Part shown: positions 1 through 64,000 of the stretch, piece by piece | How positions within the stretch are numbered: the stretch's first letter is position 1 | Layout: the number at the start of each line of letters is the position of its first letter | DNA from: Fibrobacteria bacterium | GTDB taxonomy: Bacteria; Fibrobacterota; Fibrobacteria; UBA11236; JADFYW01 | DNA length: 64,000 bases | Assembly: GCA_015232855.1 (NCBI GenBank) | Contig: JADFYW010000007.1 | Coordinates: forward strand, 1 to 64,000 | Direction of reading: 5' to 3' | Made by a program: the position numbers and the translations under genes | The notes under the pieces: generated by a model | Database searches by the model: none | What the model was told of the DNA's origin: nothing | What the model saw: the letters and a program-made list of their open reading frames with translations, nothing else

Positions 1-575
1 CCCTGGATAACCGTATCGCTGAATTTTGATTTTGCGTCTTTTACTCCTGAAGCGATAACGGCTTCGGGTTCACCTTTGGGTGACAAGGTGAAAATTATGG
101 CTTCGGTGCCGCCGGTGAGTTCCATTAAAATGTGCAGGATATTTTCTAGTACCTTATTCAGGTCTTTTTCCTCCCCTGCTGCCTGGGCAAAACGGGTAAG
201 GCTCTGGTAAAATTCCGAAGCAGACTCTGTTAGGAATACCGTTGCTTCCGATGCAACAGGAGTGGTGTTCGTTATCCTTTCAGAAGGTTTTTCTGTAAGT
301 TCGAAAATAAAAATAAAAGAGGCAATTTCCAGGCGGTCTCCAGGCATGAGCTGGGCGGCCTTTATCTGCTTCCCGTTTAAAAGAATCTTTTTTAGCTTGT
401 CCGGATTTTCCAGCCGATATCCCTTTTCTTCTTTGATCAGTTTGGCGGCAACGGGAGGCAGTGTTTTGTCTTTGAGTTGAATGTCTGCGTCTTCTGCACT
501 GCCAATGAGTACCAGTGGCAGAGTAAGAGGGTAGTCCGTTGTTCCCTGTATGGTATATTGTCTTAAGCGCATCAT
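1..575 (-). CDS. FHA-GAF domain regulator, probable sigma-54 activator (C-terminus cut off)
   Basis: The gene runs off the left edge, so only about the first 191 residues are visible. Residues 1-95 look like a forkhead-associated (FHA) domain: a beta-rich segment with LVLIGSAEDADIQL and then ILLNGKQIKAAQLMPGDRL. FHA domains bind phosphothreonine peptides. From about residue 120 a GAF-type sensor begins (VLENILHILMELTGGTEAII). FHA-GAF order is the usual front half of sigma-54-dependent activators with an AAA+ and HTH output, but that part is outside the window, so the output is inferred. The ATG at 575 overlaps the stop of the upstream lipoprotein gene (ATGA); a second in-frame ATG follows directly at 572. 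A Ser/Thr kinase lies in the same operon and could make its ligand. The start is firm, the full architecture is not. Confidence 0.72.
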   Translation of the reverse strand, partial: MMRLRQYTIQGTTDYPLTLPLVLIGSAEDADIQLKDKTLPPVAAKLIKEEKGYRLENPDKLKKILLNGKQIKAAQLMPGDRLEIASFIFIFELTEKPSERITNTTPVASEATVFLTESASEFYQSLTRFAQAAGEEKDLNKVLENILHILMELTGGTEAIIFTLSPKGEPEAVIASGVKDAKSKFSDTVIQ

Positions 576-2299
576 GGTAGGATGACCTTTCCCTGGTGAA
601 TGACAAAGCTATCCCATTCAATGGTGACAAATTCATTTTTACTGGTATGATTACCCAGTAACAGATGTAAATAGAGTTTAGAAGGAATTGAGCGGCTGGC
701 ATGGTGCTCTACAGAATAGAATTCTTCAAATACTTCAGTATTAAATCTATCCCAGCTTATAGAGAAGTCTTTGTTTTTTCGCTCCAGTCTGAATACAACA
801 TCCAAAGGGATATTTTGCATGATACGACGTTGATCGTAATAATAAGAAAAGGCATATACGATATCTACTCCAGAGGACATATGGAAATAAACTCCGGTGC
901 CTGGGGAGATGACTTCAAAACCTTTGCCGAAGTTGAGTGCTGCGGGAATACTGTCCTCAGAAACAAAAAGGGCAACCGTATATCCTTCACGCCGGTTGGC
1001 AGGCAGATCCAGGCGGAGATCAAATTGGAAATCATTTTCCAGTTGAAACCTGCTGCTTACAAAACTAAGGGAGTCGTCGAAGAGAGGGTCGTTTCCACTA
1101 ATGTCACTGGTAAGGGCAAATACCCCTGTATTCTCGGTAAATTTATCTTCGTTTTGGGGTACCCGCCAGAAATCCTCTATTGAAGAACCCGATGGAATAA
1201 AACCCTGAAAACGGTGATGTACGTTATATGGTAAACGAAAAATGTTTCCGCTTTCACCTAAAAGAAATATTTCCCCTGCAACCGTATTAAGAAAGATGGT
1301 GTCTGGGAAATAAGGAAGCGGGAGAGAAAAACTAACCTCATGAGTCTCCCGGTCCCAGGTATATGAACCAGGCAGAGAAAGGGTATCTATGTTCCATAAA
1401 CAAAAATCAGTTGAATCGAAACTCACAACCGGGAGATTGGTGTCAGGGATAGTAATATCAATGTTTGTGAGGGGATTGGCTATCTCAGAGTATTGGGCCG
1501 TCAGGTTAGTAAAGGGTCCGTTCTTTTTGACTTCCCGCTCCCTGACAACAAAAGAGTCAGACTGGGTTATTCGTTCGGGGATTGAAAATGATACCGTATC
1601 TTGTAAAACCAGCAATGTGTCGCCTGTAATTTTCCTGATATAGCTACGGGTTATTTGCCGGGTACCAAAAATAGAATCTACCAACCCGGCTTTACCGCGA
1701 ATCGTGTCGATATAAAAAAAGGAAATTGAGCCTGAGTCTGGGAGATATTTTGAATTATAACCGACTAATGTGGAAAGGGTATCTTCTCCCTGGAAACTCA
1801 TATCCTGAAGGGTATCTCTTTGCAGGGTATCCTCAAGGCTGGCTGTATCAAAAGAAATAATCCCCGTGATGATTGTGGTTGTGTCGTAAGTTGATGTATC
1901 GGGTGGCCAATCGTACACCAGGCTGTCGATAGTATAAGTAAGCGTATCACTTGCTGAATCCTGGCTTAGCCATTTAATTACCAGATGGTGGGAACGCTGG
2001 TAACCAGATTTTTTTTTCAGGAAAAATTCCGTCTTATTGAGTGTATCCTGGGCAGAAAAGCTGTCGGGTACCAGGCTCTGTTGAGATACTTTTACCGGTG
2101 TAACCTTCTGGTATATGGTATCAAAGGTGGTTTTAAATAGCGTATCACTTTCAGACTCAACAATCGTATCTTGCCAGGAAGTATCAAGTGCTTCAGGCAT
2201 AAGCGGGATGTTTCCGGTATCATGAATTTCACAGGAAATAAAAAAAGAAAGGCTGAACAATAGCCAGAAGCACAAAATAGCGGTCTTAGGGATTTTCAA
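572..2299 (-). CDS. large secreted lipoprotein, unknown function
   Basis: The 575-residue protein starts with a hydrophobic signal peptide ending in a lipobox (SFFISC), so it should be lipid-anchored. The middle (about residues 40-330) is very rich in Asp-Thr pairs and in short beta-type segments. The C-terminal 200 residues (from about FWRVPQNEDKF) read like a concanavalin/LamG-type beta-sandwich with alternating hydrophobic strands and end in IEWDSFVIHQGKVILP. No catalytic motif was recognised. Its start overlaps the end of the upstream gene by 4 bases, and its stop overlaps the FHA regulator start, so the three genes are probably translated as a coupled unit. The gene is certainly coding, but its role is unknown. 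A surface or carbohydrate-binding role is only a guess. Confidence 0.75.
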   Translation of the reverse strand: MKIPKTAILCFWLLFSLSFFISCEIHDTGNIPLMPEALDTSWQDTIVESESDTLFKTTFDTIYQKVTPVKVSQQSLVPDSFSAQDTLNKTEFFLKKKSGYQRSHHLVIKWLSQDSASDTLTYTIDSLVYDWPPDTSTYDTTTIITGIISFDTASLEDTLQRDTLQDMSFQGEDTLSTLVGYNSKYLPDSGSISFFYIDTIRGKAGLVDSIFGTRQITRSYIRKITGDTLLVLQDTVSFSIPERITQSDSFVVREREVKKNGPFTNLTAQYSEIANPLTNIDITIPDTNLPVVSFDSTDFCLWNIDTLSLPGSYTWDRETHEVSFSLPLPYFPDTIFLNTVAGEIFLLGESGNIFRLPYNVHHRFQGFIPSGSSIEDFWRVPQNEDKFTENTGVFALTSDISGNDPLFDDSLSFVSSRFQLENDFQFDLRLDLPANRREGYTVALFVSEDSIPAALNFGKGFEVISPGTGVYFHMSSGVDIVYAFSYYYDQRRIMQNIPLDVVFRLERKNKDFSISWDRFNTEVFEEFYSVEHHASRSIPSKLYLHLLLGNHTSKNEFVTIEWDSFVIHQGKVILP

Positions 2300-3240
2300 A
2301 ACCGCTCCTGTATCTGAATTTGGAAACCAGGAAAAGTATGCATAGCAGAAGGGACAAGTATAGGAGAGTATTTAATCTGGAAGGCCGTGTCATCCGGATA
2401 GAGGGGGGCATCTGTATTGTTCCAAAAAAAGAAAAATAAACTAAGGCCGGTGAGGAGCATTGCGCCTCCCCCATACATCAGGGTCATGGTATCATTTCGT
2501 TTAAGGTCTTCTTCTTTTTCTCGTCGGAGGTCTGTGAGCCCTAAAGCAGATGCATCCTGTACGGCCTGGTAATTTTCTTCTCCCAGTCTGTACTGCCGGT
2601 AACTCAAATACCCCACTATGCCAGCTGCGGCGAAAGTGGTAATGCCAATAACCTTACCGGTATTCCAAAAGCTCTGTCTTGGAAAAGTTGAGGGTTTTTG
2701 AAGGGTTGTCCCGGCCCTATTTTGGTGCTCAGGGGTCTCTTGATTATGAGAAGAGGGCAGAGGTGAGGTAGTAGTGTTCATTTTTAATAATTGAACTGAA
2801 TCGGTAGAACTGTTAGACAAGGGATGTTCGGTATTAGAGAGGTGCTTATTGGACCAGTTTTTTTTGATTGAAAGAAAAAAGTCAGTGGCTTTCTTGTCCA
2901 CAAAAAATGAATCCAGGTTTATATCTCCCTGAAGGTTCAGTGCCTTAAGATAGTAGAGACTGGCTTTGGTGGTATCTCCTTTCATAAAGTTTGCAAGACC
3001 AAGGTATTTAAGAAAATTGGCCTTCTGTTTGGGTTCTGGTTTTAAGTTATCATTTAAAAGAACCGCTGGAAGTTCAATTATGAGACTGTCGTATTCTCCC
3101 CATTCAAAATGTTTGCGGATTTTTGAACTGATATCAGAGACGGTGTCGCAATATGCACATAAGCCGGACCAGATAAAAACGACCAAAAAGCTTGTAGTTT
3201 TTAGGAAAAATCGATTTTTAAGGAGAAGTTTTTGGTGCAT
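2296..3240 (-). CDS. envelope protein with TPR-like N-terminus and two membrane segments
   Basis: This is a 314-residue protein of unknown function. It begins with a basic/hydrophobic signal (FFLKTTSFLVVFIWSGLCAY). An alpha-helical, TPR-like region follows (about 35-135; FLKYLGLANFMKGDTTKASL has the small/large hydrophobic pattern of a tetratricopeptide pair). After a Ser/Thr/Pro-rich linker come two hydrophobic segments at about 195-212 (VIGITTFAAAGIVGYLSY) and 250-270 (TLMYGGGAMLLTGLSLFFFF). A helix-loop-two-TM tail of this kind is common in small envelope proteins of FCB bacteria. The gene sits between the Ser/Thr kinase and the large lipoprotein and overlaps the latter by 4 bases, which suggests a shared envelope-signalling function. 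No enzyme motif is visible. Confidence 0.7.
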   Translation of the reverse strand: MHQKLLLKNRFFLKTTSFLVVFIWSGLCAYCDTVSDISSKIRKHFEWGEYDSLIIELPAVLLNDNLKPEPKQKANFLKYLGLANFMKGDTTKASLYYLKALNLQGDINLDSFFVDKKATDFFLSIKKNWSNKHLSNTEHPLSNSSTDSVQLLKMNTTTSPLPSSHNQETPEHQNRAGTTLQKPSTFPRQSFWNTGKVIGITTFAAAGIVGYLSYRQYRLGEENYQAVQDASALGLTDLRREKEEDLKRNDTMTLMYGGGAMLLTGLSLFFFFWNNTDAPLYPDDTAFQIKYSPILVPSAMHTFPGFQIQIQERF

Positions 3241-3307
3241 ATACTAAATATAGGCAAAAAACCGAAAAAAAACAGTCGGTCTTTTAAGAGCAGTCGTTTC
3301 CTTTTCG

Positions 3308-4786
3308 TTACTCTAAATCGATACGTTCAAGCTCAAAAGCCAGTATCAGAGTATCATTTTTTGATATACGTATTGTTTTTTGTAATGTTTTACAGCCCTT
3401 TTTCTGTATCACGAGTTTGTAAATTCCAGCGTTTATTCTGGTGGGAGTAGAGAGAGGAGTTTTTCCCAGGTCTTTGCCTCCCAGAAAAATTTGCGCAAAG
3501 GGGGGGCGGGTTTTTATCAGAAGAAAGCCTTTGGGAGAAGGTTTTGTTGTGGGAGGTTGTGTAACAACGCTTTCTGTATCCGAGACTTCAATTTTGGTCT
3601 TTGTTATTATGGTGTCTGCAGATAAAACTAAGGGTTCCTGTATCTGGCTGTTAGCATGAGTCACATTTTCTTTTTGAAAAAGTCCATCATAAAAGAGAAA
3701 AGCAAATAACCCAAGACAACATACACCTGCAAGGAATGATAAGAAGGCAGTTTTATTAAAGGAAAAGCTCTTTTGTTGTACCCATTTTTTAGTACCTGAG
3801 TCCTCATTGAATAATCCTGCCTGATAGAAATACCTGTGGGCCTGGGTGGTATTTCCATTGCGCTCTGCTTTCTGGGCTTTTTTATGGTAATAGCTATAAA
3901 GAATGTGGTTTTCTTTTCGGGTGTAGTCGGCTGGAGACGATGTATAGTCCAATAGGTTTTGCCTGGAAACCTGGAGTTCACTTTCTGTAATAAAACGAAC
4001 TAATTTATCCTGAATCGATTTGATAGCAGGACGTTCTTCAGGCTTTTTGGCAAGTAGGGAAATAAAAGTTTCGCCAAGAACAGCAAAGATCTTTGGATTT
4101 TGTTCTGAGGGCTCTTGGGGGGAGGTATTACAGATGTTCTGCATTACATGATGGGGATTGTCTCCCGGGAAAGGAGACGTACCCGTAGCAGCACGGTATA
4201 AAAGGCACCCTGCAGAAAAAAGGTCTGATTTATCTGAGAGACAACCCATTTTAACTACTTCCGGAGAAATATACTGGGGCGTTCCCAGAATTTGGCCTGA
4301 TACGGTTAGCGTGTCTTGATTTAAGATATGTGCTACGCCGAAGTCGGTAATTTTAACATAACCACGAGGGTCAATAATAATGTTTGATGGCTTAATATCC
4401 CGGTGGATAATATGGGACTCATGGGCAGCAGCCAGACCTTCCAGTAATTGTTGTGTTAATTCAAAAAGAACTAAATTGGGAAGCGAGGCGTTCTTTGCGA
4501 GATAATGCTCAAGGGTATGGCCCTGAATGTATTCCATCACTAAAAACGGGTGTTCTCCATCAACAACATCATACAGGGAAACGATGTTTGGATGGTTAAC
4601 AGAAGCGATGGCGCGCGCTTCGTTTAGAAACCGTTTTCGCAATGTATCTTTCACCAGAAGGTGCGGATGCAGAACTTTAATAGTAACGTTTCTTTTGAGC
4701 TTGGTGTCTTTTGCGAGATATACCGTGCCCATGGCCCCGCTTCCAAGCTCTCTTTCGCATTGATATCTGTCGTTATCGGGAAACAT
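3308..4786 (-). CDS. membrane Ser/Thr protein kinase with PEGA domain
   Basis: The 492-residue protein has a complete Hanks-type kinase domain at about 7-275. It shows the glycine loop GSGAMG (15-20), ATP-binding lysine K37 in VTIKV, helix-C glutamate E56, catalytic loop HRDIKPSN (128-135, D130) and DFG (148-150). The SPE motif replaces APE, a conservative change. A single membrane segment lies at about 350-370 (AFLSFLAGVCCLGLFAFLF). A PEGA beta-domain ends the protein (about 420-488, GKDLGKTPLSTPTRI). The kinase should therefore be cytoplasmic with the PEGA domain outside. It is expected to phosphorylate Ser/Thr on partner proteins; the FHA regulator encoded downstream in the same direction is a natural reader of such marks. 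All catalytic residues are present, so it should be active. Confidence 0.93.
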   Translation of the reverse strand: MFPDNDRYQCERELGSGAMGTVYLAKDTKLKRNVTIKVLHPHLLVKDTLRKRFLNEARAIASVNHPNIVSLYDVVDGEHPFLVMEYIQGHTLEHYLAKNASLPNLVLFELTQQLLEGLAAAHESHIIHRDIKPSNIIIDPRGYVKITDFGVAHILNQDTLTVSGQILGTPQYISPEVVKMGCLSDKSDLFSAGCLLYRAATGTSPFPGDNPHHVMQNICNTSPQEPSEQNPKIFAVLGETFISLLAKKPEERPAIKSIQDKLVRFITESELQVSRQNLLDYTSSPADYTRKENHILYSYYHKKAQKAERNGNTTQAHRYFYQAGLFNEDSGTKKWVQQKSFSFNKTAFLSFLAGVCCLGLFAFLFYDGLFQKENVTHANSQIQEPLVLSADTIITKTKIEVSDTESVVTQPPTTKPSPKGFLLIKTRPPFAQIFLGGKDLGKTPLSTPTRINAGIYKLVIQKKGCKTLQKTIRISKNDTLILAFELERIDLE

Positions 4787-4796
4787 TCCTCTAAAC

Positions 4797-5237
4797 TCAG
4801 GGGTCGGTTTGCTTCAACAGTTTAACAAAATGCTTACTAACTGTTGTGGATGATACTGCAATATAAGTGGAACCATCATGCTGATATCGGAGAATGCGAC
4901 CTTTTTTTGTATTTATAGGCATGTATACTAAAAAATCAAAATAGCCATTATGTTTGCTGGCAAGTCGTGTAAATTGGTCTTCTACGAGAGGAAGTTCCCC
5001 GATTACAGTATAGGTATCTTTTTGCTTGAGAATACAGTAATATTGGCGTTTCTCTTTTTTAGTTACGGCTTCACAGGCTAGAAGATCTTTTTCGTTGTCT
5101 CCATTTAAATCAAGATACAGAAAATTAAACTTTCTTACTCCTGTTTTTTTTTCCAGATATTTCACGACTTCGATTTTACTCATAGCATAGCTGTTTATGG
5201 TGAGCCAATAAAAAGCAAAAAGAAACAGGGTTCGCAT
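4797..5237 (-). CDS. small secreted protein, unknown function
   Basis: This 146-residue protein has a short signal peptide (MRTLFLFAFYWLTINSYA). The mature part carries LYLDLNGDNEKDLLA, an acidic loop like the calcium-binding DxNxDGxxDLL motif of FG-GAP/VCBS-type proteins. The remainder is a beta-rich domain of about 100 residues without a recognised catalytic signature. The gene ends 10 bases before the kinase start and follows the OmpA gene, so it probably belongs to the same envelope operon. A periplasmic role is inferred from the signal peptide only. Confidence 0.65.
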   Translation of the reverse strand: MRTLFLFAFYWLTINSYAMSKIEVVKYLEKKTGVRKFNFLYLDLNGDNEKDLLACEAVTKKEKRQYYCILKQKDTYTVIGELPLVEDQFTRLASKHNGYFDFLVYMPINTKKGRILRYQHDGSTYIAVSSTTVSKHFVKLLKQTDP

Positions 5238-5289
5238 AGATTTATGTATTTAGGTCATGATTGAAGGATGTTATAATTATGCATAAAAT

Positions 5290-6207
5290 TCAGGGTGAAG
5301 GGTTGGGCTCTGAGACAATCAAATCAACACGACGGTTTTTTTGGCGGCCCTCTTCAGTTGCATTTTCTGCTACGGGCTTGGAAAAGCCATATCCCGCTGC
5401 TTTAAGTCTATTTTTATCAATGTCCTGTTCAATGAGAAAATCCATAACCCGGATAGCTCTGCGTTCAGAAAGCTTTTGATTAAATTCTTCTGAACCGGTA
5501 CTGTCGGTATGGCCCTCCACAATGATACTTGCTTCTTTATAAACAAAAAGAATACCGGCGATTTTAGCCAGATTTGTTTTGAGTTCCTGGGTAAGGGAGG
5601 CTTTGCCAACATCAAAAAGAATATCTGACATGGAAAGAATTATACCGCGAGCGTCTTTTTTTACATTTATAAAATCAGATTGCAACATTTGAAATTTTGT
5701 TCTGGCTTCTTCCTGGCGTTTTAGTGCTTTTTGTTTTTCAAGTTTAAGATTTTGTTTCAAATTAGTTGAATATCCCCGTTCGATACTGTTAATCATTTTA
5801 TATGTGTCGGCTAGTTTATTAAGGACAGAATCTTTTGTCGCCTGGAGGCTACGTGTTTTAATACGGTATTCCAAAACATGTAATTGCTTAACAGCGGTTT
5901 CTACATAAAGAGAACAGGACTTTATCATCAGGGGAAGATATTTGTTTCCCGGGTCTTTTTGATAGACCATAGAAACCTCGTCAAGCCTGGCGATAGCATC
6001 GAAATATAACGAAGGGAAATCATAATTATCAGATTGGACTTTTTTATAGGCCTCGTTGAGATTATCCCGGTAGATTACCAGGGGGCTTTTGGCAATAGAG
6101 GCGGATTTGACTGTTGAAACGGAATCTGTCTTAGAGGGTTTAGTATTGCCCGCCCATAAACATGTTGCTGCGGTTAGTGAGAGAAGAGAAGACAAAAAAA
6201 ATTTCAT
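5290..6207 (-). CDS. OmpA-family peptidoglycan-associated outer membrane protein
   Basis: The 305-residue protein has a signal peptide (MKFFLSSLLSLTAATCLWAG), a helical region of about 150 residues with coiled-coil character (KLEKQKALKRQEEARTKF), and a C-terminal OmpA domain at about 193-300. The OmpA core EGHTDSTGSEEFNQKLSERR (231-250) keeps the diaminopimelate-binding Asp (D235) and Arg (R250). It should anchor the outer membrane to peptidoglycan. The start overlaps the stop of the DUF4398-like lipoprotein gene by 4 bases; that pairing is common and suggests the two proteins act together. The OmpA assignment is firm, the role of the helical part is not known. Confidence 0.9.
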   Translation of the reverse strand: MKFFLSSLLSLTAATCLWAGNTKPSKTDSVSTVKSASIAKSPLVIYRDNLNEAYKKVQSDNYDFPSLYFDAIARLDEVSMVYQKDPGNKYLPLMIKSCSLYVETAVKQLHVLEYRIKTRSLQATKDSVLNKLADTYKMINSIERGYSTNLKQNLKLEKQKALKRQEEARTKFQMLQSDFINVKKDARGIILSMSDILFDVGKASLTQELKTNLAKIAGILFVYKEASIIVEGHTDSTGSEEFNQKLSERRAIRVMDFLIEQDIDKNRLKAAGYGFSKPVAENATEEGRQKNRRVDLIVSEPNPSP

Positions 6208-6605
6208 GGCCGCCTCAAGGCTTTAATTTCTTCAAACACTTCTGATAAACTGATGAGATGTTCTCGGTCTTTTTCTACTGCCAGTTTTAATTCCACAAAC
6301 TGGGTTTGTGATTGAGTAAGCTGGGATTCGGCAATACTGAGTTTGTAAAGTATGGCAGCCATATCTGATTGCCAGTAGGCTTGTTCCATATCATCATCTT
6401 TAATTGATTTGTCCGCTGCACGCATGAGTGAATCAGCGCTCTGCAGGTTTGAGGATGTGATTTTATTGGATTTACAATACCCATGTAAATTGAAGGCTTC
6501 TGCAAAACTTCGGTAAGCGAGAGGACCCCTTGTTGAAGAACAGGATACCAACAGAGAGAATACTATTGATATCAGAAGAAAGGGATGGATATTTAATTTT
6601 TTCAT
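6204..6605 (-). CDS. DUF4398-like helical lipoprotein
   Basis: This small lipoprotein of 133 residues has signal peptide and lipobox LLVSCSS. The mature part is almost entirely helical (SADSLMRAADKSIKDDDMEQ, then a long Gln/Leu/Glu helix) and resembles DUF4398-type proteins, which are usually encoded next to OmpA-family genes. Its stop codon overlaps the start of the OmpA gene, indicating translational coupling. A role in assembling or positioning the OmpA partner in the envelope is inferred from context. The lipoprotein call is strong, the family name is moderate. Confidence 0.75.
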   Translation of the reverse strand: MKKLNIHPFLLISIVFSLLVSCSSTRGPLAYRSFAEAFNLHGYCKSNKITSSNLQSADSLMRAADKSIKDDDMEQAYWQSDMAAILYKLSIAESQLTQSQTQFVELKLAVEKDREHLISLSEVFEEIKALRRP

Positions 6606-6679
6606 GGGCGCTATGAGTTAAAAGCTAATAGGAAAAGCTAAAAAAACCTCTTTTTTTTGTCTTTTTTTGTTCATTTAGC

Positions 6680-8035
6680 TCATCGTCTCCTGAAGCGTTG
6701 TGCAGTGGGTTTGTCGATTGCCGAAAAATGAAAAGAAATGGAAAGTCGGTCATCATGCCAATAAGGAACGATGCCCCACTCAAGCCGGATCATCTGAATA
6801 TAAGGTACTAATATTTGTGCACCAGTGATAATGCTTCCCAACCATTGTTTTTTATCTGAAAAATTATCCCAGGTTGTACCTGCATCCACGGCAACAATTG
6901 GCTGTAATCCCAAATCAAGATACCAGTCAAATAAAAAAAGAGGAATAACTCGTGGTTTCATGAGAAGAAACCGGTATTCTAAGGTAAAAAGGGCCTGGTT
7001 GGCTCCTCTCTGTTCATCCAGCTCAAATCCTCTTACAGAATTCGCTCCGCCAAGCCAGAATCTGCGGTATCTCGGGAGTGTGTTATTTAAGCTCCCTGAT
7101 TGAAGGGTGAGTAATTGAGAAAGGAGAATATGCTGGCGGCCTGTTAAGGGTTGATATATCCGGAAATCTGCTATGGTCTGTAAAAAATCTGATGGGCCTC
7201 CGAGCAGACCTCCAAAATTGAATATACCTAACTCACCGAAGAACCCTTTTGTGGGGTTTCCTGCATAATCTCTTGAATCAAAAATAACAGAGACGCCAAC
7301 ACTTGGGAGAAAGTCTCTATTTTGAGGAGATAACGTAATGGAATCTCTATCAGCTTGAAACCATTCCATACAAGATTCAAAACCGGCCTTTAGTCGGAAA
7401 GATTCAGTATACATCAGGGTGGGAAATAATTGAAGTCTGGCTACCTGATAGGGGTCTTCCCTGAATTCTTCCAGAACATTTTTTCTTCTCTCATCAGCAA
7501 GCCACAAACGCATCTCAACTCTTTTATGCAGGATTCTGGGGATTGAATATTCCAGGCTGAGACGCTTTACTGCCTTTTGATGTAAACCTGTTTTGTAGGT
7601 TCCTTCAATGTAGTGGTTTCGCCCCCATAAATTGGTTCCCAATATTCCTCCCCCGAAACTGAGGCCATTCTCTTCGGTAACTTCAGCGGTTGGATGGGGG
7701 ATAAAGGGTGGGAGTTCTTTCACCAAAAGGATTATTTCAAGTTGTCCTTCTTTCTCTGTTATTTCAGGAGATACATCAGCAAAAATATCCAGTTTTTCAA
7801 GTGCTTTGATATCAAACTGAAATGTTGCATCCTGGTAGAGATTTCCTTGCTTCGTTAATAATTCACGGTACACAATCCAGGGCTTAGTATGAGAAAGGCC
7901 TTTTATTTGTATGCTTCGAATGTTCTTCCCTTCGAAGCCGGAGATGTTATCAGAATGAGTATACCCTGGTACAGATAAAGTTAAATACCCAATTTGAAAA
8001 ACAATAAGGGTAAGTTTTAGGTAGAGTCGCCTCAT
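6680..8035 (-). CDS. Omp85/BamA-TamA-like outer membrane barrel with one POTRA domain
   Basis: The 451-residue protein has a signal peptide, then one POTRA-like domain (about 38-112, IRSIQIKGLSHTKPWIVYRE to IILLVKELPPF). A beta-barrel follows, with the Omp85 L6 signature NSVRGFELDE at about residue 333 and a strand-rich C-terminus. BamA itself has five POTRA domains and about 800 residues, so this is a short relative (surface antigen/D15 type) and not the main BamA. Such proteins insert or translocate proteins or lipids at the outer membrane. The gene directly abuts the 5'-nucleotidase gene upstream with no spacer, so the two are probably co-transcribed. Substrate unknown. Confidence 0.85.
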   Translation of the reverse strand: MRRLYLKLTLIVFQIGYLTLSVPGYTHSDNISGFEGKNIRSIQIKGLSHTKPWIVYRELLTKQGNLYQDATFQFDIKALEKLDIFADVSPEITEKEGQLEIILLVKELPPFIPHPTAEVTEENGLSFGGGILGTNLWGRNHYIEGTYKTGLHQKAVKRLSLEYSIPRILHKRVEMRLWLADERRKNVLEEFREDPYQVARLQLFPTLMYTESFRLKAGFESCMEWFQADRDSITLSPQNRDFLPSVGVSVIFDSRDYAGNPTKGFFGELGIFNFGGLLGGPSDFLQTIADFRIYQPLTGRQHILLSQLLTLQSGSLNNTLPRYRRFWLGGANSVRGFELDEQRGANQALFTLEYRFLLMKPRVIPLFLFDWYLDLGLQPIVAVDAGTTWDNFSDKKQWLGSIITGAQILVPYIQMIRLEWGIVPYWHDDRLSISFHFSAIDKPTAQRFRRR

Positions 8036-8968
8036 TTAACGGTTTATCACTCCATAGGGGACATGGACCATGGCCATTGAGGCATTGATGTCTGATAAAT
8101 TGTCCAGCTGATCATCAAAGAAAATATGCGGTTGCAGCTCTGAGAGTAAATTGCTTTTAGAAATACCGCCCATGAAAAACGCCTGATCAATATGTATACC
8201 CCAATGCCTCAGTGTATGGATGACCCGTTGATGAGCAGGTGCCATGCGTGATGTTATTATAGCGGTACGGATTTTGGGCTTGTAATGGGGTTCTGTTTTT
8301 TGTTTTTCAAATTCTTTTTGTTGGATGCCCGATATCTTTTCAAGGAGACGCATAAGGGGGCCAGGTGATAGAGGAGTATTTGACAAGGCTTTTTCATGCC
8401 GCTGAAATCCGTCCAGTCCTTCTTTTTGATAAACCTGTTCAGAGGAGTCGTCTGCAATAATGCCGTCAAAATCGAAAGCCAATTTTAGTTCTTCTTTGCC
8501 GGGTTCGGTATTTTCTGGAACGGGTCCGGAAGCCATGATAATGCCAGCAGGCCAACCTTCCCGTACAGCGTCGATGACATCCTCTTTGTTTGCTGAAAGA
8601 AAAAGAGAGGCTTTAAAAGAAGACAAATACGTGAACGGTTTTCGTCCGCAGGTAAAAGCTGCCCGGGTTATGGGCAGTTTATAATGCTGTAGCGAATTAA
8701 AAACACGATTCCCGGTGTCCGCATCATTTTTAGAAAGGAGGATGACTTCAATGGGTTCAAACTGTGTTTGGGGATTATTTACAGAGAGGAGATTCTGAAT
8801 AAAGGTGAAAGCGGGGCCTTTTTTAAAGGGAGAAGTCTCTTTCTCCCGTGTGTATTTCCGGTAAGAATCCTCTCCTTGTGTCGTAAAAACAGTGTCTGCT
8901 TCACCTAAATCAAAAATGGCGCTTGAAGCTACGGCAATGACAAGTTTATCTTCTATCGGGTAAGGCAT
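8036..8968 (-). CDS. cytosolic 5'-nucleotidase (PF06189-type)
   Basis: This 310-residue protein matches the bacterial cN-I-type 5'-nucleotidase family. It has the N-terminal SSAIFDL, the conserved EVILLSKNDADTGNRVFNSL block (73-92), the HAD-type aspartate motif FDFDGIIADD (165-174, D166 and D168), an Ile-Thr-Ser-Arg motif (ITSRMAPAHQR) and FFDDQLDNL near the C-terminus. The predicted reaction is dephosphorylation of nucleoside 5'-monophosphates in the cytoplasm. There is no signal peptide. It leads the minus-strand run, with 55 bases to the region carrying the divergent outer-membrane protein gene, and its stop touches the Omp85 start. The functional link to that barrel is unclear. Confidence 0.85.
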   Translation of the reverse strand: MPYPIEDKLVIAVASSAIFDLGEADTVFTTQGEDSYRKYTREKETSPFKKGPAFTFIQNLLSVNNPQTQFEPIEVILLSKNDADTGNRVFNSLQHYKLPITRAAFTCGRKPFTYLSSFKASLFLSANKEDVIDAVREGWPAGIIMASGPVPENTEPGKEELKLAFDFDGIIADDSSEQVYQKEGLDGFQRHEKALSNTPLSPGPLMRLLEKISGIQQKEFEKQKTEPHYKPKIRTAIITSRMAPAHQRVIHTLRHWGIHIDQAFFMGGISKSNLLSELQPHIFFDDQLDNLSDINASMAMVHVPYGVINR

Positions 8969-9089
8969 GATTTCAAAGTTTATTTATACAATTTTAACCA
9001 GAATCTAATTAAAATCTTTCCTGGTGTTTTTATATTTGCGAAGGATAATACTACTTGCGAAATTTTTTGTAAAAAGGAAGATAAATAAT

Positions 9090-11069
9090 ATGATTAAGGC
9101 ACTTGTTCTCTGTATATTAATCACTGGCATTTCATTTGCTCAGGAAGGGAATACCCCGGTTGTATCACCACCTGCTGAGGCAGGAAATCCAGATAATGCT
9201 CCGACAAATCTGGAAACTTACGAAGAAGAAGTTGGAACCGTGCCTGAGGTTGGGGAGGTTCAAGCTGATGAAGTTCAGCCCGAGGTATACCCTTCACAAG
9301 AAGAAGAAGAAAAACTGGTAAAAGAAATACAAGCTGCTGACTCAAATCAGGCTCAGGAAACAGATTCTGCAGCTTCTTCAGACAGCCTTACAGAAGAAAC
9401 GGCAACTTCTCCTGAACCGCCAGCCGCATCTGAGGCCCAGGCACCGAAGCCTTCTGAAGAGAAAAAACCTCTCAAAGCTCCTTCAGCTACTCCAAAAAAA
9501 GCAATGTCTCCTTCTCCCGTGCCTGCATCGTCTGGCACAACCGAGAAAAAACCTGAAGAAACCCCGGCAAAAGAAGAAGAGGCAGAAGGTGGTGAGGGGC
9601 TGCAATTTAAGCCAGGCCTTACTTTTGGAACCATGACCAAAGACGGTCAGACCTGGACCCGTTTAAATTTTCGACCAGAACTGTCCATTGGAAAATTGGG
9701 AGTAGCCTTTGACTTGGAATTATTCATGAATGAGCAGCAGCAGTTTGATTCCTATGGTTGGGAGTTTGATTCTTTTGATAACGGCATGAACAGTATTCTT
9801 CGGAAAATCTATTATGTGAGATGGGGACAACCCGGAGAGACACTTTACTTGAAAGCGGGTTCACTGGATGGTATTACGCTGGGTTATGGCTTAATCATGG
9901 AAGGTTATGGAAATACAGCTCTCTATCCCGACCGCAAACTTCTTGGTTTTCATGGACAGATAAATCACATCCCTTTCTTTGATATGGGGATTGAGGTTGT
10001 ACTTAATAATTATCAGGAACTTTTCAGGGGTGAAGGTGTTATTGGAGCGAGAGCAAGTATAGCACCTCTTGGGAAACTTGGATTACCCATCTTGAGTAAA
10101 TTGAGGATTGGCGGAACTATGGTAACCGACATCAATCAGTTGGGAAGCCTGCCCGACAGGGATGGAGATAATTGTCCGGATGGATTGGATATCAGTCCCA
10201 ATAATAAATGGGAGTGTTCAGGTGCACCCTCTATCACAGATACTACAGTTTATGATCCTGATGCGACCACAAGAGCGAGTATCTTAAGAAGAAATGCTAT
10301 CGATAGTTCTGCATCACAAGTTTTAAAAGATGAGTTTAGTAATGGTGATCAATTTTCTCTTATCAGTTTTGATGCCGGAGTACCGATTGTGAGTATGGCT
10401 CTTTTCACTCTTGATGTATTTTCTGAAGTAGCCTTTCAGATGTATCAGAACAGTGATAGCTTTTTTGATGGTGGATATGGTATTATTTTTCCTGGGGCCA
10501 GAGCTACGATGGGTCCGGTGAATGCTTCATTACAATACCGTATTCTTAAGCAGCCATTTTTTCCAGGGCATTTTAATGCGTTATATGAAGCTGAAAGAGC
10601 AAATATTTTCCAGGGTCGTATGCTTACAAAAGAAGAAAAATACTGGTCGAATTCTTCCCAGATTTCCAAAGGAATTTTCGGATCAGCGGGTGTTGACTTA
10701 AAAGGCCTGGTAAATGTTGGGGGTTCTTACAAAATGATGTTTCCGGATGAGGGGAAAAAAACCCATGGTTATACCGGAGAGGCGAGTCTGGGAGAATCTA
10801 TTACCAATCTGATACCAAAACTTGGGGCCGGGAAAATTTTTTGGGTAAAAGAAAGAGTAGGAGAAGACCGAAATTCTGACGGTGAAGCGGGTTCTTCGGA
10901 CGGTTTCTTTGAGTCCAGTATCTATACTTATTACGGCTATTCTGTAGGAGTAGATATGAGTGCAAATCTGATGCTCACAGTAACTAATATCACTTCTTTT
11001 ACACGCAGTGAATCCGGGAAGCTTGAGGCACAAACGAATATGGCCTTTGAAACGGCTCTTAGTTTTTAA
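9090..11069 (+). CDS. outer membrane beta-barrel protein with Pro/Glu/Ala-rich spacer
   Basis: A longer reading frame opens at 9024, but the ATG at 9090 is preferred because AAGGAAG lies at 9074-9080 and a clean signal peptide follows (MIKALVLCILITGISFAQ). The protein then has about 659 residues. Residues 20-170 are a low-complexity Glu/Pro/Ala/Ser segment, probably a periplasmic or surface spacer. The rest is strand-rich with aromatic girdles and ends in ALSF, as expected for an outer-membrane barrel. An Asp-rich loop (DRDGDNCPDGLDISPNN) resembles a thrombospondin type 3 calcium repeat. No family was recognised. A porin-like or surface structural role is inferred. The gene stands alone, divergent from the nucleotidase run. 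Confidence 0.8.
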   Translation: MIKALVLCILITGISFAQEGNTPVVSPPAEAGNPDNAPTNLETYEEEVGTVPEVGEVQADEVQPEVYPSQEEEEKLVKEIQAADSNQAQETDSAASSDSLTEETATSPEPPAASEAQAPKPSEEKKPLKAPSATPKKAMSPSPVPASSGTTEKKPEETPAKEEEAEGGEGLQFKPGLTFGTMTKDGQTWTRLNFRPELSIGKLGVAFDLELFMNEQQQFDSYGWEFDSFDNGMNSILRKIYYVRWGQPGETLYLKAGSLDGITLGYGLIMEGYGNTALYPDRKLLGFHGQINHIPFFDMGIEVVLNNYQELFRGEGVIGARASIAPLGKLGLPILSKLRIGGTMVTDINQLGSLPDRDGDNCPDGLDISPNNKWECSGAPSITDTTVYDPDATTRASILRRNAIDSSASQVLKDEFSNGDQFSLISFDAGVPIVSMALFTLDVFSEVAFQMYQNSDSFFDGGYGIIFPGARATMGPVNASLQYRILKQPFFPGHFNALYEAERANIFQGRMLTKEEKYWSNSSQISKGIFGSAGVDLKGLVNVGGSYKMMFPDEGKKTHGYTGEASLGESITNLIPKLGAGKIFWVKERVGEDRNSDGEAGSSDGFFESSIYTYYGYSVGVDMSANLMLTVTNITSFTRSESGKLEAQTNMAFETALSF

Positions 11070-11094
11070 TTTGTCCCTGTTCAGAACAACACTA

Positions 11095-11237
11095 TTTTGA
11101 CGCAGAGACGCAAAGCCGCAGAGGATTCGCAAAGGGTCATATTTAAAAAATATAGTGCAACATATGTGAATGTATACAGTTATAAATAATGTTTATTATA
11201 ACTTCTTTGCGAGTTCTTTGCGTCCTTTGCGTCAAAA
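11095..11237. repeat. inverted-repeat (MITE-like) intergenic element, copy A
   Basis: The element is bounded by imperfect inverted repeats built from GACGCAAAG-type words (left TTTTGACGCAGAGACGCAAAG, right end its near complement). Inside are GCAGAGGATTCGCAAAGGGT and TGCAACATAT. Both internal words recur, in the same order, in the element at 13028-13175 on the other side of pgi. It encodes no protein. The RNA would fold into one long hairpin. Confidence 0.75.
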
Positions 11238-11280
11238 CTGTTCAATATTGAACGGGAATTAATTAAGGAGAATATGCTCT

Positions 11281-12963
11281 ATGATACCTGATACTGCTGC
11301 TAAAAATGCCTGGCAAGACCTGCAAGATCACTACAATAATTTTTCTTCATGCCATATGGCTGATTTTTTTAAATCAAACCCCTCCCGGGCCAGTGAATTA
11401 TCTGTGGAAGCTTGTGGTATCTTTTTGGATTATAGTAAAAACCTGGTTACTTCAGATACTCTGAGACTGTTGTTTGAGCTTGCGGAACACTCCGGTATTG
11501 TGTCTAGCCGGGAAGAGATGTTTTCGGGTAAAAAAATAAACTGTACTGAAGGTCGGGCGGTATTGCATACCGCTCTGCGGAATCTTTCCGGTACTCCTGT
11601 TGAGTTCGATGGGAAAGATGTTATGCCTGATATAAATGGTGTCTTGGAACAGATGAAAGATTTCTGCGAACGAGTACGTTCCGGCGAATGGAAAGGTATG
11701 GGGGGGAAAGCCATAAAACAAGTGGTGAATATAGGTATTGGGGGCTCTGACCTTGGCCCTGTAATGATAACTGAGGCACTCAAAGCTTATGCAGATGGCC
11801 CGGAAGTGCATTTTGTATCAAATATCGATGGCACCCATATCATAGAAACGCTGAAGAAAATTAATCTTGAAGAGACACTATTTATTGTGGCCTCCAAGAC
11901 CTTTACCACCCAGGAGACAATGACAAATGCCAATACCGCTAAAGAAGCAGTGTTGAGTCATTTTGATAATAACCCAGAGGCCATAGCTTTGCATTTTGTT
12001 GCCTTGTCGACCAATAAAGAAGCAGTATCCGCCTTTGGCATCGATACCAATAATATGTTTGTATTTTGGGATTGGGTAGGGGGACGCTATTCCCTTTGGT
12101 CGGCTATTGGGCTTTCCATTGCGTTAAATATCGGGTTTGATAATTATAAAAAGCTCTTGTCCGGGGCCCATGAGATGGATAATCATTTCCGGGAAGCCCC
12201 CCTTGAAAAGAACCTGCCGGTGATACTTGCCTTGCTTGGAATCTGGTACAATAATTTTTATGGGTATGAAACCCATGCGATACTCCCTTACGACCAGTAT
12301 CTTCATCGTTTTTCCGCTTATTTCCAACAAGGAGACATGGAGTCTAACGGAAAATATATTGATAAACAAGGGAACCAAATCACTTACCAGACGGGTCCCA
12401 TTATCTGGGGAGAGCCAGGTACCAATGGGCAGCATGCTTTTTATCAGCTTATCCACCAGGGGACAAAAATTATTCCTTGCGATTTTATCGGAGTTGTAAA
12501 TTCACATAACCCGGTTGGCCAGCACCATCAGATATTGATGTCAAACTTTTTTGCGCAAACCGAAGCGCTCATGAATGGAAAAAGCCGGGATATCGTTAGT
12601 AAAGAGCTTGAACAACAATTTGCAGATTCCGGGGTACCTGCAAAAGAGGCGAAGCTAAAAATACAAGCGCTTATTCCCCATAAAGTTTTCCCGGGGAACC
12701 GTCCCACCAACTCATTGTTAGTAAAGAAAATTACCCCGGAGACCCTTGGGGCATTAGTTGCCATGTATGAGCATAAAATTTTTGTTCAGGGTATTATCTG
12801 GAACATTAACAGCTATGATCAGATGGGGGTGGAACTGGGAAAGCAGTTGGCCAAAAAAATTCTATCAGAACTGGATGAGGCGGTGAAAGAAAAACAGATG
12901 GACTTTATCCATGATAGTTCCACTAATCAACTGATGCAGTATTATATAAAGAATCGGGAATGA
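11281..12963 (+). CDS. pgi: glucose-6-phosphate isomerase
   Basis: The 560-residue protein interconverts glucose 6-phosphate and fructose 6-phosphate in glycolysis and gluconeogenesis. It has GIGGSDLGP, the phosphate-binding [13 protein letters not shown] block, the signature region [17 protein letters not shown], the catalytic segment [19 protein letters not shown] with Glu and His, and the C-terminal signature [16 protein letters not shown]. Length is normal for the E. coli-type family. The ATG at 11281 is preceded by AAGGAG at 11265-11270. The gene is monocistronic in appearance. It lies between two related inverted-repeat elements, which leave the coding sequence intact. Confidence 0.97.
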
Positions 12964-13027
12964 CTTGGTAATTAAAACCGGTTTTTTTGAACAGGAACTA
13001 ACTGATTCTTGTTCAAAAGTAAAAAAC

Positions 13028-13175
13028 TCACCGCAAAGGCGCAAAGAACGCAGAGGTTTCGCAAAGGGTATTAAAAACAAATTGTAATGCAACATATTGA
13101 TATGTATGTTATTAAAAAAAATAATTTTCCCTTCTTCTTTGCGTAAACTTTGCGTTCTTTGCGTCTCTGCGGTGA
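13028..13175. repeat. inverted-repeat (MITE-like) intergenic element, copy B
   Basis: Outer arms are TCACCGCAAAGGCGCAAAG on the left and the near complement CTTTGCGTCTCTGCGGTGA on the right. The inside holds GCAGAGGTTTCGCAAAGGGT and ATGCAACATAT, matching the element at 11095-11237 in sequence and order. No coding potential was seen. It occupies the convergent spacer between pgi and clpS. Confidence 0.75.
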
Positions 13176-13203
13176 AAAAGGGGTAGTTTTGAACAACAAC
13201 TAA

Positions 13204-13551
13204 CTAATTCAGGCCTTGTACTTCTGCCTGCATACTGCCGGTACTGTGGGGTAGCCGGTGGTCAGCACCATAACTCAAAATCTTAGCGCATACATCATTA
13301 CAGGCCTGGTTGGTCCCGTAATACACAATGGTCCGGCCACTCACATCCACCTCCACCGCACAGCGGAACGCGGCGTCCTTAGAAAGTTCACAACATTGGG
13401 TCAATAATTCAACTACGTAATCATAGGTATGGCTCTCGTCATTAAAGAGTACTACGCGAAAGCTTGCCTGGGTCTTAGTGGAAGTTCCGGTTTCTGCGTC
13501 TTCTTTTCCGGAAGATAAACTCGAACGGATTGGGGGAAAAGGGTGCGTCAC
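13204..13551 (-). CDS. clpS: ClpS-like N-degron adaptor for Clp protease
   Basis: This 115-residue protein starts with GTG at 13551. After a disordered 30-residue N-terminus comes the ClpS core (31-110): FRVVLFNDESHTYDYVVELL and a second helix, then CAVEVDVSGRTIV and ILSYGADHRLPHST. ClpS delivers N-end-rule substrates to ClpA/ClpC. N37 and D38 match the ligand-binding Asn-Asp pair; the next residue is Glu (E39) instead of Asp. The position normally holding a conserved His (E. coli H66, in VHxxGK) is Asp here (D69 in VDVSGR). Ligand choice may therefore differ. It lies 50 bases after an unknown gene in the same direction; no clpA or clpC is visible in the window. Confidence 0.85.
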   Translation of the reverse strand: MTHPFPPIRSSLSSGKEDAETGTSTKTQASFRVVLFNDESHTYDYVVELLTQCCELSKDAAFRCAVEVDVSGRTIVYYGTNQACNDVCAKILSYGADHRLPHSTGSMQAEVQGLN

Positions 13552-13601
13552 TCAAATACTCTTATGTCTGGATAATAAGCGATAAACATGAATTGAGGAT
13601 T

Positions 13602-14120
13602 TTAGTGAGCAAAATCGGCCTGTACCACCATATTCCAAAATATCTGCCAGGCTTTTTCCTGTTCACCGGGTACAAATTGTGCGTCTATATCAAACACATC
13701 ACTCAGGTATTCGTTTATGGTCTCTGCAGTCTGCCGTAAAAAGAAATGTTGTCGTGATTGTACAAAGGCTAGGTCCTCGAAAGTTTCTGGTGGTAGATAA
13801 AGGAGGATAGGGTTATAATAAGAAAGGTCCTCTTCTTGTGGTATTACTTGTTTCATGTATCGGCTGAAAAAAGAATCGACCAGCCAACGGTTGGTTTCTT
13901 CATGTTCACCCATCAGCTTTTGAAACATTTCATGGCGATTCTGTGAAGACTTGATAAGCTGCACAAAAAGTCCCATATACTGGTCTTCAACCTTGTGAGC
14001 AAGTGTCAGTAATTCTTGACTGCTTAAGGCCTCAACATCTTTTACACAGCAAAAACACTTTTCTTCTGACACCTGGCTAAGGTATTTCAACAACATTTGC
14101 TCGAGAGTTCGTTTTAGCAT
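13602..14120 (-). CDS. hypothetical helical protein upstream of clpS
   Basis: This protein of 172 residues was not recognised. It is predicted mostly helical, with an early Cys pair (EKCFCCVKDVEAL) and an acidic, aromatic second half (YYNPILLYLPPETFEDLAFV). There is no signal peptide or membrane segment, so it is probably cytoplasmic. The ATG at 14120 begins the frame directly. It precedes clpS by 50 bases on the same strand and may be co-transcribed. A link to protein turnover is only positional. Confidence 0.6.
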   Translation of the reverse strand: MLKRTLEQMLLKYLSQVSEEKCFCCVKDVEALSSQELLTLAHKVEDQYMGLFVQLIKSSQNRHEMFQKLMGEHEETNRWLVDSFFSRYMKQVIPQEEDLSYYNPILLYLPPETFEDLAFVQSRQHFFLRQTAETINEYLSDVFDIDAQFVPGEQEKAWQIFWNMVVQADFAH

Positions 14121-14241
14121 TCCAGATATTTCCCCAGTTCAAACACTAAAATATCTTAAAAGCGATTTTGCGAAAAGGTGAAAAGGGAATTTAATTTGCC
14201 CAAAATCAAGAGTTACCCTTAAAAGTAAATCTTTGGGTTGA

Positions 14242-15186
14242 TTATCTTTTGCCAGCTTCTTCTACCAGTACTCCCACATGGGCCTCTACTGCGTTTGCCA
14301 GGCTATCCACATTATAGCCTCCTTCAAGGAAGGAAATAAGTTTGCCACCTGTATGACGTCTGGCAATATCTGTTACTACCTGGCTGAGTTTTGCAAAACC
14401 ACTGTCGGAGAAATTAAAGGTACCTAAGGGGTCTGCCATGTGGGCATCAAAACCTGCTGAGACCAGTATTAATTGGGGCTTAAAGCTGTCTGCTGCAGGA
14501 AGGAGCTTTTTTTCAAAGGCTCTGAGTGCATCTGTATCCCAGGCACCTTGTTCAAGGGGAACGTTTAAATTATAACCTTCGCCATCACCTTCTCCAATAC
14601 GCTCAGCACTACCGGTGCCCGGATAACCGTACAAGTCATGAGTAGAAAAAAACAACACCGAAGGATCGTTATAAAAGGCCCATTCTGTACCATTGCCATG
14701 ATGATAATCCCAATCAATAATCAGTATTCTTTCCAACTTATACACTTGCTGGGCATAGCGAGCCGAAATGGCAATATTGTTATAAAAACAAAAACCCTCT
14801 CCCTGGCCATAATCATCAAAGTGGGCCCCATTATTATGGCAGTGATGCCCAGGAGGCCGTATTGCACAGAATGCGTTAATTAATTTTCCTTCACATACAT
14901 CCCTTACTGCTCCCAATGCAGAATTTATGGCAAGTTTTGCGATTGGTCCTGAGTCTTCCAGCTTACTAACGCTTTCAATATGGGAAGGAGAATGAATGGA
15001 AGCTATAAATTCTGAGGAATCACTTAAGGCCTCAACTTGCTTTAATTCTTTAATAAGACCTGAATTTTTAAGCCTTTTTTGAATTTTTATCAGTCTCTCA
15101 GGGCTTTCGGGATGCCCAGGGCTTAGCACATGATTAATGAAGACCTCATTAAAAACATACCCTGTTTGTTGTAAATCCGTACTCAT
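14242..15186 (-). CDS. histone deacetylase/AcuC/AphA superfamily amidohydrolase
   Basis: The 314-residue protein is a complete zinc-dependent arginase-fold deacetylase. It shows HPESPERL (25-32), the catalytic pair RPPGHH (110-115), GFCFYNN (131-137), zinc ligands in DWDYHHGNGT (D160, H162) and GFDAH (D247), and the C-terminal LEGGYN. Bacterial members remove acetyl groups from proteins, polyamines or small amides. The HPESPERL form and length fit the class II/polyamine-like branch. It is cytoplasmic, with no signal. The substrate cannot be told from sequence. It stands alone between the clpS pair and a large palindrome. Confidence 0.92.
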   Translation of the reverse strand: MSTDLQQTGYVFNEVFINHVLSPGHPESPERLIKIQKRLKNSGLIKELKQVEALSDSSEFIASIHSPSHIESVSKLEDSGPIAKLAINSALGAVRDVCEGKLINAFCAIRPPGHHCHNNGAHFDDYGQGEGFCFYNNIAISARYAQQVYKLERILIIDWDYHHGNGTEWAFYNDPSVLFFSTHDLYGYPGTGSAERIGEGDGEGYNLNVPLEQGAWDTDALRAFEKKLLPAADSFKPQLILVSAGFDAHMADPLGTFNFSDSGFAKLSQVVTDIARRHTGGKLISFLEGGYNVDSLANAVEAHVGVLVEEAGKR

Positions 15187-15328
15187 AAAAGATTAATCAA
15201 ATTTATCCGAGAAATAATAAAAGCAATGCTGGCTGTAAAGGGGGGCTGGCAGGCCCATTTTCTTAAGAAATTTTCTAAATTATCCAGGTCTTTAGAAATG
15301 CCCCTCGTAAAAGGGGTTCTCTAAATAC

Positions 15329-15407
15329 AGTCATTCCGGCTTGTCCGGAATCTGCTGTATGGGCAAAATACTTAACAAAGCTTGATTCCGGACAAGCCGG
15401 AATGACT
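15329..15407. repeat. REP-like palindrome, perfect 24-bp inverted repeat
   Basis: Arms at 15329-15352 and 15384-15407 are exact reverse complements, and each arm is itself a hairpin (TTCCGG, 5-base loop, CCGGAA). AAATAC at 15323 and GTATTT at 15415 could extend the stem with a bulge. The 304-base spacer 15187-15490 holds no gene otherwise. A similar but different palindrome lies at 27153-27232. Confidence 0.8.
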
Positions 15408-15490
15408 TTTTAAAGTATTTTATGAACTCATGACTGTTGATTGAGAAATAATCTTTCTCAAATTTTTTTCAATCTGAAAAGGGACAAAAA

Positions 15491-16312
15491 ATGGAGTTGT
15501 TAACACAAATCGAAGAATCTAAAAAAGCAATTACTGCTAAATGTGATTTAACACCTAAAACGGGCATTATTCTGGGAACTGGATTGGGCTCTCTTGCAAA
15601 TTTAATTGAAGAGCAAACCTGCATTCCCTATGAAGACATCCCTCATTTTGTCACATCCACTGTTGAGGGCCATTCCGGGAAACTCATACTGGGTACCCTC
15701 TCCGGCAAGCCCGTTGTCGCCATGCAAGGACGCTTTCATTTTTATGAGGGATATTCCATGCAGGAAATCACCTTTCCGGTTCGCGTCATGAAAGCCCTGG
15801 GCATAGAAACCCTTATTGTCAGCAATGCCTGCGGGGGCCTCAATCACCAATTTCTCCCTGGAGACATCATGGTCATAACAGACCATATAAATCTTCTTGG
15901 GCAAAATCCACTCATTGGCAAAAACTACCATAAGCTCGGACCCCGTTTCCCCGATATGTGTGAGCCTTATACAAAAGAATATATCACCAAAATAACAGCC
16001 ATCGCTCTGGAAAAGGGTATTCCCATACAAAAAGGCGTCTATGCCTGTATGTCGGGCCCTTGCCTTGAAACAGCAGCCGAATACCGTATGTTAAAGATAA
16101 TAGGTGCAGATGTTATTGGTATGTCAACGGTTCCTGAAGTTATTACTGCAGTACATGCAAGGCTTAAAGTTGTGGGCCTTAGTGTTATTACCGATGCCTG
16201 CCTTCCTGACGCGCTTGAGCCTGTTGATATTGACCGCATAATAGCAACTGCAGCCAAAGCAGAACCAAACCTGGTTACCCTTATCAAAACCTTTGTAAAA
16301 GAAAATGGATAA
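15491..16312 (+). CDS. punA: purine nucleoside phosphorylase, trimeric type I
   Basis: This 273-residue enzyme cleaves purine nucleosides with phosphate in salvage. It has ILGTGLGSLA (phosphate loop), EGHSGKL (59-65), GRFHFYEGY (80-88), SNACGG (111-116), SGPCLETAAEYRML (188-201, E193 binds the base) and the GADVIGMSTVPEV signature. The segment that usually reads T-N here reads T-D (SVITDACLPDALEP, D235). In animal enzymes that Asn contacts the 6-oxo group, so base preference could differ from the usual inosine/guanosine. The stop overlaps the start of ileS by 8 bases. Confidence 0.93.
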   Translation: MELLTQIEESKKAITAKCDLTPKTGIILGTGLGSLANLIEEQTCIPYEDIPHFVTSTVEGHSGKLILGTLSGKPVVAMQGRFHFYEGYSMQEITFPVRVMKALGIETLIVSNACGGLNHQFLPGDIMVITDHINLLGQNPLIGKNYHKLGPRFPDMCEPYTKEYITKITAIALEKGIPIQKGVYACMSGPCLETAAEYRMLKIIGADVIGMSTVPEVITAVHARLKVVGLSVITDACLPDALEPVDIDRIIATAAKAEPNLVTLIKTFVKENG

Positions 16313-19300
16313 ATCAATGTTTCGACCAATAGATAAAAACAAAAGCTTCCCCCAAATCGAAAAAGACATCCTTGCCAAATGGCAAGCCGATGAAGCCTTT
16401 ACCAAATCCGTCGAAGAAAAGAGTACCGATAATGTATTTACTTTTTACGATGGCCCTCCGTTTGCAACGGGCCTTCCTCATTACGGCCATTTACTTGCAG
16501 GCACTATTAAAGATATTGTTCCCCGGTACTGGACCATGAAAGGTAAACGGGTAGAGCGTCGTTTCGGCTGGGACTGCCACGGCCTTCCCATCGAAAGCCT
16601 TATTCAAGACCGGTTAAAACTCTCTGGCATTCAGGAGATTAATGAATACGGGATAGGAAATTTCAATGAAGCCTGTCGTAGTTCGGTCCTCGAATACACC
16701 TCTGAGTGGGAACACACCGTTGATAAAATGGGACGCTGGGTAGACTTTAAAAACGACTACAAAACCATGGACCGGGATTTTATGGAATCGGTTTGGTGGG
16801 TTTTTAATGAATGTTTTAAAAAAGGCCTTATATATCAGGGCTACCGCATTCAACCCTATAGTCCGGCCCTTGCTACACCCCTCTCCAATTTTGAAACCAA
16901 TCAAGGCTACAAAGACCGGCAAGACCCCTCTTTAACCTTAATTATGCCACTTAAAGGCGAAGACACGTCGCTCCTGGTATGGACAACCACTCCCTGGACA
17001 CTTCCCAGTAATTTGGCTGTTGCCATGGGCACTGATATCACCTATGTCCTGGTTGAGCAAGAGGGGAAAAAATTCTGGGTTGCAGAACAGCGTATGACCA
17101 CCGTTTTTGGTGAAGACGCGATAGTGCTTGAGCGCCGTATCGGTAAGGATTTCGAAGGGAAGCAATACGAACCGCTCATGACGTACGCTCCCGAACTATC
17201 CCCCAAACAATACACAGTAATCCTGGCTGATTTTGTTTCTACAGAAGATGGTACCGGTGCTGTGCATATTGCCCCTTCATTTGGTGAAGAAGATTTTCAG
17301 CTTGGCGATAAACATGGTCTCGGTCTTTTTGATCCTCTTGATGAACAAGGATGTTTCACTTCCCTGGTGAGTGAATGGGAAGGACTGGGTGCAAAAGAAG
17401 CAGACAAATCTATTATACAATGGCTTAAAGCAAAAGGACGGGTATTCAAACAAGATACCATCGTCCACAGCTACCCCCATTGTTATCGCACCGATGTCCC
17501 TCTGCTGTATCGGGCCCTCAAAACCTGGTTCCTCAATCTGGAAAAAGAGATAACTTCTCCCGAAGGTGAAACCAAAACCTTAAAACAGTGGATGATAGCT
17601 TGTAACGAACAAATAAACTGGATACCGGAGCATATTAAACATGGCCGTTTTGGGAACTGGCTCAAAGGTGCCCGAGACTGGAACCTGAGTCGGAACCGAT
17701 TTTGGGGAACCCCTATCCCCATATGGATGGCTGACGACGGTGAACAAATTTGTGTTGGCAGTGTAGAAGAGCTGGAGCGCTTAACCGGGCAAGACGTCAA
17801 AGACCTGCACAAACATCTGGTGGACCCTCTGGAAATAAAAACCAGTGATGGAAAAACCTTTGACCCTAATGGCAAGGTATATCGTCGAACACCTGAAGTA
17901 CTTGACTGCTGGTTTGAGTCCGGCTCCATGCCCTATGCCCAAAAACACTACCCATTTGAAAACAAAGAGCAGTTTGAAAAAACTTTTCCCGCAGACTTTA
18001 TTGCTGAAGGCCTTGATCAAACCAGAGGATGGTTCTACACCCTTACGGTACTTGGCGCGGCCTTGTTCCAAAAGCCCGCTTTTAAAAACGTTATTATTAA
18101 CGGGATTATTCTTGCCGAAAACGGACAGAAAATGTCCAAACGTCTGCAGAATTACCCTGATCCTAATAAGCTAATCGACATCACTTCAGCTGATGCAATC
18201 CGTCTTTTTATGATTGACTCCGCCGCTGTTAAGGCCGGTGACCTAAAGTTTAGTGAAGCGGGTGTGAATGAAATGGTCCGTTCGGTTCTGCTACCTCTCT
18301 GGAATGCTTTGAGCCTGTTTGTAACCTACGCCAATGCAGATGCCGAAAAAGGGCAACTAAGCTGGAAGCCAGGGGAAAATCTTATTTCAGAAAATGAACT
18401 CGACCAATGGATACTGTCAGATTTAGAAGATCTTCTTAAAAAAATACAACAGGAAATGGAAGCTTTCCGCCTCTATAATGTCGTACCTGCGGTTATACAG
18501 TTTATTGATGATCTCACCAACTGGTACATACGTCGCTCCAGACGCAGATTCTGGAAATCTGAAAATGATAACGACAAAAACAATGCCTATGCTACCCTCT
18601 ATAGGGTATTGGTAGAATTTTCAAAAGTGCTGGCACCCATTCTTCCCTTTCTGGCAGAAGAAATTTATCAGATCCTTGTCCGGGAAGTAAATCCCGATGC
18701 ACCGGTCTCTGTTCACTTGTGCGATTATCCGGTCCCCGATAGTTCCTTCGAAAACCCATCTCTCGTGACTCGTATGAATATGGCACGGGAAGTTGTTAAC
18801 CTCGGACGTGTATTACGGGCAAAGCATAGTATTAAAAACAGGCAACCACTTTCTTCTCTTACCGTAGCCGTGGCTTCAGAAAATGAAAAAAATAGCCTGG
18901 AGACTCTTAGTGATATCATAAAAGATGAACTTAATATCAAAGTTCTTTCTATTTCTCTGGATGAGTCCAGCCTGGTTAAGTATCAGGCAAAAGCCAATTT
19001 TAAAGTACTCGGCAAGCGACTTGGAAAAGCTATGAAAACTGTTGCCGGGAAGGTTGCCACCTTCTCTCATGATGAAATAAAGGGCATACTCAATGGCACT
19101 GCTCTGGAACTTCCAGAAGGAAGTATCTCCGCAGAAGATATAATTCTGGTGCGTGAAGTAAAAGAAGGTCTTGTCGTAGAGGCTGGAGAGCATTTTACTG
19201 TAGCCCTCGATACCATTATTTCAGAAGAACTTTTGCAAGAAGGCCTCGCGAGAGAATGTGTGAATAAAATCCAGAATTTAAGAAAAAATGCAGGATTTTC

Positions 19301-19496
19301 AGTGACCGATAGAATTTCCTTGAGTGTTGATACAGAAGGAGAAATCTTTAAAAAGACGTTAAAAAACTTCGAAAATTACATAAAATCTGAGGTTTTAGCT
19401 GATTCCTTAAATTTTTCAAAAAATTGTCTGGAATCTGAAAATATTGTAGAGTATAATGGGCAGGTAGTCCATTTCAAGGCAGATAAGATTCTTTGA
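16305..19496 (+). CDS. ileS: isoleucyl-tRNA synthetase, type 2 (eukaryote-like)
   Basis: This 1063-residue class I synthetase charges tRNA-Ile. The HIGH motif is HYGH (59-62, in ATGLPHYGH), the KMSKS motif is KMSKR (609-613, in QKMSKRLQNYPDP), and the editing domain has VWTTTPWTLPSN. HYGH plus KMSKR and the absence of a C-terminal Zn finger mark the IleRS2 branch, whose members are typically insensitive to mupirocin. The first ATG at 16305 overlaps the end of the phosphorylase gene by 8 bases; a second at 16317 is equally possible, and neither has a strong ribosome site. Full length, no defects seen. Confidence 0.97.
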   Translation: MDKSMFRPIDKNKSFPQIEKDILAKWQADEAFTKSVEEKSTDNVFTFYDGPPFATGLPHYGHLLAGTIKDIVPRYWTMKGKRVERRFGWDCHGLPIESLIQDRLKLSGIQEINEYGIGNFNEACRSSVLEYTSEWEHTVDKMGRWVDFKNDYKTMDRDFMESVWWVFNECFKKGLIYQGYRIQPYSPALATPLSNFETNQGYKDRQDPSLTLIMPLKGEDTSLLVWTTTPWTLPSNLAVAMGTDITYVLVEQEGKKFWVAEQRMTTVFGEDAIVLERRIGKDFEGKQYEPLMTYAPELSPKQYTVILADFVSTEDGTGAVHIAPSFGEEDFQLGDKHGLGLFDPLDEQGCFTSLVSEWEGLGAKEADKSIIQWLKAKGRVFKQDTIVHSYPHCYRTDVPLLYRALKTWFLNLEKEITSPEGETKTLKQWMIACNEQINWIPEHIKHGRFGNWLKGARDWNLSRNRFWGTPIPIWMADDGEQICVGSVEELERLTGQDVKDLHKHLVDPLEIKTSDGKTFDPNGKVYRRTPEVLDCWFESGSMPYAQKHYPFENKEQFEKTFPADFIAEGLDQTRGWFYTLTVLGAALFQKPAFKNVIINGIILAENGQKMSKRLQNYPDPNKLIDITSADAIRLFMIDSAAVKAGDLKFSEAGVNEMVRSVLLPLWNALSLFVTYANADAEKGQLSWKPGENLISENELDQWILSDLEDLLKKIQQEMEAFRLYNVVPAVIQFIDDLTNWYIRRSRRRFWKSENDNDKNNAYATLYRVLVEFSKVLAPILPFLAEEIYQILVREVNPDAPVSVHLCDYPVPDSSFENPSLVTRMNMAREVVNLGRVLRAKHSIKNRQPLSSLTVAVASENEKNSLETLSDIIKDELNIKVLSISLDESSLVKYQAKANFKVLGKRLGKAMKTVAGKVATFSHDEIKGILNGTALELPEGSISAEDIILVREVKEGLVVEAGEHFTVALDTIISEELLQEGLARECVNKIQNLRKNAGFSVTDRISLSVDTEGEIFKKTLKNFENYIKSEVLADSLNFSKNCLESENIVEYNGQVVHFKADKIL

Positions 19497-19546
19497 AATT
19501 GGAGTCTGCAATCTATTCATAGAAAATAAGCAGGATGGTTTGAAAT

Positions 19547-19945
19547 ATGGCAAAGATGAAAAAAAAGGATCTGAACTTTTTTGAAACACTTTTAAATGAG
19601 AAAAAAGAAACCCTTTTAAAAGAGCTTGGTTATTACGAAAACCATAGTATGCGGGTTACCGCAAAAGACAATTCAGGCGATCTTTCAGGGGTAACGACTC
19701 ATCCTGCAGACCAGGCCAGTGATTCTACAGATACTGAGCAGGCTTTCCGTTTAGCGAGCCGCGAAGGTAAGTACCTCAATTTTCTGGAAGAAGCATTGCA
19801 TAAAGTAAAACTCGGCACTTATGGTATTTGTGTAGCCTGTGAAGAAATCATTCCAAAGCCAAGACTTGAAGCTGTTCCTACCGCAAAAATGTGCATTCAA
19901 TGTAAAATGGCTAAAGAGGAAGAAGCGAAAAGAAAAAACCAATAG
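19547..19945 (+). CDS. TraR/DksA-family zinc finger protein
   Basis: The 132-residue protein has an N-terminal coiled coil (FFETLLNEKKETLLKELGYY) and a C4 zinc finger with C95, C98, C116 and C119 (CVACEEIIPKPRLEAVPTAK then CIQC). DksA-family proteins bind the RNA polymerase secondary channel and modulate transcription with ppGpp. Acidic residues at the coiled-coil tip (THPADQASDSTDTE) fit that role. It follows ileS by 50 bases on the same strand, probably in one transcript. It could be a YocK/YteA-like relative and not DksA proper. Confidence 0.88.
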   Translation: MAKMKKKDLNFFETLLNEKKETLLKELGYYENHSMRVTAKDNSGDLSGVTTHPADQASDSTDTEQAFRLASREGKYLNFLEEALHKVKLGTYGICVACEEIIPKPRLEAVPTAKMCIQCKMAKEEEAKRKNQ

Positions 19946-20040
19946 CTCGTTTTATTTGAAAAAAAGTTGATTGACTTATTGTCAACTTAACAGTGTCTAT
20001 ATAGTTTATAATGAAAATAAACTAAACTGTTGGGGGCAAT

Positions 20041-21678
20041 ATGATTAAAACATCAAGAATCCTTATTATCGGAGGGATTTTTCTTTCTCTATTTATTATT
20101 GGTTGTATAGAGCAAAATCCTGTAGATTCTTCAAATTACCAAGAAATTGCACCCTTAGCAAAACAATCGACTTCTGATTATGGTTTTGTTAAAGAAGTGA
20201 AAAGAGTACACGAAAAAGAACTTCTGAAGATTCCTGGGGTATTAGGTACAGGCGTCGGAAAGAACTCCGAAGGTGAACTTATTATTGTTGTCCTAACAGA
20301 AAATGCCGGTGTGCAAGGGATTCCAGCCTCTAAAAATGGTGTAAAATTTGGCGTAAACGTCACCGGAAAAATTCGTGCTCTCGGAAAGCCATCTAAGGAA
20401 TCTACCGCTGACCCCACAGCGAGGTTTACCCGTCCTGTGCCCATTGGTGTTTCTACTGGTCATACTAACATTACCGCAGGTACCATTGGCTGCCGGGTAA
20501 TGGATGCTATGGGTAACATTTATGCACTTAGTAATAATCATGTATATGCAGACGAAAACAATGCCAACATAGGTGACCAGATATTACAGCCAGGGCCTCA
20601 TGATGGAGGTGTTGCGCCGGCAGATGCAATTGGTACGCTTTCAGATTACGAACCGATATTGTTTGGAGGAGTAAGTAATATTCTTGACGCTGCCATTTCG
20701 TTGACTAATGCTCAAAACCTTGGTATAGCCACCTTCGAGGGTGGCTATGGTATTCCACAGGCCTCTGATGGTGCAGTTTCCAGTGCAGATATCGGTATTA
20801 AAGTGCTAAAATGTGGGCGGACTACCGGATGTACAGAAGGTCAGGTCGATTTAATAGATGCATCAGTTAATGTGCAGTATGATGGAGGTGTTGCCCTGTT
20901 TACCGGCCAGGTTATTATTAAAAATGTACGTGGTAGACAATTTAGTGATGGTGGTGATTCCGGCTCTCTTATTGTTAAGAAAGATAATACCGCAGCTTTT
21001 GCCCTGCTCTTTGCAGGCAGTAGTACATCAACTATTGGTAATCCCATCCACACGGTGCTTGAGCGTTTTGGCGTTTCGATAGATAATGGGCAGGCCCCAC
21101 CCCAGTCACCCGCCGACCCGGGTTCCATTCAGGGATTGATAACCGGCCCTGATAGTACAACTCCTCTTGAAGGAGCCATTGTTACGGTAGCTGGATTATC
21201 CGACACCACAGAAGCAGATGGCCTCTATAGCATAGAAGATGTCCCTGTTGGCAGTCAGCAGGTTACCGCTGTAGCAGATGGTTTTCTCACCGTAAGCCGC
21301 GTTGCCTCAGTTGAGAGTAATCAGACAACCATCGATGTAAATTTCTCACTTAATGAATATGTAGGATCTTCCAGTGCTTTGGTATCCGATATTTCGTACA
21401 GCCTTTCGGGCGGCAAAAATCAGGATAAGAACCTGGCCACTATTATTTCCGTCACAGATGAAGATGGGCATCCAGTCCTTAATGCTTCTGTAAGTGTCCG
21501 CCTCATTCTTGATATTACCGCATGGGTAGCAACAGCAAGTACTGATACAAACGGAACGGTTTCTTTTGTGAAAGATAATGCAAGAAGGGGATGCTACCGT
21601 ACAGAGGTTACCGCTGTTGAAAAAACCGGGCTCGTTTGGGAGGGTACGTATCCTACCAATAGTTTCTGCAAGGAGTAA
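20041..21678 (+). CDS. lipoprotein trypsin-like serine protease with regulatory domains
   Basis: The 545-residue lipoprotein has a signal peptide with lipobox FIIGC (C22). Residues 55-118 form a small domain (KIPGVLGTGVGKNSEGELI to TGKIRALG) placed like a propeptide. A chymotrypsin-fold protease follows (about 135-350) with the triad H167 (SNNHV), D216 (NILDAAIS) and S307 (GGDSGSL). After it come a carboxypeptidase-regulatory-like beta-sandwich (about 360-440; GSIQGLITGPDSTTPLEG) and a second Ig-like domain to the end. It should act at the cell surface or periplasm. The small domain recurs alone in the next gene. Just upstream, TTGACTTATTGTCAA (19971-19985) is a perfect short inverted repeat. 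A terminator follows. Confidence 0.88.
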   Translation: MIKTSRILIIGGIFLSLFIIGCIEQNPVDSSNYQEIAPLAKQSTSDYGFVKEVKRVHEKELLKIPGVLGTGVGKNSEGELIIVVLTENAGVQGIPASKNGVKFGVNVTGKIRALGKPSKESTADPTARFTRPVPIGVSTGHTNITAGTIGCRVMDAMGNIYALSNNHVYADENNANIGDQILQPGPHDGGVAPADAIGTLSDYEPILFGGVSNILDAAISLTNAQNLGIATFEGGYGIPQASDGAVSSADIGIKVLKCGRTTGCTEGQVDLIDASVNVQYDGGVALFTGQVIIKNVRGRQFSDGGDSGSLIVKKDNTAAFALLFAGSSTSTIGNPIHTVLERFGVSIDNGQAPPQSPADPGSIQGLITGPDSTTPLEGAIVTVAGLSDTTEADGLYSIEDVPVGSQQVTAVADGFLTVSRVASVESNQTTIDVNFSLNEYVGSSSALVSDISYSLSGGKNQDKNLATIISVTDEDGHPVLNASVSVRLILDITAWVATASTDTNGTVSFVKDNARRGCYRTEVTAVEKTGLVWEGTYPTNSFCKE

Positions 21679-21725
21679 AAGAGGCCTTTTCGTCTCAAGG
21701 GCAGCCCTAAAATATCAGGTAATGC

Positions 21726-21775
21726 AAAAAACATCTGTCCTTTCAGCTTTCTCGTTGGAAGGACAGATGTTTTTT
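21726..21775 (+). terminator. Rho-independent terminator
   Basis: The stem AAAAACATCTGTCC...GGACAGATGTTTTT with a 16-base loop region ends in a T run. It follows the protease gene and precedes the small related gene. Because the A run on the left pairs with the T run, it could work on both strands. Confidence 0.85.
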
Positions 21776-21817
21776 AACGTTAAATAAATAGCAGGGTTAT
21801 ATTTGTTGTAGGATGCA

Positions 21818-22159
21818 ATGAAAACACATGAACTTTTTAAACAGAGCATTGTTTTATACTTAATCGGTATTTGGTTTTTTATTTTATCTGAGAGTGCTGC
21901 TGTTGATTCTTTTAAGGATAGTAGTCAAATAATAATAATGAAAAAGAAAACAATTGAAACGGTCATTAGCGAAAATCGAGCTGCCCTGATGGATAGACCG
22001 GGCGTAGTTGCTGTGGGTTTAGGAAAAACTGATGGTCAGCTTTGTATTAAAATTTTGTTAACCCAACCCTCTTTAGTACTGAGAGAATCCATTCCCGATT
22101 CTCTGGAGGGCTACCCGGTAATAATGGAAATCTCCGGTGAAATAAATGCACTCGACTAA
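21818..22159 (+). CDS. stand-alone protease-prodomain-like exported protein
   Basis: This 113-residue protein has an N-terminal hydrophobic segment (SIVLYLIGIWFFILSESAA), so it is exported or membrane-anchored. The mature part repeats the small domain of the upstream protease: DRPGVVAVGLGKTDGQLCIK, then IPDSLEGYPVIMEISGEINA, in the same order and length. In the protease that domain precedes the catalytic unit, so the free copy might act in trans as a chaperone or inhibitor; this is inference. The ATG at 21818 has GTAGGATG upstream. Its stop lies inside the flippase gene start (14-base overlap). A terminator separates it from the protease, so it has its own promoter. Confidence 0.75.
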   Translation: MKTHELFKQSIVLYLIGIWFFILSESAAVDSFKDSSQIIIMKKKTIETVISENRAALMDRPGVVAVGLGKTDGQLCIKILLTQPSLVLRESIPDSLEGYPVIMEISGEINALD

Positions 22160-23603
22160 TAATACGGAGGCTACAAAAGCAAAAGCCTTCGGTGGTATAA
22201 AGTGGACCAGTTTGTCTACAATCACCACTTCAATCATCCAGCTTGCCCAGATGTCTTTGTTGGCGCATCTTCTGCATCCCGAAGATTTTGGGCTCATGGC
22301 GATGACCATTGTCATTCTTGGTTTTGCCCACTGTTTTGCGGACATGGGTTTGAGTAACGCTATAATTTTTAAGCAAGAAATTTCCGGCAAGGCCCTTTCG
22401 TCTCTTTACTGGGCCACCATAATTTCAGGTATTGTCGTTTTTCTTGTTGTGTTAGGCAGCGCATATCCTGCCTCTGTTTTTTTTAATGAACCAAGAATTG
22501 GAGCCCTGCTACGCTGGAGTGCTCCGGTGTTTCTTATCATTTCTTTTGGACAACCCTTTCAGGCCCTTTTACAAAAAGAATTGCGCTTTAAAGTAATCGC
22601 TCTGGCAGAAATAATCGGTGCGGCTTCCGGCTTTACTCTTGCCCTTGTTTTGGCTGTTAACCATGTAGGTGTTTACGCACTTATTGCGGGTCATGTATCC
22701 CAGGCTGTTATCCGCAGTATACTTGTAGCTTTTTTCGAGGCTAAATACTGGCGCCCGTCTCTATACATAAATCTGCAAGAAATAAAAGAATTATTGATTT
22801 TTGGTGCTTATCAAATGGGTGAGAGAAGTCTTAATTTTCTGAAAACTAATGTGGATAAACTTCTCATGGGCCGTCTTCTTGGAGCTGGCTCATTGGGCTT
22901 TTATACGGTTCCTTTTCAGCTGATGGTGCGGCCGGTTTTATTGTTGAATTCTATTGTTACCCGTGTTGCCTTTCCTTTGCTTTCCCGGGTACAAAATGAC
23001 GATGAAAAAACCGGACGGGGATATCTGGAGATGATTGAGCTTGTTTCTTTTTACAGTATGCCTCTGTATATGGGACTTTTTGTCAGCGCGGAACCTCTTA
23101 TTTCTCTTTACCTCGGACCAGGATGGGAACCATCTATTCCTGTTTTTAAGGTTATTGTATTTCTTGGCATATTCATCGCTCTCGGAAACCCCATAGGCAG
23201 TCTGGTACTCGCCAGAGGGCGGGCTGATATGGGGTTCTGGCTTAATGTATATGCTTTTGTGCTCAATGCTCTTGCTGTTATTATCGGCTCATACTGGGGG
23301 CTTTTAGGAGTGTGCTGGGCAATTTTACTTTGTATGATTTTCTTGCTTTTCCCGGTAAATTTCTGGATAACCAAACGGGTGGCAAACATACAGCCCATAA
23401 AATTAATGATGGCAATACTCCCCAGCCTGATACTCTCTCTTATAATGCTTTCAGCTTTGCTGGTGATAAGACTTTATTTGCCTCAACAATCCCTTATCCG
23501 GATAACAATGTTAACGCTATCAGGAACGGGGATATATACGTTACTAAACGTAATTTTCAGAAAGAAGTATATAAAAAAAACCATCCAGGTTTTACGGTCT
23601 TAG
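22146..23603 (+). CDS. polysaccharide flippase (MOP superfamily, Wzx/TuaB-like)
   Basis: This 485-residue integral membrane protein has about 12-14 hydrophobic helices. The N-terminal pattern GGIKWTSLSTITTSIIQLAQ and the following LLAHLLHPEDFGLMAMTIVI are typical of lipopolysaccharide/exopolysaccharide exporters of the WzxC/TuaB type. It should flip lipid-linked saccharides across the inner membrane. No glycosyltransferase genes are nearby, so the substrate is unknown. The start overlaps the preceding small gene by 14 bases. Its end overlaps the convergent esterase gene by 12 bases. Confidence 0.87.
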   Translation: MHSTNNTEATKAKAFGGIKWTSLSTITTSIIQLAQMSLLAHLLHPEDFGLMAMTIVILGFAHCFADMGLSNAIIFKQEISGKALSSLYWATIISGIVVFLVVLGSAYPASVFFNEPRIGALLRWSAPVFLIISFGQPFQALLQKELRFKVIALAEIIGAASGFTLALVLAVNHVGVYALIAGHVSQAVIRSILVAFFEAKYWRPSLYINLQEIKELLIFGAYQMGERSLNFLKTNVDKLLMGRLLGAGSLGFYTVPFQLMVRPVLLLNSIVTRVAFPLLSRVQNDDEKTGRGYLEMIELVSFYSMPLYMGLFVSAEPLISLYLGPGWEPSIPVFKVIVFLGIFIALGNPIGSLVLARGRADMGFWLNVYAFVLNALAVIIGSYWGLLGVCWAILLCMIFLLFPVNFWITKRVANIQPIKLMMAILPSLILSLIMLSALLVIRLYLPQQSLIRITMLTLSGTGIYTLLNVIFRKKYIKKTIQVLRS

Positions 23604-24623
23604 CAACAGGACTCCGTTTTGAAAGACTTGGTCCCTCCGTTTTTTCCCGGTAATATCGTATACCTGTCCGCCTGTGATCAAAGACCCCGTGCCCGATAGG
23701 TCCTTTAAAAAGAGCAATCGCCCCTGAACAGGTTGTTGTTTATAAAAGAGGTTATTAGCAAACACAGAAACGGGCTTAGTTATTACTTTTTTATCCAAAA
23801 AAACTTCCAGGGAATCCCAACACCATATTTCAAATTCGTTGCTATATTCATAAAAACCTTGATGGCCCTGGTTCTCCATGATGTGTACTTCGCTATACTT
23901 CTCTGCGGCAATGAGGCTATCATGCATGGCATAGGCAGTAGCTTGAGGAGACCAGTCTAAGTCGTTTTCTCCGCCAAAGAGAATAAAATTTTCACAGCCA
24001 ATGCCCCTTGCGTTATGCACAGGAGAAGCAGAAGGAACATTTCGATAGTTTCCGATATAACCAGACCCTTCTGAAATGGCACTCCAATCATACATAGCCA
24101 TAGAACTCACCACAGCTTTTACCTGAGCGGTCTTTCCCTGATAGGGCCCAAAATCGGGTTGAAAATCCTCCTGACCGCAAGTGAGGCCAATCATAATAGC
24201 CAGATACGCTCCAGCGGATGAGCCAAGAGTCACAATTCGGCTGGTATCAAAATTATATACATCTGCTTTATCTATAATCCAATGCAGAGTATGCATGGCA
24301 TCTTTTACCGCATTGGGATGCTTACCGCCTTCCGTAATTAACCGGTATTCTGCTGATACGACTGCAAAACCAAGACTATTACAATGTTCATGAAAAGAAT
24401 CTTTGAAACGCTTTCTATCAGCCCCTGTAAATCCTCCCCCATGAAATGCGAGAATAACAGGAAATGGCCCTGTAGTATCAGGAATGCTGATGCGGGCATA
24501 CAGTGTTTCGGTACTGTGTTTATAGGTTTCTACATCAATATAAGACACTGCTGCCTGCATACTGGAAACAAAAAGAAAAAGAGAAATGAAAAAACTACTT
24601 CTAAGGATATTCTGATTTATCAA
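23592..24623 (-). CDS. secreted alpha/beta-hydrolase esterase
   Basis: The 343-residue protein has a signal peptide (about 1-24) and an alpha/beta-hydrolase fold of the BD-FAE/Aes type: oxyanion motif HGGGF, nucleophile GSSAGA, and a late His in ENQGHQGF with an Asp upstream (GGENDLDWSP). It would cleave esters, probably carbohydrate acetyl or feruloyl esters, outside the cytoplasm. The last 30 residues (GQVYDITGKKRRDQVFQNGV) look like a short or degenerate form of the sorting tails seen elsewhere in the window. It is convergent with the flippase gene, 12 bases overlapping. Confidence 0.85.
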   Translation of the reverse strand: MINQNILRSSFFISLFLFVSSMQAAVSYIDVETYKHSTETLYARISIPDTTGPFPVILAFHGGGFTGADRKRFKDSFHEHCNSLGFAVVSAEYRLITEGGKHPNAVKDAMHTLHWIIDKADVYNFDTSRIVTLGSSAGAYLAIMIGLTCGQEDFQPDFGPYQGKTAQVKAVVSSMAMYDWSAISEGSGYIGNYRNVPSASPVHNARGIGCENFILFGGENDLDWSPQATAYAMHDSLIAAEKYSEVHIMENQGHQGFYEYSNEFEIWCWDSLEVFLDKKVITKPVSVFANNLFYKQQPVQGRLLFLKDLSGTGSLITGGQVYDITGKKRRDQVFQNGVLLLRP

Positions 24624-24868
24624 ATTGTTCTCCTAATGGTCAAAAGAGGTGTCCAAATACCCAATATAATATTTAAATGCAGAAAATATTTGTTCACGGG
24701 CTTATTTTACTATCAGAAATCATCGTATTTTCACATTTTCAACACACCTATCTGCCTCTCCTGACGTTAACCCGCTAAATTCAAGCAAAATGTTCAGCAA
24801 TATTAATATATTCTAACAATAAACCGACTATGAGATACACTTAACCAGCCAAGGGGCCGGTAACTAAG

Positions 24869-27079
24869 ATGAAACTGTTTTCAAATTTTAAGGGTGACTT
24901 TATTGGCGGTATGACTGCGGGAATTCTCCCCTTACCCCGTGCAATGGCCTTAGGTGCCATGGTATTTTCCCCTCTTGGCCCCGAATACTTACCGCTTGGC
25001 GTAATCGCTGGTATCATGACTTCTGCTATTGGCAATCTTTCGTCAGTATTTAGAAGTGGTATGCCCTTTATGAATAACGGGCCCTTCTCACTTTCTACCT
25101 TCATGATGCTAAGTGCCTTCCAGACCATCCTTATGAGTCTGGATAAAACAAAAGAGGGATATGAAACCATTGCTATCACCTTGCTTTTTTTTACGGTATT
25201 ATTAAGCGGTATTTTTCTGGTTATCATTGGCCTTCTCCGTATAGGAAGCCTTGCAAAATTTATTCCTTATCCCGTACTCTCCGGAATGATAAACGGCACA
25301 GCAGTACTTATCATGTTTTCACAAATCAAGCCGTTCCTTGGTCTTTCAAAAGGAACACCCTGGAGCGATGTATTTTCTAATCCAGCCCTGATTCAGCCAT
25401 TTACCATGTTGGTTGGTTTGATTGCCTGTTTGGCCATATGGGGCGGACCAAAGTTAAGTAAAAAAATTCCTGCTCCCATTTATGGAATAGCTGCGGGAGT
25501 ACTAGCCTATTATCTTCTGAAATATGCTGGATTGGGCACTTCCCTGGGCCCTGTTGTCGGGACCATCCCCGGGGCCCTGCCTCTTCCCCGCTACGCGCTA
25601 CCCTTTTCAAAGTTACTACTAAGTACCGAATACTGGCCTTTGCTTGGTCATCTCGCAACTCTTGCTCTGGGCCTTGCCGGGGTTAATGCTCTCCGTTCTT
25701 TGGTAGTCACTTCCGCTGGCGAAAACCTGGCCAAAGAACGCTATAATTCAAACCGTGAGCTTGTGGGCCTGGGTATCAGTAACATAACCACTTCATTTTT
25801 TGGCGGCCTGAGTGTGGCCGGCAGTATATCCAGTACCCTTTCCAATTATCAATATGGTGGCCGTACACCCGTGTCACGTTTTATCAGTGGATTATTACCA
25901 CTTTTTGTGTTACTCGCCCTGTATCCTCTTGTCGCCTTATTACCAAATGTTGTGCTTGCCGGCATGCTTATCATGATTGGTATAAAAGCGGTGGACAAAT
26001 GGAGTCTTAGACAATTCTTTCGCATCCGATCTTCGTTGGCCCAACGGGACTTTACCGCCATAATTAATGTTTCCCAAATGGTTGCAGTTGTCACCGTATT
26101 ACTGGTATTTGGAATTTTCCCTGCTCTTGGTGCTGGTGTTGCTCTGGCCATAAGCTGGTTTGTTTTACGTATGGGTAAATCAGTTATCCGCAGTGACCTC
26201 ACCATGGGAGAAGTCCGCTCAAACACCATCAGGCAAGATAGAGAAAATCAGGCACTAGATCGGGCCGAACACCGCATTCATTCCTTAGAACTCGAAGGCT
26301 CTATCTTTTTTGGCACGGCTGATCAAATAGGCGCCTACGTTGAAGACTTATTTAAAAAAGATGTCGATTTTATCATTTTTGAGTTTACTCGTGTTCGGGA
26401 AATTGACAGTACGGGTGCTAAACTCATAATCCAGATAATGCAGAAGTACCAGAAGCAAAATGGTGAGTTTTACCTCGCGGGACTGCGCACCGAAAAACAG
26501 TTTTTCAGGCATCGGGAACTCCTGGGACTTTTAAGTGAAAAAGATAAAAAGGCCTGGGTATACCCGGACCTCAATATTGCACTTGCTGTAGCTGAGGACC
26601 GTTTGCTTGATAGAATGCTGGAATCAAACCGCTATAGTACTCTGCTCGAGCTGCCACAGGTAGATGCGCTCTCCACTCTAAACTCCGGCCAAATCGAAAA
26701 TCTTGTTCCTTACCTGGAACTTATCGAATATACATCCGGCAATACGGTGTTCACCAAAGATAGCCCGGGTGATTCTGTTTATTTTATTGTGCGGGGGCGA
26801 GCAAGGATTTTTCTTCCTCAGCCCGAAGGGGACTCTATTCGCCTGGCGACCCTTTGTACGGGAAGTTGTTTTGGTGAAATGGCTCTGATAGATGGAAAAG
26901 AGAGGTCCGCAGATATTGTGGCTGTTGGCACCCTCAAATGTTATTGCCTGAGTCTGGAGGCTTTGAACAAGATAAACCAGGACCATCCTGATATTGGATT
27001 TTCTATCTTGAAGGGTCTTTCAAAAGAGCTATCAAACCGCCTTCGTTTTTATAATCGTAAAATTAGCCTGGTGAAGTAA
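24869..27079 (+). CDS. SulP-family anion transporter with STAS and cyclic-nucleotide-binding domains
   Basis: This 736-residue protein has a SulP membrane region (about 1-450; starts GDFIGGMTAGILPLPRAMAL), then a STAS domain (about 467-560, EIDSTGAKLIIQ) and a C-terminal cNMP-binding domain (about 600-725). The phosphate-binding cassette is FGEMALIDGKERSAD (near 667-681) and keeps Gly, Glu and Arg. SulP proteins move sulfate, bicarbonate or other anions. The attached CAP-like domain suggests gating by cAMP or cGMP, an inference. It stands alone, 245 bases from the divergent esterase gene. A REP-like palindrome follows. Confidence 0.9.
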   Translation: MKLFSNFKGDFIGGMTAGILPLPRAMALGAMVFSPLGPEYLPLGVIAGIMTSAIGNLSSVFRSGMPFMNNGPFSLSTFMMLSAFQTILMSLDKTKEGYETIAITLLFFTVLLSGIFLVIIGLLRIGSLAKFIPYPVLSGMINGTAVLIMFSQIKPFLGLSKGTPWSDVFSNPALIQPFTMLVGLIACLAIWGGPKLSKKIPAPIYGIAAGVLAYYLLKYAGLGTSLGPVVGTIPGALPLPRYALPFSKLLLSTEYWPLLGHLATLALGLAGVNALRSLVVTSAGENLAKERYNSNRELVGLGISNITTSFFGGLSVAGSISSTLSNYQYGGRTPVSRFISGLLPLFVLLALYPLVALLPNVVLAGMLIMIGIKAVDKWSLRQFFRIRSSLAQRDFTAIINVSQMVAVVTVLLVFGIFPALGAGVALAISWFVLRMGKSVIRSDLTMGEVRSNTIRQDRENQALDRAEHRIHSLELEGSIFFGTADQIGAYVEDLFKKDVDFIIFEFTRVREIDSTGAKLIIQIMQKYQKQNGEFYLAGLRTEKQFFRHRELLGLLSEKDKKAWVYPDLNIALAVAEDRLLDRMLESNRYSTLLELPQVDALSTLNSGQIENLVPYLELIEYTSGNTVFTKDSPGDSVYFIVRGRARIFLPQPEGDSIRLATLCTGSCFGEMALIDGKERSADIVAVGTLKCYCLSLEALNKINQDHPDIGFSILKGLSKELSNRLRFYNRKISLVK

Positions 27080-27152
27080 TTCACGGGTCTCATTAGCGAT
27101 TTAGTTTTTGTTAAAAATTGATGTTAGAATTGTTTTGTAATCATCCTGCAAT

Positions 27153-27232
27153 TGTCATTGCCCGGCTTGACCGGGCAATCCATCCTGAAATCGATGGTTT
27201 GATGGATTACCCGGTCATGCCGGGTAATGACA
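27153..27232. repeat. REP-like palindrome, imperfect 32-bp inverted repeat
   Basis: Arms 27153-27184 and 27201-27232 match as reverse complements at 29 of 32 positions. Each arm has the core CCGG-loop-CCGG (GCCCGGCTTGACCGGGC). It lies in the 312-base gap after the SulP gene. Composition and design resemble the palindrome at 15329-15407. Confidence 0.75.
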
Positions 27233-27310
27233 TGTTTTTTACGTTTACAAAAACTGGGAAATAGTTATTCGTGTACTCAGTGGCTATAAAGCTGAATTTC
27301 CCTCATAAAT

Positions 27311-27367
27311 TAGAAATTTTTTGTGAATTATGTAAATTTCTAAAAAAGGTGAGAGTTGAAAACTCTC
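27311..27367 (+). promoter_or_regulatory. two hairpins in the leader of the HEAT-repeat gene
   Basis: TAGAAATTT at 27311-27319 pairs exactly with AAATTTCTA at 27334-27342. GAGAGTT at 27351-27357 pairs exactly with AACTCTC at 27361-27367 around a 3-base loop. They lie 25-80 bases before the ATG at 27392, so they could shape translation or termination. Function not shown. Confidence 0.4.
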
Positions 27368-27391
27368 TGATGGATTGCATAAGGAAAACAC

Positions 27392-28357
27392 ATGGCTCAG
27401 GAAACTCCAAATAAAAGCACACGTAATGTTACCATGAATGAAAAAATCATTAACAGTTATCTTAATAGCCCTGATGAAAGAAAAAAACTAAATGCTGTGG
27501 CCTTCCTTGAAAAGTCCGGTAATCTCACCCATTTAAAGCCTATCATGGTTATAATGAAAACCGCTAAAGATTCTTATCTTAAGAAATCTGCATGTATCTG
27601 TGCTGCTGCTATTATTAAACGGAACCTGGTGAATAATTATTGTATGATGACTCCAAAAATGCGGCGGCAGCTTTCCCAGATTTTACAAAAGCTTGACCCC
27701 CAGGTTATCGACTCCCTTGCTGAGGATCTGCGCCATAAAAATGAGGATACGAGATTTAACGCAATACGGGTGTTATCAATGATGGGGAGGAACCCACAGA
27801 TACGTACGGTAGTAAAGGGCCTGGTTACAGACCGTAACGAAATGATTCGTGCCACTGCGGTTTCTTTGTTAAAGCAACTGACTGATAGCGTGGACGCAAG
27901 CTTAATAGCCATTTTGCTAAAAGACTCTGACAAACGGGTAGTGGCCAACACGGTTGAAGTCATCGAAGAAATAGCCCAGCCAAACCTCGTTCCCCTGTTA
28001 GTGCAGTTGAAGTCTGACCCCATAAACCGTATCCGTGGCAATGTATATAAAGCCTTGTGGAAATTGGGTCATAACATCAAAGAAATCCATGTGGGTTTAA
28101 AAGAGATGATTGAAGATAAAGACAATTATCTTATGCGTGCAAGTGGTTGCTGGGTTATTGGTGAATGCGCTGAAGATACGGATTTTGAATTTTTAGAAAT
28201 ACTGGCTGGTTGTGCAAATGATCCTGAAAAACTAGTAAGGGAAAACGTCATAAAAGCACAGATAAAAATTGGCGGCGACGCCATAGAAATATACCAGAAA
28301 CGTCTATCCAACCCCAAAGAAGTAGCTGAAGTCCGCAAACTCATTCAAGATCTCTAA
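27392..28357 (+). CDS. HEAT-repeat protein
   Basis: This 321-residue protein is all-helical with HEAT/PBS-lyase-type repeats of about 31-38 residues, for example DRNEMIRATAVSLLKQLTD, DSDKRVVANTVEVIEEIAQ and DPEKLVRENVIKAQIKIGG. The conserved Asp-x-x-x-x-V/I-R pattern marks each repeat. Such proteins are usually scaffolds for protein-protein contacts. No signal peptide, so cytoplasmic. AAGGAA sits just before the ATG. It stands alone, and no partner can be named. Confidence 0.8.
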   Translation: MAQETPNKSTRNVTMNEKIINSYLNSPDERKKLNAVAFLEKSGNLTHLKPIMVIMKTAKDSYLKKSACICAAAIIKRNLVNNYCMMTPKMRRQLSQILQKLDPQVIDSLAEDLRHKNEDTRFNAIRVLSMMGRNPQIRTVVKGLVTDRNEMIRATAVSLLKQLTDSVDASLIAILLKDSDKRVVANTVEVIEEIAQPNLVPLLVQLKSDPINRIRGNVYKALWKLGHNIKEIHVGLKEMIEDKDNYLMRASGCWVIGECAEDTDFEFLEILAGCANDPEKLVRENVIKAQIKIGGDAIEIYQKRLSNPKEVAEVRKLIQDL

Positions 28358-28562
28358 ATGAGATATTTGAGTTTTTTAGGTTTCTTTACTTTGTATGATT
28401 TATTGGGGTAAGTGCATACCTTTTTAGGCAAAAACGCCGTTTCACAGAATATTTTTTTGTTTTTTAGAGATGTTTATGTTGCATCAGCTCTTAATTTGCC
28501 TTTGTTTATTAGAGCTATGTATATGATAGAAAATAATATTTTCATATATAACATGCAAAATA

Positions 28563-28590
28563 TTGACTTTTTCTGCACGAGTGGTATAAT
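28563..28590 (+). promoter_or_regulatory. sigma-70 promoter for the gene at 28656
   Basis: TTGACT (28563-28568) and a perfect TATAAT (28585-28590) are 16 bases apart. Transcription should start near 28597, about 60 bases before the coding start, and this rules out the longer reading frame beginning at 28596. Confidence 0.75.
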
Positions 28591-28655
28591 AGGTAATGAG
28601 GGATAATAGTTCTTTCAAAAAATTTCGCATTTGTCTCACTTTTTATAGGAGGTAT

Positions 28656-28982
28656 ATGGTGAATTACCAGGGATACACTGTAATGACCGGTTTCCTGACG
28701 GGTAATTTGCTTAATAAAGATCTGCGAATTGATTTGGTGCACAGCACTAAAAAATATGAGCTCCTCTGTAAACTTGCTCTTTCTTCAAGATTCCCCGGAG
28801 CCCAAATTATTGTTGAGCCCATATATTCAGAGCCCCACGAACGTTTGCCACAAGGGCTCAAAACATTAGTTGTGGATCACAAAAAGCGAATTGTACCGGA
28901 ACTGGAAAAAAAGGTCGACGAACTTTTACGGTTAATTCAAGCAAAACGTCATTGGGTGGTTTCTAAATTTAAACGATCATAA
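28656..28982 (+). CDS. small conserved-looking cytoplasmic protein, unknown function
   Basis: The frame opens at 28596, but the promoter just upstream and AGGAGG at 28647-28652 place the start at ATG 28656 or the adjacent GTG 28659, giving about 108 residues. The protein was not recognised. It has a mixed alpha/beta first half (YTVMTGFLTGNLLNKDLRID) and a basic helical C-terminus (VPELEKKVDELLRLIQAKRH). No signal or membrane segment. Its own promoter and ribosome site make it a real single gene. Basic ends could mean nucleic-acid contact, but that is a guess. Confidence 0.7.
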   Translation: MVNYQGYTVMTGFLTGNLLNKDLRIDLVHSTKKYELLCKLALSSRFPGAQIIVEPIYSEPHERLPQGLKTLVVDHKKRIVPELEKKVDELLRLIQAKRHWVVSKFKRS

Positions 28983-29005
28983 ATTTAGTACAATCCACAG
29001 CGTAA

Positions 29006-29317
29006 CTATTTTAATCCGAAAATTTTACGGACGAGAGTTCTCCGTTTATCAAACTCTATTTCCAGTAATTGCTCAAGTTCAGAGTTGTCAAAATATATGC
29101 CCAGGCAATCGGGGCATTTGTCTATTTCTATATTATGCATCATAATGGGTTCCATTTTAGTACCGCATTTGGGACAGTGCATATAATGCAAATTTTTTAA
29201 TTCTTCTTTTTCTTTTGAAGCGCTTTCCTGCAGGTGTTGTTCCCGGAGTTCTTTGAGTTTTTGCCGGTCGAGCATTTGAAAATAGTTTTCAAGTTTTGAT
29301 TCTATAGATTCAGACAT
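29006..29317 (-). CDS. zinc-ribbon protein (zf-TFIIB type)
   Basis: The start is set at ATG 29317, which has AGAGAAAG upstream; the frame remains open to 29362. The protein has about 103 residues: a charged helical N-terminus (LENYFQMLDRQKLKELREQH) and a zinc ribbon with CPKCGTKMEP and, 16 residues on, CPDCLGIYFDNSELEQLL, the usual zf-TFIIB pattern. Such small proteins are common and poorly characterised. It is divergent from the helicase gene with a 180-base gap. Confidence 0.82.
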   Translation of the reverse strand: MSESIESKLENYFQMLDRQKLKELREQHLQESASKEKEELKNLHYMHCPKCGTKMEPIMMHNIEIDKCPDCLGIYFDNSELEQLLEIEFDKRRTLVRKIFGLK

Positions 29318-29497
29318 AAGCTTTCTCTTGGTGAATGAAGAATTAAATAAAAAATATAGCAACTATTTGTAAGGTCAGGAGCTTTTACCGCTCTGCTAAA
29401 AGCTTTTGATGCTAAAATATTATAATACCGGTATATAGGAATTTTGAGGGATTTTGCTATGCTTAGCATATCTTGAGAAAATGAAAATGTTGTTCCC

Positions 29498-31798
29498 ATG
29501 AAAAAACCGGATGTGTATGAAACCCTGGAGCAGATTAAGTCTGCTCCGTACTTTATTGGGCAGATTAAAAACGAATACCATGCAGAGCCAAGAGAGGGCC
29601 AGTATTCGGAGTTTCCTGATTTTTTAGAAGCTCCTCTTAAATCTGCATTACGTGATACGGGTATTCATAAATTGTATCTGCACCAAAGGGAAGCCATAGA
29701 CGCTCTGGAAGAAAAAAAGAATATTATCATATCCACAGACACCTCTTCCGGCAAATCCCTTTGTTTCTGGATTCCGGTTTTAAACCAACTCCTTCGCTAT
29801 CCCGAGCATCGCGCCATTGCCTTATTTCCCACCAAAGCGCTTGCCAGGGACCAGCTCAAAAAACTTGAATTACTCATTGCCGCCGCACCTGAATTGTTGG
29901 CGGCGATACGGGCGGCGGTGTATGATGGTGATACTCCTTCAGGCAAAAAAAAGACGATCCGTAACAACAGTAACATCATTTTAACGAACCCCGATACACT
30001 CCATGCCTCAATACTTCCTACCAATGGACGATGGGGTCGGTTTTTTTTCTCCGTTCAATATATCATACTTGATGAAGCTCATACCTATCGGGGGGTATTT
30101 GGTTCCCACGTCGCCCTCGTTTGCGCCCGGTTCCAGCGGCTTTGCAAACAATACGGCTCATTTCCACAGTGGATTATGAGCTCTGCCACTGTTAATAACG
30201 GGAAAGAACTGGCAGAGAAATTAACGGGTGCTCCGTTTACCCATATCTCAAAAAGCACTTCTCCCCGGGATGAAAAGAAATATATTGTCTGGAAGCCTGA
30301 GGTCCTAAAACAAGGTGTTATTAAAACTGGCAGTATGTATGAACAGGCATGTTTGTTGTTACGCGATTTTATTTTAGCCGGTCATACTTCCCTTGTCTTT
30401 ACCCGCACACGTCTGCAATCTGAGTTGCTTGGCCGGTATATTAAAGAATCTCTTGAAATAGCAGCACCGGAACTTATTAAATCTGTTGCTGTTTATCGTG
30501 CAGGATATCTTGCCAAAGAACGCCGTGAAATAGAGGCCGGTCTGTCAGACGGTACCACCAGAGCCGTTATCAGTACAAGCGCCTTAGAAGCGGGTATTGA
30601 TATTGGACATCTCGAGGCAGTGTTTATTTTTGGCTTCCCGGGCAGCCTCGCCTCATTCAGACAACGAGCCGGTAGAGCAGGACGCCAGAACCAGAAAAGC
30701 GTTGTTTCTTTTATTCCTTCCCAGAATCCAATGGACCAGTTTTTGAGTGCCTGCCCTTCTTTTTTGTATGAAGAGCCTGTAGAATCAGTGTTTCTAGACC
30801 CGGATAATCCATTTTTAATGTCGTCTCACCTTAAATGTGCAGCCCATGAGTATCCCTTAAGCCACAAAGACGAACAGTTTTTTGGGAGTAACTTTTTTCC
30901 GATAATCGAAATCTTTAAGGAAGAAGGCATTCTCAAAGAGATAAAAGGAAAGTGGTATTCTCCTCAAAGCGTCTCTCCTGCTCATTCTATCAGTCTTCGT
31001 TCTATGAGTGAAGAAGTCTGGGAAATAGTGCTTGTGTCCCGACCAGACAAGGTAATTGGGCAAGTGGATGGATATCAGTTTAATAATCAAATTTTTGTAG
31101 GAAGCGTTTACCTGTCTATGGGTAAAACTTTTCAGGTACAGGGCATTATCGATGATCTCAAACAAGTCCAGGTTGAAGAGGTTGAGATTGATTATTTCAC
31201 CGTTCCAAAAATTACATCCGCTCTCAGTTGGGACGAACAGTTTGAACAACGTTCTTTAGGGAAGGGTGTCATATCCCTTGGTGCGATTACCGAACAATCA
31301 ATGGTTAAGCAGCTTAAACGGGTGCAGTTCCACTCGGGTTATAACCGGGGTGTTTTACCTGTTGAAAGAGCCTTGCCGGTCTTAGAAACCACAGCGGCCC
31401 TGGTTACTCCTTCAGAACAAAGCTGGAAGAAATGTCTTGAAAACAAAAAGAATCCTTTTTCCGGGCTTATTGGATTACGACATCTTTTGCATGAAACTGC
31501 CCCTATAGTCACCCTGTCAGACAAATCTGATATGCGTGTGGAGCTCAATGATAATGGGAAGGCTCTTCCGGGTCTTGCTCTTTTTTGCATCTATCCCGGG
31601 GGATTGGGCCTTGCAGAAAAAGTGTTTGATATGAGTACAGAAATTATGACTTTTGCCCACCGGGTTGTATCCACCTGCGCTTGTGAATCGGGTTGCCCTG
31701 GCTGTGTGGGTTATGATCCGCTTGTTGTGGAGAGTGGAATGGAGGTCTTTCCTGATAAAAAGCTTACCCGGTCCTTTTTATCAACTTTTCTTACATAA
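29498..31798 (+). CDS. DEAH-box helicase with DUF1998-type zinc site (MrfA/YprA-like)
   Basis: The 766-residue superfamily 2 helicase has a Walker A-type STDTSSGKS (79-87), PTKALARDQ, DEAH (192-195), SSAT, the C-terminal helicase block with STSALEAGIDIG and RQRAGRAGRQ, and a four-Cys site C727, C729, C733, C736 (CACESGCPGC). This matches Bacillus MrfA/YprA, a 3'-5' DNA helicase in mitomycin-lesion repair that binds Zn through such cysteines. The nuclease partner MrfB is not next to it; the downstream gene is a sigma factor 150 bases on. The helicase call is firm, the repair role is by homology. Confidence 0.9.
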   Translation: MKKPDVYETLEQIKSAPYFIGQIKNEYHAEPREGQYSEFPDFLEAPLKSALRDTGIHKLYLHQREAIDALEEKKNIIISTDTSSGKSLCFWIPVLNQLLRYPEHRAIALFPTKALARDQLKKLELLIAAAPELLAAIRAAVYDGDTPSGKKKTIRNNSNIILTNPDTLHASILPTNGRWGRFFFSVQYIILDEAHTYRGVFGSHVALVCARFQRLCKQYGSFPQWIMSSATVNNGKELAEKLTGAPFTHISKSTSPRDEKKYIVWKPEVLKQGVIKTGSMYEQACLLLRDFILAGHTSLVFTRTRLQSELLGRYIKESLEIAAPELIKSVAVYRAGYLAKERREIEAGLSDGTTRAVISTSALEAGIDIGHLEAVFIFGFPGSLASFRQRAGRAGRQNQKSVVSFIPSQNPMDQFLSACPSFLYEEPVESVFLDPDNPFLMSSHLKCAAHEYPLSHKDEQFFGSNFFPIIEIFKEEGILKEIKGKWYSPQSVSPAHSISLRSMSEEVWEIVLVSRPDKVIGQVDGYQFNNQIFVGSVYLSMGKTFQVQGIIDDLKQVQVEEVEIDYFTVPKITSALSWDEQFEQRSLGKGVISLGAITEQSMVKQLKRVQFHSGYNRGVLPVERALPVLETTAALVTPSEQSWKKCLENKKNPFSGLIGLRHLLHETAPIVTLSDKSDMRVELNDNGKALPGLALFCIYPGGLGLAEKVFDMSTEIMTFAHRVVSTCACESGCPGCVGYDPLVVESGMEVFPDKKLTRSFLSTFLT

Positions 31799-31948
31799 GA
31801 AAAAAGATCTTTACTTAAGACAGTTTTTCAATCTTGGCAAATTTTGGTTTTTTCTATTAAATGATTCCTCTTAAAAATTTATACACATCTTTTTTTATAT
31901 TCCGGGTAGCATTTTCTTCCTCCTCTTTCGTTATACAAGAGAACACAC

Positions 31949-32440
31949 ATGAAACTGGAAAAAGTTTTTAAACGGCTCTCACCGCTCGCTTTTTCGGTGA
32001 GCCTGGCCATATTAAAATCCCGGGAGGAGGCGGAAGACGTGGTATCAGAAATATTTTTGCATAAAATACCCGGAATTTTGGAAAAAAATCCCGGTATTTC
32101 CCTGGAAGAAATGGGCCGGCTCATAGTCACTATTGCCAAAAACCGCTCTATTGATGTCTATCGCAGGAATAAAAAATCAGTTCCCCTGGTTGTTACCTCA
32201 GGTATTAATGCAAAAATGAGCGGGACTGAAGTAGACAATGTGGATTTTAACCGGGCCATGGATGGTATTGAACCGAGATACCGCGAAGTACTTACCCTGA
32301 AATATCTCTGGGGTATGACCTGGCAGGAGGTGGCTAAAAAAACGGGGCTTTCCCAGCAAGGCAGCCGGAAGCGGGCAGGAAAGGGCCTTTCACTTTTCAA
32401 AAAACTTTTTACGGGTTCCGAAACCGAGGATAACGGATAA
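31949..32440 (+). CDS. ECF-type RNA polymerase sigma factor
   Basis: This 163-residue protein has a region 2 helix (SREEAEDVVSEIFLHKI) and a region 4 helix-turn-helix (YREVLTLKYLWGMTWQEVAK, then KKTGLSQQGSRKRAGKGL). There is no region 1.1 or 3, as in extracytoplasmic-function sigma factors. It would direct transcription of a small regulon, most likely its own operon. The next gene starts 4 bases after its stop and encodes a one-TM protein, as expected for a cognate anti-sigma factor. Downstream are a caspase-barrel protein and a lipoprotein. The ECF group cannot be assigned by eye. Confidence 0.9.
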   Translation: MKLEKVFKRLSPLAFSVSLAILKSREEAEDVVSEIFLHKIPGILEKNPGISLEEMGRLIVTIAKNRSIDVYRRNKKSVPLVVTSGINAKMSGTEVDNVDFNRAMDGIEPRYREVLTLKYLWGMTWQEVAKKTGLSQQGSRKRAGKGLSLFKKLFTGSETEDNG

Positions 32441-32444
32441 GAAC

Positions 32445-33236
32445 ATGAACACAAACAAACACACAAGCCTGACAGACACAGACCTGCAATTGTTTTTGGC
32501 AGGGGTACTCCCTTTATCCAAATCTATTCTTTTGCGAATTGCCCTTCTTTTGAACCGGGATCTTCGCACGCGCCTGGATAAGCTTAAACAGGAAAATAAC
32601 TCCTTTTATACACAGGAATTCCAAAACCTGGAACATAAACTATCCCCTCGATTTGTAAAGGAACACGAAGAGAATAAAACCATCATGTTCCAACTATTCA
32701 GGCCCCGGGCCTTTAGGCTTGCTGCCGGTTTTGCCTGTTTACTGCTAATAGCTACCAGCATATATTATGTGAACATGCTGAGTTCGCAGACGCAGGAAAT
32801 GGTACAGTATGCCTCCAAAGGAAGTTCCCTGGGAGTGCATCTGTATATCCGCAACATCACCACAAGTAGAGTAGAAGATTATCAGACAACGGTAAACGGG
32901 TCTGATACCCTGCAGCTTATTCCTCTGGGCAAAGATGAACAACAGCTTATGGTGTTCGGCTGGGATAAACATGAAGGCCTGAAGATGATTTTCCCGACAC
33001 GCGTCAACCATTCCTCAGCAGTATCTGAAACAACACTTCCTCCGGCGCTGGTTGCTGACGGACTCTCAGACAACAAGCTGATTTGCATTACCAGTTCCCA
33101 TGTCCTTACATCGGACCAGGTAGAAAAAATCCTGACCTCAGCTCCGTTCCTTTCCATGGAAAACGCTTCCTCTTCCCATCTTGAGCAGGATATTTATGTA
33201 CAGATTTATACCCTAAAAGGAAGCCGGCATGAATAA
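32445..33236 (+). CDS. membrane anti-sigma-like protein with extracytoplasmic domain
   Basis: The 263-residue protein has a cytoplasmic part (1-90) rich in charged helices, one membrane segment (about 91-110, AFRLAAGFACLLLIATSIYY) and a periplasmic beta-rich domain of about 150 residues resembling DUF4384-type modules (LMVFGWDKHEGLKMIFPTRV; SSHVLTSDQVEKIL). No zinc HxxxCxxC anti-sigma motif is present, so the anti-sigma role rests on topology and its place between the sigma and caspase genes. It overlaps the caspase gene by 8 bases. It could sense envelope state and release the sigma factor. Confidence 0.7.
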   Translation: MNTNKHTSLTDTDLQLFLAGVLPLSKSILLRIALLLNRDLRTRLDKLKQENNSFYTQEFQNLEHKLSPRFVKEHEENKTIMFQLFRPRAFRLAAGFACLLLIATSIYYVNMLSSQTQEMVQYASKGSSLGVHLYIRNITTSRVEDYQTTVNGSDTLQLIPLGKDEQQLMVFGWDKHEGLKMIFPTRVNHSSAVSETTLPPALVADGLSDNKLICITSSHVLTSDQVEKILTSAPFLSMENASSSHLEQDIYVQIYTLKGSRHE

Positions 33237-35118
33237 GTACCCTGTATCCTGGACCGGCAAGCAACCCTTTGCTTTCACAAACCTGCTATCCATATTAGTT
33301 TTCATGGCCTGTTTAACACTTTCTCCGGCTGCAGAAACGCTATCCAACTGGGAGCGGGTAGGCGTGGTGATTTCCAGTAAAACCGGGCTTGAGCACGACA
33401 AAAAACTAAGCTTTGCTTATGAAGATGGCAAACGCGTTCACAACATTCTTGCAAACATGGGAGACATTCCTCAGGAAAAGCTCTTCCTCATACAGGAAGA
33501 AGGGGTAGCAGCTGTCTGTACACAGCTCAGACAAATCGCGAAGATTATTGAAACCGAAAAACAGGCCGGAAAAAAAATCTTCCTGCAGCTTTACTACTCA
33601 GGTCATGGGGCACACAGCCATTTCCATATTGGAAAAGAGCGCCTCTCTTTTAAAGAAGTAAAAAACCTGCTTGCGGTTGATAACATAGACGCACGGGTTT
33701 TCATACTGGACGTCTGTTATGGCGCTTCCTTTTTTACCGCAAAGGGTTTTACGGCCATAGAGCCACAACCGGTAGAAGTTAAAGTGGACGAGATGACCAA
33801 GGGTGAAGTTATCATTACCTCTTCGGCGGTAAACGAACAGTCTTACGAAGTAAAACCGTTAAAGGGTTCTATTTTTACCAGTCATTGGCTTATGGCTCTG
33901 CGGGGTGCGGGAGACCAGGACCGGGACGGCCAGATATCCCTCTTTGAAGCATATAACTATGCTTACCACAAAACCGTGGCCTACTCTCAGGAAACGCTAA
34001 ACCGCCCCCAACATCCCTCCTACGATATGAATCTGCAGGGCGGTAAGACTCTCGTGCTTACCCGCCCACTGGAGATGAGTTCCGGGCTGATTTTTAAAAA
34101 CTGCCCTGCCGGCGAATATGCCATCACGGACCTTGGCCGACGGTTAAGTATAGGAGATGTATACATACCCCCGGGAGGAGACTTTTCCCTTGCTCTGGAA
34201 AAAGGCACTTATAAAATCCAGTATAATCCACGGGATGAAAGCCCCCAACAGACGCAAATACAACTGGCCACAAACGGCCTCACGTCCCTCAGCTTTGATT
34301 CCTTCACTACAGCCACCCCCCGTGTAGCTTCAGGCAAGGGTCCCGAGTCCTCTGGTTCGCCCGTTGTCAGTGATTCACCTGAAGTTTCAGGCAAAAAAGA
34401 AGTAGTTCTACTTCCGGTAATACGGGAGAGATTCCGAATAAGCTGGACTCCGGTAAGGGCCTGGTCCTGGGAAGAAAAACGGATAGATGCTCTGAATCTC
34501 AATTCCGAACAGCAGAAATATTTTAACCTGCAAAGCAACTACAGCCAGCGCTCCTGGTCCTGGCAGCAGGAGATCAGGGCTGCACTGAGTCTCTCTCCCG
34601 CCATAGCGGTGGGAGTTCATTTTCTTTCGTCATCCCAGGAGCTGGAATCAAAGTCCACCGGACGGGACCCGTTAAACGCAACCAGTACCAGTGCCGCGGT
34701 CTCGCTTACCGAACGTTTTGAACTCACACCCCGTATACTGGGGGCCTACCTGGAGATTATTCCTGTTCGTTTAGGGAAAAACAGTCTGGCAATTGATGCG
34801 GGAGCCGGCAAGGTATTCCTCAATGTTAATACTGCCTCAAAACTGGAACGGGAGCTTTATAGCACAACAGAAGAAAAGTCAGCTTCTTATAGCGGAGAAG
34901 GATATCAACTGGAAGCGGGCCTTAAATATACCCGTTTTATTCCAAAAGGTATTTACCAATTAAATGCCGAACTGGGTATTCGCCTGAGTGGATTTTACCG
35001 GGAAACAGAAATAACCATACCCGGTCACATAGAATCTCCTGATATACATATTCCATCACAAGAATGGGGAGTGGCAGCAGGAGTTATTTTCACACTGTCA
35101 CGGTATTACAAAAACTGA
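33229..35118 (+). CDS. exported caspase-family (C14) protease with EF-hand and C-terminal beta-rich barrel
   Basis: The 629-residue protein has a signal peptide (to about residue 36, ending TLSPAAE). A caspase/metacaspase p20 domain spans about 42-225, with catalytic His in YYSGHGA (H126) and Cys in ILDVCYGAS (C163). An EF-hand calcium loop sits at 229-240 (DQDRDGQISLFE). Residues 270-400 are a beta linker region with a Ser/Pro-rich stretch, and 410-629 are strand-rich with aromatic alternation, like an outer-membrane barrel. The protease would therefore face the periplasm or outside. It overlaps the anti-sigma-like gene by 8 bases and the lipoprotein gene follows by 9, so all four genes form one operon. 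Catalysis and calcium control are inferred from residues only. Confidence 0.85.
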   Translation: MNKYPVSWTGKQPFAFTNLLSILVFMACLTLSPAAETLSNWERVGVVISSKTGLEHDKKLSFAYEDGKRVHNILANMGDIPQEKLFLIQEEGVAAVCTQLRQIAKIIETEKQAGKKIFLQLYYSGHGAHSHFHIGKERLSFKEVKNLLAVDNIDARVFILDVCYGASFFTAKGFTAIEPQPVEVKVDEMTKGEVIITSSAVNEQSYEVKPLKGSIFTSHWLMALRGAGDQDRDGQISLFEAYNYAYHKTVAYSQETLNRPQHPSYDMNLQGGKTLVLTRPLEMSSGLIFKNCPAGEYAITDLGRRLSIGDVYIPPGGDFSLALEKGTYKIQYNPRDESPQQTQIQLATNGLTSLSFDSFTTATPRVASGKGPESSGSPVVSDSPEVSGKKEVVLLPVIRERFRISWTPVRAWSWEEKRIDALNLNSEQQKYFNLQSNYSQRSWSWQQEIRAALSLSPAIAVGVHFLSSSQELESKSTGRDPLNATSTSAAVSLTERFELTPRILGAYLEIIPVRLGKNSLAIDAGAGKVFLNVNTASKLERELYSTTEEKSASYSGEGYQLEAGLKYTRFIPKGIYQLNAELGIRLSGFYRETEITIPGHIESPDIHIPSQEWGVAAGVIFTLSRYYKN

Positions 35119-35127
35119 GGTGCAGAG

Positions 35128-35892
35128 ATGATATGTAAAAATAAGATATCTCTAATAATACTACTTTCCGGTTTACTTTTTTCTGCATTATTATCCGGAT
35201 GTTCTGATGGATATTACATGGCCATGGAAGGCAACAGTGATGAAACTAATGATTATGATCCCTTTCCAAAACCTCTTGGTGACTGGATTATTCCTTTATC
35301 CTATTATCCACATTACCAGTTCCACCATGCTGAATTCGGAAAAGGCGGAAAAAAGCTCACGCCATTTCCCGCGATGCCAATTAGTATAACTGACCGTGGT
35401 AATGGATTGTACGGCTATGAACAGGACAACTTGCATGAGGGACTTTTATTGTGGTTCAGAACAGAACCAAGAGATTCTTCAGGTATATATATAACCGGGA
35501 GGTTTAAAGGAACTGAAAATTTTCCAGGCGACACTGTACTCTGGCTCCCTCAATTTCCGGAAAAAATTGGAAACTGGACCTTTGAGCCTGGTCGAAGCAT
35601 GGAAAGCCTGAGCTATGACACCACCTATCTAACCGCCCCCTTGTTTCCATCTAACGACTCGGGCATTGTGTCCCAGGGGAACGAAGTCCCGTTCCAAACA
35701 CATGAGGCTATTCTTATAAAAGAAACCAACAATGATACGATATCCTATTATTATTTCCGCAAAGGTATTGGCCTCCTTGGATATGAAAGAACCTATAAAG
35801 ACTCTACTATTGCCGTTGGAACGTTATTTAGTTTGAACAAAAACGAGCCATATCACCTCCAAACGGGAACTACAAACTCAAGCCGATTGTGA
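35128..35892 (+). CDS. lipoprotein of the caspase operon
   Basis: This 254-residue protein has a signal peptide and lipobox LLSGCSD. The mature part is beta-rich with many aromatic residues (SYYPHYQFHHAEFGKGG, YYYFRKGIGLLGYERTY). No known domain was recognised. It ends the sigma/anti-sigma/caspase operon and is followed by an AT-rich spacer. A surface partner, activator or substrate of the caspase protein is possible but unsupported beyond position. Confidence 0.75.
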   Translation: MICKNKISLIILLSGLLFSALLSGCSDGYYMAMEGNSDETNDYDPFPKPLGDWIIPLSYYPHYQFHHAEFGKGGKKLTPFPAMPISITDRGNGLYGYEQDNLHEGLLLWFRTEPRDSSGIYITGRFKGTENFPGDTVLWLPQFPEKIGNWTFEPGRSMESLSYDTTYLTAPLFPSNDSGIVSQGNEVPFQTHEAILIKETNNDTISYYYFRKGIGLLGYERTYKDSTIAVGTLFSLNKNEPYHLQTGTTNSSRL

Positions 35893-36200
35893 ATTCTTCG
35901 AATGTTGAAAAATATTTTAAGAAAACAAAGCTGATTTTTAGCTAAAATAGCCAACAATGTTTTCTAATAATTAGTTTATTGACAATTTATGATTTCATAG
36001 CTATTTATTATATCCTATTATTTGTTATATTGCCTATTAATAGGGAATTTAGAGTTTTCATATTTTAGGAATGTATTTAAAGTTTAGGCAGATAAGTAAT
36101 CAATTTTTTACTTAATTACTAGCTATATGTGGACCTGTACCCTACAATTTAATCTGCTCTAAATATTAGATCGGAAAACAGGTTATAAGCATAAAGCAAA
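35893..36200 (+). other. AT-rich spacer before the recombinase, with a possible promoter
   Basis: No gene is seen in these 308 bases. TTGACA at 35979-35984 and TATTTA at 36002-36007, 17 bases apart, could be a promoter for the recombinase gene. CTAATAATTAG at 35964-35974 is a short palindrome next to it. The sharp drop in GC content marks the left edge of the accessory region. Confidence 0.45.
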
Positions 36201-37472
36201 TTGAGAAACAAAGTTATGTTAAATCAGGAAATGAAATATCAAAGCAAAAGTAGATGCGAAACTTTGCCAAACTTTCCTGATATGTGGGTTGGGTTATCAG
36301 TGAAACGAATGAAAGCCGAAGGTAAATCTCTTAAAACTATTGATAATTATAAACGTTCCATCCGCCATTTTGTAACCGCATTTAAAAAACACCCGAAAGT
36401 AATTACTCAAGACGAAATAAAGAATTACCTATACCAAGTAACCAAAGAGAAGAATTTTGTCCCGGCCACCCACAATCTTCATGTATGTGGCATTAAGTAT
36501 TTTTACAACACGGTTCTGGGTATAGAAGAGAAGAATGACGCATTACTCAAAAAAAGAGTACCACAACAGTTATTTGAAGTTTTATCTCACAATGAACTTG
36601 AGCGAACCTTTATTGTAGAAACCAACCTAAGAAACCGACTTCTTATTAAAGCAGGATACGCCTTTGGGCTCCGAGTATATCGTGCAGTTCATTTAAGACT
36701 ATCTGATTTCGACTTAGAGAGAAACCTTCTGTTTATAAAAGGTGCTACTCGAGGCCATGGACGGCCGAAGAGAGCTGGCCTTGAGCATACTTCGCCCATC
36801 GGCACGAAACAAGGCGAAAGGACAGCCCGAAGGGTGCGGAACAGGGATGTGGAGCACAACGGAAAAAAAGATCGGTTTGTTATGCTCTCACAGGATTTTT
36901 TAATTGAGCTCACGACTTCTGTAAAACACAACCAAATAGATGACATCCTATTTTCCGGCTCCACGCCAGGCACTTGTATCTCAGCAAAATTTGCCAATTA
37001 TATTTTACACGCTGCAGCAAACAAAGCAGGCATAACCAAAAAAATCTCTTTTCATACCTTAAGGAGAAGTTTCGCTACTCACCTGCATGAGGCAGGACAT
37101 TCCTTAAGAGATATCCAGGTTGTAATGGGCCACTCAACCAGCCGTACAACCGAGCGATACGTTTCAAACAAACACATATCAACTATCCAAAACCCTCTGG
37201 ATAATCTAGTGGGATTAAAACAAGAAAGGAGGATAGCAAATCAGAATAAATCTGTGGAAAATCCGCAGAATAATAATCAAAAAAAAAAAATGAAAATTCA
37301 CAACAAGCTTACGGGAATAACGGTTTCTTGTCCCCCTATAAACACACAATTGTTTATAGGGGGACATAGACTTCCCCCTGTAGCTAGTTGTATGCTCCGT
37401 TCCGGCCTATTGGAAGTTCGGGACAGGGTTAGGTCCGGACCATTCATCCATGAGATATTCAATTGGGTATAA
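36201..37472 (+). CDS. tyrosine recombinase/integrase with in-frame insertion and extended tail
   Basis: The 423-residue protein is a phage-type integrase. An N-terminal SAM-like core-binding domain covers about 25-115 (SLKTIDNYKRSIRHFVTAFK). The catalytic domain carries Arg (R158, GYAFGLRVYRAVHL), a beta-hairpin Lys in GKKDRF, HTLRRSFATHL (H285, R288), GHS (H311) and the nucleophile Y320 (TTERYV). Two oddities: residues 183-220 interrupt the strand before GKKDRF with a Arg/Gly-rich stretch not expected in the fold, and about 80 residues follow the normal end, reading through a perfect hairpin at 37330-37365. The active-site residues are intact. It opens an accessory region. Integron-integrase identity was considered but not supported. 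Confidence 0.85.
   Translation: MRNKVMLNQEMKYQSKSRCETLPNFPDMWVGLSVKRMKAEGKSLKTIDNYKRSIRHFVTAFKKHPKVITQDEIKNYLYQVTKEKNFVPATHNLHVCGIKYFYNTVLGIEEKNDALLKKRVPQQLFEVLSHNELERTFIVETNLRNRLLIKAGYAFGLRVYRAVHLRLSDFDLERNLLFIKGATRGHGRPKRAGLEHTSPIGTKQGERTARRVRNRDVEHNGKKDRFVMLSQDFLIELTTSVKHNQIDDILFSGSTPGTCISAKFANYILHAAANKAGITKKISFHTLRRSFATHLHEAGHSLRDIQVVMGHSTSRTTERYVSNKHISTIQNPLDNLVGLKQERRIANQNKSVENPQNNNQKKKMKIHNKLTGITVSCPPINTQLFIGGHRLPPVASCMLRSGLLEVRDRVRSGPFIHEIFNWV
36747..36860 (+). other. 38-codon GC-rich insertion inside the recombinase gene
   Basis: This stretch splits the normal FIKGA...GKKDRF strand pair and keeps frame (114 bases). It is clearly GC-richer than the flanking gene, contains short stems such as GGCCGAAGAGAGCTGGCC and CAGCCCGAAGGGTG, and is open in more than one frame. 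It behaves like a palindromic element tolerated inside a coding region. Source unknown. Confidence 0.6.
37330..37365. repeat. perfect 14-bp inverted repeat in the recombinase tail
   Basis: GTCCCCCTATAAAC (37330-37343) and GTTTATAGGGGGAC (37352-37365) flank an 8-base loop. It is inside the translated tail of the integrase. GGTCCGGACC, a 10-base palindrome, follows at 37432-37441. It could be a recombination site arm or an old terminator. Confidence 0.65.
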
Positions 37473-37554
37473 AGGTAAATCGCTGGAACTTTCCGGTTCC
37501 ATACATTATATAAAACTGAATTTGTTTTCAGGATTTATAAAATACTTCCCCTGA

Positions 37555-37758
37555 AAATATAATGAAAAATATATACCCTACATTGGTGTGGGTAGCGCGT
37601 TATATACTTATGGAATGTTTAGCGCCGGATGCGGACTATATCATGATATTGGGAAGAGCAAAGGATTTGTTTTTAATTCTGGAATCGCATACCTGGTGAG
37701 AAATGATTTAGAAACCCATTTGCCGTTTCCGATGTTAAGTGCTCATTATGGGTTTTAG
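37555..37758 (+). pseudogene. C-terminal remnant of an outer-membrane-type protein
   Basis: After a TGA at 37552 a frame without a plausible start runs to TAG at 37758. It reads like the last strands of a barrel: IGVGSALYTYGMFSAGCGLY, then SGIAYLVRNDLETHLPFPML and a terminal AHYGF with aromatic end. It has no upstream half in this frame. The 399-base gap 37473-37871 holds nothing else recognisable except the repeat-like stretch near 37772-37799. It may have been cut when the recombinase or its cargo inserted. Confidence 0.5.
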
Positions 37759-37871
37759 CAAAAAAGGGTTGTTAACGCTGAGTTTGGTTGATTGCTGCCT
37801 TACAGGCTTATTTCCGGACAGAAATTCTGCAGCAATGGTTTGTTGTCAATCAGAGGTATTATAGAAATTTT

Positions 37872-39365
37872 CTAATAGACCACTAACCTTTTGCTTACCT
37901 TGTTATTATTTATGTGCAGTGTTAGGAAATAAATACCTGCAGACAAACCCTCTATTCGACACTCTTCCCACTTGTTGTCAATTTTACGAATTATTTTCCC
38001 CGCTATGTTACTGAGGACAATATTCCCCGGTTTTACATCACTATGAAATTTTATATATATATATCCTTTCCCTGACTCGGTCATCCAATTTTGATTTTGC
38101 CTTATCGATATTCCCATAGTCTTACAGGCAGTTGAATCTGATACATTGACCTTTTCATTGTACTCGAAGTAACTGGAATCCATACACCCAAAAACCAGGG
38201 CCGGTCCATTTCTTCTTTTGTCGGTAAAGAATGGCTGACCCCAGGCGTAATATTCTTCCATCGTTAAATTATTTTCGGATACATAACGGTCCTGCCCCAA
38301 AGCATCGTCATATGGAGCTGTGGCGGCAGTGATTGTCCGGGTATAAGTAACTCTGGCCCGAACATAGGCATATTCATTGGTCACTTGAAATGCGGCCGAA
38401 CCTCCTCTTGTCGTTTCTATAATTTCTCCATCCGGTCCTATGAATTCTATCTTGAAACCGGTAGTACCTTTTTTAACCGGTCTGGCGGGATTGACATACC
38501 CAAGGGAATCCCTCCGGTGCAACTCATATAATGTTGATGCGGTATCAACATTGACAGAGTAAAGTCCCAGGCTATCGGAAATATCAAGGAGAATAACACC
38601 ATTGGTAGTGTAGATGTCGCCCTGCTCATAAGCCGTAATTATACCATCTACATCAAACGTGTTTGTTTTCAGCATAGTCCAGCCGCCAAAGGGATTGCAG
38701 GCTCCCGGCGCAGAATAATTGTGTGTATCATCAGATCCCACTCCATAGTACTTACCGCCGCGGGTCAGCACATCATCCCAAATTTGCTCAACAGAAGGCA
38801 TACCAGTACCATAAATCCCATAGTTATCGGTGTCCTGACATGCGTTAAACAATTCAAAATGCTTAAAACCCTGAATTTTTAAAAAATCATCGGCAGTGAT
38901 AAGGCTTAGCCAATTGGGATGATTAATAAAGGGCAATGCACCTTTTGAAATAGCCAGATTATAAATTTTGTTGTAAAATTCCCATTTTGATGAATAGTTA
39001 TTGTCTATGTCACCCAGTACATCCGTAGAATTCATTACGGTGGTGTGATTGGGTTCGTATCCGGTCAAGCTGTTGAATTCCTCTCCTGAAACAATCAGGA
39101 AACCGGTACGTCGTTGCGAAACAGACACAGAACTTCCATTGACAAACTTCCGGTGATCGGTTATTACGATATAATCGTAATCATTATCATGATATAACTG
39201 AGCAGCTTCATTTGGGGAGATTTCTCCATCACTTCGGGTAGTATGCATATGCGTATTTCCCTTATACCAACCTTTACTACCCGTATACATCTGAGAGAAG
39301 CTGGAAACAGGTAAACAAAAAAGGATGCTTAAACTCATCAAAGAAATGTATAGTTTTGAAGACAT
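37872..39365 (-). CDS. secreted PHP-domain phosphoesterase-like protein with sorting tail
   Basis: The 497-residue protein has a signal peptide (to about SSFSQ). A PHP metal-dependent hydrolase domain follows (about 32-260): GNTHMHTTRSDG, DYIVITDH, FINHPNW and GSDDTHNYS give the expected His/Asp metal ligands. A beta domain comes next, and the end (GLSAGIYFLTLHINNNKVSK then RLVVY) is a type IX-like C-terminal sorting domain. A secreted PHP enzyme would cleave phosphoesters outside the cell. It is in the accessory region, with a 399-base gap to the recombinase. The sorting call is by pattern, and no type IX machinery is in the window. Confidence 0.85.
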   Translation of the reverse strand: MSSKLYISLMSLSILFCLPVSSFSQMYTGSKGWYKGNTHMHTTRSDGEISPNEAAQLYHDNDYDYIVITDHRKFVNGSSVSVSQRRTGFLIVSGEEFNSLTGYEPNHTTVMNSTDVLGDIDNNYSSKWEFYNKIYNLAISKGALPFINHPNWLSLITADDFLKIQGFKHFELFNACQDTDNYGIYGTGMPSVEQIWDDVLTRGGKYYGVGSDDTHNYSAPGACNPFGGWTMLKTNTFDVDGIITAYEQGDIYTTNGVILLDISDSLGLYSVNVDTASTLYELHRRDSLGYVNPARPVKKGTTGFKIEFIGPDGEIIETTRGGSAAFQVTNEYAYVRARVTYTRTITAATAPYDDALGQDRYVSENNLTMEEYYAWGQPFFTDKRRNGPALVFGCMDSSYFEYNEKVNVSDSTACKTMGISIRQNQNWMTESGKGYIYIKFHSDVKPGNIVLSNIAGKIIRKIDNKWEECRIEGLSAGIYFLTLHINNNKVSKRLVVY

Positions 39366-39779
39366 ATCTACCTCTAATCAATATTTCTCTTAAATTAAAA
39401 TATAAACATTACTTTTTCATTTTTTACAGTACTGACTGATAGGAATTTTGACCGCCTTTCCGGCATCGTGACTTCGGCGGCATTCAGAACATCCTGTTCA
39501 TCATTCCGGAATCATGTTAAAACCAATCTAGCTACAAAATTTAAAGAAAGCAGAAGTGCAGATAATACGTCCCAAGTGGACCGCACCTAAGGGCATTCCA
39601 AATAGGTACATAAACTGCACACATGGTTGACCTTCACAGAAAGTCCCACAAGGCTACTTAATCAACCGCTATAAATCACGGCACCACAAAAATGTCGTTG
39701 ATAAAGCTGAATGAAGATAAGCTTCCATGTCTTTTATACCATGCAATTATGGGTCTAATTCCGTAATTGACATGTAAAT
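39366..39779. other. 414-base intergenic stretch without a recognisable gene
   Basis: No gene, tRNA or strong promoter was found. A short frame on the minus strand (about 39530-39655) was read but has no start or known motif. TTGACCGCC...GGCGGC near 39448-39480 is a weak inverted repeat. It may be debris at the edge of the ATPase insertion. Confidence 0.5.
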
Positions 39780-40994
39780 ATGGAGTTAAGTCCATATAAA
39801 GTTGCTTTTTTTATAAAAAAAGGCTATTATTATGGTATGTACAATAGAAGCCAGAAAATTGATTTAGAAAATAGTTTCTTCCTTTTTGGAGCACGTGGAA
39901 CGGGAAAATCTACTCTTCTAAAGGAAATGTTTGCAAATAGTAAGTGTCATTTTTTTGATCTCTTGGATCCGGATACGGAAGAGCGGTTAAGTAAGAACCC
40001 TGAAGAGCTTAATTCGCAATTAAATGCCTTTGAAAAACAAAAGGTAGAATGGATTGTTTTTGACGAAATACAAAAGATTCCAAAACTTTTAGACCTCATC
40101 CATAAGTGGATTGAAAACTCTTCACTCAAATTTGCCTTAACAGGGTCAAGTGGCCGGAAATTAAAAAGAGGCGCTTCAAATTTATTAGCAGGTCGTGCCT
40201 TTGTTTACCAATTGTACCCCCTTACTCATCTTGAACTGGGAAATGATTTTGATTTACTAAGCGTTTTAAGATGGGGATCCCTACCCAGGATTTTTTCTTA
40301 TAAAAGCGAAAAAAGCAAGGCGAAATATTTGAGAGCATATACACACACCTATTTAAAAGAAGAGATTATTTCTGAACAAATAATCCGAAACTTGGATCCC
40401 TTCAGGGAATTTTTAGAGGTCGCGGCGCAAAGTAACTCAAAAATCATCAATTATACAAAAATTGCACGCGATGTTGGTGCGGATGTTAAAACAGTACAAA
40501 ATTATTTTAAAATTCTGGAAGATACACTCATTGGATACATGCTCCCTCCCTTTAATCAATCATTCCGCAAACGGCAATCGGGAAACCCCAAATTCTACTT
40601 CTTTGATACGGGAATAAAACGCGCACTGGAACGACGTTTGAACTTACCTATGACTGAAAAAACATATGAATTCGGTGAAGTGTTTGAGCATTTTATTATC
40701 TCTGAAATTATTCGACTCAATGATTATCTGGAATTGGACTGGAAATTCTCATATTTAAGAACTTCCAACGGTGCCGAAATTGATCTTATTATAGACAGGC
40801 CTGGCAGGCGCAAAGCTGTTATCGAAATTAAATCCAAAGAACTTGTTGATGGCTCAGATATATCCACCCTTAACAGATTTAAGAAAGATGGATTTGAAGG
40901 CGACTATTTTTGTTTATCCCGGGATCCAAATGAAAAGATAATGAAAGGAATCCACTGTCTTCATTGGAAACAGGGATTAGAGTACCTGTTCTAA
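39780..40994 (+). CDS. AAA_14/DUF4143 ATPase
   Basis: This 404-residue protein has an AAA_14 ATPase with Walker A GARGTGKST (37-45 from this start) and Walker B WIVFDEIQKIP, the sensor-like ALTGSSGRKL, a winged-helix segment (KIARDVGADVKTVQNYFKIL) and a DUF4143 C-terminus (GAEIDLIIDR and IEIKSKEL, nuclease-like). The start is uncertain: ATG 39837 gives the more usual short lead before Walker A, and neither start has a clear ribosome site. These ATPases are abundant, mobile and of unknown role. It is a lone gene between two opposite-strand secreted-protein genes, typical of a laterally moved cargo gene. Confidence 0.88.
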   Translation: MELSPYKVAFFIKKGYYYGMYNRSQKIDLENSFFLFGARGTGKSTLLKEMFANSKCHFFDLLDPDTEERLSKNPEELNSQLNAFEKQKVEWIVFDEIQKIPKLLDLIHKWIENSSLKFALTGSSGRKLKRGASNLLAGRAFVYQLYPLTHLELGNDFDLLSVLRWGSLPRIFSYKSEKSKAKYLRAYTHTYLKEEIISEQIIRNLDPFREFLEVAAQSNSKIINYTKIARDVGADVKTVQNYFKILEDTLIGYMLPPFNQSFRKRQSGNPKFYFFDTGIKRALERRLNLPMTEKTYEFGEVFEHFIISEIIRLNDYLELDWKFSYLRTSNGAEIDLIIDRPGRRKAVIEIKSKELVDGSDISTLNRFKKDGFEGDYFCLSRDPNEKIMKGIHCLHWKQGLEYLF

Positions 40995-41065
40995 TGCACG
41001 CTCAAGCAAGATTATTACAACAACTGCATGGCAAACTACAATTATAGCCGAAGATAAAGTAAAAC

Positions 41066-41089
41066 TGGCGGCACGCCATGCTCAACGTT
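41066..41089 (+). repeat. 24-base direct repeat, copy 1 (right of the ATPase gene)
   Basis: TGGCGGCACGCCATGCTCAA followed by CGTT. It matches 43632-43655 at 21 of 24 positions, in the same orientation, and the two copies bracket the GDPD gene. GCTCAAC here fits the RYYYAAC form of recombination core sites, but no partner site was found. Confidence 0.6.
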
Positions 41090-41215
41090 GTGAAACTGGA
41101 AACTTGTAAATCAATCTTTCTGGGACCAGTTGGTTCTTTTTATGATATAACGACTTAATGTAACCATTTGAATATATAGCAGTTACAGCAAGCCCATTTG
41201 AAAGACAATAGCCAC

Positions 41216-43540
41216 TTATTCTACAACAACCCTCTCTGTCAAGGTCTTTTCTCCCTGCCGTAAGGTCACAAAATAAACACCTGGCCTCAATCTGTTCCCC
41301 CGATTGTCTGTTCTATCCCAACTGACAATGCGCTGCTCTTTATTTGTTTGTAACCGCCAATGTTTTAATAACCTGCCCCGGATATCATGAATAGTCACCA
41401 GGGAAGGGAGCCCTTTGTTATAATGGCCTGCTACCCGTATCTGTGCCATGTCCCGGACGGGATTAGGGGCAATAGAAAGTGAAGTTGGCAAGGCAAAGGT
41501 CTTTGTAACAGGCTCCGTAACAGGCATGGTCCCAAGCTCTTTAATTTCGTCCACCGTTAACGCACGATTAAATATTTTTAATTCATCGATACTTCCTGCA
41601 TAAAAAGAACCTGCCTGTTCGCCCAGTCTGGCGGTCTGGCCCCCGATAATATTACCTGAAATACTGTCATGGAGATCCATGAGCTCACCGTTTAAATATA
41701 TCCCCGCCTCGCGTCCGTTATAAACACATGCAACATGAATCCACTCTCCGGTAATCAGATCGGCTGAGGATATGCCCGGGCGCGTGGCGCCTTTATTGGT
41801 GCGTACTTTAAAGCGCAGTTCATCATTTACTTTATCGGCGTACAGGACATAGGAATCTTTCTCCGAATCATATATAGGGCCATATTCACCTTCCATCTCA
41901 GAAGGAAGAACATCAAGATTAAGCCAGACAGACAGCGAGAGCGCAGTAGTCTGAATATCAAGGCTCGGTGATGCGGGAACATCCACATAGCCAGAAGTTC
42001 CATTGAATACAAGAGCGGAACCCTCCATCCCTGTAGCCCACCCAAGGTCCGTGAACTGTAAATTATTCATATTTACTGTCTGATCAACAGTAGTGTTACC
42101 CTTCCCCTCGTTAAAGTTCCAGTAAGCGACCAGGCCATCCATATAGCCGGTGTATTCAAACATCCATTCAGTCCCTTCTTCAATAGTGTTGGGAACAGGC
42201 GCTCTGTCCTGAATATTTTTAACCCGGAGCCTGTAACTGACAGCTTCAGGAAGCGTAGCGGTTGTTAAGATTACCATTTTTTGATCACCGCCCAGTGTGG
42301 CATTGATAATAGAAACAGTGTCTTCAGCGGTATTGCCCGAAACCTTTGCAGAAGCAGCTATGTAGCGGTCAATAGTGTAGTTGTTAATATTTTCTGCGCT
42401 GGCCAAAGAAATAACTTCACTAAACCTTACCAAAACCGTGTTAGGACTGCCAGCTGATGTCACATTCACAATTTCAGGTGGAGTGGTATCGGAATTTGAA
42501 TTTACCGCAACAGTGTTACTATATGCATTGCTGTAGAGTCGGGCCCGGTTAATGGCTTTAATTCGGGTGTAATACGTTTTATTTTCATCAACCATCGTCA
42601 GGTTCGCTGATAAAACGTTCCCCGTTCTTTTCACCAGTTGTGTCGGTTCTTCAGAATCCCCAACGTAGATGGCATAACCCCATATCCCGCTCTCAGCATC
42701 TGAAGCGGCACTCCAACTTAAGGTAACGGTCACCCCTGTTACCAACGGTGGATGAAGAACCACTTTTGACGGTGAAGTGGCGTCAAGTGTATTCAGGTAT
42801 GTAATTAGGGTAGAAGGGTCATCAGTGATAAGCCCGTCAACACCCATTTTTATTAATGATATCATGGTATTTTTGTCGTTTACGGTATAGCGCCATAATT
42901 TCATATTTTGCTGATGTGCATAACTGACAAGACTGGCGTTTTCACCAGTGTTAACAGCAAGTACCTCTGCGTTAAGGCTTTTCGCCGAATCCACCGCCCC
43001 GGTTGTAGCTTCCAGAACCAGAAAAACAGCATCCTGGGCAGGGTCTTTGGCTTTTGCACCACTAAGACGGGGATATGAAAAATCAAAAAAAACGACTTCA
43101 TCTCTCATTTCAAGGGCCGTCACTTTATCGATGACGGTTTGTGGGTCAGCACCTTTATTCTCCAGGGCTATTTTGATTTTTCCTTTTGCTAAAAGCATTG
43201 CTTCACTGAGGCTGGGGACTTTTTCGCCGTTTGTCAGCTGAAGTGAACGTATATAATTATAGGAAAGTTGATTTACCTCCCCTGTTCCATTGGTGGTACG
43301 ATCAACAGTAGCATCATGCATGACAATAAGAGAATCGTCAGCCGTTGTACGGATATCCAGTTCAAAATAATCCGCGCCAATCTCTATCGCGCGCCTGAAT
43401 GCAGCCATGGAGTTTTCCGGTAGAGCGAGGGAAGCCCCGCGGTGAGCAATAACAGTAACAAACGCGTGAATTAATAATCCTGAAAGAGCCAGAACTATAA
43501 TCAACGTTTTTTTGGCTATTATACGACGTTTTCCTTCCAT
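41216..43540 (-). CDS. large secreted glycerophosphodiester phosphodiesterase with FN3, Ig, LamG and sorting domains
   Basis: The start at ATG 43540 is chosen because AAGGAT lies just upstream; the frame opens earlier, at 43585. The 774-residue protein has a signal anchor, then a GDPD TIM barrel (VIAHRGASLALPENSMAAF, GADYFELDIRTTAD, MHDATVDRTTNGTG, GLITDDP) with the catalytic His pair and metal acids. After it come FN3-like, Ig-like (DTTPPEIVNV) and LamG-like domains (GLVAYWNFNEGKG; GSIDELKIFNRALT). The end (GVYFVTLRQGEKTLTERVVV) is a sorting tail. It would hydrolyse glycerophosphodiesters at the surface. It lies between two 24-base direct repeats. Confidence 0.88.
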   Translation of the reverse strand: MEGKRRIIAKKTLIIVLALSGLLIHAFVTVIAHRGASLALPENSMAAFRRAIEIGADYFELDIRTTADDSLIVMHDATVDRTTNGTGEVNQLSYNYIRSLQLTNGEKVPSLSEAMLLAKGKIKIALENKGADPQTVIDKVTALEMRDEVVFFDFSYPRLSGAKAKDPAQDAVFLVLEATTGAVDSAKSLNAEVLAVNTGENASLVSYAHQQNMKLWRYTVNDKNTMISLIKMGVDGLITDDPSTLITYLNTLDATSPSKVVLHPPLVTGVTVTLSWSAASDAESGIWGYAIYVGDSEEPTQLVKRTGNVLSANLTMVDENKTYYTRIKAINRARLYSNAYSNTVAVNSNSDTTPPEIVNVTSAGSPNTVLVRFSEVISLASAENINNYTIDRYIAASAKVSGNTAEDTVSIINATLGGDQKMVILTTATLPEAVSYRLRVKNIQDRAPVPNTIEEGTEWMFEYTGYMDGLVAYWNFNEGKGNTTVDQTVNMNNLQFTDLGWATGMEGSALVFNGTSGYVDVPASPSLDIQTTALSLSVWLNLDVLPSEMEGEYGPIYDSEKDSYVLYADKVNDELRFKVRTNKGATRPGISSADLITGEWIHVACVYNGREAGIYLNGELMDLHDSISGNIIGGQTARLGEQAGSFYAGSIDELKIFNRALTVDEIKELGTMPVTEPVTKTFALPTSLSIAPNPVRDMAQIRVAGHYNKGLPSLVTIHDIRGRLLKHWRLQTNKEQRIVSWDRTDNRGNRLRPGVYFVTLRQGEKTLTERVVVE

Positions 43541-43631
43541 CTTATCCTTAAGATACCAAAAAAGAATATTTTCGCTACAAATCACAAAAATATCTGTGGA
43601 AAACTGATAGAAGTTTTAGAGACAGTAAGTA

Positions 43632-43655
43632 TGGCAGCTCGCCGTGCTCAACGTT
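43632..43655 (+). repeat. 24-base direct repeat, copy 2 (left of the GDPD start)
   Basis: TGGCAGCTCGCCGTGCTCAA followed by CGTT, 21 of 24 identical to 41066-41089 in the same orientation. A shorter relative, GCCAAAATGCCCAACG, is in the next spacer at 44868-44883, and a degenerate inverted relative may lie at 37772-37799. Confidence 0.6.
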
Positions 43656-43717
43656 AAAACTTGATTTAATAACAATTCTTTCTTCGGGTAAATTTGGGCG
43701 AACTAAATATCCATTTA

Positions 43718-44833
43718 TTAAAATTGTTCCTGAAGTCCTTCGAAAACCAATTGGCCCACTTTTTTTGCGCCCTTCGGGGTCATATGCCATAAGTCATAAA
43801 AATCATCATTTTCCCGTTTGTTTTCATAGAGATTACAAACATCAATAGGAACACAATCATTTTTTGCACAAGTCTGCAAAGTGGTCTTATTCATTTCCAT
43901 CATCATGTAATAAAGGTCAACTCCATTAACTGTTTCCCCTCGGTAGTAAGCGCTATTGGTCACACCATATAATGAATCTCCCGAGAAACGGTATTGACGA
44001 ATGGGAGTGGTAACGAAAACAGGTTTAGCGCCCATTTTCTGGGAATGTTGAATGAGTTTTTCCAGGCGTTTTTTATAAACTAAAAGATGGGGGGCCATTA
44101 ATTCCTGGTGATCATTCTGCAAGGCTTTTGTTGTCCATTTTTGTTTATCAAAATCCAGTCGCCGATGGGATACCTTTTGCACAAATACTGCTTTATAAGT
44201 ACCAAATATAATGCGTTTAAGGTGCATTATGGCGCTTTTATCTCTTATTATCTTATAGACTTTGTAGCTGAAAGGAAGGTTATCATATTTTTGTGGCTCC
44301 ATGAGTTTTAGGTCGTCATAAGATGAGGTGAGGGAGTTGTCCCAAGCCAGAATGTCATTGGCGCCTAGATAAAAAATGATGTACTTAGGATGTAATGATT
44401 TTATATGAGGGAACCACCATTCAAAATTTTTAAGGTATCCTTTGGTGGACTGGCCGTCCACTCCGGCATTGGCCACAACAATCTGTTTACCGTCTTTTTG
44501 GAAGGCCTGCATAATAAAATCCTGCCAGGTTTCTCCATCTGGGATAAAACGTTGATCCGTGGTACTTCCACCCACAGTAAGAATATCGATTTCTCTGGGA
44601 AAATTAAACACTCCCCTTAAACCATAGTCATCCCGGGTATAGGTTATCATTTTGTCTTTTCGGTCATAAACATTGGTGACATCGTACACTCTTTTACAGG
44701 ACTTTATGATATTCAAGCGGTTAACGCGGTTTTCAAATAACCAGTTACCAAATATCAACTCAAGCCCGATAATCCCAAGTAGGAGAATTGAGAGGTTGAT
44801 TACGAGGAAATATATTAGTGTTTTAACTTTCAA
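43718..44833 (-). CDS. membrane-anchored SGNH/GDSL hydrolase
   Basis: This 371-residue protein has an N-terminal membrane anchor (about 5-30, LIYFLVINLSILLLGIIGLE) and an SGNH esterase domain: block I with the nucleophile Ser in VGGSTTDQ (S90), block II NAGVDGQS, block III GAND, and block V DLWHMTPKG with catalytic Asp and His (about 351-354). Such enzymes remove or transfer acyl groups, often on surface polysaccharides. No acyltransferase partner (MBOAT) is adjacent. It is transcribed in the same direction as its neighbours but spacers of 80-180 bases argue for separate units. Confidence 0.86.
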   Translation of the reverse strand: MKVKTLIYFLVINLSILLLGIIGLELIFGNWLFENRVNRLNIIKSCKRVYDVTNVYDRKDKMITYTRDDYGLRGVFNFPREIDILTVGGSTTDQRFIPDGETWQDFIMQAFQKDGKQIVVANAGVDGQSTKGYLKNFEWWFPHIKSLHPKYIIFYLGANDILAWDNSLTSSYDDLKLMEPQKYDNLPFSYKVYKIIRDKSAIMHLKRIIFGTYKAVFVQKVSHRRLDFDKQKWTTKALQNDHQELMAPHLLVYKKRLEKLIQHSQKMGAKPVFVTTPIRQYRFSGDSLYGVTNSAYYRGETVNGVDLYYMMMEMNKTTLQTCAKNDCVPIDVCNLYENKRENDDFYDLWHMTPKGAKKVGQLVFEGLQEQF

Positions 44834-44913
44834 AACGGTTCACCCTCCGTTATTTCCTTTTGTATAAGCCAAAATGCCCAACGATAACCGAAAATATAAT
44901 AAAAAAGTAGTCA

Positions 44914-46002
44914 TTAATGTACAAAAAGCCTTCTCATCAGTCTTGTTTGACCCACAGATTTTATGGTGAGAATATATACTCCGGATGGTAAATGAAATTG
45001 ATGATCTCCTTTGCCTTCTCCCTCTGCAGAAATGGACACACCTTTGATATTTATAATGGAAATTTGATATTTGCCAATTGCACTTAGGGTTAATTTGAAG
45101 ACTGATTGATTTTCCAGGTTATAGTTAAACGTATACTCTGGTTTAATTACACTTGTATTCTGACAAAGCGACGAGTCTTCAAAAAGGGCATCGGGGTTAT
45201 ATTCATTAAAAGTTGAATCTTTACATCCCCAATTATTTACATTACAACTCCCATTATCTTTCAGGACCCAGCCCCAATTTTCTACCACTTCCTTATCATA
45301 ATATTGAGAGCCGGTATCATTGCATCCTTCGGCTATTTTTATGTTTTTATACCAGATAGCGGCGCCACTATGGGCTTCAAAACCAAACCTTCCTTTAAAT
45401 GTTGAATCATGAGTGTATTCCGTTCCTTGCATCCAATTTGTTGTATTGTGTTGTTTCACCCAGGATCGGAATACTCTGCCTTTAGCTGACATTCTTAAAT
45501 CAACCCAGCCCGTCGTATCGGTAAGAGACTCCAAAGCCGATTCATTTTCTGTATGTACTTGCCAGCCGCCGCATTGACCACAATAAATACAACCAGCATG
45601 CTGGTCACCGACATCTACCTCGACGCCTATAAAATCAGAGGTCCCTTTTTGAAAATCAGTGCCTGCACTATCAACATCTTCTTCGGTGGTACTGCCCGGC
45701 CTGCCAATAATGAATACGCCACCATTCCCCTGGGTTATTTTATAGGTAACCTCGAATGTTCCTTCGGTAAACACTTGTTTATACCAAAGTGTCTCGGTAA
45801 GGAGTGTATTCCCTTCATAATAAATGGAGCTGTCTTTCTCTGTCCAGTCATCCGGTGTACCCATAAGATAAAACCCCGGAAATTTTTCTGCTCCCTTTGA
45901 AGGCTCAGAAATGCCATTCCACAATGAACGCCATGTGACTATTGCGAAACCGGAATTACTATTTATCAGACATAGTATTACACATAATAGCCATTTATTC
46001 AT
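44914..46002 (-). CDS. secreted DUF1080 (3-keto-disaccharide hydrolase-like) protein with sorting tail
   Basis: The 362-residue protein has a signal peptide (to about GFA). A beta-sandwich of the DUF1080 type covers about 25-230: FTEGTFEVTYKITQGNGGVF, FIGVEVDVGDQHAG, and GRFGFEAHSGAAIWYKNIKI. A Cys-rich linker follows, and the end (LPSGVYILTIKSVGQTRLMR then RLFVH) is a sorting tail. The fold binds or cleaves glycosides in known relatives. It probably acts outside the cell on polysaccharide. ATG 46002 is used, with AAGG upstream. Confidence 0.8.
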   Translation of the reverse strand: MNKWLLCVILCLINSNSGFAIVTWRSLWNGISEPSKGAEKFPGFYLMGTPDDWTEKDSSIYYEGNTLLTETLWYKQVFTEGTFEVTYKITQGNGGVFIIGRPGSTTEEDVDSAGTDFQKGTSDFIGVEVDVGDQHAGCIYCGQCGGWQVHTENESALESLTDTTGWVDLRMSAKGRVFRSWVKQHNTTNWMQGTEYTHDSTFKGRFGFEAHSGAAIWYKNIKIAEGCNDTGSQYYDKEVVENWGWVLKDNGSCNVNNWGCKDSTFNEYNPDALFEDSSLCQNTSVIKPEYTFNYNLENQSVFKLTLSAIGKYQISIINIKGVSISAEGEGKGDHQFHLPSGVYILTIKSVGQTRLMRRLFVH

Positions 46003-46364
46003 AATAACAGGACCTTGTTTAGTTTTTCAAATATTCCTTTATAAAGATAGCTTATTCCAGAAATCTGTTTTGATTTCGTAGTCAAACCAATATTTATTTC
46101 AGCATTTTAACTAAGGATTTAGAGGTCCTTTTCTCGTAACTATTGATTATTCTCCAGACAAAACCTCCAGAAATCACATCACAACCAATTGAGTTACGAA
46201 AATCTGTTTCACAACTCTTGTCTTATTCACTTTTTTTATTTAAGGTTGAAACCTTAACTGATAAAGAATTAGAAGAGAAACTGTTTGGAAATAGGCAATG
46301 GGCTACATAAAGTAGAAAAGGCTTCTCCCGATGATCAAAAGATGGTTACCAGGAACATAAAAAC
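46003..46364. other. 362-base divergent spacer with a perfect operator-like palindrome
   Basis: This lies between the minus-strand DUF1080 gene and the plus-strand CsgG-like gene. TTAAGGTT-GA-AACCTTAA (46240-46257) is an exact 8+8 inverted repeat, about 108 bases before the next start, typical of a dimeric regulator site. A short plus-strand frame (about 46147-46311, ending FGNRQWAT) was seen but has no start; it could be a gene remnant. Confidence 0.5.
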
Positions 46365-47468
46365 ATGAAAAACATGGTCCGAAATACAATAAACCGCTTT
46401 CAAAAAGTGGTTTGTATTACTTCACTTTTAATTGTTTTTGAGCAACTGTATGCCTTTGAAAAGGATGCTTCAATTGCTGTACTGGAATTAGCAGGTAATG
46501 GAGTGTCAGTATCTAATCTCGGTGGATTTTCAAATCGCCTGCGTACCGAGATGTTTAATACCGACAAATTCACTGTTGTAGAGCGTTCTTTAATGAATGA
46601 AATATTGAAAGAACAAAAATTTCAGCAAAGTGGGTGTACGACCCAGGAATGCGTGATTGAAGTTGGACAGATGCTTAGTGTGGGCTACATTGTTACTGGC
46701 AATGTTGATAAGGTAGGTAATCTCTATTCCGTGGCCATTCGAATGGTAAATGTAGAGACCGGAAAAATTGTTAAAATAGAGAAAGAAGATTGTGATCAAT
46801 GCCAGATAGAAGATGTGTTCAAAGTAACCCTTTATAATCTTGCAAGAAAATTGGCCGGCCTGGCTGGTGACAGGAAAGTCAGCAAACGAACTACCGTTCA
46901 AAATGAGGAGCGCGAAATAGAATCGTTCCTTCGTTTTAAAAAAATAGGGTTATCTGAAGATGAATGGGGAGCATATAAAGAAACTGGTTTAAGTATTATG
47001 GATTACAAAAAAATTAAGACTTTCGGTTTGTCCAAACTAAAGGTTCAGGAACTCGTCAAATCAAATTTGACTGTTGATGAGTTTCTTACAAAAGAACAAG
47101 AAAGACTACAAGAAGAAAAAAAGGTATTGCTTGAAAAGCAAAAGAAACAAGATGAAATAAAGAAGAAAAAAACCATAAAAGCAGCGAAACTGAGCCTGAA
47201 AATTATCACGGGTACAGCAACAGTGCTTTTATCCGGAGTTGCACTCTATTATCATAACAAAGTACAAGATCATATACAAAAGGCAAATGATGCCATTGCA
47301 AACTATAATGCGGCAGAGAGTGGCGTCTCTTCTACAGAGTTAAGGCTTTATAAAAGCACCAGTTTGGTTGAATTTGATAAAGCAGATAAGTACGAAAAAA
47401 ACAGGAACCAGTTTTTTTTGCTTTCACTTGGTTTTTGCGCTGTGTTTGGAATATCTTTTACCTTTTAA
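46365..47468 (+). CDS. CsgG/LpoB-like exported protein with coiled coil
   Basis: The 367-residue protein has an N-terminal signal or anchor (VVCITSLLIVFEQLYAFE). A CsgG-like alpha/beta domain covers about 35-165: IAVLELAGNGVSVSNLGGFS, FTVVERSLMNEILKEQKF, VGYIVTGNVDKVGNLYSVAI, MVNVETGKIV. These motifs are shared by CsgG, LpoB and related envelope proteins. A charged coiled coil (about 230-275) and two hydrophobic stretches follow. It lacks a lipobox Cys, unlike true CsgG. It is 4 bases upstream of the first FISUMP lipoprotein gene, so the three genes at 46365-52328 form one operon. It might help export or display those lipoproteins. Confidence 0.78.
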   Translation: MKNMVRNTINRFQKVVCITSLLIVFEQLYAFEKDASIAVLELAGNGVSVSNLGGFSNRLRTEMFNTDKFTVVERSLMNEILKEQKFQQSGCTTQECVIEVGQMLSVGYIVTGNVDKVGNLYSVAIRMVNVETGKIVKIEKEDCDQCQIEDVFKVTLYNLARKLAGLAGDRKVSKRTTVQNEEREIESFLRFKKIGLSEDEWGAYKETGLSIMDYKKIKTFGLSKLKVQELVKSNLTVDEFLTKEQERLQEEKKVLLEKQKKQDEIKKKKTIKAAKLSLKIITGTATVLLSGVALYYHNKVQDHIQKANDAIANYNAAESGVSSTELRLYKSTSLVEFDKADKYEKNRNQFFLLSLGFCAVFGISFTF

Positions 47469-47472
47469 TGAT

Positions 47473-50097
47473 ATGAAGTTTCTCGCAATTGTGTTGATAT
47501 TCTTGATTTCATGTACTGAGAGAGTAGATCAGATATGGAACAACCCCCATGATACTGAAGGTAAAAACTGGTTTCCGGTTTCTGTAACCGCCATGGGGGA
47601 TACTGCTATTTTTGTGCAGGATACGATAACATTATCTGCTACAGCTCAGGATAGTAACGGAACAGTAGAATTGTTTATCTGGGCACTGGAAGGTGGTATG
47701 TATAATGATACAACCACCACCCCATTTATAAAAACAGTTTTTTCCAGAAATGGTGTTTATCCGGTATACGTAAGGGCCGTTGATAATGACGGGATTCGTT
47801 CACAGCCTGATACCGTTTTGGTTATAGTGCAAAAGGGCCAGCCTGATATTTCCGCAATGGATGATATAGCAATCTCCGTAAACGATTCACTTACCATTAC
47901 CGCAATTGCAAGCGATTCCAATGGCGTTATCAAAAAGTATTATTGGGCACTGGATGGTATTAATTTTAATGATTCTACTACCAGGGGTACCCTTACTACT
48001 GCTTTTAATAAAGAAGGTATATACACCATACTTGTAAAAGCATGCGATGATGACGCCTTATATTCCACTATTGAGCGTGTTACGATTACTGCGGTAAAAA
48101 GTGTACCCTGGGTTGAAGCGATGAAGGATACATCCGTATTTATTTACGACAGTGTATTGATAACGGTAGAGGGTTTTGACACACTGGCTGTAGTCGAAAA
48201 ATATTATTGGGCTCTGGACGGTGTGCATTTTTACGATTCTACTACAAGAGGCTCTATTACGAGTACATTCAGTGCCTCTGGCATGCATACCGTTCTGGTG
48301 AAAGCCAGAAACAATGATGATGTTTTTTCAATCTCGGATCGGATAATGATAACGGTCAGTAATGGCGTTCCTTCTGTAGTTGTGTCAGGAGATACTAATG
48401 TCCCTATTAATGATTTAGTTAGGCTTACCGCCAATGGTTTTGATTCTAATGGTGTTATTGAGAAGTTTTACTGGGCATTGGATGGTGTACACTATACTGA
48501 TTCTACAGATTCTGGGAGCATTGCGGTAAATTTTTCCGAGCTGGGGGAGCATCTGGTGCTTGTGAGAGTGCGGGATGATGATGGTTTTATTTCGGGATCG
48601 GGTATTATACATGTAGATGTACTTGCATATGCCCCTTGGGTAACAGCGATGAACGACACTAATGCCGCTCAGGGGGACAGTTTGCTTGTGTCTGCAGTGG
48701 GCTATGATACAAATGGTGAAATAATCAGATATATTTGGGCCTTGGATGGCGAACATTATCGGGATACAACCCTGAACGGGAATATATTTGTACCTGTTAC
48801 GAAATCCGGGGTCAGTTTTGTTTTGGTAAAGGTACAGGATGAAGATGGTATGATTTCAGCGGAGGACACTGTTATTATAATAGCAACTGCCGGGTATCCG
48901 GTCTTAACAAAAGTCGCGGATACCGTTATTTCATACATTGACTCATTAACAATTTTCGTATTTGTTGAAGACAGGACTCCCGGCGGGTCTATTTTACAAT
49001 ATTATTGGGATATAGGGGGAGATGGATGGGATGACACTACAACTGTACCGGAATATACATTTCGACGTCGATCCTCAAAAAATCGGTCCGTAGTTATATG
49101 GGGAGCGAGAGATAATGACGGTTTACTGGTAAAAGATACTTTTAATATTTGGTATAATGCTCCTCCTTATCTTTCGGACCATATCGTACCGGCCGAGGGT
49201 GATACTGCTGAATGGTCTGTTTTTTCTAGCGCTTCAAGTACCGGGGACATAGAATTTTTATTTCGCTTCCAGGACAGTGATACAGGAGAAGAAACAATAA
49301 CCTATCAATTTGAATGGGGTATTGAAGAAAATGAGTATCAAAAATTGGAATCAGATCAACTCCCTTATCTCCAGGGATCCTACATCATTACTCTTAAGGA
49401 CTTAGCTCCTATAACTAAATACTATTGGCGTTTGGTAATAGAAGATTTATTTGGTGAGACGGATTCTGCACAGGGGCAATTTCACACGCGGCCTCTTCCT
49501 AAAGATACCGATTTTTTTACAGATAACAGAAATAGCAGAATGTATAAAATGGTCCACATTGGTAATCAGACCTGGATGGCCGAAAATTTAAATTATGTGC
49601 CTCAGGGAGGTGAAGCATGGTGTTATCAACATGATTCCGGAATGTGCTCAACCTATGGTAGATTATATAGTTGGTCTACGGTAAATACCGATCATGGCAA
49701 CGGGAAGGATATTTGTCCTATTGGTTGGCACGCTCCGAGTGATGATGAATGGAAAATATTGGAAATGGCTATTGGCATCTCAGCTTCTGAAGTCCACAAT
49801 GATGAAAGTCGAGGGACGGATGAAGGTAAAAAATTAAAATCAAAAACCTGGTATGGCTCTGATGACTTTGGATTTAATGTGCTGCCTGGCGGTTATTGTA
49901 ATGGTGAACAAATCGCATTTTATGGGCAGAGGAATCACGCTCAAATCTGGACAACAAGCCCCTATGAATCTAAATATGCCATATACCGATCCTTTGTTGA
50001 TATAAGTACTTATCCGTCATCAGGTGATAAAATAGGCCGCGGCCATACCAGCAGGGAACATGGTCTAAGTATACGTTGTGTTAAAGACACTGAGTAA
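47473..50097 (+). CDS. FISUMP-domain surface lipoprotein with six Ig/PKD-like repeats
   Basis: The start at ATG 47473 is chosen because it gives a clean lipoprotein signal (FLISC); a start at 47368 would run deep into the upstream gene. The protein has about 874 residues. Six tandem domains of about 85-90 residues share SNGVIKKYYWALDG-type strands and a closing VLVKxxDDDG (PKD/Ig-like), for example around KKYYWALDGINFNDST and EKFYWALDGVHYTDST. A further beta domain follows, and the last 190 residues are a FISUMP domain: MVHIGNQTWMAENLNY, CPIGWHAPSDDEWKILE, GFNVLPGGY, and SIRCVKD. It should stand on the outer surface. The next gene is a paralog starting at the stop codon. Confidence 0.88.
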   Translation: MKFLAIVLIFLISCTERVDQIWNNPHDTEGKNWFPVSVTAMGDTAIFVQDTITLSATAQDSNGTVELFIWALEGGMYNDTTTTPFIKTVFSRNGVYPVYVRAVDNDGIRSQPDTVLVIVQKGQPDISAMDDIAISVNDSLTITAIASDSNGVIKKYYWALDGINFNDSTTRGTLTTAFNKEGIYTILVKACDDDALYSTIERVTITAVKSVPWVEAMKDTSVFIYDSVLITVEGFDTLAVVEKYYWALDGVHFYDSTTRGSITSTFSASGMHTVLVKARNNDDVFSISDRIMITVSNGVPSVVVSGDTNVPINDLVRLTANGFDSNGVIEKFYWALDGVHYTDSTDSGSIAVNFSELGEHLVLVRVRDDDGFISGSGIIHVDVLAYAPWVTAMNDTNAAQGDSLLVSAVGYDTNGEIIRYIWALDGEHYRDTTLNGNIFVPVTKSGVSFVLVKVQDEDGMISAEDTVIIIATAGYPVLTKVADTVISYIDSLTIFVFVEDRTPGGSILQYYWDIGGDGWDDTTTVPEYTFRRRSSKNRSVVIWGARDNDGLLVKDTFNIWYNAPPYLSDHIVPAEGDTAEWSVFSSASSTGDIEFLFRFQDSDTGEETITYQFEWGIEENEYQKLESDQLPYLQGSYIITLKDLAPITKYYWRLVIEDLFGETDSAQGQFHTRPLPKDTDFFTDNRNSRMYKMVHIGNQTWMAENLNYVPQGGEAWCYQHDSGMCSTYGRLYSWSTVNTDHGNGKDICPIGWHAPSDDEWKILEMAIGISASEVHNDESRGTDEGKKLKSKTWYGSDDFGFNVLPGGYCNGEQIAFYGQRNHAQIWTTSPYESKYAIYRSFVDISTYPSSGDKIGRGHTSREHGLSIRCVKDTE

Positions 50098-52328
50098 TGG
50101 ATATGCAGAAAGTTATAAAAAGTTGTACAAGACAGACGGACAAAGAGCTACCAGGCCTTATTTTTTGGCTACTTTTTGTTATGAGCATCTTTCTAGCCTG
50201 TACCGAACGGATGGATCCTGTATGGATCAGCCCCTATGATGAAGAAGGGGGGAACTGGTCTCCCCCAAAGCTTACAGCCATGGATGACGCCTGGGCATCG
50301 ATATACGACACCTTAACTCTTACTGCATCTGGTATTGATAGTAACGGCACGATTCTTAAATATTACTGGGCACTTGGAGGCCTCCATTATTTCGATTCTA
50401 CAAGCAAAGGTGAAATTACTTTCGTTTGCAGAGATTCTGGTATTCAGACTATTTTGGTAAAAGCCAGAGATAATGATGGATTATTTTCGGAAGAAGATAC
50501 GATAATAATATCAGTAGCCAGCAATGCGCCGATTATAACCGCTATTAAGGCTGTAAGTGGATTTATCAATGACAGTTTAACACTTGTGGCGGTGGCTGAC
50601 GATATGAACGGTGTTGTAGAACAATACTATTGGGCACTTGACGGCCGACACTATGCTGACTCCACTTTTGCTGGAGTATTCAAAACTTCATTTGGTTTGG
50701 AGGGCCTTTATACGGTCCTGGTAATGGCTCGCGATGATGACAGCATATTTTCTACGCCCGGTATCATCCCGGTAACTGTGCGTATGGGTTTTCCTCTGAC
50801 AAAAGGAATGGAAGATGTATCGATACCAATTAATGATTCTATTCACCTGACTGCGGCAGCCTATGACAGCAACGGAATCATTGAAGCATATTACTGGGCC
50901 CTAAACGGGCAACAATATAATGATTCCACCCAAACCGAAGCATTTGTTACGGCGTTTTCAATTCCCGGAAAATACGTTATTTATGTAAAGGTGCGTGACG
51001 ATGACCTTCTTTTTTCCGAGTCTGATAGTTTTGTGGTGAATGTTGAAAGGGGGGCTCCGTTTGTTGTACCGGTTAAAGATACCACTGTTTCTGCAGAAGA
51101 TAGCGTTCGGATAACGGTATCTGCCTCTGATGTAAATATCAATGGAGCAGTTAAACAATATTATTGGGATACAGGCGAGGTTGGCTGGGATGACAGCACC
51201 ACCCACCCCTGGTATACTTTCTCAAAAAAAGAAGGTGGTACTCTTACGGTTATCTGGGCTGCAAAAGATGATGATGGAATATTTAGTAGGGATACATTCG
51301 CGATATTGTTTAACCGAAAACCGACCACCCAAGGCATCACAGCCTCTTTTGACCAAAACAGTTGGGTCTCTTATGACAGAATATCCCAAAAAGGAAGTTT
51401 ATCAATATCAATTCAGGCAACGGACCCTGATGGTGGCTTAGATACACTTTTATATACATTGTCCCTGGGTGACACTTCCTTTCTGGAGCATCACGTGTAT
51501 ACCGGTAGTATTGCCAATTACACCGCCGCAGATCTCACACCAAATGATTCAGTCTACTGGTTTGTTCAGGCTTGTGATATGCGTGGAGAATGCAGTGAAT
51601 TACGGGGACATTTTGTCACCCCGTCTCCTCCACCTGTTTGTACTCCGGATAACCTTTTATTTACTGATGTGCGGGATGGTTCATCATATACATGTGTAAC
51701 ACTGGGAAGCCAGATATGGATGAAAGAAAATTTGGCATACCTGCCGAAGGTAGATTCGATGAAAGAGGGGTCAGAATTTCACGAAAAAGGTAAGTTCTAT
51801 TACGTATATGATTTCTGGCCTTCAAACGATACCCAAGAAGAACTGGCTAAGGCCAAAGCAACCACAAATTATCAAACCTATGGCGTCCTCTATAATTGGT
51901 ACGCTGCAATGGATGGCGCAGATTCATCATCAACTAATCCCAGTGGTGTCCAGGGTGTCTGTCCAGATGGCATGCATTTACCAAGCGATGAAGAATTTAA
52001 AATTCTTGAAATGTTTTTTGGCATGACACGAACAGATGCCGATGACATAATTTGGCGGGGGACAAGCGCTGGTAAAAAAATGCGGCACAGTTCTTTTGGG
52101 GGGACAGATACCCATGGTTTCTCTGTGCTACCAGCAGGTCTTCGCCAGACATATGCCAATGGTTCATTTTTCAACCTCGACCATTGCGCATATCTATGGA
52201 CTTCCACAGCAGATACATCCTTCGCAGGCTTTGCTCATAGTAGGGTCTTTTCAGAGGACGAGAATGGAATAAGCCGCGGCATTAGTTATAAAGATCAGGG
52301 AAAATCTGTCCGCTGCCTGATAGACTGA
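50097..52328 (+). CDS. FISUMP-domain surface lipoprotein with four Ig/PKD-like repeats (paralog)
   Basis: This 743-residue paralog of the preceding protein starts in a TAATG overlap with its stop, so the two are coupled. The lipobox is FLACTER, just after a long signal. Four tandem Ig/PKD-like domains carry the same EQYYWALDGRHYADST-type motif. A beta domain and a FISUMP domain follow (TLGSQIWMKENLAYLP, GVCPDGMHLPSDEEFKILE, GFSVLPAGL, SVRCLID). Differences in repeat number suggest repeat gain or loss. Probably surface-exposed and adhesive, by analogy with the family. Confidence 0.88.
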   Translation: MDMQKVIKSCTRQTDKELPGLIFWLLFVMSIFLACTERMDPVWISPYDEEGGNWSPPKLTAMDDAWASIYDTLTLTASGIDSNGTILKYYWALGGLHYFDSTSKGEITFVCRDSGIQTILVKARDNDGLFSEEDTIIISVASNAPIITAIKAVSGFINDSLTLVAVADDMNGVVEQYYWALDGRHYADSTFAGVFKTSFGLEGLYTVLVMARDDDSIFSTPGIIPVTVRMGFPLTKGMEDVSIPINDSIHLTAAAYDSNGIIEAYYWALNGQQYNDSTQTEAFVTAFSIPGKYVIYVKVRDDDLLFSESDSFVVNVERGAPFVVPVKDTTVSAEDSVRITVSASDVNINGAVKQYYWDTGEVGWDDSTTHPWYTFSKKEGGTLTVIWAAKDDDGIFSRDTFAILFNRKPTTQGITASFDQNSWVSYDRISQKGSLSISIQATDPDGGLDTLLYTLSLGDTSFLEHHVYTGSIANYTAADLTPNDSVYWFVQACDMRGECSELRGHFVTPSPPPVCTPDNLLFTDVRDGSSYTCVTLGSQIWMKENLAYLPKVDSMKEGSEFHEKGKFYYVYDFWPSNDTQEELAKAKATTNYQTYGVLYNWYAAMDGADSSSTNPSGVQGVCPDGMHLPSDEEFKILEMFFGMTRTDADDIIWRGTSAGKKMRHSSFGGTDTHGFSVLPAGLRQTYANGSFFNLDHCAYLWTSTADTSFAGFAHSRVFSEDENGISRGISYKDQGKSVRCLID

Positions 52329-52399
52329 ATCATGAATAGGTAATGCACAAAAATAAAAAGGTAAAGGCAATCCTATAATCGCCTCAAATACCGAGCAAT

Positions 52400-54139
52400 T
52401 TATATAACCGGTTTAAGCATCTTTTTCAGTCGTTCCAGAAAAGCATCCCAGGGCACATAACCCACGATTCTACCGACTTCAACACCAGCATCATTCAATA
52501 CAACCACATCTGGAATTCCATGCACACCAAACCTGGCCGCCAACGCTTCACTTTCGGGGTGCTTATCAACATCAACCTTTAACAGCATATAACTCTGAAG
52601 CGCTTTTTGCACCTCAGGACGGGAATAGGTTTTCTCTTCCATTTCTCTACAAGAAGCACACCAGATTTTACTTTCAAAATCAATGAGTACTGGCTGTTGG
52701 CTTTCTTTTGCCTGTGTAAGCAAGGCATCAGTGTATGACTGCCAATGGAGTTCGGCTTTAGTGACAAAGGCTCTTGATATATAAAAAGCCCCGCTGGCTA
52801 ACAAAGCAATGGCCAGCAAGCGAATGAGCATACGCATGGGAACTGAGATAGCATTAAACTTTCGTAGAGGATTAACATATACACCAGCGCTTAAAATGAG
52901 GAGACCAAGAATTATATAAAAGGCCTTCTCTCCGGTGAAACCACGGAGATAATAATTGGCCAGAGCGAGAAGCACAATGCCCAGCAGTTTTTTTACCCCA
53001 ATCATCCAATTTCCCGACTTGGGCAATTTCTGAACAGAGCCCGCTGCCATACCTAGTATGAGATAAGGGATACCCATGCCAAGACCTAGCAAGGCAAACA
53101 TCCAAATACCGGTAAAAAGACTTCCTTTTTCAGCCACAAAAACAATTAGAGCCAGAATAAATGGCCCTATGCAGGGAGAGGCTAAAACGCCTGCCAGAAG
53201 ACCGGCCAAGAGGCCCCCAATATAACCTTGAGAGTTACTCGCGTTCATGGCTTTGCCCATGAGCCCATTAGGAAGACGGAGTTCAAATAACCCAAAGGAA
53301 GAAAGGGCAAGAATAACAAAAATACCCGCTATAACAAATTGGGACGCCGATGATTGCAATGCGGAACCAAATAGCCGCCCCGAAAATGCAGCCACCAGAC
53401 CAAGGGCAGAAAAAGACAATATCATGCCAAATACATACAGGAAACTCATTACCAATCGTTGCCCGGTTGAACGCTCGCCCTGTCCACCGAATAAACTAAT
53501 AGTTATTGCAATAAGGGGATATACACATGGGGTGAGATTAAGCAACAGACCACCACCAATTAAAAATAAAATAACCAGTATCAAAGGACCATCAAAACGG
53601 TTGAGAACGTCTTCAGAATTAGAAGTCGCAACTCCTCCTGCATCTATAAAAATTGATGTATCAGCTTTTGTGGGAGAGGTTTCATTACCCTGATAGGTAA
53701 CCATTACACTATCAGGCCTCAGACAAAGTACATCACTACATGCCTGATAATGAAGTGTGGCGATTAATTGAGTAACATCCGCAGATGGAGAAGTACGCCA
53801 TACCCGGGTTTTAACCAAAAACGCTCCTTCATACAAAGACATTACTCCACCCATTACCTTTACTTCTTTTTTCAAAGGCTTAGGGAATTGCAAAAGATCA
53901 AAGCCCAGTCCAGCGCCTGTTAATACCAGCTTAGTGGGAATTGCGTATTTATTTTCAGGTTTGACAGAATTAATATGCCAACCTTCCTGGAGACTTATAT
54001 GTACTTGTAACGAAAGTGTATCCTGTTCGCTAAACTGAGCAGGAATTAATGAAAAAGACATGGCAGGAGGACGCATATCTTCCATTGCCTGAACAGGCAG
54101 TACAAGAGAGAGGAATATAAAAACCAGAATTTTTCTCAT
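52400..54139 (-). CDS. dsbD: thiol:disulfide interchange protein DsbD
   Basis: The 579-residue protein passes electrons from the cytoplasm to periplasmic thiol partners. After a signal peptide comes the immunoglobulin-like alpha domain (about 25-150; HYQACSDVLCLRP with its Cys pair). Then an eight-helix CcdA-type membrane domain carries LNLTPCVYPL and ASPCIGPF. A C-terminal thioredoxin domain has WCASCREMEEKTY (about 490) and GIPDVVVL. All three Cys pairs of E. coli DsbD are present. It is convergent with the FISUMP operon, 71 bases apart. Confidence 0.93.
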   Translation of the reverse strand: MRKILVFIFLSLVLPVQAMEDMRPPAMSFSLIPAQFSEQDTLSLQVHISLQEGWHINSVKPENKYAIPTKLVLTGAGLGFDLLQFPKPLKKEVKVMGGVMSLYEGAFLVKTRVWRTSPSADVTQLIATLHYQACSDVLCLRPDSVMVTYQGNETSPTKADTSIFIDAGGVATSNSEDVLNRFDGPLILVILFLIGGGLLLNLTPCVYPLIAITISLFGGQGERSTGQRLVMSFLYVFGMILSFSALGLVAAFSGRLFGSALQSSASQFVIAGIFVILALSSFGLFELRLPNGLMGKAMNASNSQGYIGGLLAGLLAGVLASPCIGPFILALIVFVAEKGSLFTGIWMFALLGLGMGIPYLILGMAAGSVQKLPKSGNWMIGVKKLLGIVLLALANYYLRGFTGEKAFYIILGLLILSAGVYVNPLRKFNAISVPMRMLIRLLAIALLASGAFYISRAFVTKAELHWQSYTDALLTQAKESQQPVLIDFESKIWCASCREMEEKTYSRPEVQKALQSYMLLKVDVDKHPESEALAARFGVHGIPDVVVLNDAGVEVGRIVGYVPWDAFLERLKKMLKPVI

Positions 54140-54359
54140 ATGAATTAACCGCAGTAAATAGTGAATCTGACAATAGTATCGACAATAAAATAGTATAATG
54201 GATTCTTTTTAAACAAATTTGTTTTTTCTTAAGATGACAATATTGATATTTGGATGAAAAACAACCATCCTTTTTCGTTTTCAAAAATCAAGGAATATTG
54301 ACTTACGCCTGTGGGAGCGGGTTTCAGGTTATTATTTTTCCTAAAAAGGAGATATAAAA

Positions 54360-55706
54360 ATGTCAAGACTTATGAGATCTATATCCGGGATTCGTGGAAT
54401 TGTGGGTGAATCACTCACTCCCCCGATTTTATTGAACTATTTAAACGCTTTTTTACAGGTCACCAAAGCATCAAAAGTCGTCATTGGCCGTGATACACGA
54501 GTCTCCGGGCCCATGGTTGAATCCCTTATTATTCAGGGTTGTATTGCCAGCGGTGTTGAACCCATCATTCTTGGTATTTCTTCCACCCCCACTGTTGAAA
54601 TGATGGTTACTGAATTAAAGGCCGATGGGGGCATCATTATCACTGCTTCCCATAATCCAGTGGAATGGAACGCCCTTAAATTTTTAAACAACCAGGGTGT
54701 GTTTTTAAAAGAAGCAAAAATCCAGGAACTATTCGCCTTGGTTGATGAAGAGAAATTTAAATGGGTAGATTATAAAAAGGCCAGTAGCATAAAAGAAGTA
54801 AAAGCCAAAAGCGGAGATTCCTTCCATGTTGAAAAAATACTGGACCTCGACTGCATAAACACTAATCTTATCCGGGGAAAAAAATACAAAGTAGCCTATG
54901 ATGCGGTAAATGGAGCAGGTAGCCTTATTGTTCCCATGTTACTCAAAAAATTAGGCTGTGAAATTGTTGAAATAAATACTGAACCCACCGGTATTTTTGC
55001 GCACAATGCAGAACCCGTCCCCGAAAGTTTGGGACAATTAAGTAAAACAGTAAAAGACCATAACTGTGATATTGGTTTTGCAACAGACCCGGATGCAGAT
55101 CGTCTTGCAATAGTAAGTGACAAAGGGGAAGCCATTGGAGAAGAATATACCCTGGTACTTGCAACGCAATTAATATTGAATAAAGAAAAAGGGCCTATAA
55201 CCGTTAACTTATCCACCAGTCGCATGAATGAAGATATAGCAAAGAAGTATGGTGTCCGTTGTTATCGGGCCAAAGTGGGCGAGATAAATGTAAGTGAAGC
55301 CATGATGGAAAATAAAAGCATTATAGGAGGTGAAGGTAATGGAGGCGTTATTTTACCGAAACTTCATTACGGAAGAGATGGCATTCTAGCCGTTGCCATG
55401 ATTCTACAACTTATGGCTGAAGAAGATAAATCACTTTCAGAACTCGTAAAAGAAATCCCTGCTTATACCATTGAAAAGCAAAAAGTGTCAATTGAAGATA
55501 AGCCAATTAATAAAGTTTTTGGACGCTTGATGGCTAAATTTCAAGATATCCCTGTAAATGAACAGGATGGAATTCGTTTCGATTGGGGAGATCGGTGGGT
55601 ACATATTCGCGCATCAAACACTGAACCGGTTATTCGCATAATCGCAGAAGCCCCCAGTGCAGTAGAAGCAAAAGACCTTTGTGCCCAGATTGCTGAAGAA
55701 ATTTAA
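54360..55706 (+). CDS. glmM: phosphoglucosamine mutase
   Basis: The 448-residue phosphohexomutase has the active-site serine in ITASHNP (S97), the metal loop DPDADR (243-248), the sugar loop GEGNGG and the phosphate loop RASNTEP. glmS follows directly, so conversion of glucosamine-6-phosphate to glucosamine-1-phosphate for UDP-GlcNAc is the likely role; a phosphomannomutase or bifunctional enzyme of the archaeal-like branch is possible. Start ATG 54360 with AAGGAG at 54346-54351. The gene pair supplies cell-wall and lipopolysaccharide precursors. Confidence 0.88.
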   Translation: MSRLMRSISGIRGIVGESLTPPILLNYLNAFLQVTKASKVVIGRDTRVSGPMVESLIIQGCIASGVEPIILGISSTPTVEMMVTELKADGGIIITASHNPVEWNALKFLNNQGVFLKEAKIQELFALVDEEKFKWVDYKKASSIKEVKAKSGDSFHVEKILDLDCINTNLIRGKKYKVAYDAVNGAGSLIVPMLLKKLGCEIVEINTEPTGIFAHNAEPVPESLGQLSKTVKDHNCDIGFATDPDADRLAIVSDKGEAIGEEYTLVLATQLILNKEKGPITVNLSTSRMNEDIAKKYGVRCYRAKVGEINVSEAMMENKSIIGGEGNGGVILPKLHYGRDGILAVAMILQLMAEEDKSLSELVKEIPAYTIEKQKVSIEDKPINKVFGRLMAKFQDIPVNEQDGIRFDWGDRWVHIRASNTEPVIRIIAEAPSAVEAKDLCAQIAEEI

Positions 55707-55766
55707 TAATATCGATTTTCTTTTTATCATTTCTGTTTTTTGAGCCTATAAAATACTCGTTTCACT

Positions 55767-55796
55767 TTGGCTTCAGCGGTTTTAGTATTATATATT
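55767..55796 (+). promoter_or_regulatory. possible sigma-70 promoter before glmS
   Basis: TTGGCT at 55767-55772 and TATATT at 55791-55796 are 18 bases apart, about 67 bases before the glmS start. No glmS ribozyme-like fold was recognised. The spacing is acceptable but both boxes are imperfect. Confidence 0.4.
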
Positions 55797-55862
55797 AAGT
55801 GCCTGGATGCAGGGTACGTTTTACCTAAGCAAGGTTATAATACTTAAAGACAGGGACATCAT

Positions 55863-57689
55863 ATGTGTGGAATAGTAGGATATTGCGGTTTACAGCAGGT
55901 TCAATCCATATTAGTAGAAGGTTTAAGAAAACTGGAATACCGTGGTTATGATAGCGCCGGTATATGTGTGCAACAAGATAACTCCATTGAAACCATTAAG
56001 GTCTGCGGAAAACTTTCTGTCCTTGACGAAAAATTGTCACATACACCTCTCTCAGGAACTTTGGGCATTGGACATACCCGTTGGGCTACCCATGGAGCAC
56101 CTTCCATATCTAATGCACATCCCCATGTCAGCATGGATGGGCGCTTCGCCCTGGTTCATAACGGCATTATTGAGAATTATCAAACCTTAAAAGAACAATT
56201 AATAGCAGAAGGGTTCGAATTTCAATCTGAAACCGATTCTGAAGTAATCGTTCATCTTATACAAAAATTTTATAGTGGAAACTTTACCAAAGCGGTCCTT
56301 GAAGCCTTAAACCAGTTGGAAGGCGCCTTTGGTATTGGCGTAATATGTTCGGAAGAAAAAGATACTCTTATCGGAGCAAAAAAAGGAAGTCCTCTGGTAG
56401 TTGGCATCGCAGATGAACAGTACTTTTTAGCCTCAGACGCCGCACCCCTGGTGGAATATACACAAGAAGCCATATACCTTGATGATAATGATGTTGTTAC
56501 CATAAAAACCGATGGATACTCTATTTCCTCGCTCTCCAGTGTACGGGTAAACAGAAAAGTCCAACAAGTTGAATTTTCATCAGATGAAATTAAGAAAGAC
56601 GGTTACGAGCATTTCATGCTCAAAGAAATCATGGAACAGCCCCAGAGTATAAAAAACTCTCTGAGAGGGCGAATAGAGGAGGATTCCGGTATTGCCCGTC
56701 TGCATGGCTTAAACCTGGTTCATCAGGAACTGCGCAGTATAAACAGAATTATAATTATCGGTTGTGGCACCTCTTTTTACGCCGGGAAGGTGGGGGAATA
56801 TGTAATAGAAAGCCTGGCAGGCATACCCGTTGAAGTAGAATACGCTTCTGAGTTCCGGTACCGAAACCCCATTATTGACAACAAAACGCTGGTATTTTGT
56901 ATTTCCCAATCTGGAGAAACCGCAGATACCCTTGCAGCTCTCAGAGAGGCAAAACATAAAGGAGCCACCGTTCTTGGCATATGCAATGTAGTTGGCAGCA
57001 GCATTGCCCGTGAAACAGACGGAGGAGTTTATTTACATGCCGGCCCGGAAATTGGGGTAGCCTCTACAAAGGCATTTACCTCGCAAGTAACCGTCCTCAA
57101 TCTCATTGCACTGCTTTTAGGGCGAATGAGAAGGGTGTCAGTTAGTTATGGAATTAAAATATGCAACGAACTCTCTCTGATACCCGAAAAAGCAGAAGAA
57201 ATCCTTAAGTGTAGTGATATAATCAAAGAAATTGCCGGTGAATACAAAGACGCAACCAATTTTCTGTATCTTGGACGGGGTTATAGTTATCCGGTAGCGC
57301 TGGAAGGAGCCCTTAAATTAAAAGAAATATCCTATCTTCATGCTGAAGGATACCCGGCCGCAGAAATGAAACACGGCCCAATTGCCTTAATTGACGAGAA
57401 TATGCCCACTGTAGTGGTTGTCCCTTCTGACGTGCTGTTTGAAAAGACCCTATCTAATATGGAAGAAATAAGGGCAAGGGGAGGCCGAATTGTAGCTATC
57501 ACCTCAGATTTACGCAAAGACCTTGAAAAAGTGGCAGATCATATCATCACTATCCCCAAAACCATTGAATATCTCAGCCCTTTATTGTCCGTAATTCCAC
57601 TCCAGCTCTTAGCCTACCATATAGCTGTTCTCAGAGGATGCGACGTAGATCAACCCAGAAATCTGGCAAAAAGCGTCACGGTCGAATAG
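55863..57689 (+). CDS. glmS: glutamine-fructose-6-phosphate aminotransferase
   Basis: The 608-residue enzyme makes glucosamine-6-phosphate from fructose-6-phosphate and glutamine. The N-terminal Cys nucleophile is C2 (MCGIVGYCG), followed by glutaminase motifs HTRWATHG and HNGIIEN. The isomerase part has two SIS domains (GCGTSFYAGKVGEY, SQSGETADT, STKAFTSQV) and ends in LAKSVTVE, the usual C-terminal tail. Full length, no defects. It follows glmM with 156 bases between. Confidence 0.96.
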   Translation: MCGIVGYCGLQQVQSILVEGLRKLEYRGYDSAGICVQQDNSIETIKVCGKLSVLDEKLSHTPLSGTLGIGHTRWATHGAPSISNAHPHVSMDGRFALVHNGIIENYQTLKEQLIAEGFEFQSETDSEVIVHLIQKFYSGNFTKAVLEALNQLEGAFGIGVICSEEKDTLIGAKKGSPLVVGIADEQYFLASDAAPLVEYTQEAIYLDDNDVVTIKTDGYSISSLSSVRVNRKVQQVEFSSDEIKKDGYEHFMLKEIMEQPQSIKNSLRGRIEEDSGIARLHGLNLVHQELRSINRIIIIGCGTSFYAGKVGEYVIESLAGIPVEVEYASEFRYRNPIIDNKTLVFCISQSGETADTLAALREAKHKGATVLGICNVVGSSIARETDGGVYLHAGPEIGVASTKAFTSQVTVLNLIALLLGRMRRVSVSYGIKICNELSLIPEKAEEILKCSDIIKEIAGEYKDATNFLYLGRGYSYPVALEGALKLKEISYLHAEGYPAAEMKHGPIALIDENMPTVVVVPSDVLFEKTLSNMEEIRARGGRIVAITSDLRKDLEKVADHIITIPKTIEYLSPLLSVIPLQLLAYHIAVLRGCDVDQPRNLAKSVTVE

Positions 57690-57824
57690 ATTTCCAGCTG
57701 CCAAGGGCAGATTATCTCATTTTTCAACAATATTTTGTATGAGGAATGGAAAAACACCCAATATGTGGTAGAAAATTAATTTTTCTTTCGTTTTTTGAGT
57801 TTAAACTTTTATATTTGATTCCCT

Positions 57825-58778
57825 ATGCATGAAGAAGCCAGATATGAGGTGAAATTAAAGGTTTTTGAAGGACCTCTGGACTTGCTTGTGTATCTGGTCC
57901 AAAAGAGCGAGCTCGACCCCAGAGAAATCCCCATTGCGGTAATTACCGACCAATATCTCGATTATATGAAAAATATCGGAGTGCATAACTTGTCTCAGGC
58001 CGGTGAATTTCTGGTAATGGCCTCCCGCTTAATGTGCCTCAAAGCCAGAGAACTCCTACCTGATGAAGAAAAAGATGAAATAGAAGAGATGGAATTTGAT
58101 CTGGACAAGGAAGCCCTTATTCAACAGATGATGGAATACCAGAAATTTAAAGAAGCCTCCAAATTTTTCAAACACCTGGAAGTCAAAAATTACGGTGTGT
58201 TCCCAAGAGGAAAAAAGGAGCGCCTCCCCAAAGAAAAGCCTGTCTCAGACCAGGAACAATCTGAAGCTGGTATTTATGAGCTTCTTTCTGCGTTTTCGAA
58301 TTCAATCAAAACCTCATACCAACCCAGGACCCATGACATTGAAATTGATGATGTTACCATCGAAAATCAGATTAAAAAAATTCAGGACTTTTTGATTTCC
58401 AATCCCCGGTGTCTTTTTGAGGATGTATATCAGGATGATAGCCGTCGAATTGTCATCGTAGTGATGTTTATGTCACTCCTTGAGTTATGCAAACTTGATG
58501 AAGTACATGTTCGCCAACACCGGAACCTCAGCCCGATATGGGTCTATCGCAAGCAGAATTATCCCGAACACCTGCCCCAGCCTCCTGAGAATAAAATGGA
58601 CATAGACCCACTTGCCGAATTTAAACCCGGACTGGTACAACATATACAAAACTCCATCATACTTAAAAAAGACGAAAGTAATTTAGACAAAGTACTTAAA
58701 GAATTACAGATGATATATACCGGCGAAACTATTATTGAACCGTCGGACGCAGACACTTCAGAAAGTGTCGAAAATTAA
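57825..58778 (+). CDS. scpA: chromosome segregation/condensation protein ScpA
   Basis: The 317-residue kleisin of the SMC-ScpAB complex has the N-terminal VFEGPLDLLVYLVQKSELD, followed by IPIAVITDQYLDYM and LVMASRLMCLKARELLP, the standard ScpA signature. A winged-helix-like C-terminal part (RRIVIVVMFMSLLELCKL) binds the SMC head. The C-terminus is somewhat longer than the Bacillus protein. scpB follows by 69 bases, as usual. Confidence 0.94.
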   Translation: MHEEARYEVKLKVFEGPLDLLVYLVQKSELDPREIPIAVITDQYLDYMKNIGVHNLSQAGEFLVMASRLMCLKARELLPDEEKDEIEEMEFDLDKEALIQQMMEYQKFKEASKFFKHLEVKNYGVFPRGKKERLPKEKPVSDQEQSEAGIYELLSAFSNSIKTSYQPRTHDIEIDDVTIENQIKKIQDFLISNPRCLFEDVYQDDSRRIVIVVMFMSLLELCKLDEVHVRQHRNLSPIWVYRKQNYPEHLPQPPENKMDIDPLAEFKPGLVQHIQNSIILKKDESNLDKVLKELQMIYTGETIIEPSDADTSESVEN

Positions 58779-58847
58779 CATTTGCATAGACATATTGCAG
58801 TGAATAATATTATATTACTGATGTAAACGAAGGAAACGGAACACAGC

Positions 58848-59606
58848 ATGAACATGGAAGACAACCAACATTCTGACATTCCGGACGAGTTCTCCGGCCA
58901 GCAAGAAATCAATAACATGATAGGGCTTATTGAAGGCCCTCAGACCCAAGAAGAAGCATTACCTTCTCAGGGTCCGGTCATGCATGATGTACACGAATTT
59001 GAACCCGAGCCCGAAGCACTCATAAAAGCCATGCTTTTTGCTTCACCCGAATTTGTGACGATAAGTACCATCAAAAGGGTTTTTGACCGGCAATATACTG
59101 CCACACAAATAAAAAGTTTTGTAAAAAAAATTAACCGCCAGTTAAGTGATAATAACGATCCCTTTGAAATTGCGGAAATCAACAACAGCTTTCAGTATCG
59201 TACCCGCTCCCAATATCACCCCTGGCTCAAACTGCTTTTTAAAGAAGCTGGCGCCCGTCGTTTATCTCAGGCAGCCCTGGAAATTCTATCTTTAGTTGCC
59301 TATAAACAACCCATTACCAAAGCTGAAGTCGAAGACATACGCGGCGTTAATGTAGATGGTCCCCTCAAAGGTTTACTTGATCGTAAACTCATTGCCATTA
59401 CCGGTAAGTCTGATAAAATTGGGCACCCTTTTGTCTACGGCACCACCAAAGAGTTTATGCAGTATTTCAATATAAACCGCGTACCCGAAGACCTGCCCAA
59501 ACTCTCTGAGTTTGAAAATCTTATCAGCTCAACTTCTCTGCTGCCCCAGATTTCTTCTTCCGGAGAAGTCACGGAAATCCAGCAGAACCTGGCTGAAGAA
59601 GAATAA
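58848..59606 (+). CDS. scpB: chromosome segregation/condensation protein ScpB
   Basis: The 252-residue protein has two winged-helix domains: EALIKAMLFASPEFVTISTI and the second with QAALEILSLVAYKQPITKAE, VEDIRGVNVDGPLKGLLDRK and GHPFVYGTTKEFMQYFNI, which are the ScpB signature blocks. It joins ScpA and SMC to compact and segregate the chromosome. The first 50 residues are an acidic, Gln-rich extension. Paired with scpA. Confidence 0.94.
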   Translation: MNMEDNQHSDIPDEFSGQQEINNMIGLIEGPQTQEEALPSQGPVMHDVHEFEPEPEALIKAMLFASPEFVTISTIKRVFDRQYTATQIKSFVKKINRQLSDNNDPFEIAEINNSFQYRTRSQYHPWLKLLFKEAGARRLSQAALEILSLVAYKQPITKAEVEDIRGVNVDGPLKGLLDRKLIAITGKSDKIGHPFVYGTTKEFMQYFNINRVPEDLPKLSEFENLISSTSLLPQISSSGEVTEIQQNLAEEE

Positions 59607-59893
59607 TTTTTAGCTTCAAAACACCCCTTAAATCTGGCTTTCATTTGTGAAATTCTTTTTACCGTTGTAGGAGATTTTTCACAGAAAGGCCAAATTCTTA
59701 TCTGGATTATTGGCGTATTTTCAAAAAACAGGTACAATTCCGGCGTTTGCCCGTATGTCACTATGAGAATGATTGAATAATTGGCTGGAAAATGGGATAA
59801 TGAGAGTAGTGAAACTTCTGTCCATCGGGTAGTTTTTCTGGACTTGCTTATTAACGATTATTTATCCCACTTCCAACAGGGAAGGAGCGACTC

Positions 59894-61135
59894 ATGCCTG
59901 AATTTATCACTGAATACACATTCCTGACCCAATTCGCTAAACGGTATAACATACCGGTACCCCGGCAAATTGATGGTACTGCATCTCGCAAAAAAATAAA
60001 AGAAGCGCTGGATGAATGGGGGGGAGAGGCTATTGTTAAGCCGGATATTCTTACCGGAAAAAGAGGCAAGGCCGGGGCTATTGAGCATGTAAAAAGCCCT
60101 CAAGAAGCCCTTGCGGCAGTCAAGCGTATATCAGGCATGGAAATAAGGGGGCGAAACCCCCGAACAGCCTACCTTGTAGAAGTAATACCCTCCCAATTAG
60201 AAGCCTATACAGCTATTACTTACAATTCATCTATGTTACAACCTTCTTTTACGTTATCATTAGAAGGAGGCATGGACATTGAAGAAGTACCGGAAGAAAA
60301 AAAAATGACCCGGTCGGTGGATATATTCAAAGGTCTGGACGCCTACCAGATCAGTGAAATGCTCGAAAAACTAAAGTGTCCTCAGAAATTAATCAGCTCT
60401 TTTTCCCGGGCGGTAGTATCTCTCTGGGATATGTTTATTTCAACCGGTATGCAGACTATTGAAATAAACCCCTGGCGTATTACTCCTTCGGGGCAGGCTT
60501 TCGCCTGTGACTTTAAGGCTACCGTCGACAGCGCTAATTTCAAAGCAAAGGTACCAGGTTTGGAGCTTCCGGATTACCCCGACAGTTCATCTTCTTTTGA
60601 AGAAGAAATGAGCGCCTGGAACGAATCAAGTCATCAAGGGCAAGCTCATGTATCAGACCTGGGCGGGGATAAAATTCTCCCCATACTTTTTGGCGGCGGA
60701 GCATCCACTATCATCACAGAAACTCTGGAAACAGCAGGCGGCAGTCCTATGTTTCTTTCTGATTTTGGAGGCAACCCACCTTATGAACGGATGCTCGGAA
60801 CAGCAAAAATTTGTTTTAAACACAGACTTGCTGATGCTAAACTTCTGCTTATCCTCGGAGGAAAGGCGAACAACACGTTTATTGATATTACTTTCCAGGC
60901 AATTGCAGATGCCCTGATTCACCAAGTGAGAGAACTGGGAACAATAAATATCCCGGTTGTAGTTGGTCGTGGTGGACCCCGCCTGGTGAAAGGACTTTTA
61001 GCGCTTAAACAGGCCCTGGAATATCTTCAACTGCCCTATATAATATTCGGGCCCGATACACCCGTCACTATGGTAGCCGAATACGCCGCAAAATTGTCGA
61101 ATGCTGTAACCGCATATCAGGAGGAAAACGCATGA
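59894..61135 (+). CDS. aclB: ATP-citrate lyase-type small subunit (ATP-grasp)
   Basis: The 413-residue protein has an ATP-grasp domain (about 1-200): EAIVKPDILTGKRGKAGAIE, IFKGLDAYQISEML, TIEINPWRITPSGQAF. A succinyl-CoA-ligase-like flavodoxin domain follows (about 250-410; GGGASTIITETLETAGGSP, FLSDFGGNPPYERML, ILGGKANNTFID). This matches the beta subunit of ATP-citrate lyase or citryl-CoA synthetase. GGGAAGGAG at 59879-59887 supports the ATG at 59894. The larger partner overlaps by 4 bases (ATGA). Together they would split citrate to acetyl-CoA and oxaloacetate with ATP. The symbol is given by homology only. Confidence 0.8.
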   Translation: MPEFITEYTFLTQFAKRYNIPVPRQIDGTASRKKIKEALDEWGGEAIVKPDILTGKRGKAGAIEHVKSPQEALAAVKRISGMEIRGRNPRTAYLVEVIPSQLEAYTAITYNSSMLQPSFTLSLEGGMDIEEVPEEKKMTRSVDIFKGLDAYQISEMLEKLKCPQKLISSFSRAVVSLWDMFISTGMQTIEINPWRITPSGQAFACDFKATVDSANFKAKVPGLELPDYPDSSSSFEEEMSAWNESSHQGQAHVSDLGGDKILPILFGGGASTIITETLETAGGSPMFLSDFGGNPPYERMLGTAKICFKHRLADAKLLLILGGKANNTFIDITFQAIADALIHQVRELGTINIPVVVGRGGPRLVKGLLALKQALEYLQLPYIIFGPDTPVTMVAEYAAKLSNAVTAYQEENA

Positions 61136-63207
61136 AAGCAAAATCACTCTCCGACCTGCTTAAAAAAGGGGATCGCATAGCAGTATCCAACATCACCGGA
61201 CGTGAAGCGTCCAAGGTTTCCGAAGATAGTCAAAAATACTGTGGAAATATCGTAGCGGGCTGGGCCCTTGGGAAAGGTGGCCAGAAATTAGAAACATCCC
61301 GTGGGAAAATACCCGTATTTGCCACCTTCGAAGAACTTATGAAAAGCATGAAGACCAAAAAGAAGGCTCCTAACAAAGTTATTATTTATTCACCCCCTTC
61401 TGCGGTCTACGGCGATGTTAAAGCCGTGGTTAATCATGGAGCGAAATGTATTGAAACCATATTCATTATAACCGAACATGTAGCCATCGAAGTAACTGCC
61501 AAAATCAGATTTCTGTGTCAGGAAGCCGGGATCGATGTAATCGGATGTAATACTCTTGGCATAATTAACGGACACGACAAGGTTCGGGTGGGAGCTGTGG
61601 GCGGTAGCACACCACAAGATACTTTTGTACCCGGCAGTGTCACCGTTATTTCGAATTCTGGTAATATGGTGAATACCATAGCCAGTTACATCAAGTCTTC
61701 CGGAATGGGAACGGCCTTTGGTATTTCTTCAGGTAAAGATACCCTGATCCTAACCCCGCTCAAAGACCTTTTAGCACTTGCTTTAAAAGACCCTACCACA
61801 AAACTCATTGTTTTGTACATAGAACCCGGAGGTGTCTACGAACACGAAGCTCTTGCTATGTTGAAAAAGTGCAAAGCGACTAAACCTCTTATTGTGTATG
61901 TTGCAGGCTCTATTGCCGAGCGGTATGATATTTCTCTTGGTCATGCAGGAGCGGTGGTAGAAGGCGGTCAGACAACGGCTTCTGCAAAGGTTGCAGCTTT
62001 TTCAGAGTATTTTGGCGGAGAGCCTTTTGATACCGAAAAAAATTATAAACCCACCGATAAGCTCAAAACACAATTAAAGCGTGGTATCCTGGTCAAAACA
62101 TTGCATGATTTCCCCCGAGCAGTAGAAATGGTTGCAACGGTCCTTGACATCAAACGTGACCTCTCTGTCACCTCCCCCTTACAACTCAATCCCTGGTTTG
62201 TGAAACTCGATGAATTAGGCAAAATTCTACCGCCCGAATTGGCTCTGGGACCGGGCACCATTCCCAAACCCTACTCTGATCAGATAAAACAATACACCCA
62301 GTTGGGCGCCTCCTTCGGAAGACAGAAAATGCGTAATACCTCTCACGCAAGTTCTAACGATGGTGTTACCCCGCGCATATACGGCTACCCTGTAAGCGAC
62401 ATTATGCAATCTTGCTCATTTTCTTCATCAATAATCCTCTCCTGGACCGGAGAACTTCCCGAAAACCCCTTTGAAGAAAAATTGGTTGAAATGGCCCTTA
62501 TTGCCGCCCTTACGAACGGCCCGGGTACCATCTCTGCCCAGGGAACAAAACTTTCAACATCAGCAGGCAATTCGCCCAATATGGCCATGGTTGGAACTCT
62601 GGCCACCATTGGCACCGTACACGGCGGCAATGGAGCCAAAGCCGTGAATTACCTTTTAAAAATATTCGGACAACGTGATTTCAAAGACCCTTACGATACA
62701 AACTTAAATGTTAAAAGCATTGCCCATAAGGTAGCCGAAGATTTCAAAAAGAAAAAGATGGCAGCAAAAGAAGCGGCCATAGAGTATGCAAAAATCCCCT
62801 GCCTTGGGCATCCGGTTTTCCGCAATGACCCGGTTAACTATGACCCACGGGAACAGATTATTAGCAATTACATCAAAGAAAAAGGTAAAGTGAATATTTT
62901 TCTCGAATTCTATCACCATTTGGTGGTAGCACTAAAAGAGAACGGCTCAATGCCAAAAGTAATGGCTGTAAATGTGGACGCTGCTATTGCTTGTGTGTGG
63001 CTGGGTGTATGCTGGCGGCACTTAAAAGCCAAACGCATGACCGTTGAACGTATACGGGATATTCCATTCCTTGCCTTTGCCCTGGGGAGAGTCGCCGGCG
63101 GTGCCGCAGAATATTTGGACCACCAGGATTTTGGAACCCAGATGGATATGCGCATACCCGTAAGCGAATGCAAAGAACTCACCAAACCAAGGGATTTGGA
63201 AATATGA
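61132..63207 (+). CDS. aclA: ATP-citrate lyase-type large subunit, citryl-CoA lyase domain divergent
   Basis: The 691-residue protein has a CoA-binding Rossmann part (about 1-200), a CoA-ligase domain with the phospho-His in SLGHAGAVVEGG (H271), and a citrate-synthase-like C-terminus (about 420-690; GTVHGGNGAKAVNYLL). The catalytic loop usually written GxGHRV in ATP-citrate lyase reads CLGHPVFRNDPVNYDPRE here (H560, then P561). So it is either a distant ACL or a relative using another hydroxyacyl-CoA. It is translationally coupled to the small subunit. No other reductive TCA genes are in the window. Confidence 0.8.
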   Translation: MKAKSLSDLLKKGDRIAVSNITGREASKVSEDSQKYCGNIVAGWALGKGGQKLETSRGKIPVFATFEELMKSMKTKKKAPNKVIIYSPPSAVYGDVKAVVNHGAKCIETIFIITEHVAIEVTAKIRFLCQEAGIDVIGCNTLGIINGHDKVRVGAVGGSTPQDTFVPGSVTVISNSGNMVNTIASYIKSSGMGTAFGISSGKDTLILTPLKDLLALALKDPTTKLIVLYIEPGGVYEHEALAMLKKCKATKPLIVYVAGSIAERYDISLGHAGAVVEGGQTTASAKVAAFSEYFGGEPFDTEKNYKPTDKLKTQLKRGILVKTLHDFPRAVEMVATVLDIKRDLSVTSPLQLNPWFVKLDELGKILPPELALGPGTIPKPYSDQIKQYTQLGASFGRQKMRNTSHASSNDGVTPRIYGYPVSDIMQSCSFSSSIILSWTGELPENPFEEKLVEMALIAALTNGPGTISAQGTKLSTSAGNSPNMAMVGTLATIGTVHGGNGAKAVNYLLKIFGQRDFKDPYDTNLNVKSIAHKVAEDFKKKKMAAKEAAIEYAKIPCLGHPVFRNDPVNYDPREQIISNYIKEKGKVNIFLEFYHHLVVALKENGSMPKVMAVNVDAAIACVWLGVCWRHLKAKRMTVERIRDIPFLAFALGRVAGGAAEYLDHQDFGTQMDMRIPVSECKELTKPRDLEI

Positions 63208-63233
63208 AGCCTATTGAAGGAAAATCAACATTA

Positions 63234-64000
63234 TTAATGGACAACCTGGAGTTTCTTGTGATAAGAGATTTTCCCAGCGTTCACAGACAGAAAGTATATT
63301 CCTTCCCGTTCCATGAATAGCTTTGTTTTCGAAACCCTGCTGCCAGCAGATTGTTTCATCAGTTTCCCGCTTACATCATATACTGATAGTTCCCAAGAAT
63401 CCGTATCAGGAAGGAGAAGTGTAAAATTTCCATTTGAAGGATTAGGATATACCTCAAAGTTTACACCGGGGCATGTTCCGGGACCAATCGCGGTAACGTC
63501 ACATGCATAATCCAGCGGATTCAGTTCAATAGGATCACCAGCCGTTAAATTCTTACCTGCAAAGCCCGGAAAGTCCGGAGCATATCGGTAACAGCGAAAA
63601 ACCGGGTTAGGGTTACCATTGGGAGGGGTTCCTCCCATTACAGTACCCTGAGAAACCGCTCCCGTGCGACTAACCGGGTTAACGTATTCCCAGACAATGG
63701 TGCCATCACCATCTATCTCAAAAAAGCGGCCTTCCTGCCCTTCACAAACAAGGGTGTTTCCATTAGCAAGCCGGGAAGCCCCGGAGATGGATGCAGAATA
63801 AAAATCTGTTTTATTAGGAGAGGTATAAACCCAGGTCTGTGATGCGGGCCCAAAGGCCTGCCCAACACTCAGGTTATAAGAACCGTCTGCCTTTATTGGC
63901 GGGGAGATAACATCAACCGAAGAGTAGTTTCCCTCTGGTCTGTTCATGCCGTTATTGTAGACCATAATGTTCCCGGAGTCTGCACCCGTGGTAATCCAGG
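63234..64000 (-). CDS. arylsulfotransferase-like secreted protein with sorting tail (N-terminus cut off)
   Basis: The frame is open to the right edge, so the true start is outside. The visible 255 residues begin WITTGADSGNIMVYNNGMNR and continue with SGASRLANGNTLVCEGQEGR, EIDGDGTIVWEYVNPV and FRCYRYAPDFPG. This is the repeating blade pattern of bacterial arylsulfate sulfotransferase (ASST)-like beta-propellers. After a linker (CPGVNFEVYPNPSNGNF) the last 80 residues form a type IX-like sorting domain (SVYDVSGKLMKQSAG, GIYFLSVNAGKISYHKKLQV). Sulfotransferase activity cannot be judged without the N-terminal half. Confidence 0.8.
   Translation of the reverse strand, partial: WITTGADSGNIMVYNNGMNRPEGNYSSVDVISPPIKADGSYNLSVGQAFGPASQTWVYTSPNKTDFYSASISGASRLANGNTLVCEGQEGRFFEIDGDGTIVWEYVNPVSRTGAVSQGTVMGGTPPNGNPNPVFRCYRYAPDFPGFAGKNLTAGDPIELNPLDYACDVTAIGPGTCPGVNFEVYPNPSNGNFTLLLPDTDSWELSVYDVSGKLMKQSAGSRVSKTKLFMEREGIYFLSVNAGKISYHKKLQVVH

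Follow-up and report, generated by a model that had tools for sequence, protein, structure and literature searches.

Background

In the envelope pathway built from DegS, RseA, RseP and σE, an anti-σ of the inner membrane is cut on its periplasmic side, and the σ factor is autoregulated. There is reportedly also a published CRISPR-linked cascade: SAVED-CHAT switches on a bacterial caspase, and this in turn acts on a σ/inhibitor pair. In the Csx29/Csx30/CASP-σ system of type III-E CRISPR, a caspase-clan protease cuts the inhibitor of an ECF σ factor, relieving inhibition, and positive autoregulation has been proposed (PMC10028731, where the DegS/RseA-type envelope pathway is outlined as well). 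In the CalpL/CalpT/CalpS system of type III CRISPR, a dedicated protease cuts an anti-σ and thereby frees its σ factor (PMC11229360, in the accessible part of its text, which also mentions the SAVED-CHAT step of the cascade referred to above). In the literature searched, no account was found of a membrane anti-σ being cut by a caspase.

Predicted operons of σ70 and metacaspase genes have been listed for Myxococcus, Anaeromyxobacter, Haliangium, Sorangium, Ralstonia and Fibrobacter (Asplund-Samuelsson 2012, PMC3501461). These share the σ-plus-metacaspase gene pairing of the locus analyzed here, and Fibrobacter is named among them. What the accessible part of that text provides is the association alone; the identity of the anti-σ, the barrel, the cut-site motif, the promoter, a mechanism and the four-gene form with a lipoprotein were not found in it. 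The role of exported bacterial caspases has been open since that 2012 catalogue, and the usual guess has been programmed death.

The operon described below suggests another role. Our reading of it, to which we assign a probability of roughly 0.6 on the strength of sequence comparison and predicted structures, is that its caspase would process itself and then, as a site-1 protease, cut its own anti-σ and release the σ factor, which would make the locus a self-contained transmembrane signalling operon.

The four-gene operon

The window is the whole 64,000-nucleotide stretch of DNA that was analyzed; its source genome (G000) amounts to 5.4 Mb in 350 contigs and is ~80% complete. On the + strand, to which all coordinates below refer, lie the genes of a σ factor (31949-32440, 163 aa), of protein 2 (32445-33236, 263 aa), of a caspase (33229-35118, 629 aa) and of a lipoprotein (35128-35892, 254 aa), with intergenic gaps of 4, -8 and 9 bases. 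These are the four ORFs and the spacings of the original prediction, which took them to form a single transcript, and the operon is indeed conserved: in a search of 60 relatives and the source genome, the same order was found in four other genomes (G004, G005, G006 and G008). These four hold the closest homologues of the window caspase; a protein 2 homologue lies upstream of each, a σ homologue before that, and a lipoprotein homologue directly downstream. Identity to the window proteins is 45-48% for σ, 35-37% for protein 2, 36-37% for the caspase and 36-38% for the lipoprotein. The genes are thus neighbours in related genomes, on which the original prediction had staked its case, and since the same order recurs in four of them the arrangement is more than chance. 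A caspase-profile scan of 84,980 species genomes led to these four and no others (it used two short, stringent patterns, and distant members may have been missed). The four-gene operons found lie within one order of Fibrobacterota.

Protein 4 has the lipobox LLSGC, and its gene is conserved in all five operons, bearing out its description as a lipoprotein partner. Homologues occur in exactly 5 of 61 genomes (its own included), in single copy and only at the four-gene locus. Assignment to a known family was rejected, since neither Pfam nor NCBIfam yielded a match above cut-off. The protein is perhaps an outer-membrane accessory with a role in sensing; it and the predicted barrel of the caspase are the candidates for a sensor.

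Just upstream of the operon, at 29498-31798, is a gene for a DEAD helicase of the MrfA/HRQ1 type (with WHD_HRQ1 and MZB domains) that is absent from the conserved operon. Directly downstream is a tyrosine recombinase gene (36201-37472) containing an in-frame stretch of ~105 bases (~36798-36903), of which a copy with 95% identity lies elsewhere in the assembly (G000:C47:11813-11918); the stretch is probably a small repeat that inserted without breaking the reading frame.

The three-gene core in Fibrobacterota

Almost all of the operon-type caspase loci examined in Fibrobacterota have a core of σ factor, membrane protein and exported caspase, frequently with overlapping stop and start codons. 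There is one copy in each Fibrobacter genome (of those fetched) and there are up to six per genome elsewhere.

Several loci show variations. The source genome has two more σ/anti-σ/caspase operons (L032 and L033), which belong to other subclasses and are without a lipoprotein homologue. At L037 (G005:C93), a zinc-motif anti-σ is followed by an extra predicted lipoprotein gene of ~432 aa and then by the caspase; the motifs, of the kind discussed below, are FTAKG in the anti-σ and IQAKG in the caspase. Two loci of genus g11 (L163 and L170) have operon-type caspases with TRTKGG, and no σ or anti-σ was recognised within the fetched flank; their partners may have diverged too far or lie at another site. 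At L144 (G025:C1:512817-514334) two orphan caspases of ~320 aa are adjacent on the same strand, with no σ or anti-σ; single relatives of these are found in G139, G141, G144 and G151.

The σ factor and the operon promoter

The first protein matches TIGR02937 (4.7e-16), Sigma70_r4_2 (5.1e-8) and Sigma70_r2, all above cut-off. Within its 163 aa it has regions 2 and 4 and lacks region 3, which makes it an ECF σ factor, as originally identified.

An ECF-type promoter occupies 31906-31932: GTAGCA (31906-31911), a 16-base spacer and TCGTT (31928-31932). Exactly GTAGCA-N16-TCGTT, with an identical spacer, precedes the σ gene in all five of the four-gene operons, although these genomes differ in G+C (41% versus 61-64%) and their σ factors are 45-48% identical to that of the window. 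The original prediction had proposed a search for a shared promoter motif upstream of 31949 and elsewhere in the genome. The upstream motif is there in 5/5 operons; as for the rest of the genome, in seven genomes the motif is not enriched over a reversed-pattern control. A large regulon is not supported by these counts, and because the motif is not enriched the σ factor looks local and autoregulatory.

The three-gene operons of Fibrobacteraceae (L176-L189) have another conserved block just before the σ gene, GGTRACACTTTT...GTGTTA; it is present in all 14 genomes or in nearly all. Judged by its sequence, this is an ECF-type promoter of another specificity. Both promoter types fit autoregulated operons in which the σ factor would read its own promoter.

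Protein 2 as a very probable anti-σ

Taken by itself, protein 2 stays below the cut-off of every Pfam and NCBIfam family, and its full-length form is found in 5 of 168 genomes of the phylum, the same five that have the four-gene operon. When the profile of protein 2 plus its four orthologues is compared with one of 16 middle proteins from other operons (probability 98.5%, E 2.3e-15, 252 columns), protein 2 proves homologous, over its full length, to the middle proteins of ~70 σ/middle/caspase operons. Among 27 of these, 16 match NCBIfam anti-σ, 15 match DUF4384 (weakly) and three match zf-HC2. The claim that a membrane anti-σ is encoded next to the σ factor is therefore upheld by homology. In the PDB the related profile matches 3hug_B best (which we take to be the anti-σ RslA), and ChrR and RsiW also appear; these matches are all weak but consistent with anti-σ identity.

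The zinc motif HxxxCxxC is absent from protein 2 and its four orthologues. It is present at the aligned position in the middle proteins of L041, L043 and L044, whose zinc ligands align with non-ligand residues of protein 2. A zinc anti-σ is ruled out by this absence; zinc-less anti-σs are known, so the claim is limited to anti-σ. Protein 2 is very probably, in view of these homologies, a zinc-less anti-σ with a DUF4384-like periplasmic domain.

The predicted architecture agrees: a helical, cytoplasmic anti-σ domain (residues 11-66; 32475-32642) with model pLDDT mostly >90, a single transmembrane helix (residues 89-116; 32709-32792) and a DUF4384-like periplasmic β domain (residues 131-259; 32835-33221, from the model), all encoded in a gene adjoining that of the σ factor. 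Residues 11-66 align with the HxxxCxxC anti-σ domains of L041, L043 and L044; the transmembrane helix is seen in the model and as a hydrophobic stretch in the alignment, with basic residues flanking its N-terminal side. A PDB fold search with the model of protein 2 returned weak Ig-like matches only and is uninformative.

The caspase and its predicted barrel

Protein 3 is a C14 peptidase (PF00656, 5.9e-6, above cut-off). His126 of the YYSGHG motif (33604-33606) and Cys163 of LDVC (33715-33717) align with the catalytic dyad, which is intact in 35/35 relatives, and the N-terminus is a Sec-type signal peptide; the intact dyad that had been claimed for this protein is thus confirmed, and its export is supported. 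Asp161, two residues before the Cys, is likewise kept in 35/35 and presumably provides the acidic S1 residue that is usual in metacaspases. A metacaspase-type Asp at this position goes with cutting after Lys or Arg.

The model of the caspase (mean pLDDT 77, from an alignment of 19 sequences) has a caspase domain at residues 40-270, which in Foldseek matches caspases and metacaspases with E down to 7e-8. It is followed by a small β-sandwich, an Ig/transthyretin-like domain (residues 286-355; 34084-34293) modelled at pLDDT ~84-93, and by a predicted eight-stranded outer-membrane β-barrel (residues 402-626; 34432-35106), with eight long strands in the model. Foldseek matches of the barrel region to outer-membrane barrels are weak (pOmpT at E 0.01 with probability 1.00, FhuA, FecA). 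A C-terminal Phe is the usual outer-membrane signal; it is found in 41/72 operon caspases, and the window caspase ends in YYKN. Alternation of residues over the last 230 positions is significant in 14/34 relatives, compared with 0/34 for the caspase domain, and is not significant in the window caspase's own barrel (p 0.28), so that the assignment of a barrel to the window protein rests on the model and on relatives. On this footing the caspase is probably anchored in the outer membrane by its C-terminal barrel. The even number of strands would place the caspase domain in the periplasm, a predicted location alongside the β domain of the anti-σ. Of the original proposal that the caspase acts at or beyond the outer membrane, the anchoring part is probable on the model; action beyond that membrane gains no support, the covariation described next pointing to the periplasm.

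Matched Lys-Gly sites in the caspase and the anti-σ

Besides Met1, the only invariant residues of 27 middle proteins are Lys125, Gly126 and Asp154 (window numbering). Lys125-Gly126 (32817-32822) sits in the linker, immediately on the outer side of the membrane helix, adjoining residues 116-123, where pLDDT is <50; conservation and covariation mark it as the proposed caspase cut site. A second pair, Lys172-Gly173 of the caspase (33742-33747), is conserved and covaries likewise. It lies in the loop nine residues past the catalytic Cys and opens a disordered stretch (pLDDT <50 at residues 171-188), near the position at which caspases self-process, and is the proposed self-processing site. Across operons of many families, the caspases have Lys or Arg at P1 and Gly at P1' in 72/72 cases, and their cognate anti-σs have them in 72/72 and 71/72 respectively (Fibrobacter dominates these raw counts, and it is the clustered and within-genome tests below that are to be trusted). 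The exception is L118 (G167), whose anti-σ site is K-A-G instead of K-G. At the loci of G065/G066, L131 has R-G in both caspase and anti-σ, and L140 has R-G in the caspase and K-G in the anti-σ. Basic P1 residues at both candidate sites in 72/72, together with the Asp at Cys-2 in 35/35, fit a predicted cleavage specificity for Lys/Arg. The K/R-G motif is missing in 9/9 orphan caspases without σ/anti-σ neighbours, which may reflect ancestry since the orphans are a separate group. Almost every DUF4384 match in these genomes is a caspase-operon protein, and hence there is no non-caspase control set for K-G.

The residues preceding the K-G pair covary between partners. Similarity over P4-P2 is 405 for cognate pairs versus 137 for shuffled ones among 69 representatives, 117 versus 26.5 among 21 representatives of <40% identity (0/5000 shuffles) and 48 versus 13 among seven representatives (p 0.0026). 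Shuffling within genomes (38 operons) gives 217 versus 80 (0/20000), and all three flanking controls are null. In the other shuffle tests the P6-P5 and P2' controls have no cognate signal, and in the two least-collapsed sets the P3'P4' control is nominally low (p 0.02-0.05). Matched partner motifs include TRGKG/MRGKG (L155), TRTKG/YRTKG (L132), LRTKG/IRTKG (L168), LRSKG/LRSKG (L047) and IQAKG/YTAKG. A contrast of the closest disjoint pairs comes out at 8 to 1 (p 0.02); because the P3'P4' control also deviates when both proteins are required to differ, this comparison of close relatives is taken as weak support. Part of the data served to form the hypothesis, which was then tested with 35 to 40 newly fetched loci added, so that the covariation test is partly, not wholly, independent.

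A proposed pathway and its alternatives

Covariation between the linker of the anti-σ and the loop of the caspase points to a caspase that acts on the anti-σ, upstream of the σ factor and in the periplasm. The proposed sequence of events is as follows. The ECF σ factor would be held at the inner membrane by its zinc-less anti-σ, and the exported caspase, anchored by its predicted barrel in the outer membrane, would direct its protease domain toward the periplasm. On receipt of a signal the caspase would process itself after Lys172 and then, recognising in the anti-σ the same motif as in its own loop, cut its cognate partner after Lys125, between the membrane helix and the periplasmic domain (a site-1 cut). 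With the periplasmic domain removed, further proteolysis would free the σ factor, and this would transcribe its own operon from GTAGCA-N16-TCGTT, yielding more of all four proteins. Matches to M50 site-2 proteases are strong (1e-61 or better) in G004, G005, G006, G008 and G011; the ~80% complete source genome yielded a partial M50 match and no full-length site-2 protease.

The original prediction made the caspase a product of the σ factor, which envelope stress frees, with death or remodelling as the possible outcome. Taken as output only, the caspase would act on other targets in the envelope or outside the cell (in death, remodelling or predation). This is consistent with a caspase gene downstream of the σ gene in one autoregulated operon, with an exported and probably outer-membrane caspase, and with a σ factor for which hardly any other conserved sites exist, if any, so that the operon is its main output. 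It is nevertheless unlikely: it leaves unexplained why the anti-σ linker resembles the cognate caspase loop over P4-P1, even within genomes, and this covariation points to a caspase upstream of σ and not only downstream. The death or remodelling switch is also unsupported, and a death or toxin module was rejected, for the conserved unit contains no toxin, lysis, death or defence gene.

The covariation could also come from binding without cutting. The nearest rival to the site-1 reading takes the anti-σ linker as a pseudosubstrate that restrains the caspase, making the anti-σ a double inhibitor, of σ factor and caspase, both of which the signal would release; occupation of the active site would give the same identity of motifs. 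We think this quite improbable, since the site adjoins a flexible linker (pLDDT <50 at residues 116-123), well placed for cutting, and no feature marks it as uncleavable. Little credence is given to the notion that the K-G pairs are separate structural motifs (the start of a DUF4384-like domain, a caspase loop) whose likeness arose by accident in co-inherited lineages: both pairs are almost invariant and so perhaps partly structural, operon partners are co-inherited and the downstream control deviated too in one contrast test, but co-inheritance alone gives no residue-by-residue likeness between unrelated proteins, and the effect persists in 21 and in seven distant representatives and within genomes while neighbouring positions are null.

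The site-1 reading may extend beyond the window. Outer-membrane caspases across the phylum might be self-activating site-1 proteases for ECF σ pathways, with up to six such pathways in a cell insulated from one another because each caspase is matched to its own anti-σ by a P4-P1 motif that is also present in its own loop; we see even odds for this generalization. If the site-1 reading is true, one large class of caspases gains a specific substrate, a cut site predicted down to the single residue and a part in transcription, a C14 protease joins the known site-1 proteases, and caspase-family proteolysis, outer-membrane signalling and σ control are brought together in one operon.

Comparison with known systems

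FecA, a TonB-dependent transporter of 22 strands, has no protease domain; unlike it, the predicted barrel protein of the window itself carries the protease. The two loci are alike in their order of σ factor, anti-σ and (in the window, predicted) outer-membrane barrel protein, which in FecI/FecR/FecA transduces the signal (PMC11637429, PMC9249621, in the accessible parts of those texts). With DegS/RseA the proposed pathway would share a periplasmic-side cut of an inner-membrane anti-σ and autoregulation of the σ factor. On the other hand, DegS, an inner-membrane serine protease with a PDZ domain, is encoded outside the σ operon.

The likeness to Csx29 is that of a caspase-clan protease which cuts, or in the window would cut, the inhibitor of an ECF σ factor. 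The Csx29 system differs in being CHAT and not C14, cytoplasmic and RNA-triggered, with a soluble inhibitor and no outer-membrane anchor; the four window proteins have no CHAT domain and no defence-system match, which places them outside the CRISPR systems. CalpL differs from the window caspase in that, according to the accessible part of its description, it is a Lon-family protease, cytoplasmic and triggered by a cyclic nucleotide. If the SAVED-CHAT cascade works as reported, a caspase acting on a σ/inhibitor pair has a cytoplasmic precedent, and what would be new here is its envelope version.
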